From Oscillospiraceae bacterium (lineage in GTDB: Bacteria; Bacillota; Clostridia; Oscillospirales; Oscillospiraceae): a stretch of 64,000 nt of DNA. The notes below the pieces were generated by a model, which saw nothing but the letters and a program-made list of their open reading frames with translations, ran no database searches and was not told the origin of the DNA. This document shows positions 1 through 64,000 of this stretch, piece after piece (position 1 is the stretch's first letter; the number at the start of each line of letters is the position of its first letter). Position numbers and translations under genes: made by a program. The stretch lies in contig CAJTGJ010000001.1 in the NCBI GenBank assembly GCA_910575695.1, positions 248,001 through 312,000 of the forward strand. The letters are read 5' to 3'.

Positions 1-57
1 CCAATTTCCACTGCCTCAAACCTGCGGGCCGCCAGACATGGCGCGGGGCTGCGAGGC

Positions 58-1290
58 TCAGCCCACCCCGTCGCTGGACACCGGGCCAAGGTCGTCCCCA
101 CTGTCCTCGGGCTGGTATTTGGCGAAGACGGCGTTCTGGTAGGCGGAATAGCGGTTGAAGAAATCAGCCACATCCAGCTCGTCCAGCGCGGCGGAGCGGA
201 CCATTTCCGTCTCGTCCAGCATGGCCTCCAGCTCGTCATCCAGATGATACTCCCGGCACTCGTCGGCGTAGCTCTGAATGTCCTCCACCTCGCCCCGCAG
301 GATGATGTGGTAGCCGTAAGACGTCTCCACCAGGCCGGAGATCTCGCCGGGCTTCAGCGCCAGGGCGCCCGCCTCAAACTCGGGCACCATGTCTCCCAGG
401 ACGGCGGTATAGCCGTCAGGCGCGGCCAGGGCGCCGTCCTCATTGCGGCCGTCCTCGCTGTATTCGTTCATCAGCTCGTCAAATTTGGCCTCCAGATCGT
501 CCGCGGCCTGGAGCTGGGCAAGGAAATCCTCCGCCTGTTTTTTCTTCTTGGCGATTTCCTCGTCGGAAAGGGGCTGCTGGCTGTCGTCAATGGTCTTGAG
601 CAGGATATGCTTGGCCTGATAGGCGTAATTGTTCAGCATCTCATCGGTGGCTGTGGGAACCACCACGTCCAGCACGTTTTCATAGTAGCTGTTGGAGAGG
701 TACAGGTACTCCATGGTCTCGTCGGTGAGGCCGAAGGCGGTTTTCATCATCTCATAGTTTTCCTCGCCCTCGGCCATCATCCGCTCCTTGGCCTCGGCGA
801 TCTGCTCGTCGGTGGGCAGGCAGCCCAGCTCCGCCGCCTTCTTCTGGATCAGTATGTTGTAGGCGCCAATGGTAACGGCGCTGTCCCGCATCTGGTCGCC
901 GAAGGTGGCGCCCTCCTCGTCGATGACGTCGGCCAGGGACAGGCCGAAATAGCCGTACTGGGACATGAAATTGCTGCAGCTCATCCCCAGCCAGTAGAGG
1001 GCCAGGTCGGCGTTGACGGGGGTGCCGTTGACGGTGAGCAGCTCCTCGTCAGGGGAGATGCCCGCAGAGAAGGTTGTGGCGTCCTGGTCCAGGTCCACCT
1101 CAATCTCGGGGGTGGCCTCCACGTCCGGGTCCAGGGAGGCGTCCGGGTTTTCGGAGCTGTCCCCGGCGGAGGCATCGGGGCTGGCGCTGGGGGATTCGGT
1201 TCCCCCGGAATCCTCAGCGCTGCAGGCGCACAGGGACACAATCAGGGCAAGGGACAAGAGCAGGGAAAGAATTTGTTTCCAGTTTTTCAT
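58..1290 (-). CDS. PrsA/PpiC-type foldase lipoprotein (peptidyl-prolyl isomerase)
   Basis: A 410-residue exported protein. The N-terminus is a basic stretch, a hydrophobic core and a lipobox-like LCAC, so it is probably lipidated on the cysteine and works outside the membrane helping secreted proteins fold. An acidic Ser/Pro/Asp-rich linker follows. A rotamase domain lies around residues 225-335, starting near AKHILLKTIDD and closing with SYGYHIILR, as in parvulin/PpiC families. I chose ATG at 1290 because GGAG lies 7 bases upstream; an in-frame TTG at 1302 would place that site inside the gene. It reads away from repeat copy 1. Family is clear; the client proteins are unknown. Confidence 0.88.
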   Translation of the reverse strand: MKNWKQILSLLLSLALIVSLCACSAEDSGGTESPSASPDASAGDSSENPDASLDPDVEATPEIEVDLDQDATTFSAGISPDEELLTVNGTPVNADLALYWLGMSCSNFMSQYGYFGLSLADVIDEEGATFGDQMRDSAVTIGAYNILIQKKAAELGCLPTDEQIAEAKERMMAEGEENYEMMKTAFGLTDETMEYLYLSNSYYENVLDVVVPTATDEMLNNYAYQAKHILLKTIDDSQQPLSDEEIAKKKKQAEDFLAQLQAADDLEAKFDELMNEYSEDGRNEDGALAAPDGYTAVLGDMVPEFEAGALALKPGEISGLVETSYGYHIILRGEVEDIQSYADECREYHLDDELEAMLDETEMVRSAALDELDVADFFNRYSAYQNAVFAKYQPEDSGDDLGPVSSDGVG

Positions 1291-1415
1291 TTCGTTCTCC
1301 AATCCATGTGGAAGTTTTTCGAGGATCAGCCGCCGGGCTGAGCGGCTTACCCGCCATTATACTACGAAGCAGCCGAAAAAACAAGGGCCTGCCGGGGGGC
1401 GCTGTTTTCTCTCAA

Positions 1416-2103
1416 CCCCCCTGGCCCCCCCGTGGGGGGACGCCCCTGCGGGGGGCGTTACTTTCTCTCACGTGAGAGAAAGTAACCAAAGAGAACGCTT
1501 AGGGGGAGGCCCGCCGGACGGACGCTGCGCGTCCTCAGGCCGGGCCTCCCCCTAAGAACCCCCTGTTTTACGGGGGTGCTCTATACGGGATATATGGTGT
1601 TATGTTCCGGCGCGCAGGGTCGGGATGTATTCCCCCCTGTTTCTGCTGCCGCCCATTTGCAGGCACTGTAACAGGGTGGGGTCCACGGACTGCGCCTCCT
1701 GCGGTGGACCTTACCCGACGCGGTGGGGGTTAGTGCTTCTACCCGCCGTGGCTGGTAAGCTGAAACATTTCTCACCTAACCTCAATCGTCCAGGCGGGCG
1801 CGTCTGCCCGCCGCAGAGCGATGTCCGGCGCCATTCAGGCGTTCTCAGGAGAAACCAAAATCATCAGTACCCCACCCACGCAGGCCCCAGTGGGCCGGGA
1901 AACGAAGGGAAATCCATCCGCAAAGCCGCACAAGCCGGAAACCCACCTCCGCACCAAAAGCGGCGTGCCCTTGCCCTTAACGGGGGATTCTTAAGGGGGT
2001 GGCCGTCCTGAGGACGCAAAGCGTCCGCCGGCGGCCACCCCCTTAAGCGTGTCTTTGGTTACTTTCTGCACGAGCAGAAAGTAACGCCCCCGGCAGGGGG
2101 GAT
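1416..2103. repeat. Interspersed fold-back repeat, copy 1 of 3 (~690 bp)
   Basis: This non-coding block recurs at 45871-46562 and 51299-51996 in the same orientation. It begins with a GC-rich hairpin, then a palindrome (arms TTACTTTCTCTC / GAGAGAAAGTAA around ACGT), then a long hairpin with arms CTTAGGGGGAGGCCC / GGGCCTCCCCCTAAG. A core of about 410 bases follows. It ends with a second long hairpin (arms CTTAAGGGGGTGGCC / GGCCACCCCCTTAAG) and a second GTTACTTTC palindrome. The two ends are long inverted repeats of each other. The core also holds a perfect GGCGGGC / GCCCGCC hairpin. A truncated relic of the left end precedes it at about 1394-1413. It fills the gap between two divergent genes. 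Confidence 0.9.
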
Positions 2104-2279
2104 GGGGGTTTTATTTTTCTCTTTTTACAAAAAGGCATTATTTTTTGCAAAAGTTTCTCAACCTTTTGCAAGGTTTATAATACCATTTTCCTCTCTTTTT
2201 TACAAGACTTTTCTGAAAAACCCTGGTCGGTTTTTATCATTCAGAAACCTATACATTTTTGAAAACGGGAGGAAACAAC

Positions 2280-3002
2280 ATGAAGCTCAAAAAAACGATG
2301 ACTGCCCTGGTGCTTGCCCTGGCCCTGGTCGGAGCGCTCACCATAGCATCCAGCGCCGCAGGCGTCGTGCAGGAAATCCGCGCCAATCTCGATCCCAGCA
2401 TTACCATCACGCTGGACGGCGAAGCTCAGACCTTCCTGGACGCCAACGGCACCCGGGTCTATCCCATCACCTACAAAGGTACTACCTATCTGCCTGTCCG
2501 CGCGGTGGCCGGTCTGGTGGGGCTGGGCGTGGACTGGGATGGGACCACCCGGACCGTCATCCTGGGCAAGCAGCCCAGCGGCGTGGACCTGATCGAAACC
2601 TACAATATTTATCATACCGAAGGCGGGCACTGGGAGTGCAGCGCGGGACAGGTCAGGATCGGAGATAAAAAGACTGAGGAGATTTCGGGCGTCTCCTATT
2701 CTCATTGGCTCTATTTGAACTGTGCCTGGGGCCACGAGATTATGGCCTCGTACAATTTGCAGGGAAAGCATGACTCGCTCACGTTCACCTATTACTCCAA
2801 CGAGGATGCCATCTTGAAGATCACGGGGGACAACGGCACCGTCCTGGGCGAGTTTACCATCACCGGGGGCGCGGTCGCCAAGACCGTCACGATTCCCCTG
2901 TTCAAGGCCAATGAGCTCAAGTTCGAGGTAACGCCCGCAAAGGATCGCGGCTGGCCCGCCGTCAGAATCGTGGACGCCTATCTGGACGCAGAGGCGAAGT
3001 GA
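2280..3002 (+). CDS. Secreted protein with copper-amine-oxidase-like stalk domain
   Basis: A 240-residue exported protein. It has a signal peptide (MKLKKTMTALVLALALVG, cleavage near ASSAAG). Residues about 35-95 (ITITLDGEAQTF, then YLPVRAVAGLVG and TVILGK) look like the stalk domain often called copper amine oxidase N-terminal. The remaining beta-rich part (about 105-240) resembles the NPCBM-type carbohydrate-binding fold, but this is a weak call. GGGAGG ends 7 bases before ATG 2280; an upstream TTG at 2259 is disfavoured. It stands alone between repeat copy 1 and a strong terminator. Probably a cell-surface protein; the ligand is unknown. Confidence 0.75.
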   Translation: MKLKKTMTALVLALALVGALTIASSAAGVVQEIRANLDPSITITLDGEAQTFLDANGTRVYPITYKGTTYLPVRAVAGLVGLGVDWDGTTRTVILGKQPSGVDLIETYNIYHTEGGHWECSAGQVRIGDKKTEEISGVSYSHWLYLNCAWGHEIMASYNLQGKHDSLTFTYYSNEDAILKITGDNGTVLGEFTITGGAVAKTVTIPLFKANELKFEVTPAKDRGWPAVRIVDAYLDAEAK

Positions 3003-3042
3003 TTTTCCGCAGGCAGACCGCCGAGGCAGGCTCTGAGAATAT

Positions 3043-3074
3043 GAAAAAACACGATCTTGCGATCGTGTTTTTTC
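3043..3074 (+). terminator. Rho-independent terminator after the stalk-domain gene
   Basis: A perfect 14-bp stem, GAAAAAACACGATC paired with GATCGTGTTTTTTC around TTGC, with a built-in T run. It lies about 40 bases after the stop codon at 3002 and is symmetric enough to work in both directions. Confidence 0.85.
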
Positions 3075-3206
3075 ATGCCCAGGTGTCTTCGTCCACAATG
3101 ACCGGCTCCCTGGCCTGATCACGGCCCTCTGTCTCGTCCATGGCTCCGCCGCGCAGAATTATTCCGCCGGATGGCGGTAGAAAAGGCAAGGAATTTTTCC
3201 CGTTTC

Positions 3207-3235
3207 TTGACAAACCAGACCGGCTCCCATACAAT
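3207..3235 (+). promoter_or_regulatory. Housekeeping promoter of the DUF2971 gene
   Basis: TTGACA at 3207-3212 and TACAAT at 3230-3235 with a 17-base spacer, about 30 bases upstream of the chosen start at 3266. Confidence 0.75.
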
Positions 3236-3265
3236 AAAAACAGACGGATGAAAGGGAGGATGGCT

Positions 3266-4102
3266 ATGGACCAGCAGCGCCGCCAGATACTCTATCACTA
3301 CACCGATTTCCAGGCCCTGGACGGCATCCTCCGCTGCGCCCAGCTCCGGGTGAACAATGTGCTGAACATGAACGACTCGGCGGAAATGCGGCACTTTATG
3401 AACCACCTGTGCGCCGCCGCCGTGGAGCGGCTGGAGCGGGAGGGCTACGCCCACCGGGCCAGGGAGCTCCAGGCCCTGTTCCGGGAGGAGGTCCACAAGG
3501 AATATTCCGCCTTTGCCGCCTGCTTCTCCTTCCACCGGGACGACGCCGCCCAGTGGGAGCGGTATGGCAACCGGGGCAGGGGCGTGTGCATCGCGTTCCG
3601 CCGGGAGTACCTCCAGCGCATCGCCAGGGGCGGGCTGTCCCTCCAGGCGGTGTTCTACCGCAGCGACATGGCGGGCCACCCCATGGTGGACGTGTTCTGC
3701 GAGCTGGCCCGGGGGAGAGGGGTGCTGTCCGGGGAGAATCCGGAAGTGAAGATGGCCCTGCGGGAGGCCTGGGCCTGCTCGGTGTCCTTCAAGCACCCCT
3801 CCTTTTCCACGGAATACGAGATGCGGCTGGTGGTGTCCCCCTTTGAGATGGAGCATTTTGAGGTACAGCCCTGCTACCACGTCACCAAGGAGCGGATCAA
3901 AAAATATTATCCTCTGGACCTCCGGGCCATGTGCGCCGAGATTGGCATCGGGATGGAGGAGCTGGTGTCCGAGATCATCATCGGGCCGGACTCCACCCAG
4001 TCGGCGGCGATCTTCCAGGACTACCTGCGGGACAACGGCCTGCGGAGGCTGGCGGACCGGGTGTCCCTGTCCGACTGCCCCCTGCGGACGGTGCTGCCCT
4101 GA
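3266..4102 (+). CDS. DUF2971 family protein
   Basis: A 278-residue soluble protein. It opens with the family hallmark ILYHYTDF and a segment NVLNMNDSAEM typical of DUF2971. Further family features are the WERYGNRGRGVCIAF stretch, KHPSFSTEYEMRLV and a late IIIGPDST. These proteins are often found near defence or accessory loci, but no biochemical role is established. Three in-frame ATGs lie close together. ATG 3266 is preferred because GGGAGG at 3254-3259 is 6 bases upstream, and the promoter at 3207-3235 rules out starts further out. It appears to be a single-gene unit. Confidence 0.8.
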   Translation: MDQQRRQILYHYTDFQALDGILRCAQLRVNNVLNMNDSAEMRHFMNHLCAAAVERLEREGYAHRARELQALFREEVHKEYSAFAACFSFHRDDAAQWERYGNRGRGVCIAFRREYLQRIARGGLSLQAVFYRSDMAGHPMVDVFCELARGRGVLSGENPEVKMALREAWACSVSFKHPSFSTEYEMRLVVSPFEMEHFEVQPCYHVTKERIKKYYPLDLRAMCAEIGIGMEELVSEIIIGPDSTQSAAIFQDYLRDNGLRRLADRVSLSDCPLRTVLP

Positions 4103-4122
4103 AACACTATGCAGCCAGCATA

Positions 4123-4151
4123 TTGTTTTCTAATTTTGGATATGTTACAAT
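4123..4151 (+). promoter_or_regulatory. Likely promoter of the zinc-ribbon membrane gene pair
   Basis: TTGTTT at 4123-4128 and TACAAT at 4146-4151, 17-base spacer, in the AT-rich gap after the DUF2971 gene. Confidence 0.6.
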
Positions 4152-4217
4152 AGAATGCGGAAAAACAAAGTGCAAAAGTACGGATTTTATATTTGCACAT
4201 CTGGGAGGTCGCAGAAA

Positions 4218-4781
4218 TTGAAATACTGTTCAAAGTGCGGGAACGAGCTGCTGGACGAGGCGGTGATCTGCCCCAAATGCGGGTGCGCGGCAGGGGGCGC
4301 AGAACAGGTGCCGGATAAACTGATTGCGGATAAACGGCGGTCCCACCTCTCCGCAGGACTGATTCTCAACAATATCGCGGCAATTGGCAGCGCGGTAATT
4401 GCGGCAGTCTTTACTTATCTGTTGTTTTTCGACAAGGGCGAACCGGGTTCAGGCCATCAGCACGTGGAGGTCAGCTCTGACGCAATCACCTTTGACCCGG
4501 GCGGGCTGCCCAGTAAGGGTTGGTTTTTTGTTTGGGTCGCGCTGATGGTCGCCATTTTTGTGGTCGGTATCCTGATTGCGAAAGGGAAACAGCAGCAGAT
4601 CCAGCAGGTGTTGGGCTATGTCTACGTCGTTTTGACCATTGCGTCGCTGATCGTCATGCATCTGGCTTTTCCCAATATCCTGTATCTGGTGATGTGCATC
4701 TGGGGCCTGATCTTTTATGTTCCGGTACTGCTGCAGATCATTGCGGGCGTTAAGTTCCTGCAGGGTGCGCATAAAGGATGA
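4218..4781 (+). CDS. Zinc-ribbon membrane protein, four predicted TM segments
   Basis: 187 residues starting at TTG 4218, which has GGGAGG 9 bases upstream and puts the zinc ribbon at the very N-terminus. The ribbon is CSKCGNE ... CPKCG, a four-cysteine zinc-binding knuckle. Four hydrophobic helices follow (near residues 45-65, 98-118, 130-150 and 155-178), separated by a short His-rich outer loop. The stop overlaps the start of the next gene as ATGA, so the two are probably translated together. The fold is common among small Firmicutes membrane proteins; the function is unknown. Confidence 0.7.
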   Translation: MKYCSKCGNELLDEAVICPKCGCAAGGAEQVPDKLIADKRRSHLSAGLILNNIAAIGSAVIAAVFTYLLFFDKGEPGSGHQHVEVSSDAITFDPGGLPSKGWFFVWVALMVAIFVVGILIAKGKQQQIQQVLGYVYVVLTIASLIVMHLAFPNILYLVMCIWGLIFYVPVLLQIIAGVKFLQGAHKG

Positions 4782-5077
4782 CCATGAAAAACAGCGTCTG
4801 GCGGGAGGTCCGGTTCAGCCTGTACCTCGCGGCTGTTTTGAACGGCCTGATTATTCAGGTCGTGCCGTTTCAGTACAAATGCAATTTTACGGACGAAAAG
4901 TGCTTTGCCTGCGGCCTGAGAACGGCGGTGGACCTGTTTCTGCATGGCAGATTTTTAGCTGCGTATCAGTCGAACAGGCTGATCGTTGTGCTGGCGCTGG
5001 CTGCCGCTATTATGGCGGTCGATGTACTTTTGTATTTATACCGGCAGGGGCAGGGAAAACGGCATGGCCCAGTATAA
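4778..5077 (+). CDS. DUF2752 family small membrane protein
   Basis: 99 residues with two hydrophobic helices. The signature CFACGLRTAVDLFLHGRFLAAYQ between them is the DUF2752 pattern (Cys-x-x-Cys-Gly, then a Gly and Asn-rich turn). The cysteine pair may bind metal, which is inference. The start ATG at 4778 overlaps the stop of the zinc-ribbon gene by four bases. A strong terminator at 5083-5108 ends the unit, so the two proteins probably function together. Confidence 0.75.
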   Translation: MTMKNSVWREVRFSLYLAAVLNGLIIQVVPFQYKCNFTDEKCFACGLRTAVDLFLHGRFLAAYQSNRLIVVLALAAAIMAVDVLLYLYRQGQGKRHGPV

Positions 5078-5082
5078 CGAAA

Positions 5083-5111
5083 CCGGGGCGGGAGAGATCC
5101 CGCCCCGGGCT
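5083..5111 (+). terminator. Terminator after the DUF2752 gene
   Basis: An 11-bp GC stem, CCGGGGCGGGA / TCCCGCCCCGG around GAGA, followed by a modest T stretch. It separates this unit from clpB. Confidence 0.7.
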
Positions 5112-5150
5112 GTTTCTGCCGGCGGGGTGGGCCAACTGTAGGGCGAACAA

Positions 5151-5177
5151 TTAGCACTCTAAAATTGAGAGTGCTAA
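5151..5177 (+). promoter_or_regulatory. CIRCE operator (HrcA binding site) upstream of clpB
   Basis: A perfect CIRCE element: TTAGCACTC, nine bases, GAGTGCTAA. HrcA binds this site and represses class I heat-shock genes in Firmicutes. A candidate -10, TATACT, lies at 5217-5222 between the operator and clpB, without a clear -35. No hrcA, groEL or dnaK gene is in this window. Confidence 0.95.
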
Positions 5178-5293
5178 TTGTTTACACCAGGTTCATGATT
5201 TTCAAACCGGACGGGGTATACTAATAGACGAAACGACAGATTGGAGCGCGGCGCGGTTCAGCACCGCTCCCCCGAAAAGGAGTGAATTTCATC

Positions 5294-7888
5294 ATGAACA
5301 TGAATCAATTTACCCGAAAATCCCTGGAGGCCATCCAGAACGCCCAGGATATCGCCAACCAGCACGGCAATCAGCAGATCGAACAGTGCCACCTGCTGCT
5401 CTCCCTGGCGGACCAGCAGGACGGCTTCATCCCCCAGCTTTTGACCAACATGGGGCTGACCGTGGAATCCTTCCGGGCCGCTGTCCGCCATGAGGTGGAA
5501 AAGCTGCCCAAGGTGTCCGGCTCCGGTCGGGAGGCGGACAAGGTCTACATCGCCCCCGGCGTGGACAAGGCCATGAACCGGGCCGTGGAGATCGCCGGGA
5601 GCATGAAGGACGAATTTGTCTCCGTGGAGCACCTCCTGCTGGCCCTGATCGACACGGCGGACGGCAATTTGAAGGAGCTGTTCCAAACCTACAACGTGGA
5701 CCGGGAGCGGGTGATGCAGGCGCTGGCAAACCTGCGCGGGAACCAGCGGGTCACCAGCGACAACCCGGAGGAGACCTACGAGGCGCTGAAAAAGTACGGC
5801 TCCGACCTGGTGGAGCGGGCGCGGCAGAACAAGCTGGACCCGGTGATCGGCCGGGACGACGAGATCCGCAACGTCATCCGCATTTTGAGCCGCAAGAGCA
5901 AAAACAACCCGGTGCTCATCGGCGAGCCGGGGGTGGGCAAGACCGCCATTGCCGAGGGGCTGGCCCAACGCATTGTCAAGGGCGACGTGCCCGCGGGGCT
6001 GAAGGACAAGACCATTTTCGCCCTGGACATGGGGGCGCTCATCGCCGGGGCCAAGTACCGGGGCGAGTTCGAGGAGCGCCTGAAGGCCGTGCTCAATGAG
6101 GTGAAGCAGTCCGAGGGGCGCATCCTGCTGTTCATCGACGAGCTGCACACCATCGTGGGGGCGGGCAAGACCGAGGGGGCCATGGACGCGGGCAACCTGC
6201 TCAAGCCCATGCTGGCCCGGGGGGAGCTGCACTGCATCGGGGCCACCACCCTCAACGAGTACCGGCAGTATATCGAAAAGGACGCCGCCCTGGAGCGCCG
6301 CTTCCAGCCCGTCACGGTGTCCGAGCCCACGGTGGAGGACGCGGTGGCCATTCTGCGCGGCTTAAAGGAGCGCTATGAGGTGTTCCACGGCGTGAAGATC
6401 ACCGACGGGGCCATTGTCGCCGCCGCCACGCTGTCCAACCGCTATATCACCGACCGGTTTCTGCCGGACAAGGCCATCGACCTCATTGACGAGGCCTGCG
6501 CCCTCATCCGCACCGAGATGGACTCCATGCCCACCGAGCTGGATGTGATTTCCCGGAAAATCATCCAGTGCGAGATCGAGGAAGCCGCCTTGAAAAAGGA
6601 GGACGACCAGCTCTCCCAGACCCGTCTGGCGGACATACAGAAGGAGCTGGCCGAGCTGCGGGACAGCTTTCACGCGGGCAAGGCCAAGTGGGAGAACGAG
6701 AAAAACGCCATCGGCAAGGTGCAGAAGCTGCGGGAGGACCTGGAAGCCGCCAACGCCGACCTGGAAAAGGCCCAGCGGGAATACGACCTGGAAAAGGCGG
6801 CACAGCTCCAGTACGGCGCCATCCCCGAGCTGAAAAAGCAGCTGGAGGAGCAGGAGGCTTACGCCGCTCAGTCCAAGGAGGACAACCTGCTCCGGGACAA
6901 GGTGACGGAGGAGGAAATCGCCCGCATCGTGGAGCGCTGGACGGGCATCCCGGTGGCAAAGCTGATGGAGGGGGAACGGGAAAAGCTGCTCCATCTGGAG
7001 GACATCCTCCACCAGCGGGTGGTGGGCCAGGAAGAGGCCGTCCGGCTGGTGAGCGAGGCCATTTTGCGCTCCCGCGCCGGAATCGCCGACCCCGACAAGC
7101 CCATCGGCTCCTTCCTGTTCCTGGGCCCCACTGGCGTGGGCAAGACCGAGCTGGCCAAGGCCCTCAGCGAGGCCCTGTTCGACAGCGAGAAAAACATGGT
7201 GCGCATCGACATGAGCGAGTATATGGAGAAGTTCTCCGTCTCCCGGCTCATCGGGGCCCCTCCGGGGTACGTGGGCTACGAGGAGGGCGGACAGCTCACC
7301 GAGGCGGTGCGCCGCCATCCCTACAGCGTGATTTTGTTTGACGAGGTGGAAAAGGCCCATCCGGACGTGTTTAACGTATTACTCCAGGTTTTGGACGATG
7401 GGCGGATTACGGACAGTCAAGGCCGGACGGTGGATTTCAAAAACACCGTCATCATCCTCACCTCCAACCTGGGCAGCCAGTTCCTGCTGGACGGCATTGG
7501 GGCGGACGGCGAGGTCAGCGGAGAGGCCCGCGCCCAGGTGGACGAGCTGCTCAAGCGCTCCTTCCGGCCCGAGTTCCTCAACCGGCTGGACGAGATCGTG
7601 TTCTACAAGCCGCTGACGAAGGACAATATCTACCACATCATCGACCTGCTGCTGGCGGGGCTGAACCGCCGTCTGGCGGACAAGCGGCTGAAGGTGGAGC
7701 TGACGGACGGGGCCAAGGCCCTCATCCTGGATTCCGCCTACGACCCCATGTACGGGGCGCGGCCCCTGCGCCGGTATCTCCAGCACACGGTGGAAAACCT
7801 GGTGGGCCGGAAGATCATCGCCGGGGAGGCCGTCCCGGATTCCACCCTCACGGTGGACGCGCGGGACGGCGAGCTGGTTGTGCTGTAA
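5294..7888 (+). CDS. clpB: ATP-dependent disaggregase ClpB
   Basis: An 864-residue Hsp100 chaperone that, with DnaK, pulls proteins out of aggregates. The N-domain (about 1-145) starts [15 protein letters not shown]. The first AAA+ module has Walker A GEPGVGKT near residue 200 and a DELHT Walker B. A long coiled middle domain (about 400-520) distinguishes ClpB from ClpA/ClpC. The second AAA+ module has GPTGVGKT near 605 and the C-terminal LRRYLQ region. ATG 5294 is chosen; the GTG at 5282 overlaps the AAGGAG site. The CIRCE box upstream points to HrcA control. A bidirectional terminator follows. Confidence 0.97.
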
Positions 7889-7892
7889 TAAA

Positions 7893-7924
7893 AAAATCCC
7901 GTCCGGAAAGCCGGACGGGATTTT
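7893..7924 (+). terminator. Bidirectional terminator between clpB and a convergent small gene
   Basis: A 14-bp perfect stem, AAAATCCCGTCCGG / CCGGACGGGATTTT around AAAG, with A and T tracts on the two sides. It serves clpB and overlaps the last two bases of the convergent gene ending at 7923. Confidence 0.9.
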
Positions 7925-8117
7925 ATTTCTGGTTTGTTCCATCCTGATAACCGTATTGGTACATCAGTTTTCCACAGGCACGGGAGAGCCCCTCAAGCCC
8001 GGTAACCAACTGTTCAAAATCTGGGTCGGCATCTGGATCAACGTTCAGTCTTTCGGCCAGACGGTTACGCACTTCATAAATTTGCTCGGCCAGCGGCCAT
8101 CCTTTTTTGATTACCAC
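7923..8117 (-). CDS. Small hypothetical protein, possibly leaderless
   Basis: 64 residues, acidic and helical (LAEQIYEVRNRLAERL, then GLEGLSRACGKLMYQYGY), not assigned to any family. The start is GTG at 8117, for which there is no Shine-Dalgarno sequence. A good promoter (TTGCAT, 17 bases, TACAAT at 8121-8149) ends only three bases before it, so the transcript would begin at or beside the start codon. It faces an Xre-family regulator across a 69-base gap and converges on clpB. The protein reads cleanly; whether translation starts here is uncertain. Confidence 0.5.
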   Translation of the reverse strand: MVIKKGWPLAEQIYEVRNRLAERLNVDPDADPDFEQLVTGLEGLSRACGKLMYQYGYQDGTNQK

Positions 8118-8120
8118 AAT

Positions 8121-8149
8121 ATTGTAGCATATTTGGACCTGGAATGCAA
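8121..8149 (-). promoter_or_regulatory. Promoter for the small gene at 7923-8117
   Basis: Read on the minus strand: TTGCAT (8149-8144), 17-base spacer, TACAAT (8126-8121). Weak plus-strand elements for the divergent regulator (TTGGAC at 8133-8138) overlap it. Confidence 0.65.
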
Positions 8150-8186
8150 CAAAATAGTAGCATCACATGGTGAGGTGTGATGCGCT

Positions 8187-8411
8187 ATGTTATTTCAAAG
8201 GCTCGAAGATTTGCGAATTGATTCCGACAAAACGCAGCAAGAAATCGCTGATTTTCTGAACTGCAAACGGGAAGTATACCGGCGCTACGAAAAAGGCGCT
8301 TATGATATTCCGCTTTGGGCATTGATCAAGTTAGCCGGGTATTATGAGACAAGTACAGATTACATTTTGGGACTTACAAATATAAGGGTCCCTTATCCAA
8401 AAGGACCGTGA
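8187..8411 (+). CDS. Xre-family helix-turn-helix regulator
   Basis: 74 residues, essentially one helix-turn-helix domain. The pattern DKTQQEIADFLNCKREVYRRYEKG is a textbook Xre recognition unit, followed by PLWALIKLAGYYETSTDYILG, the usual closing helix. A GAGGTG site is 9 bases before ATG 8187. It is divergent from the 64-residue gene, with overlapping promoter regions, so it probably regulates that gene and itself. A terminator follows at once. The layout resembles small regulator/partner modules, but no toxin motif was seen. Confidence 0.85.
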   Translation: MLFQRLEDLRIDSDKTQQEIADFLNCKREVYRRYEKGAYDIPLWALIKLAGYYETSTDYILGLTNIRVPYPKGP

Positions 8412-8414
8412 ACA

Positions 8415-8455
8415 AAAACCGCGCCCCGAAAAAATTCGGGGGCGGTTTGTTTTTA
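8415..8455 (+). terminator. Terminator after the Xre regulator, shared with the convergent gene
   Basis: A GC stem (ACCGCGCCCCGAA / TTCGGGGGCGGT) with A-rich left and T-rich right flanks, placed between convergent stops at 8411 and 8461. Confidence 0.75.
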
Positions 8456-8460
8456 CAGGT

Positions 8461-9012
8461 TCATTCCGCCGGGGCGGACGCCTCTCCCCCGCCGGATGAT
8501 GCCGCCGGGGCGGACGCCTGGGACGCCTCCCCGCCGCCGCTGTCCCCTTCGCCGGCGTGGCGCTTCTCCATCTCCTCCACCACGCTGTCCATTTCCTCCG
8601 GGTCGGGGTTGTTCCGCCGCAGGGCCATGGCCAGCTTGTAGCCCGCCGGGTCGTTCTCCATCAGGAATTTCAGGTCCTTCATGGGCACCTTGTCGCCCTT
8701 CATGATGGAGCGGGCGATCTTCATGCACGCCTCCATCATCTCCATCTGCTTGCTCAGCATATCCAGCTCGCCGCTCTTGTTCCGGGTCTTGCCCCACTTG
8801 TCCTCCTGGCGGGCCCGGCGCTTTTCCAGCTCCTGGGTCAGCCGGTTCTGCTCCTCCAGGTAGCTCAGCGCCTGCCGGGACAGGGTGCATTTGTCCGCCC
8901 GCTGGGCGGACCGGGCCTTGGCGGGGCTGTCCGGCGCGTCCGCCTTTTTTGCCGCCGTGGTACGGGCCATCTGTTCGTTCCGGCGCATTTCCCGGGTGCT
9001 GCGCAGTTCCAT
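8461..9012 (-). CDS. Hypothetical coiled-coil protein
   Basis: 183 residues, not recognised. A basic Ala/Lys-rich N-terminus (about 15-45) is followed by a strongly charged helical region with heptad-like spacing (SYLEEQNRLTQELEKRRARQ, then ELDMLSKQMEMMEACMKIAR). It ends in a low-complexity Gly/Ser/Ala tail. There is no signal peptide or membrane helix. ATG 9012 is chosen because AGGAG is 8 bases upstream; GTG 9018 is too close to it. It is divergent from the ECF sigma gene. Confidence 0.65.
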   Translation of the reverse strand: MELRSTREMRRNEQMARTTAAKKADAPDSPAKARSAQRADKCTLSRQALSYLEEQNRLTQELEKRRARQEDKWGKTRNKSGELDMLSKQMEMMEACMKIARSIMKGDKVPMKDLKFLMENDPAGYKLAMALRRNNPDPEEMDSVVEEMEKRHAGEGDSGGGEASQASAPAASSGGGEASAPAE

Positions 9013-9171
9013 GTCCACCGCTCCTTTCCTGTTTGTGGTATATTGTTTATATCGGAGCGCCGCCGGGTTTTGTTAAGGGATGCCCTTTGTCAAAAAATAT
9101 TAAGATTGCTGTCAGGTTTGCCCCTGCTCAATCGTATTCCAGGTGAAGGGCCTTTCAAAGGAAGTGATATC

Positions 9172-9663
9172 ATGAAGGAACTGGACGCGGCTGAGGCGGA
9201 GCGGCTGGTGAACGCCTATTCCGACCTGATCCTGCGGCTGAGCTACACCTATCTGAAATCCACCCAGGACGGGGAGGATATCGTCCAGACGGTATTGCTG
9301 AAGCTGCTGACGGGGGACAGGGCGTTTGACAGCCCCGAGCACGAAAAGGCGTGGGTCATCCGCGCCGCCGTCAACGCCTGCAAGGACGAGCTGCGGGCGT
9401 ACCGGCGCAGGGCCGCGCCGCTGGAGGACGCGGAGCAGGCCCCGGCCCCCGAGCCGCCCCGGTCGGACGTGCTGGACGCGGTGATGGATCTGCCGGAAAA
9501 ATACCGGACGGCCATCTACCTCTTTTATTACGAGGGGTATTCGGCCCGGGAAATCGCGGACATGACAGGCCGGAGCGAGACGGCGGTCAACGCCCACCTG
9601 AGCCGGGGGCGGAAACAATTACGGACTATGCTGGGAGGCGGCGGATATGGACAGACGAACTGA
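9172..9663 (+). CDS. ECF-type RNA polymerase sigma factor
   Basis: 163 residues. Region 2 (about 8-75) contains LILRLSYTYLKSTQDGEDIVQTV, the core-binding and -10-recognition segment. Region 4 (about 105-155) contains EKYRTAIYLFYYEGYSAREIADMTG followed by the SETAVNAHLSRGRKQL helix-turn-helix. The linker between is Pro/Ala-rich. ATG 9172 has AAGGAAG at good spacing. Its end overlaps the next gene by 17 bases, the classic arrangement of a sigma factor with its membrane-bound anti-sigma partner. Confidence 0.92.
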   Translation: MKELDAAEAERLVNAYSDLILRLSYTYLKSTQDGEDIVQTVLLKLLTGDRAFDSPEHEKAWVIRAAVNACKDELRAYRRRAAPLEDAEQAPAPEPPRSDVLDAVMDLPEKYRTAIYLFYYEGYSAREIADMTGRSETAVNAHLSRGRKQLRTMLGGGGYGQTN

Positions 9664-10624
9664 ACAGGAGTACAAACAGGCGCTGGATTCCCTGCGTTAT
9701 TCCAGCGAAGGAAAGGAGCGTATCATGAAAAACCTGATGGAGCGGCAGGAGCAGAGGCCCGAAAAGCGGAAAAGCATCCGGCCACTGCGGACGGTGCTCA
9801 TCGCGGCGGCGGTGTGCGCGGCGCTGGTCATGACGGCGGGGGCGGCTGTCGTCTCGGTGCGCCAGACAAAAACGGTCTACGTCGACAGCAGAGAGGAGTT
9901 GTGGCGGCTGGAATACGAATCGGATTATGATGAGGGCGAGAGGACCGAGAGAAGAGGCTACGTGTATGATGGCCGCGAATACAGGTCGGCCGCAGTCGAT
10001 ACGGATGATTGGTTCAATGTATATGGGGAGGAAACCCCCGATGAGGAGATCATAGGCACAGAGGCGGACGGCTGGACAAAAATGCGCACGTACTCGTTTG
10101 AGTCGAACTGGGGCAGCAATATGAAGTCGTGCTATGTTCAAAAGCGGTATTTGGCAGACAGGCTGTCCGGCTTTGACAGTCTGTGGATGAGTACGCCCTG
10201 GGATACCGCCTGGGTGGAGGAACACTATACCGCTGTCCCCAACTCGATGATCAGCTGTACCAGTGTCGAGCAGACCAACTTTATGGGAACGGTCACCACC
10301 TTTTGCGCCGCAGGAGAATTTCAAGGGGAAAACGGCGCCCTCTTTCAGATCAGCGTGAACAAGATGATGGCGCCCAATAACGATACCATTTACTGGCTGA
10401 CAGAGGGCTATGACTATACGGAGCTTTACCAAACCAAGGATGGCGTAGAGGTTACTGTTCTGATGGCGACCTCTGCCTCCGGGAAGCCCCGCTGCTGGGC
10501 AGAATTTGACGCCGGGTACTACAGCTTTGACCTGGACGGCGTATATCTGGAGCTGGACGAGCTCCACGACATCCTGGACAGTCTGAACCTGTCCGTCCTG
10601 CTGGAAAATCCGCCGGAACCATAA
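9647..10624 (+). CDS. Membrane protein partner of the ECF sigma factor (putative anti-sigma, DUF4367-like C-terminus)
   Basis: 325 residues. The cytoplasmic N-terminus (about 1-45) is basic and helical, as expected of a sigma-binding segment. One membrane helix follows at about 47-70 (TVLIAAAVCAALVMTAGAAV). The rest is extracellular, and its last 70 residues (DGVEVTVLMATSASGKPRCWAEFD) resemble the DUF4367 fold. GGGAGG lies before ATG 9647 inside the sigma gene, so translation is coupled. No zinc-binding HxxxCxxC motif is visible, so this is not a ZAS-type anti-sigma. The role is inferred from gene order. Confidence 0.7.
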   Translation: MDRRTEQEYKQALDSLRYSSEGKERIMKNLMERQEQRPEKRKSIRPLRTVLIAAAVCAALVMTAGAAVVSVRQTKTVYVDSREELWRLEYESDYDEGERTERRGYVYDGREYRSAAVDTDDWFNVYGEETPDEEIIGTEADGWTKMRTYSFESNWGSNMKSCYVQKRYLADRLSGFDSLWMSTPWDTAWVEEHYTAVPNSMISCTSVEQTNFMGTVTTFCAAGEFQGENGALFQISVNKMMAPNNDTIYWLTEGYDYTELYQTKDGVEVTVLMATSASGKPRCWAEFDAGYYSFDLDGVYLELDELHDILDSLNLSVLLENPPEP

Positions 10625-10631
10625 CAAACCA

Positions 10632-10659
10632 GGCCCCGGGGCATATACCGGGGCCCCTT
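10632..10659 (+). terminator. GC-rich hairpin ending the sigma operon
   Basis: GGCCCCGG / CCGGGGCC stem followed by CCTTTG. It has only a short T run, so it may be a weak terminator. Confidence 0.5.
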
Positions 10660-10674
10660 TGTCAACATTCCCCG

Positions 10675-10702
10675 TTGACAACCGCCAAAAATGTGATAAA
10701 AT
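10675..10702 (+). promoter_or_regulatory. Promoter of the T-box leader
   Basis: TTGACA at 10675-10680 and TAAAAT at 10697-10702, 16-base spacer, directly before the T-box leader. Confidence 0.75.
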
Positions 10703-10922
10703 AAGTGGGCTGTGACGGAGCCCAGTCCGGCCCGCCGCGCCCAAGCGAGAGGGGACAGTGCAAGCCCTCGCGCGAGCCGCCGGACAAGCCACTCCCGAGC
10801 ATCCCCGGGACGACCGGGGCGTATGGTGCGCGTTAAGCACGCAATGAGACGCGCCCTTTGGGCGCAAATCAGGGTGGTACCGCGGATTCTCCGCCCCTGG
10901 CCTTTGCCGGGGGCGGTTTTTG
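10703..10922 (+). promoter_or_regulatory. T-box leader, probably sensing uncharged tRNA-Ala
   Basis: The conserved T-box AGGGTGGTACCGCGG is at 10871-10885. It is followed by a terminator (stem CCGCCCCTGGC / GCCGGGGGCGG, then TTTTTGTTT) ending near 10922. Stem I is visible as GTCCGGC pairing with GCCGGAC, and GCC at 10788-10790, flanked by A on each side, is the likely specifier, an alanine codon. The TGGT in the T-box would pair with an ACCA tRNA end. Uncharged tRNA would block the terminator and allow read-through into the ASCH gene and possibly alaS 580 bases downstream. Confidence 0.9.
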
Positions 10923-10936
10923 TTTGGAGGTGAACC

Positions 10937-11380
10937 ATGACCCATCAGGAGCTTTGGGCGGCGTACAAGGCCGTCAACCCGGACGCCGGGGACGAGTACG
11001 GGGCCTGGGCCTACGGGGACGACCCGGATACCCTGGCGGAGCTGACCCGGGCCGGGGTGAAAACCGCCACCGCCAGCGCCGGGCCGCTGTACGAACTGGA
11101 AGGGGAGCCCCTGCCCCGGGCCGGGGAGTACAGCGTGATCCTGGACAGCCGGGACGAGGCGGTGTGCGTCATCCGCACCACCAAGGTGTACACCGTGCCC
11201 TTCGACCAGGTTTCCGCCGAACAGGCTTACCGGGAGGGGGAGGGCGACCGCTCCCTGGACTATTGGCGGCGCGTCCACGAGGACTTCTTCCGCCGGGAGC
11301 TGGCGGAAGCCGGACAGACGTTTTCCCCGGAAATGCCCGTGGTATGCGAGGAATTTGAGGTAGTATACCCGCCAAATTAG
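10937..11380 (+). CDS. ASCH-domain protein
   Basis: 147 residues. The ASCH fold (PUA-like, predicted RNA-binding) is suggested by DEYGAWAYGDDPDTLAELTRAG and by KTATASAGPLYE followed by PRAGEYSVILDSRDEAVCVIRTT. Some family members bind or modify RNA or nucleosides. GGAGGTG lies just before ATG 10937. It is the first gene after the T-box terminator and is followed by alaS, so its expression probably rises when charged tRNA-Ala is scarce. That links it to translation, but its substrate cannot be read from the sequence. Confidence 0.82.
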   Translation: MTHQELWAAYKAVNPDAGDEYGAWAYGDDPDTLAELTRAGVKTATASAGPLYELEGEPLPRAGEYSVILDSRDEAVCVIRTTKVYTVPFDQVSAEQAYREGEGDRSLDYWRRVHEDFFRRELAEAGQTFSPEMPVVCEEFEVVYPPN

Positions 11381-11393
11381 TCTGATCCCAGAG

Positions 11394-11455
11394 CGAAACG
11401 CAGTTTCGCGGTGAAAGTTTCTTTTTGGTTCTTTTTCTTTTCAAAGAAAAAGAAC
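11394..11455. other. Two hairpins between the ASCH gene and alaS
   Basis: GCGAAAC / GTTTCGC around GCA at 11394-11410, and a perfect 13-bp palindrome (arms GTTCTTTTTCTTT / AAAGAAAAAGAAC) at 11428-11455. They may stop or attenuate the T-box transcript before alaS. The second resembles the palindromes at the ends of the 690-bp repeat and the one at 29297-29324. Confidence 0.6.
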
Positions 11456-11507
11456 AGCCCTTGACCTTCCGCATCAATTTAATTCATCATAGATGGAGGT
11501 AATTCCC

Positions 11508-14183
11508 ATGTACGATCCCAAGCCCTACGGCCTGAACGAGCTGCGGGAGATGTTCCTGAAATTCTTCGAGACCAAGGAGCATCTCCGCCTGCCCAGCTTC
11601 TCCCTCATTCCCCAGAACGACGCGTCCCTGCTGCTGATCAACTCCGGCATGGCCCCCATGAAGCCCTTCTTCACCGGGGAGCAGGAGCCCCCCCGCCACC
11701 GGGTCACCACCTGCCAGAAGTGCATCCGCACCGGGGACATCGAGAACATCGGCCACACCGACCGCCACGGCACCTATTTTGAAATGCTGGGCAATTTCTC
11801 CTTCGGCGACTACTTCAAAAAGGAGGCCATCCACTGGGCCTGGGAGTTTCTGACCTCCCCGGATTGGGTGGGGCTGGACCCCAGCCGCCTGTACCCCTCC
11901 GTGTTCGCGGGCAACGAGACCACCCCCGCCGACGACGAGGCCTTCCGCATCTGGAACGAGGAGATCGGCATTCCCGCCGACCGGATCTTCAAGTTCGGCA
12001 AGGAGGACAATTTCTGGGAGCACGGCTCCGGCCCCTGCGGCCCCTGCTCCGAGATCTACTATGACCGGGGGGAAAGGTACGGCTGCGGCAAGCCCGGGTG
12101 CACCGTGGGCTGCGACTGCGACCGGTATATCGAGGTGTGGAACGTGGTGTTCTCCCAGTTCGACAACGACGGGGACAACCACTACACCGAGCTGAAGCAG
12201 AAGAACATCGACACCGGCATGGGCCTGGAGCGGCTGGCCTGCGTGTGCCAGGGGGTGGGCTCCCTGTTCGACGTGGACACCGTCATGAACATCACCAACA
12301 GGGTGTCCGAGATCACCCATGCCCACTACGGAGAGAGCCGGGAGAAGGACGTGTCCCTCCGGGTGATCACCGACCACATCCGCTCCGCCGCCTTCATGAT
12401 CTGCGACGGTGTGCTGCCCTCCAACGAGGGCCGGGGCTACGTCCTGCGCCGCCTGCTCCGCCGCGCCGCCCGCCACGGCAAGCTGCTGGGCGTCAACGAG
12501 CCGTTCCTGTTCACCGTGTGCGGCACCGTCATCCACGAGAACGAGGGCCATTACCCCGAGCTGCGGGAGCGGCAGGACTATATCACCAAGGTGATCCGGG
12601 TGGAGGAGGAGAACTTCGCCAAGACCATCGACGGGGGCATCAAGATTTTCAACGAAATGCTGGCGGGCCACAAGGAGAAGGGGGAAAAGACCTTCTCCGG
12701 CGCGGACGCCTTCAAGCTGTACGACACCTACGGCTTCCCGGTGGACCTGACCCTGGAAATGGTGCGGGAGCAGGGCATGGAGCTGGACGAGGGGTCGTTC
12801 AAGCAGCTCATGGAGGAACAGCGCCAGCGGGCCCGGAAGGCTCGGGAGGCCCTGGGCGACCTGGGCTGGGCCGGGGTGGAGTTCGGCAAGGACGTGCCCG
12901 AGACGGAGTTTGTGGGCTACGAAAACACCGCCATCCAGGACGCCAGGGTGGTGGCCCTGGTGGTGGAGAACGAGCTGGCCGAGGAGCTGATGCCCGGCGT
13001 GGAGGGCATCGTGGTGCTGGACAAAACCCCCTTCTACGCCGAGATGGGCGGTCAGGTGGCCGACCATGGCATGATCTTCGCCGACAGGATGGGCTTCGAG
13101 GTCACGGACGTGCAGAAGAACAAGGGCGGCAAATATATGCACTACGGCAAGATGGCCGGGGGCGTGTTGAAGGTGGGCGACACCGTGGGCGCCCAGATCG
13201 ACGGGGAGCGCCGGAAGGCCGTCGCCCGGGCCCACACCGCCACCCACCTGCTGGACAAGGCCCTGCGGGAGGTGCTGGGGGACCATGTCCACCAGGCCGG
13301 TTCGCTGGTGGAGCCCGACCGCCTGCGCTTCGACTTCACCCACTTCGAGGCCATGACCCCGGAGCAGCTGTCCCAGGTCAGCCAGACCGTCAATGACGCC
13401 ATCCTGTCCGGCTACGCCGTGGACACCCAGGTACTGCCCATCGAGGAGGCCAAACAGCGGGGGGCCATCGCCCTGTTCGGCGAGAAGTACGGCGACACCG
13501 TCCGGGTGGTGGACATGGGCGGGGGATACTCCGTGGAGTTCTGCGGCGGCACCCATCTGCCCAACACCGCCATGGCGGGGGCGTTCCGCATCAGGAGCGA
13601 GTTCTCCGTGGCCAGCGGCGTGCGCCGCATCGAGGCCACCACCGGCCGGGAGACCCTGGCCTTCTTCGGCGAGGTGCAGGAGCGCGTCAACCAGGCGGCG
13701 GCGGCCCTCAAGGCCAAGCCGGGAGAGCTGCGGGAGAAAGCGGAGGCCGTCATGAGCGAGATCCGGAGCCTCCATCAGATGGTGGAGAAGTTCAAGGCCA
13801 AGGAAGCCGCCGGGGAGACCGACCGCATCCTGTTCGGCGCACACGAGGTGGGCGAGCTGAAGGTGCTCACCGCCACGGTGCCCGACGCGGACGGACAGCG
13901 CCTGCGCCAGATGGGCGATATGCTCCGGGAGAAGGACGCCCGGGTGGTTGCGGTGCTGGCTTCTGTCAGCGGCGGGAAAATCACCTTCCTGTGCGCCTGC
14001 GGCAAGGAGGCCGTCAAAAAGGGCGTCAAGGCCGGGGATATCATCAAGCAGGTGTGCGCCATCGCGGGCGGCTCCGGCGGCGGCAAGCCGGACAGCGCCA
14101 TGGGCGGCGGCAAGGACGTGCTCATGCTGGACAACGCGCTGGCTATGGTGGACAACGTGGTCGCCATGAAGCTGGGCGTGTGA
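11508..14183 (+). CDS. alaS: Alanyl-tRNA synthetase
   Basis: An 891-residue class II synthetase that charges tRNA-Ala. The catalytic core (about 1-245) starts LNELREMFLKFFETKEHLRLP with the RVTTCQKCIRTGDIENIG and GMGLERLACV segments. The tRNA-recognition middle domain follows. The editing domain (about 560-710) carries the zinc ligands HTATH and CGGTH. The C-Ala domain at the end has the glycine-rich GGSGGGKPDSAMGGG. ATG 11508 has GGAGGT 7 bases upstream. It lies downstream of the alanine-type T-box with the ASCH gene between. The mobile element begins just after its stop. Confidence 0.97.
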   Translation: MYDPKPYGLNELREMFLKFFETKEHLRLPSFSLIPQNDASLLLINSGMAPMKPFFTGEQEPPRHRVTTCQKCIRTGDIENIGHTDRHGTYFEMLGNFSFGDYFKKEAIHWAWEFLTSPDWVGLDPSRLYPSVFAGNETTPADDEAFRIWNEEIGIPADRIFKFGKEDNFWEHGSGPCGPCSEIYYDRGERYGCGKPGCTVGCDCDRYIEVWNVVFSQFDNDGDNHYTELKQKNIDTGMGLERLACVCQGVGSLFDVDTVMNITNRVSEITHAHYGESREKDVSLRVITDHIRSAAFMICDGVLPSNEGRGYVLRRLLRRAARHGKLLGVNEPFLFTVCGTVIHENEGHYPELRERQDYITKVIRVEEENFAKTIDGGIKIFNEMLAGHKEKGEKTFSGADAFKLYDTYGFPVDLTLEMVREQGMELDEGSFKQLMEEQRQRARKAREALGDLGWAGVEFGKDVPETEFVGYENTAIQDARVVALVVENELAEELMPGVEGIVVLDKTPFYAEMGGQVADHGMIFADRMGFEVTDVQKNKGGKYMHYGKMAGGVLKVGDTVGAQIDGERRKAVARAHTATHLLDKALREVLGDHVHQAGSLVEPDRLRFDFTHFEAMTPEQLSQVSQTVNDAILSGYAVDTQVLPIEEAKQRGAIALFGEKYGDTVRVVDMGGGYSVEFCGGTHLPNTAMAGAFRIRSEFSVASGVRRIEATTGRETLAFFGEVQERVNQAAAALKAKPGELREKAEAVMSEIRSLHQMVEKFKAKEAAGETDRILFGAHEVGELKVLTATVPDADGQRLRQMGDMLREKDARVVAVLASVSGGKITFLCACGKEAVKKGVKAGDIIKQVCAIAGGSGGGKPDSAMGGGKDVLMLDNALAMVDNVVAMKLGV

Positions 14184-14192
14184 GGTTAACCG

Positions 14193-14238
14193 AAAAACAG
14201 GCCCCCGGAGCAAAGGGGCGGTGGCCGTAAAACAGTAA
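14193..14238 (+). repeat. Left copy of the ~45-bp inverted repeat flanking the mobile region
   Basis: AAAAACAGGCCCCCGGAGC at 14193-14211, then 12 variable bases, then GCCGTAAAACAGTAA. The same two blocks occur in reverse orientation at 26810-26854. It lies 10 bases after the alaS stop. Confidence 0.7.
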
Positions 14239-14290
14239 AAATGCAAGAAAGCTGAAAACGTAGTGTTTTCAAGGGACGGCGTGGCTTTGG

Positions 14291-16009
14291 TCACGCCGTT
14301 TCCTCTTTCATCAGCTCATCCAGAGGGATAAAGCCCAGGCCATCATACTTGATGTGGATATTCTGCCTCCGCTTGCCGCTGGACTTATCCGGGGCCTCCA
14401 CATAGATCGCCTGAACCAGCTCTCGAAGGGCGTAGGCGTCAAGTGTCTTAATGGACACATACTTCTGCGCCGTCTGGATGAACTTCTCAATATTCTCGCT
14501 CTGTCGCGCCTGTACTTCAATCTCCTGCTGCAAGGTAACGACCTCGGCCTCAAGCTGCTTCTGCTCTGTCTCATAACTCTGGCTCAGCATATCAAACCGC
14601 TCGTCACTCAGCCGCCCGCTGGCGTTGTCCTCATAAATCTTGATAAACAGCCGCTTCAGCTCGGCGATGCGCTTCTCGTCCCGGCTGAGCTTCTTCCTGC
14701 TGGTCAGAATCTTCTCGGCGCTTTCCAGCTTCATCTGCTGTTCCATGACCATGCGGAAATGGGCCTCATACCGCAGAATGTAGTCCGTCACCAGTTGGAT
14801 ATGCTTCAAAACCATACGTTCCAGAACCTTCACCCGGATGAAGTGCCCGCCGCATTTCTCCCTGTTCTTCTTGTGCAGAGAGCAGTCGAAGAAGTCTTGA
14901 GAGAAATCGCCGTTGTTGGAAGAACCGTACTGCATCTTGGAGCCGCAGTCGGCGCAGTAGACCAGCCCGGAAAAAATACTGCTCCTGCCGGTGCGGGTCA
15001 TGCGGTGCCTCTGCTGGCGGATCACCTGGACCTTCTCAAACACATCATCCTCAATAATGCGCTCATGGGTATCGGGAAAGATTGCCTGCTTTTCAACCGG
15101 GTTCTCCCTCTGCTTCTTATCCCAGATGGAGTTGGTGTAGGTTTTGAAATTGACGGTACAGCCCGTATACTCCCGGCGTTCCAGAATCTTGACAACGGAA
15201 CTGTCCTGCCAGCCACAAGGATTCTCCGGGTCGGGGTTCGGCGTACTGCGCCCCTGCTGTTTTTTGTAGGCGGTGGGGGTCAGCACCTTATCCGCCCGGA
15301 GTTGGTTGGCGATCTGCTGCGGCCCTCGCCCCTCCATGCACATCTGGAAGATACGCCTTACCACCTGAGCGGCCTCCGGGTCAATCAGCCAGCGCCTCGG
15401 ATTCTCCGGGTCCTTCACATAGCCGTAGGGGACGTTGACCGTCAGCGGCACACCCCGCTCACCCTTCGCCTTCTGAACAGCTCGGATTTTGCGGCTGGTA
15501 TCCCTGGCATAAAATTCGTTGAACCAGTTCTTTATTCCGGCGAAATCGTTGTTGACGCTGTTGGGGTCGATGGTGTCATAGTTGTCGTTGATGGCGATAA
15601 ACCGGACGCCATTCTGAGGGAAGGTGAAGTTGGTGTAAAGCCCGGTCAGCGCGGAATTCCGGCCCAGCCGGGAGAGGTCCTTGGTGATGGCAACAGCCAC
15701 GTTGCCCGCTTCAATCTCGGCCAGCATCGCTTGGAATCCGGGACGGTCATAGGTCACGCCGCTTACACCATCATCGATGAAAAACACAGGGTTCGGAAAA
15801 TGATGGTCCTTAACGTATTGGAGTAAGATAGCCCTTTGATTCTCGATGGATAGGGACTCCCCGGCTCTCTCGTCCTCTTGGCTTAACCGGCAGTAGAGGG
15901 CGGTGATTTTGTTCGTTGCTCCTGACATTTCTGTATCCTCCTTCAAGGGAGCAACTGTCAGTACAGGATTGGTAGTTCCTATTGTAGCAGAAACAGAGGC
16001 ATTTGTCAT
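14291..16009 (-). CDS. Large serine recombinase (TnpX-like integrase/excisionase)
   Basis: 572 residues. The resolvase domain begins ALYCRLSQEDE, where the serine is the likely nucleophile, and continues through DLSRLGRNSALTGLY. The recombinase domain (about 190-290), a zinc ribbon (VYCADCGSKMQYG ... CSLHKKNREKCGGH), a coiled coil and a DUF4368-type C-terminus follow. This is the enzyme that integrates and excises the element. Two starts are possible. ATG 16009 overlaps the previous stop as ATGA and has AGGAGG. ATG 15928 (family-like MSGATNK) has its own GGAGG, and a promoter-like ATGACA-17-TACAAT lies between them. Confidence 0.92.
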   Translation of the reverse strand: MTNASVSATIGTTNPVLTVAPLKEDTEMSGATNKITALYCRLSQEDERAGESLSIENQRAILLQYVKDHHFPNPVFFIDDGVSGVTYDRPGFQAMLAEIEAGNVAVAITKDLSRLGRNSALTGLYTNFTFPQNGVRFIAINDNYDTIDPNSVNNDFAGIKNWFNEFYARDTSRKIRAVQKAKGERGVPLTVNVPYGYVKDPENPRRWLIDPEAAQVVRRIFQMCMEGRGPQQIANQLRADKVLTPTAYKKQQGRSTPNPDPENPCGWQDSSVVKILERREYTGCTVNFKTYTNSIWDKKQRENPVEKQAIFPDTHERIIEDDVFEKVQVIRQQRHRMTRTGRSSIFSGLVYCADCGSKMQYGSSNNGDFSQDFFDCSLHKKNREKCGGHFIRVKVLERMVLKHIQLVTDYILRYEAHFRMVMEQQMKLESAEKILTSRKKLSRDEKRIAELKRLFIKIYEDNASGRLSDERFDMLSQSYETEQKQLEAEVVTLQQEIEVQARQSENIEKFIQTAQKYVSIKTLDAYALRELVQAIYVEAPDKSSGKRRQNIHIKYDGLGFIPLDELMKEETA

Positions 16010-16203
16010 TCAGAATCCTCCTGCTTTTCGGAAAAATTTCTGGCGGTGATGCGCTCCAGCTTACGCAGGAAGCTCTCGGTCCCTTCATAGCTGCCAGAGA
16101 CGGTGTAGATTGTTCCGGCAATCACTTCTGTAGCCGTCAATTCGGGAATCCAATATGCCGAAATATTTTTTACTTGGATGTGTCCGTTTTTGGTGATCTT
16201 CAA
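16006..16203 (-). CDS. TnpW-like small transposon protein
   Basis: 65 residues starting at TTG 16203 with AGGAG 7 bases upstream. The central IYTVSGSYEGTESFLRKLERI resembles the small TnpW-type proteins encoded just before TnpX-like recombinases, though the match is only by pattern. The stop overlaps the ATG of the recombinase by four bases, so it is probably co-translated and may help excision. The function is inferred from position. Confidence 0.6.
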   Translation of the reverse strand: MKITKNGHIQVKNISAYWIPELTATEVIAGTIYTVSGSYEGTESFLRKLERITARNFSEKQEDSE

Positions 16204-16264
16204 ATTTGCACTCCTCTCATGTTTTTGTTCTGGTGGTGGCGGCAGTTTTTGCCGCCACCACCAA

Positions 16265-17731
16265 TTACCGCTCCGCCTCCCGGCGTTTCTGCCGGGTCTG
16301 CTCCTGCTGGCGCAGAGCGGTATCCACGCAGGATTTCACTTGCAGCAACTTCGTCAGATCGTCACGCAGGGGCTTGTACCGCTCATACTCGGCGGGGTAT
16401 TTCCGCTGTATCTCCGCTAACTCCTGCCGCCACGCCTGGACAGGAATTTCACCGGCAGGAGAGCGGTGCTTTTCCAGCTTCCGGCGGGTCATGTGGAATG
16501 TCCTCAAATCGCCCTCATGCTCCCTCTCGAATTTCTCCCGCTTGCCCTTCCACTTGATGGACTTCCACTCGTCATAGACGGGCTTGGTCTCTTGGTAGAG
16601 GTCAACATACCGAAGTAATTCCTCCAACTCCTTCTTTCGGGCGGACATAGCTTTCAAGGCGTCGTTGACTGCCTCCTTCCTGTCACTGACGGCCTTGATG
16701 CGGGCCTTCAGATCGTCCAGCGTGGATATACCATTCTCGGTCAGATAGTTGACAGCCCCGGCAAAATATTTGAGATTACCAACCCTGGCCTTTTGGCTCC
16801 ACGCTCCGGCGTTTCTGGCGTTGTAATAGGCAATCAGCAGATCAGCCAAATCGGGGGCCTGGGGCTTGCTCAACTCCTCCCTTATGTCCTTAATCCAATC
16901 GGTCAAACTGGCGATTTTCTTGCGAATATCCCGCAGCAGATTGTTGGCTGCTTTTATCCAGCGGTTCCAATCGCCCTTGTCGGTGGGGATGCCTTTGGCC
17001 TCCATCTGACGGACGGCTGCGCCCTCATGGACAGTAGGCAGCAGGTCAAGCCCCTGCCGCTCATAGGAGCGATGGTCGATGCGGCACGTCAGCCCCTTTT
17101 CCTCAAACTTGGCGTTCACCATAGCGGCCCACGCCTCCCGCCAATGCTCCAGCGTTTCTGGGCTTCCCCAGTCGGTAGTGGGAACAGCGTCAAAGAGGGG
17201 CTTGCCGTCCTCTCCCATGATGCGGTTCCCGTCCTCGTCCAGACGGTAGCGGCGGCGCTGCTTACAGCCCCATTTGCCGCTTTCCTCAATAGGCCGGATA
17301 GGGCAGAGGACGTGAAAGTGGGGATTTGGAATACCACCGTCCTCCTTGTCCGGCTGGTGGATGGCGAAGTCGGCAATCATGCCCCGACCCACAAGCTGCT
17401 CCGAAACAAATTGCCTTGCAAGAGCGATGTTTTCCTCCAAAGAAAATTCGTTCTGCAAGGCAATGTCAAAGCTATATGCAAGCTGGGCTTTCTTGCCGCG
17501 CTCCACCTTCTCCACGGCGTTCCAGAGGGTGGCGCGGTCTTGGTACTCGGCGGGGGCCTGGGGCGGCAGGAGAATACCGGTGCAGACCACGCCGCCCTTG
17601 TGGGTGTAGTCGCTAACCTCGCCGTAATATTCGCTGTAAAGTTTCTCCCCGGCGCGGTAGGTAGCGGATGTGACAACAGACTGCCCCGCACTCCGCTTGA
17701 TCTGACCAACATGGAAATGGAACAGGGCCAA
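16265..17731 (-). CDS. MobA/MobL family relaxase
   Basis: A 488-residue DNA-nicking enzyme for conjugative mobilization. The relaxase domain (about 1-240) begins LFHFHVGQIKRSAGQSVVTSATYRAG, with the catalytic tyrosine expected in this region. It carries the metal-binding triad in PNPHFHVLCPIRP, preceded by DFAIHQPDKEDGG. The C-terminal half is charged and helical. The start is TTG 17731 with AGGAGG 8 bases upstream, directly abutting the stop of the DUF3847 gene. It should nick the oriT found at 18361-18399. Confidence 0.93.
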   Translation of the reverse strand: MALFHFHVGQIKRSAGQSVVTSATYRAGEKLYSEYYGEVSDYTHKGGVVCTGILLPPQAPAEYQDRATLWNAVEKVERGKKAQLAYSFDIALQNEFSLEENIALARQFVSEQLVGRGMIADFAIHQPDKEDGGIPNPHFHVLCPIRPIEESGKWGCKQRRRYRLDEDGNRIMGEDGKPLFDAVPTTDWGSPETLEHWREAWAAMVNAKFEEKGLTCRIDHRSYERQGLDLLPTVHEGAAVRQMEAKGIPTDKGDWNRWIKAANNLLRDIRKKIASLTDWIKDIREELSKPQAPDLADLLIAYYNARNAGAWSQKARVGNLKYFAGAVNYLTENGISTLDDLKARIKAVSDRKEAVNDALKAMSARKKELEELLRYVDLYQETKPVYDEWKSIKWKGKREKFEREHEGDLRTFHMTRRKLEKHRSPAGEIPVQAWRQELAEIQRKYPAEYERYKPLRDDLTKLLQVKSCVDTALRQQEQTRQKRREAER

Positions 17732-18025
17732 TCAATCATCCTCCTGCTGATCAATCATACGGCTGACCAAAGCGGCAACTTCCGGCAGGGAGAAGATTTG
17801 CTCCGCCAGAGTACGGAAAACCGCCTGGCTCATGCCGCGCACCTCCGGGGCCACGCTTTCCACATCGACTCCTCGGACGATAAGGCGGTGGTTTCGTTTC
17901 TTCCTCTCGCCCTCGGTGTAGTAGCGGATGCGGTTCTCCAACCGCTGGCATTGGTGCTGGTACTGCTCCACCTTGGCGATGGCTTCGGCACATTCCTTTT
18001 CCAATTCCTCGCGTGATTTCTTCAT
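17732..18025 (-). CDS. DUF3847 family protein (relaxase accessory candidate)
   Basis: 97 residues, strongly charged. A coiled N-terminus (LEKECAEAIAKVEQYQHQCQRL) is followed by RKKRNHRLIVRGVDVESVAP, the pattern of DUF3847 proteins that routinely precede MobL relaxases. ATG 18025 has a clean AGGAGG. The stop touches the relaxase start. It lies between oriT and the relaxase, where accessory oriT-binding proteins usually sit; that role is inference. Confidence 0.8.
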   Translation of the reverse strand: MKKSREELEKECAEAIAKVEQYQHQCQRLENRIRYYTEGERKKRNHRLIVRGVDVESVAPEVRGMSQAVFRTLAEQIFSLPEVAALVSRMIDQQEDD

Positions 18026-18068
18026 GGTGTTGACCTCCTTTGATTTTGATTTTTGGCAGTAAAAAATG

Positions 18069-18173
18069 CCGTTTACCGGCTGTATCCGGTAAACGGTCAA
18101 AGGGTACATTATTCGGTTTTGCCCCACTGGAAAGGTGCAATGTGCTAACTGACACGGTGTCCGTTAGCACATT
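18069..18173. repeat. Two perfect 11-bp inverted repeats upstream of the mob genes
   Basis: CCGTTTACCGG / CCGGTAAACGG at 18069-18096, and AATGTGCTAAC / GTTAGCACATT at 18139-18173 with an inner GACAC / GTGTC. They lie upstream of the DUF3847 gene and may be operator or accessory oriT sites. Confidence 0.7.
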
Positions 18174-18360
18174 CAGCAAGTTTTTTGGGCGCTTACTACT
18201 ACCTTGCGCTGCACAAGCGAAGGTGCGGGGTGTACCCTTCCGGCGGGGGCGCAGGGATAGCCGCGAAGCGGCGCAAGGGGCGCAGCCCCTTGTTCGGAGC
18301 GGAGCGACGCAAACGGCCCAGACTTTCGGAAGTCCGGGCCGAAGCCTCGCAGAGCGCACG

Positions 18361-18399
18361 ATACATGGCCGCAGGCCATGTATAGAAGTGCGCCCTTAC
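18361..18399. other. Origin of transfer (oriT), pIP501/IncQ type
   Basis: A perfect 10-bp inverted repeat (ATACATGGCC / GGCCATGTAT around GCA, 18361-18383) is followed directly by AGAAGTGCGCCCTTAC. The core AAGTGCGCCCTTA is the nic-region consensus known from pIP501 and RSF1010/IncQ-type plasmids, whose relaxases are in the MobA/MobL group. It lies in the 473-base gap upstream of the mob genes, exactly where expected. The rest of that gap is G+C-rich, without a convincing gene. Confidence 0.85.
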
Positions 18400-18498
18400 T
18401 CGCTAACGCTCGGAAGGGATTTTGAAGCTGCCAGGACTAAATGTGAAGGGACTGGCCTCCAGTCAGCCAGTCCCTTCCAGAATTGCTACGGAAATTGT

Positions 18499-21400
18499 TT
18501 ATGCCATATCGCGGTACAGGAAGGTCACGATCTGAGCGCGGGTGCAGGTATCACTTGGACTGAACGTCGTTGCGCTGGTGCCAGCGGTGACACCATTATT
18601 CACAGCCCACTGGACTGCGTTGGTGTAATAGGCATCGCTGGGAACATCTGTAAAGGCGTTGCCGCCGCTAATCGCCGGGGACTTCTCATAACGGTACAGG
18701 AAGGCCACGGTCTGCCCACGGGTGCAGGTTGCATCGGGGCTGAACGTAGTCGCGCTAGTGCCGACGGTAATGCCCTGGGTGACTGCCCACTGCACGGCGT
18801 CATAGTAATAGCTGCCGGGAGCCACGTCAGTGAAGGGATTGCTTCCACCCATCGACGGAGAACCAGCGGCCCGCCAGAGGAAAGTTACGATCTGCGCACG
18901 AGTGCAAGGAGCATCCGGGCTGAACGTGGTGGCACTGGTGCCAACAGTGATGCCTTTCTCCACGGCCCAGGCCACGGCATCATAATAATAGGCATCAACG
19001 CTCACATCAGTAAAGTCGATTTTGCTGGAAGGATGCTGCTCAATTTCTGAGAATGTTGCATCAATGGTCACCTTAGAACCAGGCATGATGAAGGTGTACC
19101 TTACATCGGTTTCTTTAACCAATTCTACAGAGTTGCCGTTGGCATCTTTTACTGCTAAATCATCTAATGTGTAACCTTGATCGGGGCGGATGGTGATCGT
19201 CACTTTCGTCCCCTTCGAGGCACTCTTGGGACTAACATTGATAGAACCGTGAGGGAAGTTGCCAGCCGTGATAGAATAGTTGGTACTGCTGCTTCCACCG
19301 CTGGAAGAACCGCCACCGGACGAGTTTCCGCCTGAGGAACCGCCACTATTCTTGGTCCAGTGCGCATAGAGCGTAGTATCCGAAGTGAAAACGTAATCTG
19401 TGGTAATTTTTTCTCCGCCGGATGCTGCTGTAAACCAGCCGTCAAAAGTATATCCACTAAGAACCGGTGTGGGCAAGTTCCGTAGCTTTCCATTTGCTGC
19501 GGTTGCCGACGTACTTGTATCAACAGTCCCACCATTAGGGTCGAATGTGACCGTATAAGTAATGCTCGGACTGTGAGTTTCCCGCATAATTGCTGTAACA
19601 GCTAAATCTTCATCTGGCATTATCAATGTGGCGTTAACAGAATTGATATTAGCGATTAGAGCATTTGCACTGGAAGATTCCCAACGAACAAACTCATACC
19701 CCTCTGGCACATAGGCACTAATCTGTAAGGTCTCACCTTTAGAAGCAGTAGTCTCTGTAAAAAGCTCTCCACGTTGTTGCAGTGTGCCAGAAATAATTTT
19801 AATAGTATATGCTGTATTGGTATCTATACTGTCATAGTCATGCTGTACTGTTGAGTTGCTTGCTTTATCTACTAAATCATAGGGCTTCAAAATCTCATCA
19901 TTGGCATCCATAGAATATGTTTTGCCATTAGTCAACGCAAGGTCGTAATAGTTAACTGTTCTTACTACATTTTCATTTCCGTTAAACTCTGTGATGGTAA
20001 TATCCATATCTCCAGTGTCATAACCAACATACTCAATGCGATAATCTGCACCATCGTAAAGACGGATTATTTTTTCATCGCCCACAAGAGCAATCATTAC
20101 ATCATCAACGGAGCAACTTACTCGACCATCAACAACTGCAGCAACGACATTGTCTTGTTGGTCATAAACATATACATTGACAGGACAGGCAGCTTTATAT
20201 TCTTTTACAAGAGATGCCTCTCCTCCTGATTCATAGAATTTTAGGTACTTTTCATAAAGCCCTGTTCCAGGAAAATCATCTTCCAGCCCGAAAATCCACC
20301 CCTTTTCCGTATCAATATATACATCATCATAATAAGATTGTATATTTTGGATCGACTTTTTTAAAGCTTGGATATCATCGGTATCTTTTGCGCCAAACAA
20401 CCGTTTGATAATCAGTAACAGTGAATCGTCAAAAATATCTACATCCTCCGTATAGATAACATCAATGTAATCCACAGCTGATTCACAGTCTCCATCACGA
20501 AGCTTAAACATAAGCCTCATGGCTTCCAAATAAACCAGAGCTTGCTGAGATTCTTTTTCACTCAAAAATGCTTGCCTTAAATCATTATATACACCATTCA
20601 TCAGGTTTTCTACATCCAAAGTTGAGAGCATTTTCAAATACTGTTCAATAGCACTACTTGCATTGGTCAGTTTGTCACAAAGAAAACTTTCCACTTTGTA
20701 GACATTTTTGAGAATAGCAACTTCTGGGGCAACCTGATTAAGGGTTTTAGTAACCTCTCCCCAAAGTTGCTCCTTAATCAAATATTTCAGAGCTTTGCCA
20801 CCCAGGACAGTTACTTCTCCAGCCACAAGTCTCTGACATAGTTCTTCTGTGCTGGCATCCATAATTTGGACGCACTCATTTAGAGCAAGTTGAAGATCAA
20901 TATTGTTGGTTGAGCGACTATTTTGATAAGCTTGGCGGATTACGGCTTTCATAGATTCATTTGTATTAGCAAGGAGCAAGGTAGATGCAATTCTTTCTCC
21001 ATAATTCTCTAAGCTCTCGATACTGTCAAAGCCCATAGAAATACCATCAAAAATTGAGTTTGCAACTGTTAATTCTGGAAATTCTTTTTCAAACCATTTT
21101 TTTGTTTCCTCCTGTACATCTGCCCTTTGCTGTCTGGTCATCCTAACAAATTCCCCAGGCTTCGTAATGTCAATATTGTGTTGGAGCTGTATGGCCTTGC
21201 TAACTGTTTCAAAGAGATTGCCTAGCTGATCATAGTAATCTTCAAAAAAGCTGTCAATTGCATCATAAGAAACAGAAGACTCTAACGCATCCAAAATAAT
21301 TGCTGAGTACATATCCTTTTTCTCAAAGGCAAAGTCTTTAATTGAAGTAGGATCTTCTATTGTGTCAAAAATTACCTGAAGGCTCTTCCACATGACAGTC

Positions 21401-23283
21401 GCTGATTCCATACCACGATTTGTCAACTGCTCTGATAAGATATCACTTGGTGTCTTCTCGTTTAATTTAGTTGCAGAAGTAATGTCCTGAGAAAGCCAAT
21501 TTGCATGATATATATCAGCATTAAATTCATTCACATTAGCACCAGGGGAGTACAAGCCAGTAATTTTTATCATTGGACAATAACCGGAGGAATCAGCGAT
21601 TAAGAAGTAGACGTCCTTTTGAAAATAATCACGGATATTGTCCATGAATGAAAAGTCAGTTAAGTAATTGGTAGGATACACTGCTCCTCCGATGGTAACC
21701 TTCTTAGTAGCATCATTCCAACTTCCCAACACCCCATGTTTTTCCTCCAGCACATCAAATCCCATAATGGTCCCATTATAAACGTGATAGAGGACTTCCT
21801 TCCCATCATACAACGCCAGAACATAATCCTCCCGGACGGGATAGGTGATCCCGTCAATCGTCAGGGAATGCTCACCCGTGGCGGAGACAGTGCCGATCTT
21901 GGATTCCACCGGCTGGATGTCGGTGATGGTGTACTCCAACGAGCTGTCACCTTGCTCCATTGTCACCAGCACGTACTTGTTCAAGAGACTGTCAATGTTG
22001 GATACGTTAACGCTGTCGGCTACGGTGTAGGTGTACGGGGTGGACAACGTATTATCGCCAAATTGTACGGTTCGAGTGACGGCATCCCAGCTGCTAAGAA
22101 AATAAACGGGATTCATGTTGTCCGAGCCAACATCATCCGGGCCGGTGCTGTTGTAGTGGATGATTGCGGACATCAGTGGTTCGTTGAAGTCTCCAATGGT
22201 AATTCTTCCCCACTGCTCCTCGCTGCCAGCATAGTAGACATTGGTCAAGCCGCTACAGAGCTGGAACGCACGTTCCCCAATGCTGGTGACGCTGCCCGGG
22301 ATGGTAATGCTAGTCAAGCTGTCGCAGTCTATGAACACATACTCTCCAATGCTGGTGACGCTGTTGGGGATAGTCACAGCACTGTCGCTACCCTGATAGG
22401 CCAGCAGAATATTGTTGACTACAGCAAACTCTCCTAGGCTTTTTAGCCACGGCGTATTATTGAACGCATAAGGCTCAATACTGGTAACACTTGCGGGGAT
22501 CGTCACACTAGTTAAGTTGCTGCAGGCTTCAAAAGCGCCCCAATTGATACTTACTTCTCTGCCCAGTATCGTTACATCTGTCAGACTACTACACCCGGAA
22601 AAGGAGTGAACCCCAATACTTGTTACGCTCTCCGGAATTATCACATTTGTTAAACTGGTGCAATCTTCAAAAGCTTTCTCTCCAATGCTTATTACACCAT
22701 TCGAAATTATCACATTTGCCAGACCCTCGCAGCCTTTAAACGCTTGCGATCCAATGCTAGTAACGCTGTTGGGGATAGTTACACTGATCAAGGTTGTGCA
22801 GCCAGCAAACGCCTCACTTCCAATGCTGGTTACACCGTTTCCGATAGTCACGCTGGTCAGACTGTCGCACCATTTGAACGCCTCCGCCCCAATGCTAGTG
22901 ACGCTGTCGGGGATGGTCACGCTGGTCAGGCTGTCGCACCAAGAAAACGCCGAATTCCCAATGCTGGTGACGCTGTTGGGAATGGTTACACTAGACAGAG
23001 ACCAACACATATCAAACGCATCATTACCTATACTGGTGACACCGTTGTTGATGATAACAGCAATAATTTCGCGATCTTCCCATGGTGGACGAATCCCCCA
23101 ACTCAAATTATAGTCTGTCATATCTCCGCTACCGCTGATGGACAAAGTTCCATTGCTGTCTAATGTCCACGTCAGGTTTTCTCCGCAAGTACCGCTAGTG
23201 GGTTCCACCGCCAACGTTGTAGTAGGTAATAGTGCCACCACCATACACAGCACAAGAAGAATTGATATCGCCCGTCTTTTCAT
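18499..23283 (-). CDS. BspA-like leucine-rich-repeat surface protein with SLH anchors
   Basis: 1594 residues. A signal peptide is present ([19 protein letters not shown]). About residues 70-370 are BspA-type leucine-rich repeats, unit [16 protein letters not shown] long, less repetitive A+T-rich middle follows. Near 1240-1310 is a Listeria-Bacteroides (InlB-type) repeat ([10 protein letters not shown] ... GYTFDGWF), then a Gly/Ser linker, a small beta domain, and three SLH domains (about 1420-1594) that would bind cell-wall polymers. ATG 23283 has GAGAGGA upstream; the open frame runs 25 codons further. It is cargo of the mobile element, with base composition unlike the host. Adhesion is the likely role. 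Confidence 0.88.
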
Positions 23284-23446
23284 ATCGCATTTCCTCTCAC
23301 TTTCCATTAGATTTGTTTTCTTAGAGAAAATTTTACCAGAAACTCTACTTTTCCGCAAGTTGTTTTATCTTCGAAATTTTAAGGATAGAGGTATTGAAAA
23401 GCAAGGATTCTTATGTTATTCTGTTCATTGTAAATAGTGGAGTAGA

Positions 23447-23476
23447 TTTTACAGAAAAGTAGACATTTCTGTAAAA
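23447..23476. repeat. 11-bp perfect inverted repeat beside the resolvase gene
   Basis: TTTTACAGAAA / TTTCTGTAAAA with an 8-base loop, directly after the resolvase stop. It could end resolvase transcription or be part of its recombination site. The 200-base gap holds nothing else convincing. Confidence 0.6.
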
Positions 23477-23484
23477 ATGCCCTC

Positions 23485-24222
<738 letters not shown>

Positions 24223-24255
24223 TCACGGACACACCCGCGCGGGTGTGCTGAGAGG

Positions 24256-25161
24256 TTAGCTGTTAGCGTAGCAGTCTGTTATTACATTGCTCAAGGCCCG
24301 GATTGAACCATTGATTGCGTCCAGCATCTTCAGAATATCCATGAGATTCTCTCTCGACATTTGGTCGAAAGTACCTTCCTGCTTCAGAAAATCGTTAGTA
24401 TGTGCTATTGTGGCATCGGCAAAATAAGCCATACCCATCATGGCAGCAATTTGCTCAGTGGGAAGTTGCTGCGGCGCTTCCTGGACCGGTTCACACGGCG
24501 GCTTCTTTGCCAGATATTCGTCCACCGTTTGAATTTCTCCCGATACCAGCAGGGCGGATACCTTTTTCTGCTGGTCCGGGTCCAGCTTGGATATTTTCTT
24601 CAAGGTCGTGCTGGACACGGGTTTTTCTGCGCCCCGCAAAGTCTCCTTCGCCTCCGGTGTCAGATCGGTTGCGATTTTGATGTGCCGCGCGATGGTGCTG
24701 GGGTGGGAGCCGGTTACGCTGGCGGTGTCCTCTATGAAGGACTTCCTCGTGGATTGCAATTTGCAATCCACGTTGTTCCCTTTCGCCTTGTTCATACCAA
24801 TCGCCTGAGCGGTCCCGGCCTTCGTTTCGGGATAGAGCATTTCATAAATGTCCTTGCGCCGCCTGTACAGATCACCGATTTCCAGCGGGGAGAGGTTTGT
24901 CCGCGCAAAGTTCTCGTCAAGCTCAGCCAACTCCGCCGTCAGACCTTCCAAGCCGGTGATTGTACACTCGACCTCCGTCCAGCCCAGCAGCTTCACAGCC
25001 TCCAGCCGGTGCAGCCCCGCGACCAGGGTGTAGTCCCCGGTCAGCGTGATCGGATTCAGCAGGCCGATTTCCGAAATGCTGAACGCAAGTTCCTCAATGT
25101 CATGTTCCAAAGCGGTGCGCCGCCCGGGATTCACCTTGATTTCGTCAATTCTGACCTTCAT
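24256..25161 (-). CDS. ParB/Spo0J-like DNA-binding protein of the mobile element
   Basis: 301 residues from ATG 25161. The ParB N-domain (about 1-90) shows RIDEIKVNPGRRTALEHDI, GLLNPITLTGDYTLVAGLHRLEA and ENFARTNLSPLEIGDLYRRR, the last corresponding to the conserved arginine patch. A helix-turn-helix (ASVTGSHPSTIARHIKIA) follows. No ParA partner lies beside it, so it is more likely a regulator or maintenance factor of the element than a full partition system. A TTG at 25167 overlapping the previous stop is an alternative start. Confidence 0.85.
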   Translation of the reverse strand: MKVRIDEIKVNPGRRTALEHDIEELAFSISEIGLLNPITLTGDYTLVAGLHRLEAVKLLGWTEVECTITGLEGLTAELAELDENFARTNLSPLEIGDLYRRRKDIYEMLYPETKAGTAQAIGMNKAKGNNVDCKLQSTRKSFIEDTASVTGSHPSTIARHIKIATDLTPEAKETLRGAEKPVSSTTLKKISKLDPDQQKKVSALLVSGEIQTVDEYLAKKPPCEPVQEAPQQLPTEQIAAMMGMAYFADATIAHTNDFLKQEGTFDQMSRENLMDILKMLDAINGSIRALSNVITDCYANS

Positions 25162-25163
25162 GC

Positions 25164-25382
25164 TCAATGTGTCCTCCCTCGTTTCCGCCAGATAATATCG
25201 TAGCCGAGTACGTCGGCCAGCTCAATCGCCTCGCTGTATCGCAGGGTGCCACGCTTGAGTTTGTCCGAAAGATTGGGGACGCTCGCGCTCCAACCGTGGA
25301 CAACGGCCAGTGTCCGAACGACTTCACTCATGGTCGTGCCTTCCTGCACGATATGAGCCTTTATCTCGTTTCGTATGTTCAT
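25164..25382 (-). CDS. Small helix-turn-helix-like protein
   Basis: 72 residues. The sequence IVQEGTTMSEVVRTLAVVHG ... PNLSDKLKRGTLRYSEAIELADVLGY has the spacing of a compact Xre-like or DUF6471-like DNA-binding domain. ATG 25382 has an AGGAG-type site. It is the first gene of the leftward unit with parB and is divergent from the larger Xre regulator at 25740. Regulation of element genes is inferred. Confidence 0.65.
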   Translation of the reverse strand: MNIRNEIKAHIVQEGTTMSEVVRTLAVVHGWSASVPNLSDKLKRGTLRYSEAIELADVLGYDIIWRKRGRTH

Positions 25383-25739
25383 CTTGAGTTCTCTCCTAAC
25401 TTTCTTAGTATGATTGCCGTTCTTCCCTGAAACCCGTTCCTGCCCCTGGCTCTCAGCGGCGTTTCGTTCCCGTTGGTACGCTCATATCATCGCATACTTC
25501 GCAGGGGAGCATATCCGTTTCAGACGGTCATGCGGTTGTCAAGGTGTCTGGGTATTTCTGCATGACCTATCATACTAAAAATTTTCGCCCTCTCCCGTAT
25601 ATCCAAGAGGTAGGAAATCGGCCCTAAAACAGGCAAATTTCCACGCTTATGGAAATCTGTCTGTAAACTTCATAATTCGATGGATGATTGCTCTTTTCTA
25701 TGCTATAATTTGTCTCTAAAAGGCGAAGGAGGCATAGTG
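25383..25739. other. Divergent control region of the element
   Basis: 357 bases without a gene. It contains an inverted repeat ATTTCCA / TGGAAAT (25637-25656), a candidate operator, and an extended -10 TGCTATAAT (25702-25709) serving the rightward Xre gene. No clear leftward promoter was picked out. Confidence 0.6.
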
Positions 25740-26588
25740 ATGGATGATATGATCCTTACGATCACAGAGCGTCTGAAGGATTTGCGGAAGAAGCGCAGTC
25801 TTACCCTGGAGGCATTGGCGGAAGCTACCAAAATTTCAAAGTCAGCTCTTGGCACATATGAGACTGGCGACTTCAAGGACATAAGTCCGTTCAGCATCGT
25901 GAAGCTGGCGGAGTTTTACGGTGTGACCACGGATTACCTCATGGGCGTGAGCAATCTGGAAAAAGAAGCTGACGCGGAGGTACGCGACCTGCGCTTGACC
26001 AACGAGGCTCTGAACGTGTTGAAAAGCGGGCGCTTTAGCGGGAAACTGTTATCCGAGGTCATGTGTCACAGGGATTTCACCCGGCTTATGACGGATATGG
26101 AGATTTTTGTTGACCGTATCGCCAGCATGGAGATCGATAATCTGAACAGTTTTATGGGAACAATGCGGAGTTCTGTGCAGGCTCAGTATCAACCTGACGA
26201 AAATGAATCGTTATACCACACTTTTGATTTGGCGAGGATTCCTGGGGATGAATATATCAGCTTCGTCCTTCGGGATGATTTGACGAATATTCTGCGGGAC
26301 ATACGCGAAGCCCATCCGGCGGACCCCAGGGATAAAACAGCCGTATCTCCCTTTGCGGTCATAGAGGAGTTTCAAAAGAAGGTTCAGTCTGTCATCGAGG
26401 GAAAAGGAAGTCCACCGGAGCAGGCCGCAAAGGTGTATCTGGCCGCATGGGGTATCGACTACGATGACCTAACGCCGGAGGAATTTGTGGTACTGATCGG
26501 GATATTGGAAAAGTCCAAACTCAAGGAGAATAGCGTTAGCCAGAGAGGTAAGAAACGGCCCGTACCACAAAAAAAGCGCAAAAAATAA
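25740..26588 (+). CDS. Xre-family regulator with C-terminal helical domain
   Basis: 282 residues. The helix-turn-helix (about 5-65) reads RLKDLRKKRSLTLEALAEATK ... SALGTYETGDFKDIS with closing EFYGVTTDYLMGVS. The remaining 210 residues are mostly helical and end in a very basic tail. ATG 25740 has AGGAGG 7 bases upstream. It is transcribed away from the parB unit across a control region with an inverted repeat. Probably the element's master repressor or activator. Two strong hairpins follow. Confidence 0.85.
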   Translation: MDDMILTITERLKDLRKKRSLTLEALAEATKISKSALGTYETGDFKDISPFSIVKLAEFYGVTTDYLMGVSNLEKEADAEVRDLRLTNEALNVLKSGRFSGKLLSEVMCHRDFTRLMTDMEIFVDRIASMEIDNLNSFMGTMRSSVQAQYQPDENESLYHTFDLARIPGDEYISFVLRDDLTNILRDIREAHPADPRDKTAVSPFAVIEEFQKKVQSVIEGKGSPPEQAAKVYLAAWGIDYDDLTPEEFVVLIGILEKSKLKENSVSQRGKKRPVPQKKRKK

Positions 26589-26634
26589 AGAAGGTGCATG
26601 GCTCAGTTTCTAGGCTGAACCATGCACCCTCTTT
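26588..26634 (+). terminator. Terminator after the element's Xre gene
   Basis: A 14-bp stem with one mismatch (GGTGCATGGCTCAG / CTGAACCATGCACC) followed by CTCTTT. Confidence 0.75.
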
Positions 26635-26713
26635 GTAATGTCTGCAATCCAACATACCATTAGGTTTGTCCACCTCGGGACAGGAAAAAAGGCGATGATT
26701 TGACCTGGAAAAA

Positions 26714-26763
26714 CGCAAAACGGGCGGAGAATGGATGAAATTCCATTCTCCGCCCATTTTGCG
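26714..26763. terminator. Long bidirectional hairpin near the right end of the element
   Basis: A 22-bp stem with a single mismatch, arms CGCAAAACGGGCGGAGAATGGA and TCCATTCTCCGCCCATTTTGCG around a 6-base loop. It could insulate the element from neighbouring transcription. Confidence 0.7.
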
Positions 26764-26809
26764 TGTCCAATCCTGCCTGACAGATGCCGTAGTCGTAATT
26801 TTTTTGGAT

Positions 26810-26854
26810 TACTGTTTTACGGACACCCATCTAACGCTCCGGGGGCCTGTTTTT
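26810..26854 (-). repeat. Right copy of the inverted repeat flanking the mobile region
   Basis: Read on the minus strand it repeats the left copy: an AAAACAGGCCCCCGGAGC block, 13 variable bases, then a CCGTAAAACAGTA block. It starts at the stop codon of the DUF4352 gene. Confidence 0.7.
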
Positions 26855-27453
26855 TATTCCACAACAAAAATCACCTTGTCCTGGGTCCAAAAGGACGTCT
26901 CATATTCCAGTTCCACCGTTTGCGCGTTTTCCGGCGCCTCAAAGCACACGTAGCCCTGGAGCTTTCGGCCCGGGGATATGCTGGACTGAGACAGGCTGTC
27001 GTCGGAGGACCATATGTAGGTATCGCAGGCCACCCCGTCCGCGTAGCAGTCAAAGTCCCATGCGCCGCAGTACTGGTCGGTATTCCCAATATTCTCAAAC
27101 ACAAAATAGGCCCGGACCACCCTGTTCCCGTCAGACGGCCCCAAATACTGGTCATAGCCCCGCCAATCCCCGTCACATTCCTGATAGGTGATGCTCAGGC
27201 TTCCCGCCTCCAGGGTATCCCCCACATGGAAGATATTCGACGGCTCCGCTTCCTGGGACGGCTCCGCCTGCCCGGGTTCCGTGACGTCGGGCGGGGCGTC
27301 CGTTGGCGCGGCGGTCTGGGCGGGCGGCTGGGAGACGGCGGACGGCTTATCATCTCCCCCGCCAGCCGCCGCGCCGATGGCCCCGATTACAAGGACGATG
27401 ATAACCCAAAACCACCATTTTTTGAATACCGGCTTCTTTGGCTTGTCGGACAT
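26854..27453 (-). CDS. Membrane-anchored DUF4352 protein
   Basis: 199 residues. A basic start (SDKPKKPVFKKWW) is followed by one membrane helix (about 15-33, FWVIIVLVIGAIGAAAGGG). A Pro/Ala-rich linker (about 38-80) leads to a beta-rich outer domain with FHVGDTLEAGSLSITY and VVRAYFVFENIGNTDQ, typical of DUF4352 (immunoprotective/telokin-like fold). ATG 27453 has GAGAGGTG upstream and a promoter at 27486-27514. The function is unknown; probably a surface protein. It marks the first non-element gene on the right. Confidence 0.8.
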   Translation of the reverse strand: MSDKPKKPVFKKWWFWVIIVLVIGAIGAAAGGGDDKPSAVSQPPAQTAAPTDAPPDVTEPGQAEPSQEAEPSNIFHVGDTLEAGSLSITYQECDGDWRGYDQYLGPSDGNRVVRAYFVFENIGNTDQYCGAWDFDCYADGVACDTYIWSSDDSLSQSSISPGRKLQGYVCFEAPENAQTVELEYETSFWTQDKVIFVVE

Positions 27454-27485
27454 TCTGCAAACACCTCTCTTTTTCTGGTATGGAC

Positions 27486-27514
27486 ACTATACCATATGCA
27501 CATCATATTTGCAA
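27486..27514 (-). promoter_or_regulatory. Promoter of the DUF4352 gene
   Basis: On the minus strand TTGCAA (27514-27509), 17 bases, TATAGT (27491-27486). Confidence 0.7.
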
Positions 27515-27614
27515 GATGAAAATAAGTGTAAATTATATCTGTATAATATTTGTAAATATCTGGTATGTGATGCGTTCCAAAAATGGGGTAAGCTAAAGAA
27601 AAAAGGAGGCCGGT

Positions 27615-27779
27615 ATGTTTCGAGTTGAAAAAACGGAGTACGTCAACAAAACCTTCCGTATGCCGCTGGAGCTGGTCCAGGCGCTGGAGCGGCTTGCCCA
27701 GGATGAGCGGGTTTCCATGAACCAGCTCGTCATACAGTGCTGTAATTACGCGCTGGACCATCTGGACAAGGAGGAATGA
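27615..27779 (+). CDS. Small ribbon-helix-helix (Arc-like) protein
   Basis: 54 residues. The pattern KTFRMPLELVQALERLAQDE followed by VSMNQLVIQCCNYALDHL is a ribbon-helix-helix DNA-binding domain of the Arc/HicB-antitoxin type. A strong AAAGGAGG ends 5 bases before ATG 27615. No toxin is adjacent: the next gene is CbrC-like. It may be a lone transcription regulator. Confidence 0.75.
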   Translation: MFRVEKTEYVNKTFRMPLELVQALERLAQDERVSMNQLVIQCCNYALDHLDKEE

Positions 27780-27794
27780 CCGCCAAAAATCCTG

Positions 27795-27823
27795 CTGACA
27801 AGCAGGATTATGTGTGCTATACT
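27795..27823 (+). promoter_or_regulatory. Promoter of the CbrC-like gene, overlapping hairpins
   Basis: CTGACA at 27795-27800, 17 bases, TATACT at 27818-27823. It overlaps a hairpin AATCCTGCT / AGCAGGATT (27788-27809), a probable terminator of the upstream gene, and a palindrome GCTATAC / GTATAGC (27816-27833) across the -10, a possible operator. Confidence 0.6.
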
Positions 27824-27837
27824 TTAGTATAGCCTGA

Positions 27838-28389
<552 letters not shown>

Positions 28390-28401
28390 GGAGGTATGCT
28401 C

Positions 28402-28581
28402 ATGCTCCCCCAAGACCCTTATATCCTGCTCAGTGTCGTGAACACCAAGCTCCGGGACGAATACGCCAGCCTTGACGCGTTATGCGACGGTCTGGACGAA
28501 AGCAAAACGGAGCTTGCCGCCAAACTGTCCGGGGCGGGGTACGCCTACGACCCGGACGCCAACCAATTCAAACCCATCTGA
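28402..28581 (+). CDS. DUF4250 family small protein
   Basis: 59 residues starting LPQDPYILLSVVNTKLRDEY, the DUF4250 hallmark, and ending in a short YAYDPDANQFKPI. ATG 28402 has AAGGAGG 7 bases upstream; ATG 28396 is too close to it. Common in Clostridia; the function is unknown. Confidence 0.85.
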   Translation: MLPQDPYILLSVVNTKLRDEYASLDALCDGLDESKTELAAKLSGAGYAYDPDANQFKPI

Positions 28582-28594
28582 AAGGAACGGTACG

Positions 28595-28924
28595 ATGTTA
28601 ATTGACTTTTCCAGCATGGAAACGGAAATTATCCCCCGCTTTATGGGCGGCGAGGGGGAGATCCACGCCCAGATGCGGGTGGACGAGCGCAACCGCATTC
28701 TGCACGGCATCCTGCCCCCGGGCTCGTCCATCGGCTATCACACCCACGAGACCAGCAGCGAGATTGTCTACATTCTGTCCGGCACGGGCAAGGTGAAGGT
28801 GGAGGGCGGCGAGGAGCCGCTGAAGGCCGGGGACTGCCACTACTGTCCCAAGGGACAGGCCCATTCCCTCATCAACAACAGCGGCGGCGATCTGGAGTTC
28901 TTCGCCGTCGTCCCCCAGCAATAA
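28595..28924 (+). CDS. Cupin-domain protein
   Basis: 109 residues forming one beta-barrel cupin. Motif 1 is GYHTHETSSEIVYILSGTG and motif 2 is GDCHYCPKGQAHSLIN. The histidines and glutamate are the usual metal ligands. The cofactor and substrate cannot be deduced. AAAGGAA precedes ATG 28595. It lies between the DUF4250 and HIT genes, probably in one transcript. Confidence 0.9.
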   Translation: MLIDFSSMETEIIPRFMGGEGEIHAQMRVDERNRILHGILPPGSSIGYHTHETSSEIVYILSGTGKVKVEGGEEPLKAGDCHYCPKGQAHSLINNSGGDLEFFAVVPQQ

Positions 28925-28942
28925 AAGGAGGCTTCACGCATC

Positions 28943-29296
28943 ATGCTCAACACGCAAAATCCCGATTGTTTATTCTGCAAGATCGTCAAGGGGGACATCC
29001 CCTCCAAGATCATCTACAAGGATGAAAAGTGCGTGGCGTTCCACGACATCGACCCCCAGGCCCCCGTCCATTTCCTGGTCATCCCCAAGGTGCACATCGG
29101 TTCCTGCGGGGAGATCAACGGGACCAACTCCCTGGTGGTGAGCCGCTGCTTCGAGGTCATCTCCAAGGTGGCTAAAGAGCTGGGCGTCACCGATTTCCGG
29201 GTGGTGTCCAACTGCGGCGTCCAGGCGGGCCAGTCCGTCCCCCACCTGCATTTCCACGTGCTGGCAGGCCGGGATATGACCTGGCCCCCGGGCTGA
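28943..29296 (+). CDS. HIT family nucleotide-binding protein
   Basis: 117 residues. It starts CLFCKIVKGDIPSKIIY and ends with the histidine triad QSVPHLHFHVLAGRDMTWPPG, so it belongs to the HINT branch of purine-nucleotide phosphoramidases. The substrate in vivo is uncertain. AAGGAGG lies slightly far (11 bases) from ATG 28943. A palindrome immediately after the stop probably ends the transcript. Confidence 0.93.
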   Translation: MLNTQNPDCLFCKIVKGDIPSKIIYKDEKCVAFHDIDPQAPVHFLVIPKVHIGSCGEINGTNSLVVSRCFEVISKVAKELGVTDFRVVSNCGVQAGQSVPHLHFHVLAGRDMTWPPG

Positions 29297-29324
29297 GTTC
29301 CTTTTTCTCGAGAGAAAAAGGAAC
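29297..29324. terminator. Perfect 13-bp palindrome after the HIT gene
   Basis: Arms GTTCCTTTTTCTC / GAGAAAAAGGAAC with a 2-base loop, starting right after the stop. The following CGAAAAG resembles the sequence beside the palindromes of the 690-bp repeat, so it may be a distant relative or solo end. Confidence 0.6.
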
Positions 29325-29435
29325 CGAAAAGAGTCTTAGACTCGCGAGCTTTGAGCCCGCTTCCGCCGCAGGTGCGAAACCCACCGTTTCCCCACGGCAA
29401 CGAAACAGGGCTGTCACTGAAACATGGTATACGCG

Positions 29436-29467
29436 AAAACCCGCCTTGGATATCTGGGCGGGTTTTT
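29436..29467 (+). terminator. Terminator-like hairpin upstream of the CmpB-type gene
   Basis: AAAACCCGCC / GGGCGGGTTTTT with a 10-base loop and a T run. Confidence 0.7.
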
Positions 29468-29574
29468 GCGTGGGCGCAAACTTAAAAAAAACTTTATACT
29501 TCCTTTCGCATTTTCCTGGACATGGGGTGCTATATTATCCCATACCCTATCCACCCCGCGTAAGGAGGTACATC

Positions 29575-30288
29575 ATGACAAGAGATATGACCGCGGCGCG
29601 TCCCGCCAAAACCGCACAGGCCTCAGCCGTCCGCGCTCCGCTGACCCTGTACCGGGTGTTCTGGCTGTTTTTGATCGCGGGCATTTTGGGCGACTTCATC
29701 GAGGTCGTATTCTGGCTGGCTACCCGGGGGGAGCTCACCAGCCGCAGCAGCCTGCTCTACGGCCCGTTCAGCATCGTCTGGGGCATGGGGGCGGTGCTGC
29801 TCACGCTGGTGTTCCACCGCATGGACGATCTGAGCCCCGCCCGGATCTTCATGACCGGCGCCATGCTGGGCGGCTTGTATGAATACATATGCTCCCTGAT
29901 CCAGGAACTGCTGTTCGGGGCCTGCTTCTGGGACTACCGCCACCTGCCCCTGAACCTGAACGGACGGGTGAATCTGGTGTTCTGTCTGTTCTGGGGCATG
30001 GCCGCCGTGGCCTGGGTGCGTCTGATCTGCCCGGCGCTGTTCCGCTTTATTGAGTACATCCCCCGCCAGCGGGGACGGAGCATCGCCCGCGCCGCCGCCC
30101 TGTTCCTCGCCTTCAGCGCCCTGCTGTCCGCCGGAGCCCTGGGCCGCATGGACCAGCGCCAGCGGGATATCCCCGCCTCCGGCGCGGTGAGCCGCTTCCT
30201 GGACGAGGCCTATCCCGACAGCGTGCTCCACAGCCGCTACCCCAACATGAAAATGTACGCCGAAATCGGCTGGTACGACGCCCAATAA
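29575..30288 (+). CDS. Putative ABC transporter permease of the CmpB type (PF06541-like)
   Basis: 237 residues. About four to five hydrophobic helices are visible: YRVFWLFLIAGILGDFIEVV, LLYGPFSIVWGMGAVLLTLV, GAMLGGLYEYICSLIQELLFG and VNLVFCLFWGMAAVAWVRLI. The GP-F-x-x-x-W-G segment and the FWDYRHLPLNLNGR stretch are typical of the putative ABC type IV permease family, which usually lacks an adjacent ATPase, as here. ATG 29575 has AGGAGG 6 bases upstream. The transported substrate is unknown. Confidence 0.8.
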   Translation: MTRDMTAARPAKTAQASAVRAPLTLYRVFWLFLIAGILGDFIEVVFWLATRGELTSRSSLLYGPFSIVWGMGAVLLTLVFHRMDDLSPARIFMTGAMLGGLYEYICSLIQELLFGACFWDYRHLPLNLNGRVNLVFCLFWGMAAVAWVRLICPALFRFIEYIPRQRGRSIARAAALFLAFSALLSAGALGRMDQRQRDIPASGAVSRFLDEAYPDSVLHSRYPNMKMYAEIGWYDAQ

Positions 30289-30292
30289 GACC

Positions 30293-30320
30293 AAGCCCGC
30301 CCTGTTTATGGGGCGGGCTT
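30293..30320 (+). terminator. Terminator after the CmpB-type gene
   Basis: AAGCCCGCCC / GGGCGGGCTT stem, 10 bp, just after the stop. Confidence 0.75.
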
Positions 30321-30355
30321 GACGTCCCTTAAACGGATTTTAAATATTTTCCCGG

Positions 30356-30384
30356 TTGCAACTTAATTGCGGGACGGATACAAT
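30356..30384 (+). promoter_or_regulatory. Promoter of the two-component operon
   Basis: TTGCAA at 30356-30361, 17 bases, TACAAT at 30379-30384. About 85 bases of leader precede the response-regulator start. Confidence 0.75.
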
Positions 30385-30468
30385 AATAATAACCTAACCG
30401 TAGGGGAGGGGCAAGCGCCTCCCCCTGCAGGCTCGATTCAAGGATATGCATAACGGGAGTGATGCGCC

Positions 30469-31173
30469 ATGTACACGGTTCTGATCTGCGACGACGACAG
30501 GGATATTGTATCCGCCCTGGAAATTTACCTGTCCAGCGAGGGCTACCGCACGGTGTCCGCCTACAACGGCGAGGAGGCCATCCGGTGTGTGAATGAGGAC
30601 AATATCGACCTTATCCTCATGGACATCATGATGCCCCAGCTGGACGGCATCCGGGCCACCGCCCGCCTGCGGGAGTCAGGAGGCAACATCCCCATCATCC
30701 TGCTCACCGCGAAAAGCGAGGACACCGACAAGGTGCTGGGGCTGAACATCGGCGCGGACGACTACATCACCAAGCCCTTCAACCCCATCGAGGTCATCGC
30801 CCGGGTGAAAAGCCAGCTCCGGCGGTACACCACCCTGGGCGGCAGGACCACGGTGGATTCCCCCGGCGGCGCCCTGCGCAACGGCAGCATTATCATGGAC
30901 GACGAGGCCAAGGCGGTGACGGTGGACGGCGAGAGCGTGAGCCTCACCCCCATTGAGTACAACATCCTGCGCCTGCTGATGAAAAACCTGGGCCGGGTGT
31001 ACTCCACCGCCCAGATCTATGAGCAGGTGTGGAACGACCCGGCCCTGGGCAGCGAGAACACCGTGGCCGTCCACATCCGGCACCTGCGGGAAAAAATCGA
31101 GATAGACCCGGCCAACCCCCGGTATCTCAAGGTGGTGTGGGGGCTGGGGTATAAAATGGAGAAGATGACATGA
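30469..31173 (+). CDS. OmpR/PhoB-family response regulator
   Basis: 234 residues. The receiver domain (about 1-120) has the acidic pocket in LICDDDRD, the phosphorylated Asp in LILMDIMMP, and a Lys in DDYITKPF. The winged-helix domain (about 135-232) has LTPIEYNILRLLMKNLGRVYS and VAVHIRHLREKIE. It is closest in appearance to VanR/RegX-type regulators. The stop overlaps the start of the kinase gene as ATGA, so the pair is co-translated. Confidence 0.95.
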   Translation: MYTVLICDDDRDIVSALEIYLSSEGYRTVSAYNGEEAIRCVNEDNIDLILMDIMMPQLDGIRATARLRESGGNIPIILLTAKSEDTDKVLGLNIGADDYITKPFNPIEVIARVKSQLRRYTTLGGRTTVDSPGGALRNGSIIMDDEAKAVTVDGESVSLTPIEYNILRLLMKNLGRVYSTAQIYEQVWNDPALGSENTVAVHIRHLREKIEIDPANPRYLKVVWGLGYKMEKMT

Positions 31174-33485
31174 AATGGCGGGAAAATATCGCCATGAAGG
31201 CCCTGGCCTTCATGGCGGCGGTGGCGGCATTCACCGCCACCGCAATCCTCTCTTGGTACCAGATCGCCAATTTCGACGCCCTCTGGAGCGATGAGTACAC
31301 CGGGGCCCACGGTTACACCCTGCAATACCTGGTGCGCCGGGACTACGACTCGGTGAGCTACCTGGCGCGGCTGTACGAAAAGCGGGACCAGGGGACGGAG
31401 CTGACCTTCCCGGAACGGCGGGCGCTGGAGCAGTTCGAGGCCCGTTATGACCCCGCCGCCACCAACCTGCGCTGGCAGCTCCTGGACCAGGACGGGAAAT
31501 TCCTCTACGGCAACACCCGGGAGGACAGCGGCAGGGTGGAGCCGGACTACTGGAAGCAGTTCGAACTGAACGACCCGGACCGGCCCGGCGTGGAATCCAC
31601 CTGGTCATATTATACGGAGATCGAGGAGGAGGCCCTCAACGCCGGGGATTACAGCGAGCCGGTCTGTGATGATATGTGGCGGGAGGTCCTGCCGGAGCTG
31701 ACCGGCATGGTCTCAGCAGTCGAGGACCTCAATGAAAGCCACCTTGAGTGGTCGGATTATTCCATCCAGCCCGACACCATTCTGGCCGATACAGACGGGC
31801 AGACCCTGGTGCTGTGGGTACGCACCCCGGACGGCCTCTACCTGTATTATCCCACGGTCCGGGCCTGCCTGGAGGCCAACAAGTTCGGCTATATCCTCGA
31901 CCCTTATGGCCCGGAATGGACGCTGGAGGCCCAGCCCACCGACGAGTCCGAGGACGCCTCCGGCGGCGGGTCCTACGCCAACCTGCTGCTTTGGGTGGAC
32001 AGGGAGCTCCGGGTGTCCGACTCCTACAAGCGCGCCGCCGACAAGCTGGCCCAGTGGCAGTCGGACAAAGAAGGTTATCTGGCCCTCACCATTGTGCTGG
32101 GCGCCGCCGGCATCCTGCTGATGGTGTACCTGTGCTGCGGCGCGGGGCACAAGCGGGGGGAGGAGGGCATTTACCTCAACTGGTTCCACCGCATACCCGC
32201 CGATGTCCTGCTGTCCCTGCTGTTTTTGGGCGGTGCATCCTGCGTGTTCATCGGGCTGAATGTGTCCATAGAGAACTACTCCTACCTGTACGCGCCCATG
32301 TATGTCCAGTTGATCGTTCTGGGGCTGACGGTGTCCTTGGCGGCGGCGCTGGGCATGGCGGCGCTCATTACGGTATGCGCCCGGTGCAAGGCGCACACGC
32401 TTCTGCGCAACACCTGGACCTGGGCCTTCTGCGCCTGGTGCTGGGGGCTGTTTGAACGCATGGGGAGGGCCGTCCAGGCCATCCCCCTGATCTGGAAGGC
32501 GGTGCTGAGCTGTATGGCGTATCCCATCTTCACAATGGCAACGATCCGATGGGCCGCCGGGCTGTGGCTGCTGGTGAGCTTTCTGGCGGCGGCTTACCTT
32601 TGTACCTGGGCCTATCAGTGGAAGCGCATCCGCCGCGGCGCCCAGGAGATCATCGGCGGCAACCCCGGCTACCAGATCGACACCCGCCGGATGCTCCCCG
32701 ACCTGCGGGGCCACGCCGACGAGCTGAACAACCTGGGCCACGCCATTTCGGCGGCGGTGGACGACCGGATGAAAAGCGAGCATTTCAAGGCGGAGCTGAT
32801 CACCAACGTATCCCACGATCTGAAAACCCCGCTGACCTCCATCATCAACTATGTGGACCTGCTGAAAAAGGTGGAGATCACCGACTCCAAGGCGGCGGAG
32901 TATATCGAGGTGCTGGACCGCAAGAGCCAGCGGCTGAAGAAGCTGACGGAGGACCTGGTGGAGGCCTCCAAGGCGTCCACCGGAAACCTGACGGTAAACT
33001 GGGAGCAGCTGGACTGGGTCCAGCTCACCGACCAGGCCCTGGCGGAGTGCGGCGACCGGCTGGAGGCCCAGGGGCTGACGGTGGTGCGCTCCCTGCCGGA
33101 GGAGCCCATCTGGGTAAGCGCGGACGGGCGGCACCTGTGGCGGGTGCTGGACAATCTGCTGACCAACTGCGCCAAGTACGCCCTGCCGGGCACCCGGGTC
33201 TATCTGGACCTGCGGGAAACGGGGAGCTGGGCGGTGCTGTCGGTGAAGAACATCAGCCGGGACGCCCTGGACATCCCCGCCGAGCGGCTCATGGAGCGCT
33301 TTGTCCGGGGGGACGAATCCCGCACCGCCTCGGGCAGCGGGCTGGGCCTGTCCATCGCCCAGTCCCTCACCGAGCTTCAGCGCGGCAGATTTGAGATCAG
33401 CATTGACGGGGATCTGTTCAAGGCCATCGTCTCCCTGCCCCTCAGCGGGGAGGGGCCTGACGGCCTGCCCCTTCTGCGGCTGTGA
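31170..33485 (+). CDS. Membrane sensor histidine kinase
   Basis: 771 residues. The first membrane helix (about 8-28) and a large extracellular sensor domain (to about 295) are followed by several more helices (about 300-490). The HisKA domain has the phospho-acceptor in ITNVSHDLKTPLTSIINY (near 550). The ATPase domain shows WRVLDNLLTNCAKYA and ASGSGLGLSIAQSLTEL. Multiple C-terminal helices before the kinase core recall VanS-like kinases of Clostridia. It starts within the regulator stop (ATGA). The signal is unknown. Confidence 0.93.
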   Translation: MKWRENIAMKALAFMAAVAAFTATAILSWYQIANFDALWSDEYTGAHGYTLQYLVRRDYDSVSYLARLYEKRDQGTELTFPERRALEQFEARYDPAATNLRWQLLDQDGKFLYGNTREDSGRVEPDYWKQFELNDPDRPGVESTWSYYTEIEEEALNAGDYSEPVCDDMWREVLPELTGMVSAVEDLNESHLEWSDYSIQPDTILADTDGQTLVLWVRTPDGLYLYYPTVRACLEANKFGYILDPYGPEWTLEAQPTDESEDASGGGSYANLLLWVDRELRVSDSYKRAADKLAQWQSDKEGYLALTIVLGAAGILLMVYLCCGAGHKRGEEGIYLNWFHRIPADVLLSLLFLGGASCVFIGLNVSIENYSYLYAPMYVQLIVLGLTVSLAAALGMAALITVCARCKAHTLLRNTWTWAFCAWCWGLFERMGRAVQAIPLIWKAVLSCMAYPIFTMATIRWAAGLWLLVSFLAAAYLCTWAYQWKRIRRGAQEIIGGNPGYQIDTRRMLPDLRGHADELNNLGHAISAAVDDRMKSEHFKAELITNVSHDLKTPLTSIINYVDLLKKVEITDSKAAEYIEVLDRKSQRLKKLTEDLVEASKASTGNLTVNWEQLDWVQLTDQALAECGDRLEAQGLTVVRSLPEEPIWVSADGRHLWRVLDNLLTNCAKYALPGTRVYLDLRETGSWAVLSVKNISRDALDIPAERLMERFVRGDESRTASGSGLGLSIAQSLTELQRGRFEISIDGDLFKAIVSLPLSGEGPDGLPLLRL

Positions 33486-33489
33486 CGCA

Positions 33490-33525
33490 GAAAACGCCCG
33501 GGCGGTTATCCGCCCGGGCGTTTTC
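33490..33525 (+). terminator. Terminator after the sensor kinase
   Basis: A perfect 16-bp stem, GAAAACGCCCGGGCGG / CCGCCCGGGCGTTTTC, loop TTAT. Confidence 0.9.
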
Positions 33526-33553
33526 CTTCCGGGGATGCACCCGCGGGGGAGAT

Positions 33554-33582
33554 TTGACGTCAGCCGCCGCCGGTGGTATAAT
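33554..33582 (+). promoter_or_regulatory. Promoter of the dnaD / dnaC-like operon
   Basis: TTGACG at 33554-33559, 17 bases, TATAAT at 33577-33582. Confidence 0.85.
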
Positions 33583-33611
33583 GAAAAAAACATCGAAAGG
33601 AGGCGCAGACC

Positions 33612-34583
33612 ATGCCCGCACTGCTGATGCCCAGCGAGATCCTGTCCATGTCCGCCCAGGCCGCGCGGCGGCTTGTGGAGGCCGGGGAGGGCGACGGGGC
33701 CCTGCTTTATCTGGCCCTGCTGTCCTGCGGCGGGGACTCTGCCCAGGCCGCCGCCCGCCTGCGCTGGCCCGAGAGCCGCCTGCGCCTCGCCTTCGACCGG
33801 CTGGCCGCGCTGGAGCTGGCCCAGCCCCCCGCTGATTCCCCCGCCCCGCCCCCGCCCAGGCAGGACGACCGCCGGCCCGAATACAGCCGGGGGGAGATCG
33901 TCACCGCCATGGAAAAGGAGCCGGTGTTCCAGGGCCTGTGCCGGGAGATGGAGGGGCGGCTCAACCGGATCTTCACCGATAACGACCTGAAATGCCTGTA
34001 CACCATCTACGACTTTCTGGCCTTCCCGCCGGAGGTGATCCTCCTGCTCACCGGCTGGGTCATCCAGCGGGAGCGCCGCCAGAAAAACAACCCCGCCGCC
34101 TACCCCCGGATGCCCCAGCTCCAGACGGAGGCGTTCCGCTGGAAGCGCCTGGGGGTGGACACCCTGGAGCGGGCGGAGGACTACCTGCGCCGCCAGGAGG
34201 CGGTGGACCAGCGGGAGTGGGCGGTGCTGTCCGCGGTGGGGGTGACGGAGCGCCGCCCCGCCGTGAGCCGGGAGAGGGAGTACATCTCCGCCTGGGTGGG
34301 CATGGGGCTGAGCGACGAGCTGATCCGCATGGCCTACGAGCGCACGGTGTACAAAAAGGGGGCCATGAACTGGCCCTACGCCAACAAGATTCTGGAGTCA
34401 TGGCACAAAGCGGGGTACAAGACCGCCGCCCAGGTGGAGGCCGGGGACAGGCCTCCCGCCCGGGCCCGGACCGGGCCCGCCCCGCAGCAGCCCCAGGACT
34501 TCCAGCCAACCCAGGACCGGATCCAGAAAAACAACGACTGGCTGGACCAGTTCTTAGAGGAACAGAGAAAAGGAGACGGCTGA
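33612..34583 (+). CDS. DnaD-domain replication initiation protein
   Basis: 323 residues. The N-terminal winged-helix part (about 1-70) carries the DnaD oligomerisation region, followed by a Pro-rich linker. A DnaD/phage-type C-domain (about 90-165) has IFTDNDLKCLYTIYDFLAFPPEVILLL, and a second one (about 215-265) contains YISAWVGMGLSDELIRMAYERTV and the family motif MNWPYANKILESWH. Such proteins remodel DNA at the origin and help load the helicase. It ends one base before the DnaC-like gene, consistent with joint action. Confidence 0.88.
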   Translation: MPALLMPSEILSMSAQAARRLVEAGEGDGALLYLALLSCGGDSAQAAARLRWPESRLRLAFDRLAALELAQPPADSPAPPPPRQDDRRPEYSRGEIVTAMEKEPVFQGLCREMEGRLNRIFTDNDLKCLYTIYDFLAFPPEVILLLTGWVIQRERRQKNNPAAYPRMPQLQTEAFRWKRLGVDTLERAEDYLRRQEAVDQREWAVLSAVGVTERRPAVSREREYISAWVGMGLSDELIRMAYERTVYKKGAMNWPYANKILESWHKAGYKTAAQVEAGDRPPARARTGPAPQQPQDFQPTQDRIQKNNDWLDQFLEEQRKGDG

Positions 34584-34584
34584 T

Positions 34585-35592
34585 ATGTCCTACGAGCCCA
34601 ATGTGATGCGCACCGCCCTGGCCCGGCTGGAGCGCCGCCGGGACCAGCGGGAGCGCCGCCGCTGGCAGCTGGAGCAGGAGCTGTACGCCAAACAGCCCCG
34701 GCTGAAGGCGGTGGACGCCGCCCTGCGGGGTACCATGGCGGACCTGGCCCTGCTGGCCACAGGAAAAAAGCCGGTGTCGGCGGACGGCCCGGAGATCGCC
34801 GCCATCCGCGCCCGGAATCTGGAGCTTCAGCAGGAGCGCGCCCATCTGCTGGGCGGGCTGGGCTATGGCCCGGACGCCCTGGACGGCGCCCCCGCCTGCC
34901 CCAGGTGCGGCGATACGGGCTGGGCGGAGGGAAAAATGTGTACCTGCCTGAAGGAGCTGTGCGCCCAGGAGCAGCTGAACGCCCTCACCGCCCTGCTGAA
35001 CCTCACCGACGAGCAGGACTTTGACCGCCTGCGGCTGGACGTGTACAGCGACCAGCCCTGGCAGGGGCAGGGCCGCTCCCCCAGGGAGAACATGAGGCGC
35101 ATCGTGGCGGTGTGCGAGGGCTTCGCCCGGCAGTTCCCGGACTATCCGCTGAAAAATCTGCTGTTTTCCGGCGGAACCGGGCTGGGCAAGACCTTTTTGT
35201 CCGGGTGCGTGGCCCGGGAGGTGTCACGCCGGGGCTATTCCGTGGTGTACGACACCGCCATCCACCTGTTTGCCGCCTTTGAGGCCCGCCGCTTCTCCCG
35301 GGACGCCGGGGAGGGCCGTCAGGCCCGGGACGACGCCCGGCGGTACCTGGGCTGCGACCTGCTGATCCTGGACGATCTGGGCAGTGAGTTCACCAGCCCC
35401 CTGTGCCAGTCCGCCCTGTATGAGGTGGTGAATGGCCGCCTCCAGGCGGGGCGGCACACCATCATCTCCACCAACTTGTCCATAGAACAGGTGGCACAGC
35501 GGTATTCCCCCCAGCTCACCTCCCGCATAGGGGGGATGTACCGGGAGCTGACCTTCTACGGGGATGATCTGCGGATGACGGCATTGGCGTAA
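34585..35592 (+). CDS. DnaC/DnaI-like helicase-loader ATPase
   Basis: 335 residues. The N-terminal helical part ends in a zinc ribbon (CPRCGDTGWAEGKMCTCLKE, about 105-125), which in DnaI-type loaders contacts the DnaB helicase. The AAA+ domain has Walker A FSGGTGLGKTFLSG and Walker B DLLILDDLGSE, then IISTNLS. It lies directly after the DnaD gene with AAGGAG before ATG 34585. It faces the candidate small RNA at 35596-35775 across only three bases. Confidence 0.9.
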   Translation: MSYEPNVMRTALARLERRRDQRERRRWQLEQELYAKQPRLKAVDAALRGTMADLALLATGKKPVSADGPEIAAIRARNLELQQERAHLLGGLGYGPDALDGAPACPRCGDTGWAEGKMCTCLKELCAQEQLNALTALLNLTDEQDFDRLRLDVYSDQPWQGQGRSPRENMRRIVAVCEGFARQFPDYPLKNLLFSGGTGLGKTFLSGCVAREVSRRGYSVVYDTAIHLFAAFEARRFSRDAGEGRQARDDARRYLGCDLLILDDLGSEFTSPLCQSALYEVVNGRLQAGRHTIISTNLSIEQVAQRYSPQLTSRIGGMYRELTFYGDDLRMTALA

Positions 35593-35595
35593 CGC

Positions 35596-35775
35596 AAAAC
35601 TGCCCCGCCTGTCCGGACAAGGACAGGCGGGGCAAAAACCTCTTGCATTTCCCGCTGTGATAGGCTTAAATTGGGGTGGAAGCATAAAAGGCGGCAGGCT
35701 GTGGGATGTTGCGAGCACCCCACAGCCCTGCGCGAGTGAGGCGACACTCAACACAGCGATTTGATATCGTACCAC
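35596..35775 (-). ncRNA. Candidate small structured RNA with 6S-like architecture
   Basis: A clean minus-strand transcription unit of about 180 bases with no reading frame. It has a strong promoter (35782-35810) and ends in a 14-bp hairpin (TGCCCCGCCTGTCC / GGACAGGCGGGGCA) followed by GTTTTG. Inside, CGCTGTG near the 5' part pairs with CACAGCG near the 3' part as a closing stem. An open region comes next, then a long apical hairpin (GGCTGTGGG / CCCACAGCC). That shape and length fit 6S RNA, the regulator that holds RNA polymerase in stationary phase. The identity is inference from shape, not sequence matching. Confidence 0.55.
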
Positions 35776-35781
35776 GGGCTT

Positions 35782-35810
35782 ATTATATCTGTTTTCCGTC
35801 AGAATGGCAA
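35782..35810 (-). promoter_or_regulatory. Promoter of the candidate small RNA
   Basis: On the minus strand TTGCCA (35810-35805), 17 bases, TATAAT (35787-35782). Confidence 0.75.
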
Positions 35811-35857
35811 GGCGGGAAACGATGGAACAGGCTTTGTGTTCGCATTGGTTTTTCAAG

Positions 35858-35892
35858 GCGGTGTTGAGTAATTTAACTCGACACCGCTTTTT
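35858..35892 (+). terminator. Terminator-like hairpin before the LRR/SLH gene
   Basis: GCGGTGTTGAGT / ACTCGACACCGC followed by TTTTT. No gene feeds directly into it on the plus strand, so it may shield the next gene or belong to an unrecognised short transcript. Confidence 0.6.
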
Positions 35893-35976
35893 ATGTTTCC
35901 GGCAGGCCGCTGGGGCGGGCACGGGGTCCGCCCTGGGGCGGTCTGCTGGAGCAGGCCGTTATAGAAAGGAGAAAAA

Positions 35977-37047
35977 ATGAAAAAACGATTCTTATCCCTG
36001 TTTCTGGCACTGGCCCTGTGCGTGGGGCTGTGCGCCGTCCCCGGATTCGCGGCAGACAGCGATTTTGTGATCGACAAGGAGGGCTGGCTGGTCAAGTATA
36101 CCGGTCCCGGCGGCGATGTTGTGATACCCGACGGGGTCACGGTCATCGGATGCTGTGTATTTAAAGACCGCAAGGACCTGACCGGCGTCACCATTCCCGA
36201 GGGCGTTACCGCGCTCTCCACCTCCGCGTTTAGATACTGCACCAGCCTGACCAGCGTCACGATCCCCAAAAGCGTTGATTTTATTGACGGCGTTACCACG
36301 ATCAAAAACCAGGCGTTTTTTGACTGCGAACGCTTATCCTCCGCTGCCATTCCCTCCAGCGTCACCAGCATCGGCGCCTGCGCGTTCGACAGCTGTGACA
36401 GCCTGACGGATATTTATTTCGGCGGGAGCAAAGCCCAGTGGGAGGCAATACAGGACAATTCTATGTTCAGCACCAACAATCCGGCGGACGTTGTGATCCA
36501 CTACAATTCCCCGGCTTCCGATCCCGCCCCCTCCTTCACCGACGTCCCCGACTGGTGCTCCTCTGCCGTGAGCTGGGCGGTCGGCCGGAAAATCACCGAG
36601 GGTGTTGGAAATGACCGCTTCGCCCCCAGTAATCAGTGCGCCAACGCCATGATCCTCACCTTCCTGTGGCGGGCCGCCGGGGAGCCTGACTCCACCGCCG
36701 CCCTGCCCGTGGACATCACCGGCAAGAATCTGGACTACGCCGAAACCGCCCTGCGCTGGGCGGCGGAAAAGGGCATGATTGACGAGACCCTGGACCCCGC
36801 CGCCAACTGCACCCGGGCCAGCGCGGTCAGCTATATCTGGCAGGCGCTGGGCAAAGAGAGCGCCCCCGCCAGCGGCTTCAATGACGTGCCCACCGGAGCG
36901 GACTACGCCGCCGCCGTAGACTGGGCCTCGGCCAACGGCATCGTGGAGGGCTATCCTGACGGCTCTTTCCACCCCGACACGGTCTGCAGCCGGGGCGTGA
37001 TCGCCGCCATGCTCCACCGGGCCTACGTGCCCAGCGTCCGGCTGTAA
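35977..37047 (+). CDS. Secreted leucine-rich-repeat / SLH surface protein
   Basis: 356 residues. A signal peptide (KKRFLSLFLALALCVGLCAVPGFA) precedes BspA-like repeats (about 45-150, with [12 protein letters not shown]). These end in the same kind of cap as the mobile element's giant protein (GGSKAQWEAI ... VIHYNS). Three SLH-type modules (about 183-356, starting FTDVPDWCSSAVSWAVGRKI) would attach it to the cell wall; the middle one is divergent. G+C content matches the chromosome. It is probably a resident relative of the element-borne protein. Confidence 0.85.
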   Translation: MKKRFLSLFLALALCVGLCAVPGFAADSDFVIDKEGWLVKYTGPGGDVVIPDGVTVIGCCVFKDRKDLTGVTIPEGVTALSTSAFRYCTSLTSVTIPKSVDFIDGVTTIKNQAFFDCERLSSAAIPSSVTSIGACAFDSCDSLTDIYFGGSKAQWEAIQDNSMFSTNNPADVVIHYNSPASDPAPSFTDVPDWCSSAVSWAVGRKITEGVGNDRFAPSNQCANAMILTFLWRAAGEPDSTAALPVDITGKNLDYAETALRWAAEKGMIDETLDPAANCTRASAVSYIWQALGKESAPASGFNDVPTGADYAAAVDWASANGIVEGYPDGSFHPDTVCSRGVIAAMLHRAYVPSVRL

Positions 37048-37052
37048 CAATC

Positions 37053-37087
37053 AAAGCTCCTCCCCCGCTCAGCGGGGGAGGAGCTTT
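37053..37087. terminator. Bidirectional terminator between convergent genes
   Basis: A perfect 16-bp stem, AAAGCTCCTCCCCCGC / GCGGGGGAGGAGCTTT, loop TCA, between stops at 37047 and 37090. Confidence 0.85.
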
Positions 37088-37089
37088 CT

Positions 37090-38010
37090 TTAGCCGATAA
37101 ACTCATGGATCAGCGACCCGGCGGGCGTCAGCTTGGGGTCGATGGGCTCGAATCGCTCAAAGGCCCGCACCAGCTCCAGCAGCTCGTGCCGCCGCTGGTT
37201 TTCCTCCGGCACCGCCGCCATGATGGGTTTGGCGTAGCTGGCCATCACCGGGGTCTCATAGGCCAGGGCGGTGTCGAATTTGATGTGCGCCGTGTCCCGG
37301 TAGGGGGAAATGTACAGCTTTTCCCCCCGGCGCACGTTGGCCCACAGCTCCAGGGTGCCGCACACGTCGGTGCCCCGGAAATTATAGTCCCGCACCGCCC
37401 GCCGGGTGAGGCGCAGCCAGGTGCGCTTGAACACCACCGTCCCATTATCGTCCACAATGTCGCTGCGGGCGGAGATATACAGCCGGGTGGCGTCGGGATG
37501 GCGGCTGGTGAGTTTGGTATTCAGGGCGTGGATGCCCTCGAAAATGGCCACCTCGTCCGGCCCCAGCTTCAGCGGCCTGCCCCGGCTGTCGTTGCGCATC
37601 TGCCGGGCGAACTCGAACTTGGGCACCAGGATCCACTCCCCGCGGGTGAGCTTGGCGAAGTGCTCGTCCAGCAGCTTCAGATCCATCAGCTCCGGGGATT
37701 CATAGTCCACCATCCCGTCAGGGGTGTGGGGGACCCCGGCGGAATCAGGGCGGAGGAAATAGTCGTCCATGGACACCGCGTGGGTGTGCACCCCACGGCG
37801 CTCCAGCTCCTGGCTCAGCTTTTCCGCCGTGGTGGTCTTGCCCGAGCCGGACGGCCCGGACAGCAGTACCACCGGGCTTTTCCTCATGTTTTCACAGATC
37901 ATATCCGCCGCGCGGGCCACTTTGCCCTGGTAATCCCGGTCGCACGCCTCCATGAACCCCACCGGGTCCCGCCTCACGGCGGCGTTGATCTCACTCAGCC
38001 TGTATGCCAT
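37090..38010 (-). CDS. Uridine kinase-like P-loop nucleoside kinase
   Basis: 306 residues of the phosphoribulokinase/uridine kinase group. Walker A is LLSGPSGSGKTTTAEKLS (about 48-65). A DDYF motif follows (SMDDYFLRPD), then VAIFEGIHALN and a LRLTRRAVRDYNFRG segment that would close over ATP. It is longer than a plain Udk (about 210 residues) and has extra N- and C-terminal helices, like the threonyl-tRNA-synthetase-associated uridine kinases of Clostridia. AGGAGG precedes ATG 38010. It is last in the leftward dtd-mutL run. Confidence 0.85.
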   Translation of the reverse strand: MAYRLSEINAAVRRDPVGFMEACDRDYQGKVARAADMICENMRKSPVVLLSGPSGSGKTTTAEKLSQELERRGVHTHAVSMDDYFLRPDSAGVPHTPDGMVDYESPELMDLKLLDEHFAKLTRGEWILVPKFEFARQMRNDSRGRPLKLGPDEVAIFEGIHALNTKLTSRHPDATRLYISARSDIVDDNGTVVFKRTWLRLTRRAVRDYNFRGTDVCGTLELWANVRRGEKLYISPYRDTAHIKFDTALAYETPVMASYAKPIMAAVPEENQRRHELLELVRAFERFEPIDPKLTPAGSLIHEFIG

Positions 38011-38024
38011 GCCCTGGCCCTCCT

Positions 38025-38273
38025 TTATTTCCCGTCGTCCCCGCTCTCATACTTCTTCCATTTCCCATATCTATTCTCATACATCCTGCGGCGAAACCGC
38101 CGGAGCCGGCGATGGTAGACGGCCCGCGTCCCCACGCCCCAGCCAATCAGCAGAAGCGGCACGGCCCACGCCTGTCCCGCCGCCGCCGCGGCCCAGCAGC
38201 CCAGCAGGATGAGAAGCGCGGCGCCCAGCATCCAGAGGAGGGCTTTCCGGTGGAAGCGCTGAAAATCGTCCAT
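38025..38273 (-). CDS. Small two-helix membrane protein
   Basis: 82 residues with two adjacent hydrophobic helices (about 12-32 and 36-54) and a very basic tail (RRLRRFRRRMYENRYGKWKK). Not recognised. It lies between mutL and the kinase with short gaps on both sides, so it is probably part of that transcript. GGAAGG precedes ATG 38273. Confidence 0.65.
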   Translation of the reverse strand: MDDFQRFHRKALLWMLGAALLILLGCWAAAAAGQAWAVPLLLIGWGVGTRAVYHRRLRRFRRRMYENRYGKWKKYESGDDGK

Positions 38274-38285
38274 ACCGGCCTTCCG

Positions 38286-40367
38286 TCACCCCCGCCTGAA
38301 CTGCTTTTCCAGCTGTTTTTTGGTCAGTTCAATGGCCACCGGCCTGCCGTGGGGACAGTATTTCACCGCCCCGGACATGACCAGCCGCGCCGCCTCCTCC
38401 AGCTCCTCCGCCCCATTGCGCCAGCCGCCCTTGATGGCCGCCTTGCACGCCATGGTGTGCAAAAGCTCATCCCGGGCGGCGGACGGGTCGGCGGCTCCGG
38501 TCAGGCGCAGGCTGCGGGCCAGCTGGGACAGGGCGGGCTCGATGTCCCCCGTCTCCAGATAGTCCGGCGCCGCCCGCACGGCGACGGCGTTGGAGCCAAA
38601 TTCCTCCACCTCGAAACCGAACCGGGCCAGCAGCTCCAGCTGCTCCAGCAGGAGCGCCCGCTCTTCCGGGGGCAGGGTGAGGGTGACGGGGGAGAGCAGT
38701 TCCTGCACCATGGGCTTGTAGTCCGCCCCCTTGAGCTTGTCGAAGTTGGCCCGCTCATGGGCGGCGTGCTTGTCGATGAGCAGGATCTTGTCCCCCTGCT
38801 CCACCATCACATAGGTGCGGAACAGCTCCCCCCGGATGAGCCACGGCTCCTCCTGGGGAACGGGCTCCGGCGGGGCTTCCGGCTCTGGGGCAGGCGGGGC
38901 TTCCCGGGGGCTGTCCGCGCCGGCGGCGGGGGATTCCTCCGGCGCGGGGGCCGAAACGGCGGGGGCTTTGTCCGCCGCACGCTCCGGCGCGGGGACGGGC
39001 GTTTCCTGTTCGGTATGTACCGATTCCGGGGATGGCTTTTGCGGCTCCGGCGTGTTGTCCGGCAATGGCTCCACCCACTGGAACCGGGATTGCTTCGGCT
39101 CCGGCGTGGATTTCGGGTCCGCCGGGGTTTTTGATTCCGCCGGGGATTTCGCCTCCGCCGGGGGCTTGGACGGGGCGGGGGGAGGGGATACCGGCTCCGG
39201 CTGTCTCCCCGGGGCCATGCCGGGCATGGGCTGGAACCGGGCGGAGGGCATGAACTGAGTGCCGGAGGGCTGGGTCCTGGGGAGGCTCCTGGCGCTGTCG
39301 TTGAGGGACAGGGCGGTCTGGTTGGGGGTCACCGTGTCCGCGGGCTTCACCCCGGGTATTACCGCCTGGGGGCGGGTGTGGTCCTTGTCCAGGGCGGACA
39401 GCACCGCGTAATACACCGTGGAAAACACCGCCTGCTCCCGCTGGAATTTCACCTCGGTCTTGGTGGGGTGGACGTTCACGTCCACCTCGCCGGGGCGTAC
39501 CGTCAGGTGGATGACACAGCCGGGGAATTTCCCCACCATCCGCTGGTTTTTGTAGGCTTCCTCCACCGCCGCCATCATCACGCGGCTTTTTACGTACCGT
39601 CCGTTGACGAAAAAGTGCTGATAACCCCGGGTTCCCCGGCAGCAGGCGGGCAGGGAGGCGAACCCCTCCGCGCCCATCCCGTCGCCGCTGCCCTTCACGG
39701 GCAGGAAGCCCAGGGCGATGTCCCGGCCCATGACGGCGTAGACGGCGCTTTTCAGCTGCCCGTCGCCGGGGGTGAGCAGCTCCTGCTTCCCGTCCCGGAT
39801 GAATTTCACACTGATCTCCGGGTGGGACAGGGCGGTGCGCTGGACCACGGCGAACACAGCGGCGCCCTCGGCGGAATCCTTCTTGGTGAATTTCAGTCGG
39901 GCGGGGGTGTTGTAAAACAGGTCCCGCACCGCCATAGTCGTGCCCTGGGGACAGCCCGCCTCCTCCTGGCTCACCACCACCCCCGCCTCCACGGTGAGGG
40001 CAGTCCCCAATGTCTCGTCCTGGGTGCGGGTGAGCAGCTCTATCCGGGAGACGGCGGAGATCGCCGCCAGCGCCTCCCCCCGGAAGCCCAGGGTGCCGAT
40101 GGCCTCCAAATCGTATTCGCTGGCGATTTTGGAGGTGGCGTGGCGCAGGAAGGCGGTGGGGGCCTGGTCCGCCGGGATGCCGCAGCCGTCGTCGGCGACC
40201 CGGATCAGGGTCATGCCGCCGTGGGCGATCTCCACCGTCACCGCCCCGGCCCCGGCGTCGATGGCATTTTCCATCAGCTCCTTCACCACGCTGGCGGGGC
40301 GCTCCACCACCTCGCCGGCGGCGATGAGGTCCGCCACATGGGGGTCTAATTGTCGAATTTCTGGCAT
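38286..40367 (-). CDS. mutL: DNA mismatch repair protein MutL
   Basis: 693 residues. The GHKL ATPase (about 1-330) has ELMENAIDAGA, DDGCGI and TLGFRGEALAAI. A Pro/Glu/Ala-rich linker of about 150 residues follows. The C-terminal dimerisation and nuclease domain has LLIDKHAAHERANFDKL, a variant of the DQHA(x)2E(x)4E endonuclease motif with Lys for Gln and Asp for the last Glu, plus ACKAAIKGG and CPHGRPVAI. No mutS is in the window. The start ATG 40367 is three bases from the dtd stop, and its GAGG site lies inside dtd, implying coupling. Confidence 0.96.
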   Translation of the reverse strand: MPEIRQLDPHVADLIAAGEVVERPASVVKELMENAIDAGAGAVTVEIAHGGMTLIRVADDGCGIPADQAPTAFLRHATSKIASEYDLEAIGTLGFRGEALAAISAVSRIELLTRTQDETLGTALTVEAGVVVSQEEAGCPQGTTMAVRDLFYNTPARLKFTKKDSAEGAAVFAVVQRTALSHPEISVKFIRDGKQELLTPGDGQLKSAVYAVMGRDIALGFLPVKGSGDGMGAEGFASLPACCRGTRGYQHFFVNGRYVKSRVMMAAVEEAYKNQRMVGKFPGCVIHLTVRPGEVDVNVHPTKTEVKFQREQAVFSTVYYAVLSALDKDHTRPQAVIPGVKPADTVTPNQTALSLNDSARSLPRTQPSGTQFMPSARFQPMPGMAPGRQPEPVSPPPAPSKPPAEAKSPAESKTPADPKSTPEPKQSRFQWVEPLPDNTPEPQKPSPESVHTEQETPVPAPERAADKAPAVSAPAPEESPAAGADSPREAPPAPEPEAPPEPVPQEEPWLIRGELFRTYVMVEQGDKILLIDKHAAHERANFDKLKGADYKPMVQELLSPVTLTLPPEERALLLEQLELLARFGFEVEEFGSNAVAVRAAPDYLETGDIEPALSQLARSLRLTGAADPSAARDELLHTMACKAAIKGGWRNGAEELEEAARLVMSGAVKYCPHGRPVAIELTKKQLEKQFRRG

Positions 40368-40370
40368 AAT

Positions 40371-40805
40371 TTATACCTCAAGCAATATGGTCACCGGCCC
40401 GTCGTTCTGGGAGAATACCTGCATATCCGCGCCGAACTCGCCGTGCTCCACCCGGAAGCCCTTGTCCCGGCACTGGGCCATGAACCGCTCGTACAGGGGG
40501 ATGGCCAGATCCGGCTTTGCCGCGTGGGAGAACCCCGGGCGGCGGGAGGAGGTGTCCGCGTACAGGGTGAACTGGCTCACCACCAGCAGGGCCCCGCCCA
40601 CAGCGGCCAGGTTCAGGTTCATCTTTTCGTTTTCATCCTCAAAGATCCGCATACCGCAGATTTTGTCCGCCATCTTGTCGGCGATGGCCTCGGTGTCGTC
40701 GGGACCCACCCCCAGCAGCACCAACAAGCCCTGCTCAATGGCTCCGCTCACCGCTCCGTCGATTTCCACCCGGGCGTTTTTCACCCGCGTCACTACTGCC
40801 CGCAT
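40371..40805 (-). CDS. dtd: D-aminoacyl-tRNA deacylase
   Basis: 144 residues. It removes D-amino acids (and glycine from tRNA-Ala) wrongly attached to tRNA. Signature motifs are SQFTLYADTSSRRPGFS and NDGPVTILLEV. AAGGAGG lies upstream of ATG 40805. It leads the dtd-mutL-membrane protein-kinase run. The glycine-checking role fits well with alaS elsewhere in the window. Confidence 0.95.
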   Translation of the reverse strand: MRAVVTRVKNARVEIDGAVSGAIEQGLLVLLGVGPDDTEAIADKMADKICGMRIFEDENEKMNLNLAAVGGALLVVSQFTLYADTSSRRPGFSHAAKPDLAIPLYERFMAQCRDKGFRVEHGEFGADMQVFSQNDGPVTILLEV

Positions 40806-40926
40806 GATGCAGACCTCCTTATTTAACGTCGTTTTCCGCGTTCGTCAAAATTCCGCTTCACCGGGAACAGGGCGGCGATGAGCGGTTTCCCCCTATTATA
40901 CACCGGGCCGGGGCGGTTGTCATTCT

Positions 40927-42309
40927 TTATTTTCCCACGCAGAACCGCTCGAAAATGCGGGCGGTGACGTCTTCCCGCACCGTGCGGCCCGTCAGCTCGC
41001 CTAACGCGGACATGGCCTCCTCCACGTCGGCCACCACCGCGTCGGGGGGCATCCCGGCCTCCAGCGCATCCGCCCCCCGGCGCACCGCCGCCCTGGCCCT
41101 TCCCGCCGCCTCCGCCTGCCGGACGTTGGTGAGCATGGCCCCGGCCTGGGACGCCGGAGGCGCCGGGTACAGCGCTGATACCGTCTGTTCCAGCTCCTCC
41201 AGCCCCTCTCCGGTTTTTGCGGACAGGGACACCGCGGCGGCGGAGGCGTTCCCTTCCCAGTCCGTGGCCCACAGGGCGGTGGGCCCGGTGAGGTCCCGCT
41301 TGCTCGCAATCCAGATCCAGGGCTTGCCGGAGGACGCGGCCAGTTCCAGCGCCTCCCGGTCCTCCCGGGTGAACTCCCCTGCGCCGTCGGTCACCGCCAG
41401 GATCAGCTCCGCCCGCTCCAGTGCCGCCCGGGAGCGCTCCACACCCAGCCGCTCCGCCTTGTCCTCCGCCTCCCGCAGGCCCGCCGTGTCAATGAGCCGC
41501 AGAAGCACCCCGCCGAAACTGACACGCTCCTCCACCGTGTCCCTTGTGGTGCCGGGTATGTCCGTCACAATGGCCCGCTCATAGCCCAGCAGAGCGTTGA
41601 ACAGGGTGGACTTGCCCGCGTTGGGCCTCCCCACGATGGCGCAGGGCACCCCCTCGTTGAGCAGGCGGCCCCGCTCATAGGTAGAGGCCAGCCGGTCCAG
41701 CTCCCCCGCCGCCTCTTTCAGCGCCCCGGCCAGCTCCTCCGCCTCAAAGGGGGCGATGTCCTCATCCGGGTAGTCCAGCACGGCGTGGAAGTGGGCGCAC
41801 AGATCGGCCAGACGGTCATAGATGCCGTCCACCGCCCGCTCCAGCGCCCCGCCCAGCTGGCCCGCCGCCTGCCGCGCCGCCGCAGGGGTCTCGGCGTGGA
41901 TCAGGTCGGCTACCGCCTCGGTGCGGGTCAGGTCCAGCTTTCCATTCAAAAACGCCCGCCGGGTGAACTCACCGGGCTTTGCCTGCCGGGCCCCGGCGGC
42001 GAACAGCGCCTCCAGCCCCAGGGCCAGCGCCGCCGGGGAGCCGTGGCATTGCAGTTCGGCGGTGTCCTCGCCGGTGTAGGTGCCGGGGGCGCGGGAGAGG
42101 GTGCATAAGCAGTGGTCGATGACGCCGCCGTCCTTGTCATGGAGCGCGCCGTAGACCAGGGTCCGGTCAGGCCGCTGGGACATGGGCCCGCCGTGGAAGG
42201 GGGTGAATACCGCGTCCGCCGCCGCCGCCGCTCCCGGCCCGGACAGGCGCAGGATGCCGATGGCGGAGGGGAGCGGGGGAGTGGCAATGGCGGCAATGGT
42301 GTCGTTCAT
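40927..42309 (-). CDS. mnmE: tRNA modification GTPase MnmE
   Basis: 460 residues. With MnmG it installs the cmnm5 group on U34 of tRNAs. The N-domain begins DTIAAIATPPLPSAIGILRLSG. The G domain has IVGRPNAGKSTLFNALLG, DIPGTTRDT, DTAGLRE and SKRD. The C-terminus is the required FCVGK, whose Cys is essential. GAGGTG precedes ATG 42309. Its partner gene mnmG lies 10 kb away, at 52030, rather than adjacent as in many Firmicutes. Confidence 0.97.
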   Translation of the reverse strand: MNDTIAAIATPPLPSAIGILRLSGPGAAAAADAVFTPFHGGPMSQRPDRTLVYGALHDKDGGVIDHCLCTLSRAPGTYTGEDTAELQCHGSPAALALGLEALFAAGARQAKPGEFTRRAFLNGKLDLTRTEAVADLIHAETPAAARQAAGQLGGALERAVDGIYDRLADLCAHFHAVLDYPDEDIAPFEAEELAGALKEAAGELDRLASTYERGRLLNEGVPCAIVGRPNAGKSTLFNALLGYERAIVTDIPGTTRDTVEERVSFGGVLLRLIDTAGLREAEDKAERLGVERSRAALERAELILAVTDGAGEFTREDREALELAASSGKPWIWIASKRDLTGPTALWATDWEGNASAAAVSLSAKTGEGLEELEQTVSALYPAPPASQAGAMLTNVRQAEAAGRARAAVRRGADALEAGMPPDAVVADVEEAMSALGELTGRTVREDVTARIFERFCVGK

Positions 42310-42445
42310 GACAGGTCACCTCGGGGGAAATTTGATTGATACAGCGTATCATATTCGGGATTTTTTTGCAATGGCGGAGGGGCGCGGTTTTTACTTTTTG
42401 AAATAAATCGGCGTCCTCCCTCATATCCCGGATTCTTCTGTACAT
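42310..42445 (-). pseudogene. Remnant of an Xre-family regulator
   Basis: ATG 42445 has GGAG 8 bases upstream and begins YRRIRDMREDADLFQK, which matches the first helices of Xre-type regulators of the MYKRIRDLREDSDLTQ kind. After that the frame loses all helix-turn-helix character and would run into mnmE out of frame. A short C-rich trace follows. It looks like the surviving 5' end of a lost gene. A TGTGTACACA palindrome (42472-42481), with a second GTGTAC copy at 42449-42454, may be the former operator. Confidence 0.5.
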
Positions 42446-42573
42446 TTTGTGTACTCCTTTCAATCATAAGTGTGTACACAAAAAGTATAGATAAAGCAGG
42501 GGTTGAAGGCGGGTGCGGGAGAGAAGGCATCATAGACTATTTATTTACTACCCACTTTTAAAAGGCGCACAGA

Positions 42574-42607
42574 AAAAGCCCGCACGGCGCAGACCGTGCG
42601 GGCTTTT
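42574..42607 (-). terminator. Terminator of the divIVA operon
   Basis: AAAAGCCCGCACGG / CCGTGCGGGCTTTT, 14-bp stem, directly beyond the divIVA stop at 42609. Confidence 0.85.
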
Positions 42608-42608
42608 C

Positions 42609-43319
42609 TTATTCGATCTTATAATCCTTCCCGAACTGCATATCCGAAAACCGCCGGGTGGCGTCCGGGTCCAGCTCCAGATCGTCCGGCTGGGCCCCCG
42701 GCCCCACCACAGGGGTATACACCGCCGTCATATCCGAGACCACAGGCGTCTGCGGTTCCTCGGGCTGGGCCTGGGCGGTCTGGGGCTCCTCGGGCAGAAC
42801 CTGGGCGGCCACGGCGGCCTTGATGTCGGAGGAGGGGTCGTCCGCCTGGATCACCAGCTGCTCCGGCGGCACCAGGTCGCCCAGGCTGGCCAGGAACTTC
42901 ATCTCCTGCTCGTGAAAGTCCGCCAGCTTGCGCACATAGGCGGCGGTGGATTCCTGGGCCTGGCGCAGGCGGTATTCCTCGGCGGCAATGGCCGCGTTCA
43001 GCTCGTCCATCCGGCGCTGGGCATCCCGCTCCGCCTCGTCCGCCAGCTCGGCCTGCTTCTTTTTGGCGTCCTCCACCATGGCGTCCGCCATCTGCTGGGC
43101 GGCCAGCAAGGTCTTGCGCATGGCGTTGTCGGTGGCCCGGTATTCCTCCACCGTCTCGCTGAGCACCTTCAGTTTGTTCTTCAAAATGGCGTTTTCATTG
43201 TACAGGGCGGTGTAGTCCTCGGTGAGCGCGTCCAGGAACTCGTCCACCTGGGCCAGGTTGTAGCCGCCCAGAGTGGCCTTGGCAAAGGAGCGGCTTCCCA
43301 CCTCCTGCGGAGTCATCAT
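42609..43319 (-). CDS. divIVA: DivIVA-family cell-division/polarity protein
   Basis: 236 residues. The DivIVA lipid-binding head is PQEVGSRSFAKATLGGYNLAQVDEFLDAL. A long coiled coil follows (about 45-165), and the tail is Pro/Glu-rich and disordered. Such proteins sit at curved membranes and recruit division or wall-synthesis partners. It follows sepF by about 30 bases in the same transcript and ends at a strong terminator. Confidence 0.92.
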   Translation of the reverse strand: MMTPQEVGSRSFAKATLGGYNLAQVDEFLDALTEDYTALYNENAILKNKLKVLSETVEEYRATDNAMRKTLLAAQQMADAMVEDAKKKQAELADEAERDAQRRMDELNAAIAAEEYRLRQAQESTAAYVRKLADFHEQEMKFLASLGDLVPPEQLVIQADDPSSDIKAAVAAQVLPEEPQTAQAQPEEPQTPVVSDMTAVYTPVVGPGAQPDDLELDPDATRRFSDMQFGKDYKIE

Positions 43320-43349
43320 AGCGTAGCTTCCCCCTTATCTGTGTCTATG

Positions 43350-43817
43350 TCAGAAGTACAGGCCGTTGTTTTCCAGTTCGTCGATGAGGTCTCCCAGAAT
43401 CTCTACGTTGTAGGGGGTGATGATGTAGGTGGACAGGGCCACCTTCTTGATGGTGCCCTCGTTGGCGTAGGCCACGCCGGACAGAAAGTCGATCAGGCGG
43501 CGGGCGATGTTTTTGTCGGTCTGTTCCAGATTGAGCACCACGGTACGCTTGTCCCGCAGATGGTCGGCAATCTCGCTGGCGTTCTCAAACCGGGTGGGGC
43601 TGACCAGCACCACCTGGAGCTGGGTAGTGGTGTGTATGTTGACCACCTTGTTGCTGCGGCGGTCGGAATCCCGGTCCAGGTCGCGGTCTCCGCGGCTGCG
43701 CTCGCGGGGGGATTCCTTGGCTGTGCTCACCGGGGCGAAGTCGTCCTCGTCGTACATCTCCTCGTCTTCGTCCTCGTATGGGCGGGCCAGGCGTTTGAGT
43801 TCATCAAAAAAGCTCAT
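43350..43817 (-). CDS. sepF: Cell division protein SepF
   Basis: 155 residues. The N-terminal membrane-binding helix is SFFDELKRLARPYEDEDE. A charged linker follows, then the SepF core (about 70-150) with VVLVSPTRFENASEIADHLRDKRTVVLNLE and IDFLSGVAYANEG. SepF tethers FtsZ to the membrane. The order YggS - SepF - DivIVA matches the Firmicutes ylm cluster, though ylmG and ylmH are absent here. Confidence 0.95.
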   Translation of the reverse strand: MSFFDELKRLARPYEDEDEEMYDEDDFAPVSTAKESPRERSRGDRDLDRDSDRRSNKVVNIHTTTQLQVVLVSPTRFENASEIADHLRDKRTVVLNLEQTDKNIARRLIDFLSGVAYANEGTIKKVALSTYIITPYNVEILGDLIDELENNGLYF

Positions 43818-43831
43818 AAAGCAGTCTCCCT

Positions 43832-44545
43832 TCAGTCCTTGCGCGTTGACATTGGCGGGCGCGGGCCGAACAGCGCCGAACCCACCCGGATGCAGGTGGA
43901 GCCCGCAGCGACAGCTTCCTGATAGTCGCCGCTCATGCCCATGGAGAGCACATCCATATTTAACTTATTATCCTCCATTTTTTGTCTTATGTCAACAGCT
44001 AATTGGTGTAAAGTTTCAAAATGCTGAAAATTTTCTTCTTTCTCTCCGGATGCCGGAGGAATGCACATCAGCCCTCTGAGCCGGACGCCCTGGAGGTTTG
44101 CGGCAGTCCGGGCGGCGTCCAGCGCCTGTTCCGGGGCAAAGCCGGATTTGGATTCCTCCCCCGCCAGATTGATCTCCAGCAGGATGTCCTGGACGATGCC
44201 CAGCTTGTCCGCCTGGGCGCCGATGGCCCGCAGAAGCTTTTCCGAGGAGACCGAGTGGATCAGGGAGACCTTCCCCACCACGTATTTCACCTTGTTGGTC
44301 TGGAGGTGCCCGATAAAATGGATGTCCGCCCCCTCATAGGCGCTGCCGGCCAGATGGGCGGTCAGCTCCTGCACCCGGTTTTCCCCGCACACCGTGATGC
44401 CGGCGGCGATGGCCTCCCGGATGGTGTCGGAGGTCTGGGTCTTGGTGGCGGCCAGCAGGGTGATGGACGAGGGGTCCCGCCCCGCGGCAATGGCGGCGGC
44501 GTCCAGTCCGGCCCGCACCGCTTCTATATTTTCTCTCAGTCCCAT
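43832..44545 (-). CDS. YggS/YlmE-family PLP-binding protein
   Basis: 237 residues. It is a single-domain alanine-racemase-fold protein that binds pyridoxal phosphate and maintains B6/amino-acid balance. The PLP lysine is in ITLLAATKTQTSDTI, followed by GENRVQELTAH, IHFIGHLQTNKVKYV and near the end LSMGMSGDYQEAVAAGSTCIRVGSALFG. ATG 44545 follows the adaptor stop by one base, with AAAGGTGG upstream. It is the ylmE position of the division cluster. Confidence 0.93.
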   Translation of the reverse strand: MGLRENIEAVRAGLDAAAIAAGRDPSSITLLAATKTQTSDTIREAIAAGITVCGENRVQELTAHLAGSAYEGADIHFIGHLQTNKVKYVVGKVSLIHSVSSEKLLRAIGAQADKLGIVQDILLEINLAGEESKSGFAPEQALDAARTAANLQGVRLRGLMCIPPASGEKEENFQHFETLHQLAVDIRQKMEDNKLNMDVLSMGMSGDYQEAVAAGSTCIRVGSALFGPRPPMSTRKD

Positions 44546-44546
44546 A

Positions 44547-45845
44547 TCATCGGACCACCTTTCCATCGTAGATTTCAGAGGTTGACAAAATGATCTCATC
44601 CCCGGCACGGAGGCGTTCGGAGGCGTTCTGGTCGACGGGCCGCACCAGGTAGAAGTTTTCATCGGTGTACAGCAGCTCCACCTCCTGCCCCCAGGCCTGG
44701 GAGCGGATCACGGTGTACACCATGTAGTGATTGACCTCCCTGGTGGGGGAGCCGGGGGCAGGGCTTTCGCCGTCCTCGTTTTCATCGTCCCCTTCCGCCA
44801 CCGTTTCCGTCTCAATGCGCAGGGCCTTCCGGGGGATGCGGATGCCCTCCAGCTGTTCCACCACCACGTCCACCGTCTGTACCCGGAGGAGGGTGGTGTC
44901 CGACAGGTGGGAGCGGCAGGAGAAGATGGCCAGGGTCTGTTCCCCCTCCAGCGACACCCGCTCCAGCTTCATGGGGATCTGTCCGTAATAGTCGCCGGAG
45001 AAGTTCAGCGCATAGGTGCGGTCGGTCTGGAGCCCGGTGTCGGTGCCGGGAATCAGGGCGGCGAAATACCAGACGGAATCGGTGATCAGTTTGCCCGAGG
45101 CGCCGGCGGCGGGAGCGGGCCGCTGTTCCATCAGCTCCGCCAGCTCGGCGGCGGTGATGGTTTCCAGCTGGTCAGGGGAGATGAGGCCCTCCCACCCGTC
45201 CGCCGTGCCGGAGAACACCCCGGACCTGGGGGCGTATATCGTCTGGGACACCTGGTTCAGCGAACCGTTGAGCTGGTTCAGCTGGGCCCGCTTGTCCTCA
45301 ATGAGCAGCCTGAGCTGGCTGGCGGCGGCGGTGTCGCCGTATGTATAGTCCCGCTTGAACACCATGGTGCGCAGATTGAGGGTGTATTCCTCCAAAGCGG
45401 TCAGATCCCCCTGGGCGGTCAGCGAGCGGAGGGAGGTGATGGAGGAGAGCACCTGCGCGTCCAGCCGGGAGGCCTCGGTGGACTGGGTGCCGGAGGCCAG
45501 GGCGTATTCCAGCTGGTCGATTTCCGCCTCCAGGGCGCGGATGGTCTGCCGCGCGGCGGGGGCGGAGGGATCGTTGTACAGCAGGGCCACGGCCTGTCCG
45601 GCGGAGGCCTTTTCCCCCTCGGAGAGGATGTGGTCCACATAGCTCCCGCCGGAATCGGGCAGGACGGTTTCGCTGCGGACCAGGATGCCCACGGCCTCCA
45701 TGCCCACGTTCTGGGTGTAGGAATAGGCCCGGGTGATGACCAGCGGTTCCTCCCAGTCCCGGATGAAGGACGCGGCCAGGTAGGCGATGACCCCCAGGCA
45801 GAGGATGGCAATCATGACCTTGGTGGCAAGGGTGCTCTCTTTCAT
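44547..45845 (-). CDS. HlyD-like membrane-fusion adaptor protein
   Basis: 432 residues. One N-terminal membrane helix (about 9-27, VMIAILCLGVIAYLAASFI) is followed by an extracellular biotinyl-lipoyl/HlyD-like fold. It has EGILV-type half-barrel sequences (AVGILVRSETVLPDSGGSY), a coiled hairpin (about 95-190) and later beta domains with APRSGVFSG. It leads the yggS-sepF-divIVA transcript and ends one base before yggS. No ABC transporter accompanies it, so a wall- or division-linked role is more likely than export. That is inference. Confidence 0.75.
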   Translation of the reverse strand: MKESTLATKVMIAILCLGVIAYLAASFIRDWEEPLVITRAYSYTQNVGMEAVGILVRSETVLPDSGGSYVDHILSEGEKASAGQAVALLYNDPSAPAARQTIRALEAEIDQLEYALASGTQSTEASRLDAQVLSSITSLRSLTAQGDLTALEEYTLNLRTMVFKRDYTYGDTAAASQLRLLIEDKRAQLNQLNGSLNQVSQTIYAPRSGVFSGTADGWEGLISPDQLETITAAELAELMEQRPAPAAGASGKLITDSVWYFAALIPGTDTGLQTDRTYALNFSGDYYGQIPMKLERVSLEGEQTLAIFSCRSHLSDTTLLRVQTVDVVVEQLEGIRIPRKALRIETETVAEGDDENEDGESPAPGSPTREVNHYMVYTVIRSQAWGQEVELLYTDENFYLVRPVDQNASERLRAGDEIILSTSEIYDGKVVR

Positions 45846-45870
45846 TGGTGGTATCCTTTCTTTTTCTGCC

Positions 45871-46562
45871 TCCCCTGGCCCTCCGGTGGGGGGACGCCCC
45901 TGCGGGGGGCGTTACTTTTCCCACGTGGGAAAAGTAACCAAAAGGACGCTCAGGGGGAGGCCCGCCGGACGGACGCTGCGCGTCCTCAGGCCGGGCCTCC
46001 CCCTGAGAACCCCCTGGTTTTACGGGGGTGCTCTATACGGGGGATTTTTTTGGGGGCTTCCGGCGCGTGGGGCCGGGATGTATTCCCCCCTGTTTCTGCT
46101 GCCGCCCATTTGCAGGCACTGTAACAGGGTGGGGTCCACGGGCTGCGCCTCCTGCGGTGGACCTTACACGCCGCGGTGGGGGTTGGCGCTTCTACCCGCC
46201 GTGGCTGGTAAGCTGAAACATTTCTCATCTAACCTCAATCGTCCAGGCGGGCGCGTCTGCCCGCCGCAAAACGATGTCCGGCGCCATTCAGGCGTTCTCA
46301 GGAGAAACCAAAATCATCAGTACCCCACCCACGCAGGCCCCAGTGGGCCGGAAAACGAAGGGAAATCCATCCGCAAAGCCGCACAAGCCGGAACCCCACC
46401 TCCGCATAAAAAGCGGCGTGCCCTTGCCCTTAACGGGGGATTCTTAAGGGGGTGGCCGGCCTGAGGACGCGAAGCGTCCGACCGGCGGCCACCCCCTTAA
46501 GCGTCCTTTTGGTTACTTTTCCCACGTGGGAAAAGTAACGCCCCCCGCAGGGGGAAGGGGGG
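45871..46562. repeat. Interspersed fold-back repeat, copy 2 of 3 (~690 bp)
   Basis: Same orientation and architecture as copy 1. Terminal palindromes have arms TTACTTTTCCC / GGGAAAAGTAA around ACGT on both sides. Inner hairpins are CTCAGGGGGAGGCCC / GGGCCTCCCCCTGAG on the left and CTTAAGGGGGTGGCC / GGCCACCCCCTTAAG on the right. By eye about 16 differences separate it from copy 1 over 430 core bases. It occupies the whole gap between hfq and the adaptor gene and ends some 15 bases from the hfq stop. The left and right ends match each other inverted over roughly 130 bases. Confidence 0.92.
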
Positions 46563-46576
46563 AGCAGGAGGGGGGG

Positions 46577-46822
46577 CTACCCCTCCAATTCCACCGGATG
46601 CTCGGGCGCGATGGTGGAGATGGCGTGTTTGTAAATGACCTGCTGCTTGCCGTCGGACACCACGACCACCACGTAGGGGTCAAAGGCGGTGATGATGCCG
46701 CGCATCTGGTAGCCGTTCATCAAAAATACGGTGACTCGGGCGGCGGCGCGGCGGGCGGCGGACAAAAAGGCGTCCTGAATGTTTGGCTGTTTGAGGACAG
46801 CCGCAGTGGTTGTCAAGCTCAT
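46577..46822 (-). CDS. hfq: RNA chaperone Hfq
   Basis: 81 residues. The Sm1 motif is NIQDAFLSAARRAAARVTVFLMNGYQMRGIITAFD and the Sm2 motif is VIYKHAISTI (the usual form is YKHAIST). Hfq hexamers bind small RNAs and mRNAs. It follows miaA by 36 bases, the arrangement conserved in many bacteria, with AAGGAG before ATG 46822. Confidence 0.96.
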   Translation of the reverse strand: MSLTTTAAVLKQPNIQDAFLSAARRAAARVTVFLMNGYQMRGIITAFDPYVVVVVSDGKQQVIYKHAISTIAPEHPVELEG

Positions 46823-46858
46823 GTAAATGCACTCCTTCTGTGTTTAGTTCGAGCGCAC

Positions 46859-47803
46859 TTATTGTAAGCCAGACGCTTTGACGAGTTCTGTCGAAAACGC
46901 GGCGGCGGCGGAAATATCTGGTATTTTCTCCCAATTGAACCAGTTGGCCTCCTTGTTCCGCCGGAACCAGGTGAGCTGCCGCTTGGCGTACTGCCGGGAG
47001 CGGAGCTTCACCTCCTCCGCCCCTTCCGTCGCGGGACGGCCCTCTGAAATGGCGGCGGCGATCTCCTTATAGCCGATGGCCTGCATGGCGGTGCAGCCCC
47101 GGGACACCCCGTCCGCCAGCAGCCGGCGCACCTCCCGCTCCAGCCCCCGGGCTATCATCTCATCCACCCGGCGGTCGATGCGCTCCCACATCCAGGGGCG
47201 CTCCTGAAAGCCCAGGGCGATGGTCAGCGGCGTGTAGCGGCGGGGCAGGGCGCGGCTCTCCGCGTCGTGCCGGGTGATGGTTTTTCCGGTGGACAGCCAG
47301 ACCTCCAGGGCGCGGATGATCCGCTTTTCGTCGTTGGGGTGGATGCGGCGGGCCGCGTCCGGGTCCACCCCCTGGAGCTGGGCGTATAAGGCGGGCAGGC
47401 CCTCCGTTCTGACGCGGTTCTGGAGGGTCTGCCGCAGCCCGCTGTCCGGCTCAAAGGGGGCGAACCGCCGTCCGGCGATGAGGTTGTCGATGTACAGCCC
47501 GGTTCCCCCCGCCACGATGGGCAGCTTTCCGCGCCTCAGGATGTCGTCCACGATGGGGACGGCGTCCGCCACATACCGGGCTACGGAGTAATTTTCCTCC
47601 GGGTCCGCGATGTCAATCATGTGGTGGGGGACGCCCCGCATCTCCTCGGGGGTGGGCTTGGCGGTGCCGATGTCCATGCGGCGGTAGACCTGCATGGAGT
47701 CGGCGGACACCACTTCGCCGCCGAAGCGCTGGGCCAGCGTAACGGCCAGGGCGGTCTTGCCCGAGGCGGTGGGGCCGCAGATCACTAGTATGTCAGGCTT
47801 CAC
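46859..47803 (-). CDS. miaA: tRNA dimethylallyltransferase
   Basis: 314 residues. It adds the isopentenyl group to A37 of tRNAs reading U-starting codons. Walker A is ICGPTASGKTALAVTLA, followed by VVSADSMQVYRRMDIGTAKPTPEE, PHHMIDI and VAGGTGLYIDNL. The C-terminus has RSRQYAKRQLTWFRRN, typical of MiaA. The start is GTG 47803 with GAGGAGG upstream. Cotranscribed with hfq. Confidence 0.96.
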   Translation of the reverse strand: MKPDILVICGPTASGKTALAVTLAQRFGGEVVSADSMQVYRRMDIGTAKPTPEEMRGVPHHMIDIADPEENYSVARYVADAVPIVDDILRRGKLPIVAGGTGLYIDNLIAGRRFAPFEPDSGLRQTLQNRVRTEGLPALYAQLQGVDPDAARRIHPNDEKRIIRALEVWLSTGKTITRHDAESRALPRRYTPLTIALGFQERPWMWERIDRRVDEMIARGLEREVRRLLADGVSRGCTAMQAIGYKEIAAAISEGRPATEGAEEVKLRSRQYAKRQLTWFRRNKEANWFNWEKIPDISAAAAFSTELVKASGLQ

Positions 47804-47872
47804 GCGGCCCCCTCCTCAAAATGGTATCAGCTTATACCATAACATAAATTGGCGGCAGATTCAAGTGTCCTC

Positions 47873-47901
47873 TTGCGCTGGCAGAGCTTTCCTGATATAA
47901 T
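47873..47901 (+). promoter_or_regulatory. Promoter of the shikimate-kinase/helicase operon
   Basis: TTGCGC at 47873-47878, 17 bases, TATAAT at 47896-47901 with an extended TG. About 55 bases of leader precede ATG 47961. Confidence 0.75.
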
Positions 47902-47960
47902 ACGATGTTACGTTTTGGGCTTCGCGCCCAAAGAAAATACTGGTATCGGGAGCGGGCGGG

Positions 47961-48476
47961 ATGGACAACATAGTTTTGATCGGGATGCCCGGCTCGGGCA
48001 AGAGCACTGTGGGCGTGGTGCTGGCCAAGGCCCTGGGCCTGCGGTTTTTGGACGTGGATCTGCTCATTCAGGAACGGGAGGGCGCCCTGCTCCAGCAGCT
48101 GATCGACACCCGGGGGGTGGAGCGGTTCCTGGACCTGGAGCGGGACGCCATCTGCTCCCTGGACTGCCGGGGCACGGTGGCGGCCCCCGGCGGGAGCTGC
48201 GTGTGCCGGGAGGAATCCATCGCCCATATGCGCTCGCTGGGCACGGTGGTCTATTTGCAGCTCTCCCTGGAGGACGTGGCGGGGCGCATCCGGAACCTGT
48301 CCTCCCGGGGCATCGCCCTCTCCCCCGGCCAGACCCTGGCCGACGTATACCAGTACCGGGCGCCGCTGTACGAAAGGTGCGCCCACATTACCGTCCCGTC
48401 CGGGGGCCAGAGTCTGGCGGAAACGGTGCAGTGTGTGAAGGACGCTCTGGCGGCCCGTAAAACGGGTACTCCATGA
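47961..48476 (+). CDS. Shikimate kinase-like protein
   Basis: 171 residues of the AroK/AroL fold. The P-loop is [17 protein letters not shown], then FLDVDLLI with the shikimate-binding Asp. A lid region [22 protein letters not shown] contains the late arginine. The family's FR-x-x-E (arginine binding shikimate) reads FLDLE here, and the GGG loop reads PGGS, so substrate binding may be altered. The stop overlaps an ATG before the helicase gene. It is probably the aromatic-pathway enzyme or a diverged paralogue. Confidence 0.8.
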
Positions 48477-48496
48477 TCAAAGGACGTAGAATCAAT

Positions 48497-50374
48497 ATGA
48501 ATTTTCGAGACCTGGGGCTGACCGCCCCCATTTTGAAGGCCCTCACCCAGGAGGGCTACACCGACCCCACCCCCATCCAGCGCAAGGCCATCCCCCCCGC
48601 CCTGGCGGGCCGGGACGTGCTGGGCTGCGCCCAGACGGGCACCGGCAAGACCTGCGCCTTTGCAGCCCCCATCCTCCAGCGGCTGAGCAAGGCCGTCCCC
48701 AGGCCCCGGGTCATCCGGGCGCTGGTGCTCACCCCCACCCGGGAGCTGGCCATCCAGATCCAGGACAGCTTTGTGTCCTACGGGCGGAATCTGCCCCTGC
48801 GCTCCGCCGTGATTTTCGGCGGCGTGGGCCAGCAGCCCCAGGTGGACGCCATCCGGAAGGGGCTGGACATCCTGGTGGCCACGCCGGGCCGTCTGCTGGA
48901 CCTCCACGGGCAGGGGCTGATCGACCTGTCCCGCATTGAGATATTCGTGCTGGACGAGGCGGACCGGATGCTGGACATGGGCTTTATCCACGACGTGAAA
49001 CGGGTGCTCAAGCTGCTGCCGGAGCAGAAGCAGACCCTGTTTTTCTCCGCCACCATGCCTCCAGAAGTGATGGGGCTGGTGAACGGCCTGCTCCACGATT
49101 ACCAGCGTGTGGCGGTGGACCCGGTGTCCTCCCCGGTGGAGGTCATCCGGCAGTCCCTCTATTATGTGGACAAGTCCAATAAGACCAAGCTGCTGGCCTA
49201 TCTGATGGAGGAGCGGAAGATCACCTCCGCCCTGGTGTTCTCCCGCACCAAGCACGGGGCCAACCGCATCGCCCAGGACCTCCAGAAACGGGGCATCTCC
49301 GCCGCCGCCATCCACGGCAACAAGAGCCAGACCGCACGGGTGCAGGCCCTGTCCGACTTCAAGGCGGGCCGGGTGCGGGTGCTGGCGGCTACGGATATCG
49401 CCGCCCGGGGCATCGACATCGACCAGCTCCCTTTTGTGTTCAACTACAACCTGCCGGACGTGCCGGAAACCTATGTCCACCGCATCGGGCGCACCGGACG
49501 GGCGGGGCGCGAGGGGGAGGCTGTCTCTTTCTGCCAGTTTGACGAGAAGGACGAGCTGAAGGCCATCGAAAAGCTGCTGGGACGGCCCATCCCGGTGGTG
49601 GAGGGGCACCCCTTCCCCATGGAGAATTTCGACCCGCCCCAGAAGGACAAGCGGGGCCGGGTGGTCAACGCCGAGGACGCGGAGGCCCGCGCCGCCGCCA
49701 AGGAGAAGCGCCGTCAAAAAGACGCCGAGAACAAGGCAAAGGCCGAGGAGCGCAGGCGAAACGCCTCTGCGCCGGCCGAGCCGAAGGCGAGACCCTTCGC
49801 CCCTCCCGTTTCCCAGGGGCAGAAAAATGCTCAACCCCCCGCCCCCCAGGAGGACGCCCCCAAAAAGAAGCGCCGCCGCAAAAAGAGCGGGGGCGCCCAG
49901 GCGGATGCCCCCGCGCCGGAGCCCGCGGGACTGGTCCTGCGGGATAAGCCCATCGGGCGGGGCGTGCGGCAGGGCAGGCTGGAGGAAACCCTCCCCGACG
50001 ACCCCGCGCTTCCGGTCACGGAGTTTTACAAGCCCAACCCGCTGGAATCCGATGTGATTATGGACGCCACCGCCCGCCTGCTGGCCCCCCGCAGGCCCGC
50101 GCCCCAGCAGACCGCCCAGACCAGGCAGAAAAAGGCCCAGGCGCAAAAGCAGGCCCTGCCCCGGCCCGCCCAGGCCAAAAAGGGCAAAAAGCAGGGCGCG
50201 CCCGCCAGGCCCGTGCAGGAGCCTGTCCTGCCCCCCGCCCTGGCGGGGCAGAAAAAGCGCCGCCGGGACGACCGGCCCCGGCCCATCGAGGCCCCGCTCC
50301 GTTCCGACCGCCAGAAGGATTCCACCCAGCACAAGAGCCTGATGCGGCCCTACTACCTCCATGACGACGACTGA
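48497..50374 (+). CDS. DEAD-box RNA helicase (RhlE/CshA-like)
   Basis: 625 residues. The Q motif ([26 protein letters not shown]), [43 protein letters not shown] and [11 protein letters not shown] are all present within residues 1-375. A basic, Pro/Ala/Lys-rich disordered tail of about 250 residues would aid RNA binding and is much longer than in minimal RhlE. ATG 48497 has AAAGGA upstream; ATG 48473 overlapping the kinase stop is the alternative. It overlaps the next gene by 14 bases. Confidence 0.93.
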
Positions 50375-51254
50375 ACGGAGCGGCGGGAGCCGCCGTCCCA
50401 GGCGGAAGCGCCGCCATCCCCTGCGGTGGCTGGCGGGGCTGGCGGTGGCGGCGCTGGGCGGCTGGGCCTGGTTCCAGTGGCAGTGCTGGGGGGTATCCGC
50501 CACCCACACCGACGCGGTGCTCACCGGCCTGCCCGGCGGGTTCGACGGGTATAAGATCGTCCAGCTGTCTGATCTCCACGGCCACGAGTACGGGGAGGGC
50601 AGCGGGGACCTGCTGGCCATGGTTGCCCGGGAATCCCCCGACCTCATCGTGCTCACCGGGGACCTCATCGACCAGAAAGGCCAGCTGGAGATGATCCCCC
50701 CGCTGGCCCAGGGCCTGTCCGCCATCGCGCCCGCCTACTATATCACGGGCAACCACGAGTGGGCGCTGAAAAAGGACACGGTGGCGGCGCTGAAAAGCCT
50801 GCTGGCCCAATGCGGCGTGACGCCCCTGACCAACCAGTACGAGATTTTGGAGCGGGACGGGGAGCGCATGGTGCTGGCCGGGGTGGAGGACCCCAACGGC
50901 TACGCCGACCACACCACCCCCCAGGAGCTGTATGCCCGGATCCAGGAGGAGGCCCCCGGCCTGTTCACCCTGCTGCTGGCCCACCGGAACGACCGTTTTG
51001 AGGAGTACGCCGCCGCCGGGTATGATTTTATCATGTCCGGCCACGGGCACGGCGGGATTGTCCGCCTGCCCTTTGTGGGCGGGCTGGTGGGCACCGGGCG
51101 GCGGTTTTTCCCCGACTGGACCTCGGGGCTGTACACCCTGGGGGACAGCACCCTCTTTGTTTCCCGGGGCCTGGGGAACAACACGGTGCCCTTTCAGGGC
51201 TTTCGGTTATTCAACCGACCGGAACTTGCGGTTGTCACGCTGCGCAGGGGGTAG
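50361..51254 (+). CDS. Membrane-anchored metallophosphoesterase (YkuE-like)
   Basis: 297 residues. A very basic N-terminus and one membrane helix (about 22-40) are followed by a calcineurin-like phosphoesterase domain. Metal ligands are in [38 protein letters not shown] and [10 protein letters not shown]. Related Firmicutes proteins act on lipids or nucleotides at the membrane. It starts inside the end of the helicase gene and is followed by repeat copy 3. Confidence 0.9.
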
Positions 51255-51298
51255 CCCCCTGCTTCCCCCTTTTTCCCGTGGGGGCGTTGCTTTCTCTC

Positions 51299-51996
51299 CC
51301 CCCTGGTCCCCGTGGGGGGGGACGCCCCTGCGGGGGGCGTTACTTTTCCCACGTGGGAAAAGTAACCAAAAGGACGCTCAGGGGGAGGCCCGCCGGACGG
51401 ACGCTTCGCGTCCTCAGGCCGGGCCTCCCCCTGAGAACCCCCTGGTTTTACGGGGGTGCTCTATACGGGGGATTTTATTTGGGTTTCCGGCGCGCGGGGT
51501 CGGGATGTATTCCCCCCTGTTTCTGCTGCCGCCCATTTGCAGGTGCTGTAACAGGGTGGGGGCCACGGACTGCGCCTCCTGCGGTGGGCCTTACACGCCG
51601 CGGTGGGGGTTGGCGCGTCTACCCGTCGTGGCTGGGAAGCTGAAACATTTTTCGTCTGCCAAACATTTGCAGGCGGGCGCGTCTGCCCGCCGCAAAGCGA
51701 TGTCCGGCGCCATTCAGGCGTTCTCAGGAGAAAATCAAATTTCCAGTACCCAACCCATGCAGGCCCCAGTGGGCCGGAAAACGAAGGGAAATCCATCCGC
51801 AAAGCCGCACAAGCCGGAAACCTACCTCCGCACCGAAAGCGGCGTGCCCTTGCCCTTAACGGGGGATTCTTAAGGGGGAGGCCGGCCTGAGGACGCGAAG
51901 CGTCCGGCCGGCGGCCACCCCCTTAAGCGTCCTTTTGGTTACTTTTCCCACGTGGGAAAAGTAACGCCCCCGGCAGGGGCGTCCCCCCGACAGGGA
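51299..51996. repeat. Interspersed fold-back repeat, copy 3 of 3 (~700 bp)
   Basis: Same orientation as copies 1 and 2 and the most diverged. Its end repeats are the clearest: about 51304-51437 matches the reverse complement of about 51865-51995, so the two arms are roughly 130 bases each. A segment near 51655-51675 differs completely from the other copies and is one base shorter, which breaks the internal reading frame. A partial left-end relic (GGGGGCGTTGCTTTCTCTC) precedes it at about 51280-51298. It separates the phosphoesterase gene from mnmG. Confidence 0.9.
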
Positions 51997-52029
51997 AGCG
52001 GGGAAGAGAAAAAGAAAGGAGGCCGCGCC

Positions 52030-53904
52030 ATGCATTATGACGCCGGACAATTTGATGTCGCCGTCATCGGCGCGGGCCACGCCGGCATCGAAGCCGCCCT
52101 GGCTTCCGCCCGGATGGGGCTGAGGACGGTGTGCTTCACCATCAATCTGGACGCGGTGGGCAATATGCCCTGCAACCCCGCCGTGGGCGGCACCGGCAAG
52201 GGCCACCTGGTCCGGGAAATCGATGCTCTGGGGGGCGAGATGGCCCGCGCCGCCGATCAAGCCTGTATTCAGTACCGGATGCTCAACCGGGGGAAGGGCC
52301 CCGCCGTGTGGTCCCTGCGGGCCCAGGCTGACCGCCGCCGCTACCAGGAGGTGATGAAGCACACCCTGGAGCTTCAGGAAAATCTGTGGGTGAAGCAGGC
52401 GGAGGTCACGGAAATCCTGACGGAACACGGCGCGGTGTCCGCCGTCCGCACCGATACCGGGGCGGCCTACGCGGTAAAGGCGGCGGTGATTGCCACCGGC
52501 ACCTATCTGGGCGGCCGCACCATCGTGGGAGAGGTCGCCCGCCAGTCCGGACCCGACGGCATGGCGGCGGCGCTGCCGCTGACGGAGTGCCTGGTCAGGC
52601 TGGGGCTGACCATCCGGCGCTTCAAAACGGGCACGCCGCCCCGGGTGAACCGCCGGAGCGTGGACTTCTCCAAAATGGAGGTGCAGGAGGGGGACGAGAG
52701 GCCCGAGCCCTTCTCCTTTGCCACCCAAACGCCGCCGGAGAATCAGGCGGTGTGCTATCTGACCTATACCAATGAGGCCACCCACCGGGTTATTCGGGAC
52801 AACCTCCACCGCTCCCCGCTGTTTTCCGGGGTGATCGAGGGCGTCGGCCCCCGGTACTGCCCCTCCATTGAGGACAAGGTGGTGCGCTTTGCGGACAAGC
52901 CCCGGCACCAGCTCTTTATCGAGCCCATGGGGCTGAGCACTGAGGAGCTTTACATCCAGGGGTTTTCCTCCTCCCTGCCCGAGGAGGTGCAGGTGGAAAT
53001 GCTCCACACCATCCCCGGCCTGGAGCGGGCCGAAATGACCCGGTGCGCCTACGCCATCGAGTACGACTGCGTGGACCCCACCGAATTACTGCCCACCCTG
53101 GAGTGCAAAAAAATCCCCGGCCTGTACGGCGCGGGGCAGTTCAACGGCTCGTCGGGGTACGAGGAGGCCGCCGCCCAGGGGATGATGGCGGGCATCAACG
53201 CCGCGCTGAAGCTCCGGGGCCAGCCGCCCCTGGTGCTCACCCGGGGGGACGGGTACATCGGGGTGCTCATCGACGACCTGGTGACCAAGGGGACCAACGA
53301 GCCCTACCGGATGATGACCTCCCGGACGGAATACCGGCTCATCCACCGGCAGGACAACGCCGACCGCCGACTGTCCGCCTTCGGACACCGGGTTGGTCTG
53401 GTGAGCGGGGCGCGTCTGGCCCGGGTGGAGGAAAAATACGCCGCCGTGGAGCGGGAGATCCAGCGGCTGGAGCACGCCGGGGCGCCCCCGTCCCCGGCGC
53501 TGGACGGGCTTCTGGCGGACCGGGGCGAGCCCCCCTGCCCCCACGGGGCGCGGCTCATCGATCTGCTCCGCCGCCCCCGGGTGGGCTATGCCGACCTGGC
53601 CCCCTTCGACCCCGACCGGCCCGCCCTTTCCCGGGAAATTTCCGGACAGGTGGAGATTTCCGTGAAATACCAGGGCTACATCGACCGGCAGAACAGGCAG
53701 GTGGAGGAGCTTCACAAGCTGGAGGACAGGCCCCTCCCCCCGGATGTGGACTATTTGAGCATACAGGGCCTGCGGCTGGAGGCGCGGCAGAAGCTGGACA
53801 AAATCCGTCCGCTGAACCTGGGGCAGGCGTCCCGGGTGTCCGGGGTGTCCCCGGCGGACGTGACGGCGCTGATGATCTATTTGGAGAAAGTGGAAAAAAC
53901 ATAA
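52030..53904 (+). CDS. mnmG: tRNA uridine-5-carboxymethylaminomethyl synthesis enzyme MnmG
   Basis: A 624-residue FAD enzyme that works with MnmE on wobble uridines. It has the FAD-binding start [23 protein letters not shown], then [22 protein letters not shown] and [15 protein letters not shown]. The C-terminal tRNA-binding helical domain ends with [28 protein letters not shown] lies just upstream of ATG 52030 and outside repeat copy 3. The usual neighbour rsmG is absent; murT follows after 37 bases. Confidence 0.97.
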
Positions 53905-53941
53905 AACAGACGGAGCAAATAGAGGAGAGGACGGTTTGTTT

Positions 53942-55273
53942 ATGAGGTTGTTTCTGGCCATAATTGTGTGCAAGGTTCTGCGCTTCGCGGGGAAGCTGGT
54001 GGGCAAGGGGAGCTCCCTGCCCGGGCAGTACGCTTTGAAGGTGTGTCCCGACCTGCTGGGGCGGGTGAAGCTGCCCCAGCATATCATCGCCGTCACCGGC
54101 TCCAACGGGAAAACCTCCACGGTGGAGATGATCGCCTCCATATTGGACGCGTCGGGGAAAAAGGTGGTGTACAACAAGGAGGGCTCCAACCAGATCGAGG
54201 GAGTCGCCACCCTGATCCTGTCCCGCTGTACGCTGGGGGGACGGATGCGGGGGGACGTGCTTCTGCTGGAGAGCGACGAGCGGTACGCCAAATATACCTT
54301 CCGCTGGTTCCACCCCACCCACTTCGTCGTCACCAACCTGTACCGGGACCAGCTCACCCGCAACGGACATCCCGAGTGGGTGTACGACGCCGTGAAAGCG
54401 GCGGTCCATCCGGATACGACCCTGGTGCTCAACGCCGACGACCCCCTGGTGTCCTGCCTGGGCAAGGACCACAGCCCGGACAAGGTGAAATGGTTCGGGC
54501 TGGACGAGTGCTCCATCAGCACAAAAGAGCACCGCGGCGTCTACAACGACGGCGCGCGGTGCCCGGTGTGCAAGGGGCGGATGGAGTATTCCTGTTATCA
54601 CTACGCCCACATCGGGCATTATACCTGCCCCACCTGCGGCCATACGCGGCATGATACGGATTTTGCCGTCACCGGGCTGGATCTGAAGGAGGGCAGGCTC
54701 ACCATCAACGGGGAGACCCGGATCGAGCTGGCGTTCAGGAGCATTTACAACGTGTACAATATCCTGGCGGCGTGGTCGGCGTGCGCCCTGGCGGGGGCGG
54801 ATACCGCTGTGATGGCCGGGGTCATCAACAATTATATGCTGAAAAACGGGCGGATGCAGACCTTCCGCCTGGGCGGGCACAAGGGAACCCTGCTCACCTC
54901 CAAGCACGAGAACTCGGTGGCTTACGACACCAATCTGGCCTATGTCGCCGCCGCGGAAAAGCCCTGCACGGTGCTGATTATTGTGGATTCCATCAGCCGG
55001 AAGTATTTTACGGGGGAAACCAGCTGGCTGTGGGACATCGATTTTGACCGGCTGAACGCGCCCCATATTAAAAAAATCATGCTGTACGGGAAATACTGCA
55101 ACGATTTGGCGGTGCGGTTCAAGTACGCCCATGTTCCGGCGGACAGGATCGAGGTGGGCGAGGCCATTTCCACGGCGGCGGACGGCCTGAAGGAAGCCGG
55201 AAATGAGGATGTGTATGTGATCACCTGCTTCTCCGACCGGGACAAGCTGCTGGCGCTGACGGAAAAGGATTGA
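53942..55273 (+). CDS. murT: Lipid II isoglutaminyl synthase, MurT subunit
   Basis: A 443-residue Mur-ligase-like enzyme that amidates the D-Glu of lipid II when paired with GatD. The ATP site is IIAVTGSNGKTSTVEMIASIL (about 45-65). A four-cysteine zinc ribbon (CPVCKGRMEYSC ... CPTCGHT) sits in the middle domain, as in characterised MurT. A DUF1727-type C-terminus follows, with YNVYNILAAWSACAL and LIIVDSISRKYFTGETSWLWDIDF. ATG 53942 or TTG 53936 could be the start. GatD follows after about 95 bases. Confidence 0.94.
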   Translation: MRLFLAIIVCKVLRFAGKLVGKGSSLPGQYALKVCPDLLGRVKLPQHIIAVTGSNGKTSTVEMIASILDASGKKVVYNKEGSNQIEGVATLILSRCTLGGRMRGDVLLLESDERYAKYTFRWFHPTHFVVTNLYRDQLTRNGHPEWVYDAVKAAVHPDTTLVLNADDPLVSCLGKDHSPDKVKWFGLDECSISTKEHRGVYNDGARCPVCKGRMEYSCYHYAHIGHYTCPTCGHTRHDTDFAVTGLDLKEGRLTINGETRIELAFRSIYNVYNILAAWSACALAGADTAVMAGVINNYMLKNGRMQTFRLGGHKGTLLTSKHENSVAYDTNLAYVAAAEKPCTVLIIVDSISRKYFTGETSWLWDIDFDRLNAPHIKKIMLYGKYCNDLAVRFKYAHVPADRIEVGEAISTAADGLKEAGNEDVYVITCFSDRDKLLALTEKD

Positions 55274-55369
55274 GCCGGGGCCTGCTGCCACCGGACTTGG
55301 ACATTGCCATCATGATACAAAATCGCAGCGGCGGCGGAGATTGACTTTTATGTTAGGAAGGGTTTGTAT

Positions 55370-56092
55370 ATGGAATTGACCATTTTGCATCTGTACCCCG
55401 ACTGTATGTCACTGTACGGGGAGTACGCCAATGTGGCGGTGCTCCGCCGCCACCTGGAGGCGGCGGGGGTGTCCGTGGCGGTGGAGACAGCCCTGTTTGA
55501 GGACGCGCCGGATTTTGAGCGCGCGGACTTCATCTACATGGGCGCGGGCGCCGAGCGCACCCAGAAAGCGGCCCTGGACGCGCTGTCCGCTTACGGGGAG
55601 GACTTTCGGGCGGCGGTGGAGCGGGGGGCGGTGGTGCTGTTCACCGGGAACGCCATGGAACTGCTGGGCGCGTCCATCACCGACGCCGGGGGGAAGGTGT
55701 GGCCCGGGCTGGGCCTGGCGGGCTACATCACCCTGGAGACGGACAAGCGGGTCCCGGAGGACGTGGTGGCCCACACCTCCCTGTGGGAGAGCGCCGTGGT
55801 GGGCTTTATGAACAAGTGCTCCGTCACCAAGGGGATCAGGACGCCGCTGTTTGAGCGGCTGTCCCTGGGGCTGGGCAACGAGGCGGACAAGGGGCCCGAG
55901 GGATTTGTGGACGGCAATGTGTTTGCCACCCATCTCACGGGACCGGTTCTGGTCAAGAATCCGGATTTTACGGATTTTCTGATCCGGCGGATGTTTGCCG
56001 CCAAGGGCTGGGAGCCGCCGGAGGCCCTGCCCGTCCTGCCCTACGAGCGGGAGGCCTATGGGGTGACGCTGAAGGAATTATCCTCCCGGTAA
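55370..56092 (+). CDS. GatD-like glutamine amidotransferase partner of MurT, catalytic Cys missing
   Basis: 240 residues of the class I (CobB/CobQ-type) amidotransferase fold: LTILHLYPDCMSLYGEYAN, then FIYMGAGAERTQ. The histidine loop is NVFATHLTGPVLVKNP, with H188 near the expected position. The nucleophile elbow should read like CGGYQLLG but here reads VLFTGNAMELLG, with Gly at the cysteine position. The only cysteines are C12 and C150. It is therefore unlikely to release ammonia from glutamine and may act as a structural partner. ATG 55370 has AGGAAG upstream. Confidence 0.85.
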   Translation: MELTILHLYPDCMSLYGEYANVAVLRRHLEAAGVSVAVETALFEDAPDFERADFIYMGAGAERTQKAALDALSAYGEDFRAAVERGAVVLFTGNAMELLGASITDAGGKVWPGLGLAGYITLETDKRVPEDVVAHTSLWESAVVGFMNKCSVTKGIRTPLFERLSLGLGNEADKGPEGFVDGNVFATHLTGPVLVKNPDFTDFLIRRMFAAKGWEPPEALPVLPYEREAYGVTLKELSSR

Positions 56093-56100
56093 TATCTCGG

Positions 56101-56200
56101 CCAGCCTCCCAAGCGTTGTTTTGGTTATTTTTTCCACACAAGAAAAACAGCGCCCCGGCAGGGGGAGAGGGAGAAAATAACGCCCCGGCAGGGCCCGCGC
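56101..56200. repeat. Degenerate solo right end of the 690-bp repeat
   Basis: GGCCAGCCTCCCAAGCG, then TTTTGGTTA and GCGCCCCGGCAGGGGG follow the same order as the right end of the full copies (GGCCACCCCCTTAAGCG, TTTTGGTTAC, GCCCCCGGCAGGGG). The palindrome has decayed. A second partial AACGCCCCGGCAGGG follows. Confidence 0.65.
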
Positions 56201-56306
56201 AACCGGAACGTTACATTCCGAAACAGAAAATCCCTGTTCAAACCGGGCGGTTTTGCTAAACTGGGGGTATCCCGGGGGCGGGCCCCCGAACATATGAGGT
56301 GATACC

Positions 56307-56789
56307 ATGAGTTTAGGAAACAAGCTGGCGGAAGCCCGGAAGAAGCAGAACCTGACCCAGGAGCAGCTGGCCGAGCGGCTGGGGGTGACCCGGCAGGCGG
56401 TGAGCCGCTGGGAATCGGATACGGCCTATCCGGAGACGGACAAGATCGTGCGCATGGCGCAGATTCTGGAGGTGAGCTGCGACTACCTGCTCCAGGACGG
56501 CGTGGACGAGAAGGGAAACCCGGTAAAGCCGCCGGTGACCCGGCTGCTGGAACAGGCCCAGGGCAGGCGGGTGAAGCTCACCTTCTATGAGGACGATGGG
56601 ATGCCCGTCGTCCACGAGTGGTGCGTGATCCAGGACTTCGACGGGGCCTGGGCCAACGTGGAAGTGGTGGTCAACCAGAAGAAGCCCCAGAAAAACGAGG
56701 TCCGGCTGATCCCCCTGTCCGCCATCAGCACCATCACCTTCCTCAAGGACGGGGAGGCGGCGAAGCGCTCCCCCCTGGATCTGAAGTGA
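56307..56789 (+). CDS. Xre-family regulator with C-terminal beta domain
   Basis: 160 residues. The helix-turn-helix (about 5-60) reads KLAEARKKQNLTQEQLAERLGVTRQAVSRWE with closing ILEVSCDYLLQ. The remaining 90 residues form a beta-rich domain (KLTFYEDDGMPVVHEWCVIQDF ... VRLIPLSAISTITFLK) not recognised. It is followed after 13 bases by a membrane-anchored protein with a similar small beta domain, so the two may act together. An extended -10 TGCTAAACT (56254-56262) may drive it. Confidence 0.88.
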   Translation: MSLGNKLAEARKKQNLTQEQLAERLGVTRQAVSRWESDTAYPETDKIVRMAQILEVSCDYLLQDGVDEKGNPVKPPVTRLLEQAQGRRVKLTFYEDDGMPVVHEWCVIQDFDGAWANVEVVVNQKKPQKNEVRLIPLSAISTITFLKDGEAAKRSPLDLK

Positions 56790-56802
56790 GGAGGGGCGGA
56801 CG

Positions 56803-57117
56803 ATGGAATTCTTTGGGATGTTCGCCTTCATCGGGATCATTTTCCTGTACGAGAAGGTCAAGCGGCTGGAACGGGTCCTGCGGGAAAACGGGATCCGCCC
56901 CGGCGGGACGGCGGGACTGGGGGACCAGCTGCGCAAGCAGGTGGGGCAGACCGTTATGCTCACCCTGGAGGACAGCGACGGGGACCTGGTGGGCAAGGAG
57001 TGCAAGGTGCTGGACGCCGACGAGGACTGGGCGCTGGTGCGGGCCAACGAGGGGAAGAAAAACCAGTGCGAGAAGCTGATCCGGCTGGACAGCGTGAAGC
57101 AGATCAAGGTACGGTAG
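56803..57117 (+). CDS. Small membrane-anchored protein, partner of the Xre regulator
   Basis: 104 residues. One N-terminal membrane helix (FFGMFAFIGIIFLYEKV) leads to a short coil and a beta-rich domain (GQTVMLTLEDSDGDLVGKECKVLDADEDWALVRANEG ... LIRLDSVKQIKV). That domain echoes the C-terminal half of the preceding Xre protein in pattern. Not recognised as a named family. It ends about 55 bases before prmA. Confidence 0.7.
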   Translation: MEFFGMFAFIGIIFLYEKVKRLERVLRENGIRPGGTAGLGDQLRKQVGQTVMLTLEDSDGDLVGKECKVLDADEDWALVRANEGKKNQCEKLIRLDSVKQIKVR

Positions 57118-57174
57118 GGGAGACCCTTGCCCCTCACGCAGACCATCAAACGCACCAACAGGAAAGGAGAAGCT

Positions 57175-58119
57175 ATGAGCGATACATGGTTAGAGGTCAC
57201 ACTGCCCGTCCCGGCGGAGCGGCTGGACCGGGTGTGCGACACCCTCACCGCCAACGGCATGGCCGGATTGGTGGTGGAGGAGGAAGGGGAGTTTCTCCGC
57301 TTCCTGGAGCAGAACCGTCAGTATTGGGACTACGTGGACGAGGGGCTGGCCCAGCGCATGAAGGGGGCCAGCCGGGTGAAGTTCTACGTCCCGGACAGCG
57401 AGGAGGGACAGAGGAAGCTCCGGCAGTATCTGGCGGGGCTGGAGGAGTACGAGCCCCAGACCGTCTCCCTCCGGGAGGAGGACTGGGCCACCTCCTGGCA
57501 GAAATATTACCAGCCCATCCCCGTGGGGAAGCGGGTCTACATCGTCCCGGACTGGATGCGGGGGGAGCCGGCGCCCGAGGGACGGACGCCGCTGTACCTC
57601 AACCCGGGGCTCACCTTCGGCACCGGGGCGCACCCCACCACCCAGCTGTGCCTGGAACTGCTGGAGGAGGCGCTCCGGCCCGGGGACCGGGTGCTGGATC
57701 TGGGCTGCGGGTCGGGTATTTTGGCTGTCGCGGCGCTGGCGCTGGGGGCGTCCCGGGCGGTGGGGGTGGACATCGACCCCAAGGCGGCGGATGTGGCCCT
57801 TGAGAACGCGGCGCTGAACGGCATTGGCCCCGACAGGCTCAGCGTGTACGCCGGGGACGTGCTGGCCGACAGAAAGCTGGCCGCGCGGCTGGAGCCGGGG
57901 CGGAACCGGGTGGTGCTGGCCAACATTGTAGCGGACGTGATCATCCCGCTGTCCGGGGCGGCGGGGGCGCTGATGGCGGCGGACGGGGTGTTCCTCTCCT
58001 CCGGCATCATCGAGGGGCGGCAGGACGAGGTGCGGGCCGCCCTGGAGGCCGCCGGGTTTGCCGTCGTCAGGCATCTGGAGCGGGGCGGCTGGCACGCTTT
58101 CCAGGCGGAAAGGGCATGA
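57175..58119 (+). CDS. prmA: Ribosomal protein L11 methyltransferase
   Basis: 314 residues. The N-terminal L11-binding domain (about 1-90) starts WLEVTLPVPAERLDRVCDTL. The SAM-dependent methyltransferase domain has LTFGTGAHPTTQLCLELLEE, VLDLGCGSGILAVAALALGA and the NPPY-like VLANIVADVIIPL. It methylates L11 on several lysines and the N-terminus. AAAGGAG precedes ATG 57175. A terminator starts at the stop codon. Confidence 0.95.
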   Translation: MSDTWLEVTLPVPAERLDRVCDTLTANGMAGLVVEEEGEFLRFLEQNRQYWDYVDEGLAQRMKGASRVKFYVPDSEEGQRKLRQYLAGLEEYEPQTVSLREEDWATSWQKYYQPIPVGKRVYIVPDWMRGEPAPEGRTPLYLNPGLTFGTGAHPTTQLCLELLEEALRPGDRVLDLGCGSGILAVAALALGASRAVGVDIDPKAADVALENAALNGIGPDRLSVYAGDVLADRKLAARLEPGRNRVVLANIVADVIIPLSGAAGALMAADGVFLSSGIIEGRQDEVRAALEAAGFAVVRHLERGGWHAFQAERA

Positions 58120-58154
58120 AAAAAGGACATCGCCCCTTGGCGATGTCCTTTTTT
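58119..58154. terminator. Bidirectional terminator between prmA and tRNA-Leu
   Basis: A 16-bp perfect stem, AAAAAAGGACATCGCC / GGCGATGTCCTTTTTT, loop CCTT. It can end both prmA and the convergent tRNA gene, and it touches the encoded CCA of the tRNA. Confidence 0.9.
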
Positions 58155-58239
58155 GGTGCGGATGACGGGACTCGAACCCGTACGGCCGTGGGCCACTAGC
58201 ACCTCAAGCTAGCCAGTCTACCAGTTCCAGCACATCCGC
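58154..58239 (-). tRNA. tRNA-Leu (anticodon GAG)
   Basis: 86 bases with CCA encoded. The acceptor stem is GCGGATG / CATCCGC with discriminator A, and the D arm has CTGGTAGAC. The anticodon arm is CTAGC-TTGAGGT-GCTAG, giving GAG, which reads CUC/CUU leucine codons. The long variable arm is typical of leucine, and the T arm has GTTCGAGTC. It is transcribed from its own promoter and ends at the shared terminator. Confidence 0.96.
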
Positions 58240-58272
58240 ATACAGCTGTCCGTCCGGACAGCCAGCTTTTAC

Positions 58273-58301
58273 ATTATAGTGCCTTGACGCCGGTTTGTCA
58301 A
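58273..58301 (-). promoter_or_regulatory. Promoter of tRNA-Leu
   Basis: On the minus strand TTGACA (58301-58296), 17 bases, TATAAT (58278-58273): a consensus promoter. The -35 lies within an inverted repeat CTTGAC / GTCAAG. Confidence 0.85.
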
Positions 58302-58365
58302 GAGGGATTCCCCGAAGCCGCGGGGAAATCAATTTTTGAGGAAAGGCCGATGCAGGAGGCGCACA

Positions 58366-58506
58366 ATGCGAACCGCTGCGGAGTTGAAACGGCGAAGCCT
58401 GATTTCCATGGTCGAAGCCATCCGATTCAAAGGCTTCCCGCATTCTTATGGACGGGGCGCGGCGGAGCTCCGGACGGTCTGGGACAGGTGTTTGGGGGAC
58501 AAATAA
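58366..58506 (+). CDS. Possible small basic protein (46 residues)
   Basis: ATG 58366 has AGGAGG 6 bases upstream. The 46-residue product (RTAAELKRRSLISMVEAIRF, GFPHSYGRGAAELRTVWD) is basic and could form two helices. Not recognised, and no good promoter was seen on this strand, so it is tentative. The remaining bases to 58721 hold a GGAGG / CCTCC hairpin near 58630 but no gene I can support. Confidence 0.35.
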   Translation: MRTAAELKRRSLISMVEAIRFKGFPHSYGRGAAELRTVWDRCLGDK

Positions 58507-58721
58507 TTTTTTCTCCGGACGGAAATGCTCCCATCGCGGCGGGCATACTTCCGCCCGGTTTCCGCGAAAGCGTGTATTCGCAAGGCTTCCACAACTTCAA
58601 CAAAGATTTCAACAACCTGTGCAAGTTCAAAAGGAGGAACCTCCTGGGCCGCAGGGTTTACATAAACGCGCCATGCAACGGCGCCGCGCCCCGGAACCTC
58701 CGTCCGGAGCGCGGCGTTCTC

Positions 58722-59792
58722 TCATTTTGACAAATCCAGCTCCCCGGGCGCGGGGGCGGAGAAGCGGTAGACCGTGGTGCTTTGATATGCCTCCCCCGCC
58801 CGCAGGATGCAGGAGGGGAATCCGGGCTGGTTGGGGGAATCGGGGAAATACTGGGTCTCCAGGCAGAAGCCGCACCGTCTGCCGTAACGCGCGCCCCCCT
58901 TGCCGGGGGGACAGCCGTCCAGGGAATTGCCCGCGTAAAACTGCACGCCGGGCAGGGTGGTCAGGGCCTCCATGACAATGCAGGTGTCCGGCGACCAGGC
59001 CCAGGCGGCGGGGCGCAGGGAGCCGTCCCAGCCGTCGATGACCCAGTTGTGGTCGTACCCGCCCGCCATGGCGAGCTGGTCAAAGTCCTCGTCTATGCGG
59101 GCCCCGATGGGCTGGGTATGGCGCAGGTCCATCACGGTGCCGTCCACCGGGGCGATTTCCCCGGTGGGGATGGAGCCGGGGAGGGTGGGGGTGTAGCGGG
59201 AGGCGTACAGCCGGATGTCCTGGCTCTCCACGCTGCCGCTCTGGTGGCCGGACAGGTTGAAGTAGCTGTGATTGGTGAGATTGCACACGGTGTCCCGGTC
59301 GCTCCTGGCCCGGTAGTCCAGCCTCAGCGCCCCGTCCGCCAGGGTGTAGGTTACACGCGCCTCCAGGGAGCCGGGGTAGCCCTCCTGCATATCCGGACTG
59401 GCCAGGGAGAGCGTCGCGGAGCTGCCCGTCAGCGCCTCCACCGTCCAGATCTGCTTGTCAAAGCCCCTCAGCCCGCCGTGGAGGGAATTGGGCCCGTCGT
59501 TGGCGGCCAGGGGGTATTCCGTGCCGTTCAGGGTGAACCCTGCCCCGCCGATGCGGTTGGCGTACCGCCCCACCAGAGCGCCGATATATTTGTCTTGGGC
59601 GAGGTAGCCCTCCAGGGCGTCGAAGCCCAGCACCACGTCCACCGGGTTCCCCGCCCGGTCGGGGACGGACAGCGAGCGCACCGCGCCGCCGTAGGTGATG
59701 ATCTCACAGGTGAGCGCCCCGTCCCGCAGGGTGAGCAGGTCTACCTGCGCGCCGTCCGGCATTCGGCCAAAGGCCGTTCTGTTTTGTTCCAT
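58722..59792 (-). CDS. galM: Aldose 1-epimerase (mutarotase)
   Basis: 356 residues. It interconverts alpha and beta anomers of galactose or glucose. Signature segments are ITYGGAVRSLSVPDRAGNPVDVVLGFD, GRYANRIGGAGFTLNG and NSLHGGLRGFDKQIW, the last with one catalytic His. Further segments are NLTNHSYFNLSGH with the second His and QFYAGNSLDG; the conserved C-terminal Glu is in GFCLETQYFPDSPN. GGAGG lies just upstream of ATG 59792. It is divergent from the DUF1538 gene. Confidence 0.93.
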   Translation of the reverse strand: MEQNRTAFGRMPDGAQVDLLTLRDGALTCEIITYGGAVRSLSVPDRAGNPVDVVLGFDALEGYLAQDKYIGALVGRYANRIGGAGFTLNGTEYPLAANDGPNSLHGGLRGFDKQIWTVEALTGSSATLSLASPDMQEGYPGSLEARVTYTLADGALRLDYRARSDRDTVCNLTNHSYFNLSGHQSGSVESQDIRLYASRYTPTLPGSIPTGEIAPVDGTVMDLRHTQPIGARIDEDFDQLAMAGGYDHNWVIDGWDGSLRPAAWAWSPDTCIVMEALTTLPGVQFYAGNSLDGCPPGKGGARYGRRCGFCLETQYFPDSPNQPGFPSCILRAGEAYQSTTVYRFSAPAPGELDLSK

Positions 59793-59934
59793 AGCTCCTC
59801 CGATCCGCCGGTGTCCCGGCTGGTTTCCATACAAAACCAGTATATCACAGCCGCCGGCGGGAGACAAGCGGCGGTTTTCCGTGTTTCGTCCCCAGCTGCA
59901 AACAAATAAAAATAAAAAATTCCCAGCCCGGAGG

Positions 59935-59963
59935 TTGGAATGGGATGGATTATTTGATATAAT
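59935..59963 (+). promoter_or_regulatory. Promoter of the DUF1538 / P-II-like operon
   Basis: TTGGAA at 59935-59940, 17 bases, TATAAT at 59958-59963 with an extended TG. The start codon GTG is 28 bases further. Confidence 0.85.
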
Positions 59964-59990
59964 ACTGCATATTCGTTTTGAGAAGGGCGG

Positions 59991-61532
59991 GTGGAGCGTT
60001 TGCGGGGTTCCCTCCCAAAATTGAAGGAAAAGCTGCTGGAGGCGCTGAAGGCGGTACTGCCCATTATCGGCATTGTGCTGGTGCTGTGCTTCAGCGTGGC
60101 CCCCATCTCCCCCAGCATCCTGCTGTGCTTCCTGCTGGGGGCGGTGATGATCGTGGCGGGCATGATGTTCTTCACCCTGGGGGCGGAGGCCAGCATGACG
60201 CCCATGGGCGAGCGGGTGGGCACCGCCGTCACCCGCAGCCGCAAGCTGCTGGTGATGATCGTCATGGGCTTCCTGCTGGGCGTGCTGATCACCATATCCG
60301 AGCCGGATCTCCAGGTGTTGGCGGGACAGGTGCCCGCTGTGCCCGGTATGGTGCTGATCCTGTCGGTGGCGGCGGGGGTGGGGGTGTTCCTGGCAGTGGC
60401 CCTGCTGCGTATGCTGCTGGGCGTGGCCCTGCCCCCAATGCTGGTGGGTTTTTACCTGGTGGTGTTTGCCCTGGCTTTTTTCGTGCCCAGGGATTTCCTG
60501 GCGGTGGCCTTCGATTCCGGCGGCGTCACCACCGGGCCCATGACCGTCCCCTTTATCATGGCCCTGGGCGTGGGCATTTCCGCCATCCGCAACGACCGCC
60601 ACGCAGCCGACGACAGCTTCGGCCTGGTGGCCCTGTGCTCCATTGGGCCCATCCTGGCGGTGCTGGCGCTGGGCATGATTTTCCGCCCGGAGGACGGCGC
60701 GTACACCGCCCCCGTCCTGCCGGAAATCGCCGATTCCGTGGAGCTGTGGGCGCTGTTCCGTTCGGGTCTGCCCACCTACATCAAGGAAATCGCCGTGTCC
60801 CTGCTGCCCATTGTGGCGCTGTTCGGGGTGTTCCAGGCGGTGTCCCTCAGGCTGTCCGCCCGGATGCTGAAGAAAATCGCCGTAGGGCTGGTGTATACTT
60901 ATATCGGGCTGGTGCTGTTCCTCACCGGGGCCAATGTGGGCTTCATGCCCGCGGGCAACTACCTGGGCCAGGTGATGGCGGGGCTGGAGCTGCCCTGGAT
61001 CATCATCCCGGTGGGCATGGTGATCGGCTATTTCATCGTCAAGGCGGAGCCCGCCGTCTACGTGCTCAACCGGCAGGTGGAGGAGATCACCGACGGGGCG
61101 ATTTCCTCCACCGCCATGGGGGCCAGCCTGTCCATCGGCGTGGCGGCGTCCATCGGCCTTGCCATGGTGCGGGTGCTGACGGGGATCTCCATCCTGTGGT
61201 TTCTCATACCCGGCTATGCCATCGCCATCGTGCTGTCTTTTTTCGTGCCCAAAATCTTCACCGCCATCGCCTTCGACTCCGGCGGCGTGGCCTCCGGGCC
61301 CATGACGGCGGCGTTTCTCCTGCCCTTCGCCCAGGGGGCGTGCGCGGCGGTGGGCGGGAATATCGTCACCGACGCCTTCGGGGTGGTGGCCATGGTGGCC
61401 ATGACGCCGCTGATCGCCATCCAGGTGCTGGGCATGATCTACACCGCCCGCCAGCGTTCCGGGGCCAGGGCCCAGCCCGCCCCGGCGCTGTCCTTTGACC
61501 AGCTGGACGACGACGCGATTATTGAACTGTGA
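59991..61532 (+). CDS. DUF1538 membrane protein (duplicated transporter-like)
   Basis: 513 residues with about 12-14 hydrophobic helices. It is an internal duplication: the first half carries AFDSGGVTTGPMTVPF and the second AFDSGGVASGPMTAAF. Each half follows the DUF1538 pattern of glycine-rich re-entrant segments, suggesting an inverted-repeat transporter or channel. The substrate is unknown. The start is GTG 59991 with AAGGG close upstream. The following gene encodes a P-II-like protein, which suggests allosteric control of this transporter. Confidence 0.85.
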   Translation: MERLRGSLPKLKEKLLEALKAVLPIIGIVLVLCFSVAPISPSILLCFLLGAVMIVAGMMFFTLGAEASMTPMGERVGTAVTRSRKLLVMIVMGFLLGVLITISEPDLQVLAGQVPAVPGMVLILSVAAGVGVFLAVALLRMLLGVALPPMLVGFYLVVFALAFFVPRDFLAVAFDSGGVTTGPMTVPFIMALGVGISAIRNDRHAADDSFGLVALCSIGPILAVLALGMIFRPEDGAYTAPVLPEIADSVELWALFRSGLPTYIKEIAVSLLPIVALFGVFQAVSLRLSARMLKKIAVGLVYTYIGLVLFLTGANVGFMPAGNYLGQVMAGLELPWIIIPVGMVIGYFIVKAEPAVYVLNRQVEEITDGAISSTAMGASLSIGVAASIGLAMVRVLTGISILWFLIPGYAIAIVLSFFVPKIFTAIAFDSGGVASGPMTAAFLLPFAQGACAAVGGNIVTDAFGVVAMVAMTPLIAIQVLGMIYTARQRSGARAQPAPALSFDQLDDDAIIEL

Positions 61533-61546
61533 GGGAGGGGAGCGGC

Positions 61547-62245
61547 TTGAACGAACTATACCTCATGGTCACCATCACCGAGCGGGGCTCCGCCAGGCAG
61601 TTTTTGACGCTGTTCGCCCGGTATCATGTGACGGTCACCCTCAGCGCCCTGGGCGCGGGGACGGCGAGGAGCGAACTGCTGGACTACTTCGGCCTGGAAA
61701 AGACGGAGAAGGTGGTGGCCTTTTCCGTGGTCACCCGGTCCACCTGGCGCTCGGTGAAGTCCGCCATGCAGCGGGAGCTGAACATCGACGTGCCCGGCAC
61801 GGGCATCGCCTTTATTATCCCCCTGAGCAGCATCGGGGGCAAGAAGCCCCTGGCCTTTCTCACCGACGGCCAGGATTTTGAAGCGGGGGAGGAGAGCGCC
61901 TTGAAGGACACCAAATATGAGCTGCTGGTGGTCATCGCCAACCAGGGCTACACCGAGCTGATTATGGACGCCGCCCGGGAGCAGCAGGCCGGGGGCGGCA
62001 CCGTCCTCCACGCCAAGGGCACCGGAATGGAGAAGGCGGAGAAATTCCTGGGCTTCTCCCTGGTGAACGAGAAGGAAATGGTACTTATCGTGGTGAAAAC
62101 CTCCACCAAGAACCGGATCATGCGAGCCATCATGGACAAGGCGGGGCTGAACACCAAGGCCCAGTCCATCGTGTTTTCCCTGCCCGTCACGGGGACGGCG
62201 GGTATGCGCCTGCTGGAGCTGGCCGGGGACGAGACGGACGAATAG
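61547..62245 (+). CDS. P-II-like signalling protein with two GlnB-type domains
   Basis: 232 residues from TTG 61547, with AGGGGAG just upstream. Two similar halves are visible. The first has LYLMVTITERGSARQFLTLF and ends near GIAFIIPLSSIGG. The second has YELLVVIANQGYTELIMDAAREQQAGGGTVLHAKGTG and ends FSLPVTGTAGMRL. The Gly-rich GGGTVLHAKGTG stretch resembles the nucleotide-binding T-loop region of P-II proteins. It is placed 14 bases after the DUF1538 gene, so it probably senses a metabolite or nucleotide and gates that transporter. Confidence 0.8.
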   Translation: MNELYLMVTITERGSARQFLTLFARYHVTVTLSALGAGTARSELLDYFGLEKTEKVVAFSVVTRSTWRSVKSAMQRELNIDVPGTGIAFIIPLSSIGGKKPLAFLTDGQDFEAGEESALKDTKYELLVVIANQGYTELIMDAAREQQAGGGTVLHAKGTGMEKAEKFLGFSLVNEKEMVLIVVKTSTKNRIMRAIMDKAGLNTKAQSIVFSLPVTGTAGMRLLELAGDETDE

Positions 62246-62258
62246 AAAGGAGAACCCC

Positions 62259-62805
62259 ATGGAACAAAAGAAAAAGTACGCTGTGCTGAGCTACCCCTAT
62301 TTTCCCTCCAGGAGATCATCTGCCTCACCTCCGCCCTGACCTTCGGGGAGGAACTCGACATCATCGCCAGCGAACGCAAGCCCTATGCCAGCGAGGAGGG
62401 CTTCCAGATCACCCCAAATAAGACGGTGGACGAGGCGGAGCCGTCCAACTACGCCTGCAACATTCTCCCCGGCGCCATTTACCCGCTCCACGCCCTGTTT
62501 GACGAGAAGCTTATCGGCTTCCTCCGCCGGGGGAAGGGGACGGACACCCTGTTCGCCTCCATCTCCTCCTCTCCCGCCCCGCTGTGTAAAGCGGGACTGC
62601 TGACGGGAAGGACTTCACCGCCATCGGGATGTTTTTCCGGGAGTTTGCCCAGGCTGTGCTCAACCGGCTGGGCTATGACGTGGGAGAGCGTTTCATGGAC
62701 ACCTCCGGAGCGGAATACACCGAGGAGGAGCTGACCTTCCGCTGGTCCGATGAGGATTACCGGGAATTTTTGGAGGAATTACGGGAGTTTACAGAGAAGG
62801 ACTGA
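62259..62805 (+). pseudogene. Frameshifted DJ-1/PfpI-family gene
   Basis: ATG 62259 has AAAGGAG and begins EQKKKYAVLSYPYF. A base appears to be missing near 62301, because the family-like continuation LQEIICLTSALTFGEELDII is in another frame. That frame runs through LPGAIYPLHALFDEKLIGFLRRGKGTDTLFASISSSP. Near 62600 it shifts again to TGKDFTAIGMFFREFAQAVLNRLGYDVGERF, ending at TGA 62803. The usual nucleophile-bearing middle also seems shortened. Three frames and a lost segment make it inactive. Sequencing error could explain one shift but hardly both. Confidence 0.8.
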
Positions 62806-62844
62806 TGGCAATGAAACAGGAAAAAAGCCGCGGCGCGGAGAGCC

Positions 62845-64000
62845 ATGCCAACCCCGCTGTATGACGCCCTCCGGGCCTACGCGGCCCGGGGGCCCGCCCG
62901 GTTCCATATGCCGGGGCACAAGGGGAGGGACCTGCCCCTGGCGGAGCTGAGGGGGCTGGCCTCCATCGACGTGACGGAGCTGCCCGGCACCGGGAATCTG
63001 TATGAGCCGGGGGAGCCCTTTGACGCCGCCCAGGCCCTGTGGGCGGAGCGGTTCGGCTTTGACCAGTGCCAGTTCCTCACCGGCGGGTCCACCCAGGGTG
63101 TCCATACCGGGCTGGCCCTGTGCTGTGCGCCGGGGGAGCGGGTGCTCATGGACCGGGGATGCCACCGCTCGGCGTTCCACGCCCTGGCCCTGCTGGATCT
63201 GGAGCCGGTGTGGCTGGAGCGGCCCTGGTTGCGGCGGGAGAATCTGACCGGGCCCATTTCACCGGAGGCGGTGGAACAGGCGCTGGAGCAGAACCCGGAT
63301 GTGAAAACTGTGTGTATCACCTCGCCCACCTATGCCGGGGTGTTGTCGAATGTCGGGGCCCTCTCCCGCATCGTCCACGCCCACGGGGCGCGGCTGTTTG
63401 TGGACGGGGCCCACGGGGCGCATCTGCCCTTTCTGGGGCTGGCGCCCTTCTGGGGGGCGGACGCGGCGGCAGTGTCCGCCCACAAGACCCTGCCCGCCAT
63501 GGGGCAGTCCGCCCTGCTGTTTGCCAGCGGCTTCGGGCCGGAGCGGGTGCGGCAGACCGCGTCGGTGTACGGGACCTCCAGCCCGTCCTATCCCATGATG
63601 GCGTCCATGGACGCCGCCCGGGACTGGATGGAGGGGGAGGGGACCTGGGAATATCAGCGCGCCGCCGTCCGGGTGGCGGAGCTTCGCCGGAAATTTCCCA
63701 GCCTCCAGCCGGGGAACGGCCTGTCCCTGGACCCCACACGGCTCACCCTGAAGGTGGAGGACGGCCCCGCCTTTGGGCTGGAGCTGGAGCGGCGGGGCAT
63801 TTTTGCCGAGATGTCGGACGGGGGCCATATCATTTTGATCTGCACCTGCTGTGATGACGACGACGCCTTCCGGCGTCTGGACCAGGCGCTGGAGGCGCTT
63901 CGCTCCCGGATGGGAGACTGCCCGCCCCTGCCGCCGCCGCCCCTGCCCCGGGCGGCAGTCAGCCCCCGGCAGGCCATGTTCGCCCCCCGGGAGACAGCGC
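62845..64000 (+). CDS. Orn/Lys/Arg decarboxylase family protein, cut by the window end
   Basis: At least 385 residues, still open at the last base. It starts PTPLYDALRAYAARGPARFHMPGHKG, the family opening. The PLP-binding fold shows QFLTGGSTQGVHTGLALCC, VDGAHGAHLPF with the Asp that contacts the pyridine, and SAHKTLPAMGQSALL with the Schiff-base lysine. Such enzymes make cadaverine, putrescine or agmatine. In Firmicutes this short form often neighbours tmk and holB, which could lie beyond the window. The start has GGAG six bases upstream. Confidence 0.88.
   Translation, partial: MPTPLYDALRAYAARGPARFHMPGHKGRDLPLAELRGLASIDVTELPGTGNLYEPGEPFDAAQALWAERFGFDQCQFLTGGSTQGVHTGLALCCAPGERVLMDRGCHRSAFHALALLDLEPVWLERPWLRRENLTGPISPEAVEQALEQNPDVKTVCITSPTYAGVLSNVGALSRIVHAHGARLFVDGAHGAHLPFLGLAPFWGADAAAVSAHKTLPAMGQSALLFASGFGPERVRQTASVYGTSSPSYPMMASMDAARDWMEGEGTWEYQRAAVRVAELRRKFPSLQPGNGLSLDPTRLTLKVEDGPAFGLELERRGIFAEMSDGGHIILICTCCDDDDAFRRLDQALEALRSRMGDCPPLPPPPLPRAAVSPRQAMFAPRETA

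Follow-up and report, generated by a model that had tools for sequence, protein, structure and literature searches.

The window studied here, the whole 64,000-nucleotide stretch of DNA from an Oscillospiraceae bacterium, contains three copies of a hairpin-ended block set between genes, and the question is what such a block is and how it came to be repeated. The initial annotation offered two readings, a non-autonomous fold-back element or a repeated large structured RNA. Our preferred answer, to which we give a probability of about three in four, is that the blocks represent a new family of non-autonomous mobile elements that are moved in trans, homogenised by recombination and able to swap their cargo. 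The mobility of the element is well supported, and the family, which resides in certain gut-type bacteria and in phages of these, is apparently undescribed. The copies in the window, and one fragment, are as follows.

1416 to 2103, plus strand: copy 1, short form, between two divergent ORFs
45871 to 46576, plus strand: copy 2, short form, including the C-rich flank outside it, directly next to the hfq stop codon
51299 to 51996, plus strand: copy 3, short form, between a metallophosphoesterase gene and mnmG
56098 to 56171 (C1:304098-304171), plus strand: right end module fragment, 76% identity, E 1e-7

The blocks at 1416-2103, 45871-46562 and 51299-51996 had been described as full copies in a shared orientation, lying between genes and encoding no transposase, and all of this proved correct. 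Each measures 688-698 bp, and identity to copy 2 is 92% for copy 1 and 93% for copy 3. Copy 2 with its C-rich flank directly adjoins the hfq stop codon at 46577-46579; the ORFs on either side of copy 1 were not named by family search. Because of such C-rich flanks, the outer boundaries of the elements in the source genome are uncertain. Half palindromes (GCG.TG.TTTCTCTC-like), possibly remnants of older ends, lie immediately beyond the left end of copy 1 (1399-1413) and that of copy 3 (51284-51298).

The initial annotation had suggested a whole-genome search; run with copy 2, it returned 10 nearly full copies, nine on contig C1 and one on C3, together with left halves, right halves and fragments. 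One of the ten, C1:147079-147717, has a shortened left end. The genome also holds one long copy (C1:70436-71897), whose cargo comprises a Pfam-confirmed HTH gene and two further ORFs, one also HTH-like and one of 56 aa. Nearly all copies are on C1, which accounts for 356 kb of the 5.06-Mb source assembly (G000). Genus mates have 1.7-3.8 Mb, with one exception at 5.8 Mb; given this difference in size and a contamination of 6%, the source assembly may be mixed.

Each element consists of two structured arms of ~270 bp in inverted orientation, and each arm of a terminal module followed by an inner arm. From the outside inward, the module contains an outer GC hairpin (H1, CCCCTGC-GGGG), a GTTAC hairpin with a short loop (H2, GTTACTTT...AAAGTAAC), a short spacer mirroring the H2 purine arm, referred to here as the third strand, and finally a long GC hairpin (H3). 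The parts of copy 2 are listed below, with H1 and H4 assigned from sequence.

45896 to 45910, no strand: H1 left, outer GC hairpin (GCCCCTGCGGGGGGC)
45911 to 45938, no strand: H2 left, type A, GTTACTTTTCCC-ACGT-GGGAAAAGTAAC hairpin
45940 to 45945, plus strand: left third strand AAAAGG, mirror of the H2 purine arm, triplex-compatible
45949 to 46007, no strand: H3 left, long GC hairpin CTCAGGGGG...CCCCCTGAG
46010 to 46028, no strand: H4, CCCCCTGGTTTTACGGGGG hairpin of the left arm
46013 to 46436, plus strand: non-coding core, made of left inner arm, short middle and right inner arm
46438 to 46506, no strand: H3 right
46505 to 46510, plus strand: right third strand CCTTTT, mirror of the H2 arm on the plus strand
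46512 to 46539, no strand: H2 right
46540 to 46554, no strand: H1 right

The inverted ends, put earlier at about 130 bases, resolve in copy 2 into 118-nt arms (45897-46014 and 46436-46553) that are 89% complementary and 421 nt apart. The single architecture claimed for the blocks holds in the three copies and needs one refinement, namely that the block is modular and that long variants elsewhere carry genes.

The stems of H2 and H3 vary across relatives with compensation. In copies other than copy 2, H2 is of type B or C, the changes again being compensatory, and the H2 sequence types keep their pairing (TTTTCCC/GGGAAAA, TTTCTCTC/GAGAGAAA, TTTCTGC/GCAGAAA and stems with GTTCC/GGAAC bases). Left and right H2 types can differ inside one element, and the inner cores are mosaics. 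The 56 end modules that were parsed measure 100-122 nt and contain two or more hairpins each. Perfect palindromes can arise by template switching at replication, for which selection is not needed.

The spacer tracks the stem as well. Over 42 distinct stem/spacer combinations from genus, family and IMG/VR contigs, positions 4-7 agreed with the mirror in 107 of 168 cases compared to 61.3 in shuffled sets; 0 of 20000 shuffles reached as high, a figure that is no strict probability because the combinations are related. Within the genus alone, agreement was 27/36 compared to 16.6 shuffled. Among the exceptions, a C in the arm often faces a G in the spacer. An intrastrand triplex would require just such a mirror third strand, and the sequence is compatible with one forming; the covariation of that strand is an evolutionary signal in keeping with a triplex-like structure of the nucleic acid. 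The closest known counterpart of H2 is the intrastrand triplex motif, which has a different sequence. The TM-ECO motif likewise combines a stem with a mirror third strand, may form an intrastrand triplex and is repeated in genomes, the triplex being predicted in the present case (PMC4666352). By inspection, the A/T-containing H2 with its GTTAC base, which is part of a larger mobile element, differs from the G/C-rich TM-ECO consensus, and neither GTTAC nor GTAAC occurs in the main text of that paper (PMC4666352).

We compared orthologous sites in relatives, all of which are draft genomes. For the hfq-HlyD site, 30 loci were read from 41 matching genomes, and an HlyD-like match followed in all 30. 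The element was present in two and absent from 28. The gap measures 734 bp in the source genome and 1168 bp in G011, the two filled cases, against 40-307 bp in the 28 empty ones. G011 is filled and its sister in the tree, G010 (94/78), is empty. Of 42 loci at the phosphoesterase-mnmG site, 30 were read: five had a full end pair, one a half and one a relic, and 23 had no end module. Hence the sites are filled in some relatives and empty in others, rather than occupied at a fixed position in all of them, and the empty sites that the initial annotation proposed to look for exist at both loci.

The interiors at the mnmG site differ between genomes. The source genome has the short form, G010, G011 and G038 have an HTH gene and a DUF6809 gene, and in G039 the HTH gene is accompanied by a different small gene. 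The half element belongs to G016, where it is located behind an intervening gene, and the relic, which lacks ends, to G035. A single locus thus presents the same ends with different tiny gene cassettes between them. On the phosphoesterase tree, the mnmG pairs require three changes, four when the relic is added and five with the half element. Placing the pairs and the relic in one clade was not rejected (AU p 0.116), so part of this pattern could be loss; placing all seven carriers, including the half element of G016, in one clade was rejected (AU p 8e-8). The half element of G016 may be a separate insertion. The same gap of G014 (L152) contains a repeat of another kind, in which the beginning of mnmG is duplicated together with a further GC-rich insert.

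End modules at loci of the genus mostly form convergent pairs, and some are single. Among 23 distinct convergent pairs, 11 enclose cores of 197-362 bp, two of 516-577 bp and nine of 827-1194 bp; the remaining pair (1655 bp) is doubtful, with a weak left end and unrelated genes inside. All nine cores of 827-1194 bp contain two small divergent ORFs, so that in the long forms a two-gene cassette stands in place of the short non-coding middle. The product of one gene is either HTH_3 or ribbon-helix-helix-like; that of its partner is DUF6809, a protein of 53-60 aa or, again, ribbon-helix-helix-like (for ribbon-helix-helix, matches fell short of the Pfam cut-off or were missing; the score of one DUF6809 partner was also under its cut-off). 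Against PHROGs, the HTH protein matched phage-type regulators and the partners had no match. A defence role for the cargo was rejected, given that PADLOC matched only HTH-type models to the HTH proteins and none to the partners. DUF6809 was likewise rejected as a marker specific to the element: it occurs in 34 of 42 genus genomes, including some without an element match. It is a multicopy family of small proteins, with 15 matches in the source genome and 16 in G021, and is named in no paper of the literature searched.

A strict pattern of the ends matched 10 of 400 genomes of the family (7 of 106 genera) and, among 398 genomes of the phylum, the source genome only; these counts are lower bounds because diverged ends are missed. 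The exact type-A motif was present in 14 stretches of a collection of named genomes; every one came from a MAG with the label Oscillospiraceae, Clostridiales, Bacillota or uncultured bacterium.

The highest copy number was found in G402, a genome of another genus with 97 strict-pattern matches. It has at least 40 element places (41 matches, two being pieces of one place, with 40 of 255 candidates scored), 32 of which cover at least 530 of the 568 query bases. In 30 copies, the unit runs out to an outer GGGGGCCTCCGGCCCCC-like hairpin at either side, for a total of ~670 bp, and lengths in 26 measured copies are 640-731 bp. The flanks beyond the outer hairpins look unrelated. A comparison of neighbouring genes at eight loci, one ending at a contig edge, lacked conserved gene order and carries no weight here. 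The copies at L183-L212 have a core with repeated palindromic units (GTATACGGAAATCT...GTAGTGGAACGGAGCA), unlike the core in the window. Target duplications, which the initial annotation had proposed to seek, were not significant in G402 (44 compared to 35.9 shuffled, p 0.076; 27 copies, one misread at a contig edge), and insertion would therefore proceed without the usual footprint. The element resembles a classical MITE in its terminal inverted repeats and in having no transposase in the block, and differs from one in this result.

Elements of this kind also occur in phages. The loose H2 pattern was found in 30 stretches of IMG/VR, and end modules in eight IMG/VR contigs, of which L107, L118, L124, L127, L131 and L133 were called by inspection of H2, spacer and H3, and L126 and L122 (partial) by nhmmer. 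In a PHROGs test of the nearest ORFs on seven of the eight contigs (all except L124), the neighbours of end modules matched terminase, major head, portal, tape-measure and tail or sheath proteins; no family was found for two of nine ORFs (L126 and L122, wrong strand) and for one of four in a second set. L126 has a window-type end (nhmmer E 2e-35) just upstream of the major head gene. End modules lie near a major head protein gene at L126:4018-5203, L118:3668-5022 and L122:3845-4615, and this recurrence may reflect a site preference or selection. Phage morons are small extra units between phage structural genes. The element is alike in this position; it differs in that its short form has no gene and that it is also a multicopy chromosomal repeat.

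Many other IMG/VR stretches have the H2 hairpin and mirror spacer alone in other contexts, and some may be chance matches. Among L104-L133, the GTTACTTT..AAAGTAACCAAAR hairpin with its mirror third strand recurs without H3 in many contigs. The H2-mirror motif may thus be wider than the element family. Full copy 2 had no match in the phage and plasmid collections, and a 60-base end gave weak matches (E 0.4-4) to three plasmid records, all from Subdoligranulum. In L293, one of these (Subdoligranulum variabile plasmid OY725847.1, 28203-31238), a GTTACTTTCTTA hairpin with a CAAAGA spacer occurs twice, ~340 bp apart, together with variants; the nhmmer matches there are H2-sized only.

The filled and empty orthologous sites, the at least 40 copies in G402 and the occurrence in phage contigs together support the fold-back, non-autonomous reading. 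We nevertheless considered whether the elements spread mainly by homologous recombination and phage transfer after rare ancient insertions, and not by transposition. The mosaic ends and cores, the half elements, the related cargo shared by G010, G011 and G038 at the same site and the carriage of elements by phages are all in keeping with such a history. It seems unlikely to us, in light of the many G402 copies that have matching ends at different sites and of the contrast between filled and empty sister genomes at hfq-HlyD.

For the mobile element that we favour, a putative recombinase or transposase, provided in trans, would recognise the terminal hairpins. Homologous recombination among copies would then homogenise the ends and swap the interiors, and gene cassettes and short forms would therefore exchange at fixed sites, while phages would ferry elements between hosts. 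A bolder version, which we put forward only tentatively, is that the hairpin and third-strand ends point to a new transposition chemistry, in which an enzyme reads folded, triplex-like single-stranded ends and leaves no target duplication. The interior would be swapped as a cassette, and phages and chromosomes of Oscillospiraceae would trade small regulator genes, two at a time, at fixed positions between genes; the enzyme is possibly phage-borne.

The second reading of the initial annotation, a repeated gene for a large structured RNA (e.g., a regulatory or ornate phage RNA) that is transcribed and acts as RNA, appears quite unlikely. It is favoured by the strong compensatory covariation in H2 and H3 and by the end modules near phage head genes. 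It is also favoured by the G-U pairs of H3, which occur on the outward strand in 54 of 1396 pairs and on the inward strand in 25 of 1381, a weak bias among related sequences; per end, 26 lean outward, eight inward and 22 are equal. This mild strand bias keeps the option in play, although G-U makes up just 2-4% of H3 pairs. The 692-nt strand of copy 2 folds as essentially one hairpin (-439 kcal/mol; z -15.2 over 20 dinucleotide shuffles of the whole block), but the core, taken by itself, shows no unusual stability (z -1.75 and -0.99, with 100 shuffles in each case). The block contains no promoter-like site, there is no excess of promoters or terminators, and protein genes replace the interior at the same locus. 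No Rfam family matched the element in the window at gathering score, and the 20 matches at E<=10 were unrelated, low-scoring and all under their gathering scores. A coding core was ruled out separately: all 25 core gaps in the other nine full copies relative to copy 2 are 1-2 nt long (these events not being independent), and the short core is therefore non-coding.

We also searched for an enzyme that could mobilise the element. Y1_Tnp was present in four of 15 carriers and five of 21 non-carriers, with no clear association, and was absent from both G402 (98% complete) and the source genome. Y2_Tnp was present in none of the 15 carriers and one of the 21 non-carriers. The IS110 DEDD transposase occurred in eight of 15 carriers and eight of 21 non-carriers at E<=0.001 (seven and seven over the cut-off), again with no clear association. 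The Y1 and Y2 transposases were rejected as the mobiliser, and IS110 is a doubtful candidate; neither contig C1 nor any locus that was read yielded an autonomous parent with the same ends.

These counts bear on the view that the blocks are mosaic repeats of REP/BIME type, moved by RAYT (Y1) or by another single-strand HUH transposase that acts on hairpins. The abstract of the REP/RAYT paper describes REPs as 20-40 bp long, with RAYT transposases and GTAG and CGTC families (PMC3733652). Like these, the element has hairpin ends, intergenic sites, palindromic and mosaic modules, frequent inverted dimers and no target duplication. Unlike them, it has multi-hairpin ends of 100-122 nt, optional gene cargo and no association with Y1; by eye, no unpaired GTAG or CGTC tag stood out at an end. 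Taken with the Y1 and Y2 results, we consider this view very unlikely; the words 'Firmicutes' and 'Clostridi' do not appear in the text of that paper (PMC3733652). That the blocks are bidirectional terminators or insulators repeated by happenstance is hardly credible, despite the GC-rich stems shortly after the stop codons at copies 2 and 3, since one terminator-like site was found against 1.3 expected and copy 1 lies between divergent ORFs.

In behaviour, the closest known systems are REP/BIME and the TIMEs of the Tn3 family, and membership in them fails on the features tested (Y1 link and unit size for the former, target duplication for the latter). TIMEs are small, transposase-less, inverted-repeat units that can carry genes and form mosaics, with 38-bp Tn3 inverted repeats and target duplications of 5 or 6 bp (PMC4133298). 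The element shares the small transposase-less unit, the optional genes and the mosaics, and differs in its ends, which are hairpin modules of ~115 bp, and in having no significant target duplication. Searches of the open-licence literature turned up no paper describing the element, in agreement with the earlier remark that no described family matches.

The mobile element reading thus adds an apparently undescribed family of small elements to Oscillospiraceae and their phages. The ~40 copies of G402 and the filled and empty sister genomes make it a natural test case for finding a trans-acting transposase. Elsewhere in the window, a tRNA gene (Rfam RF00005) at 58157-58239 on the minus strand is the sole Rfam match at gathering score.
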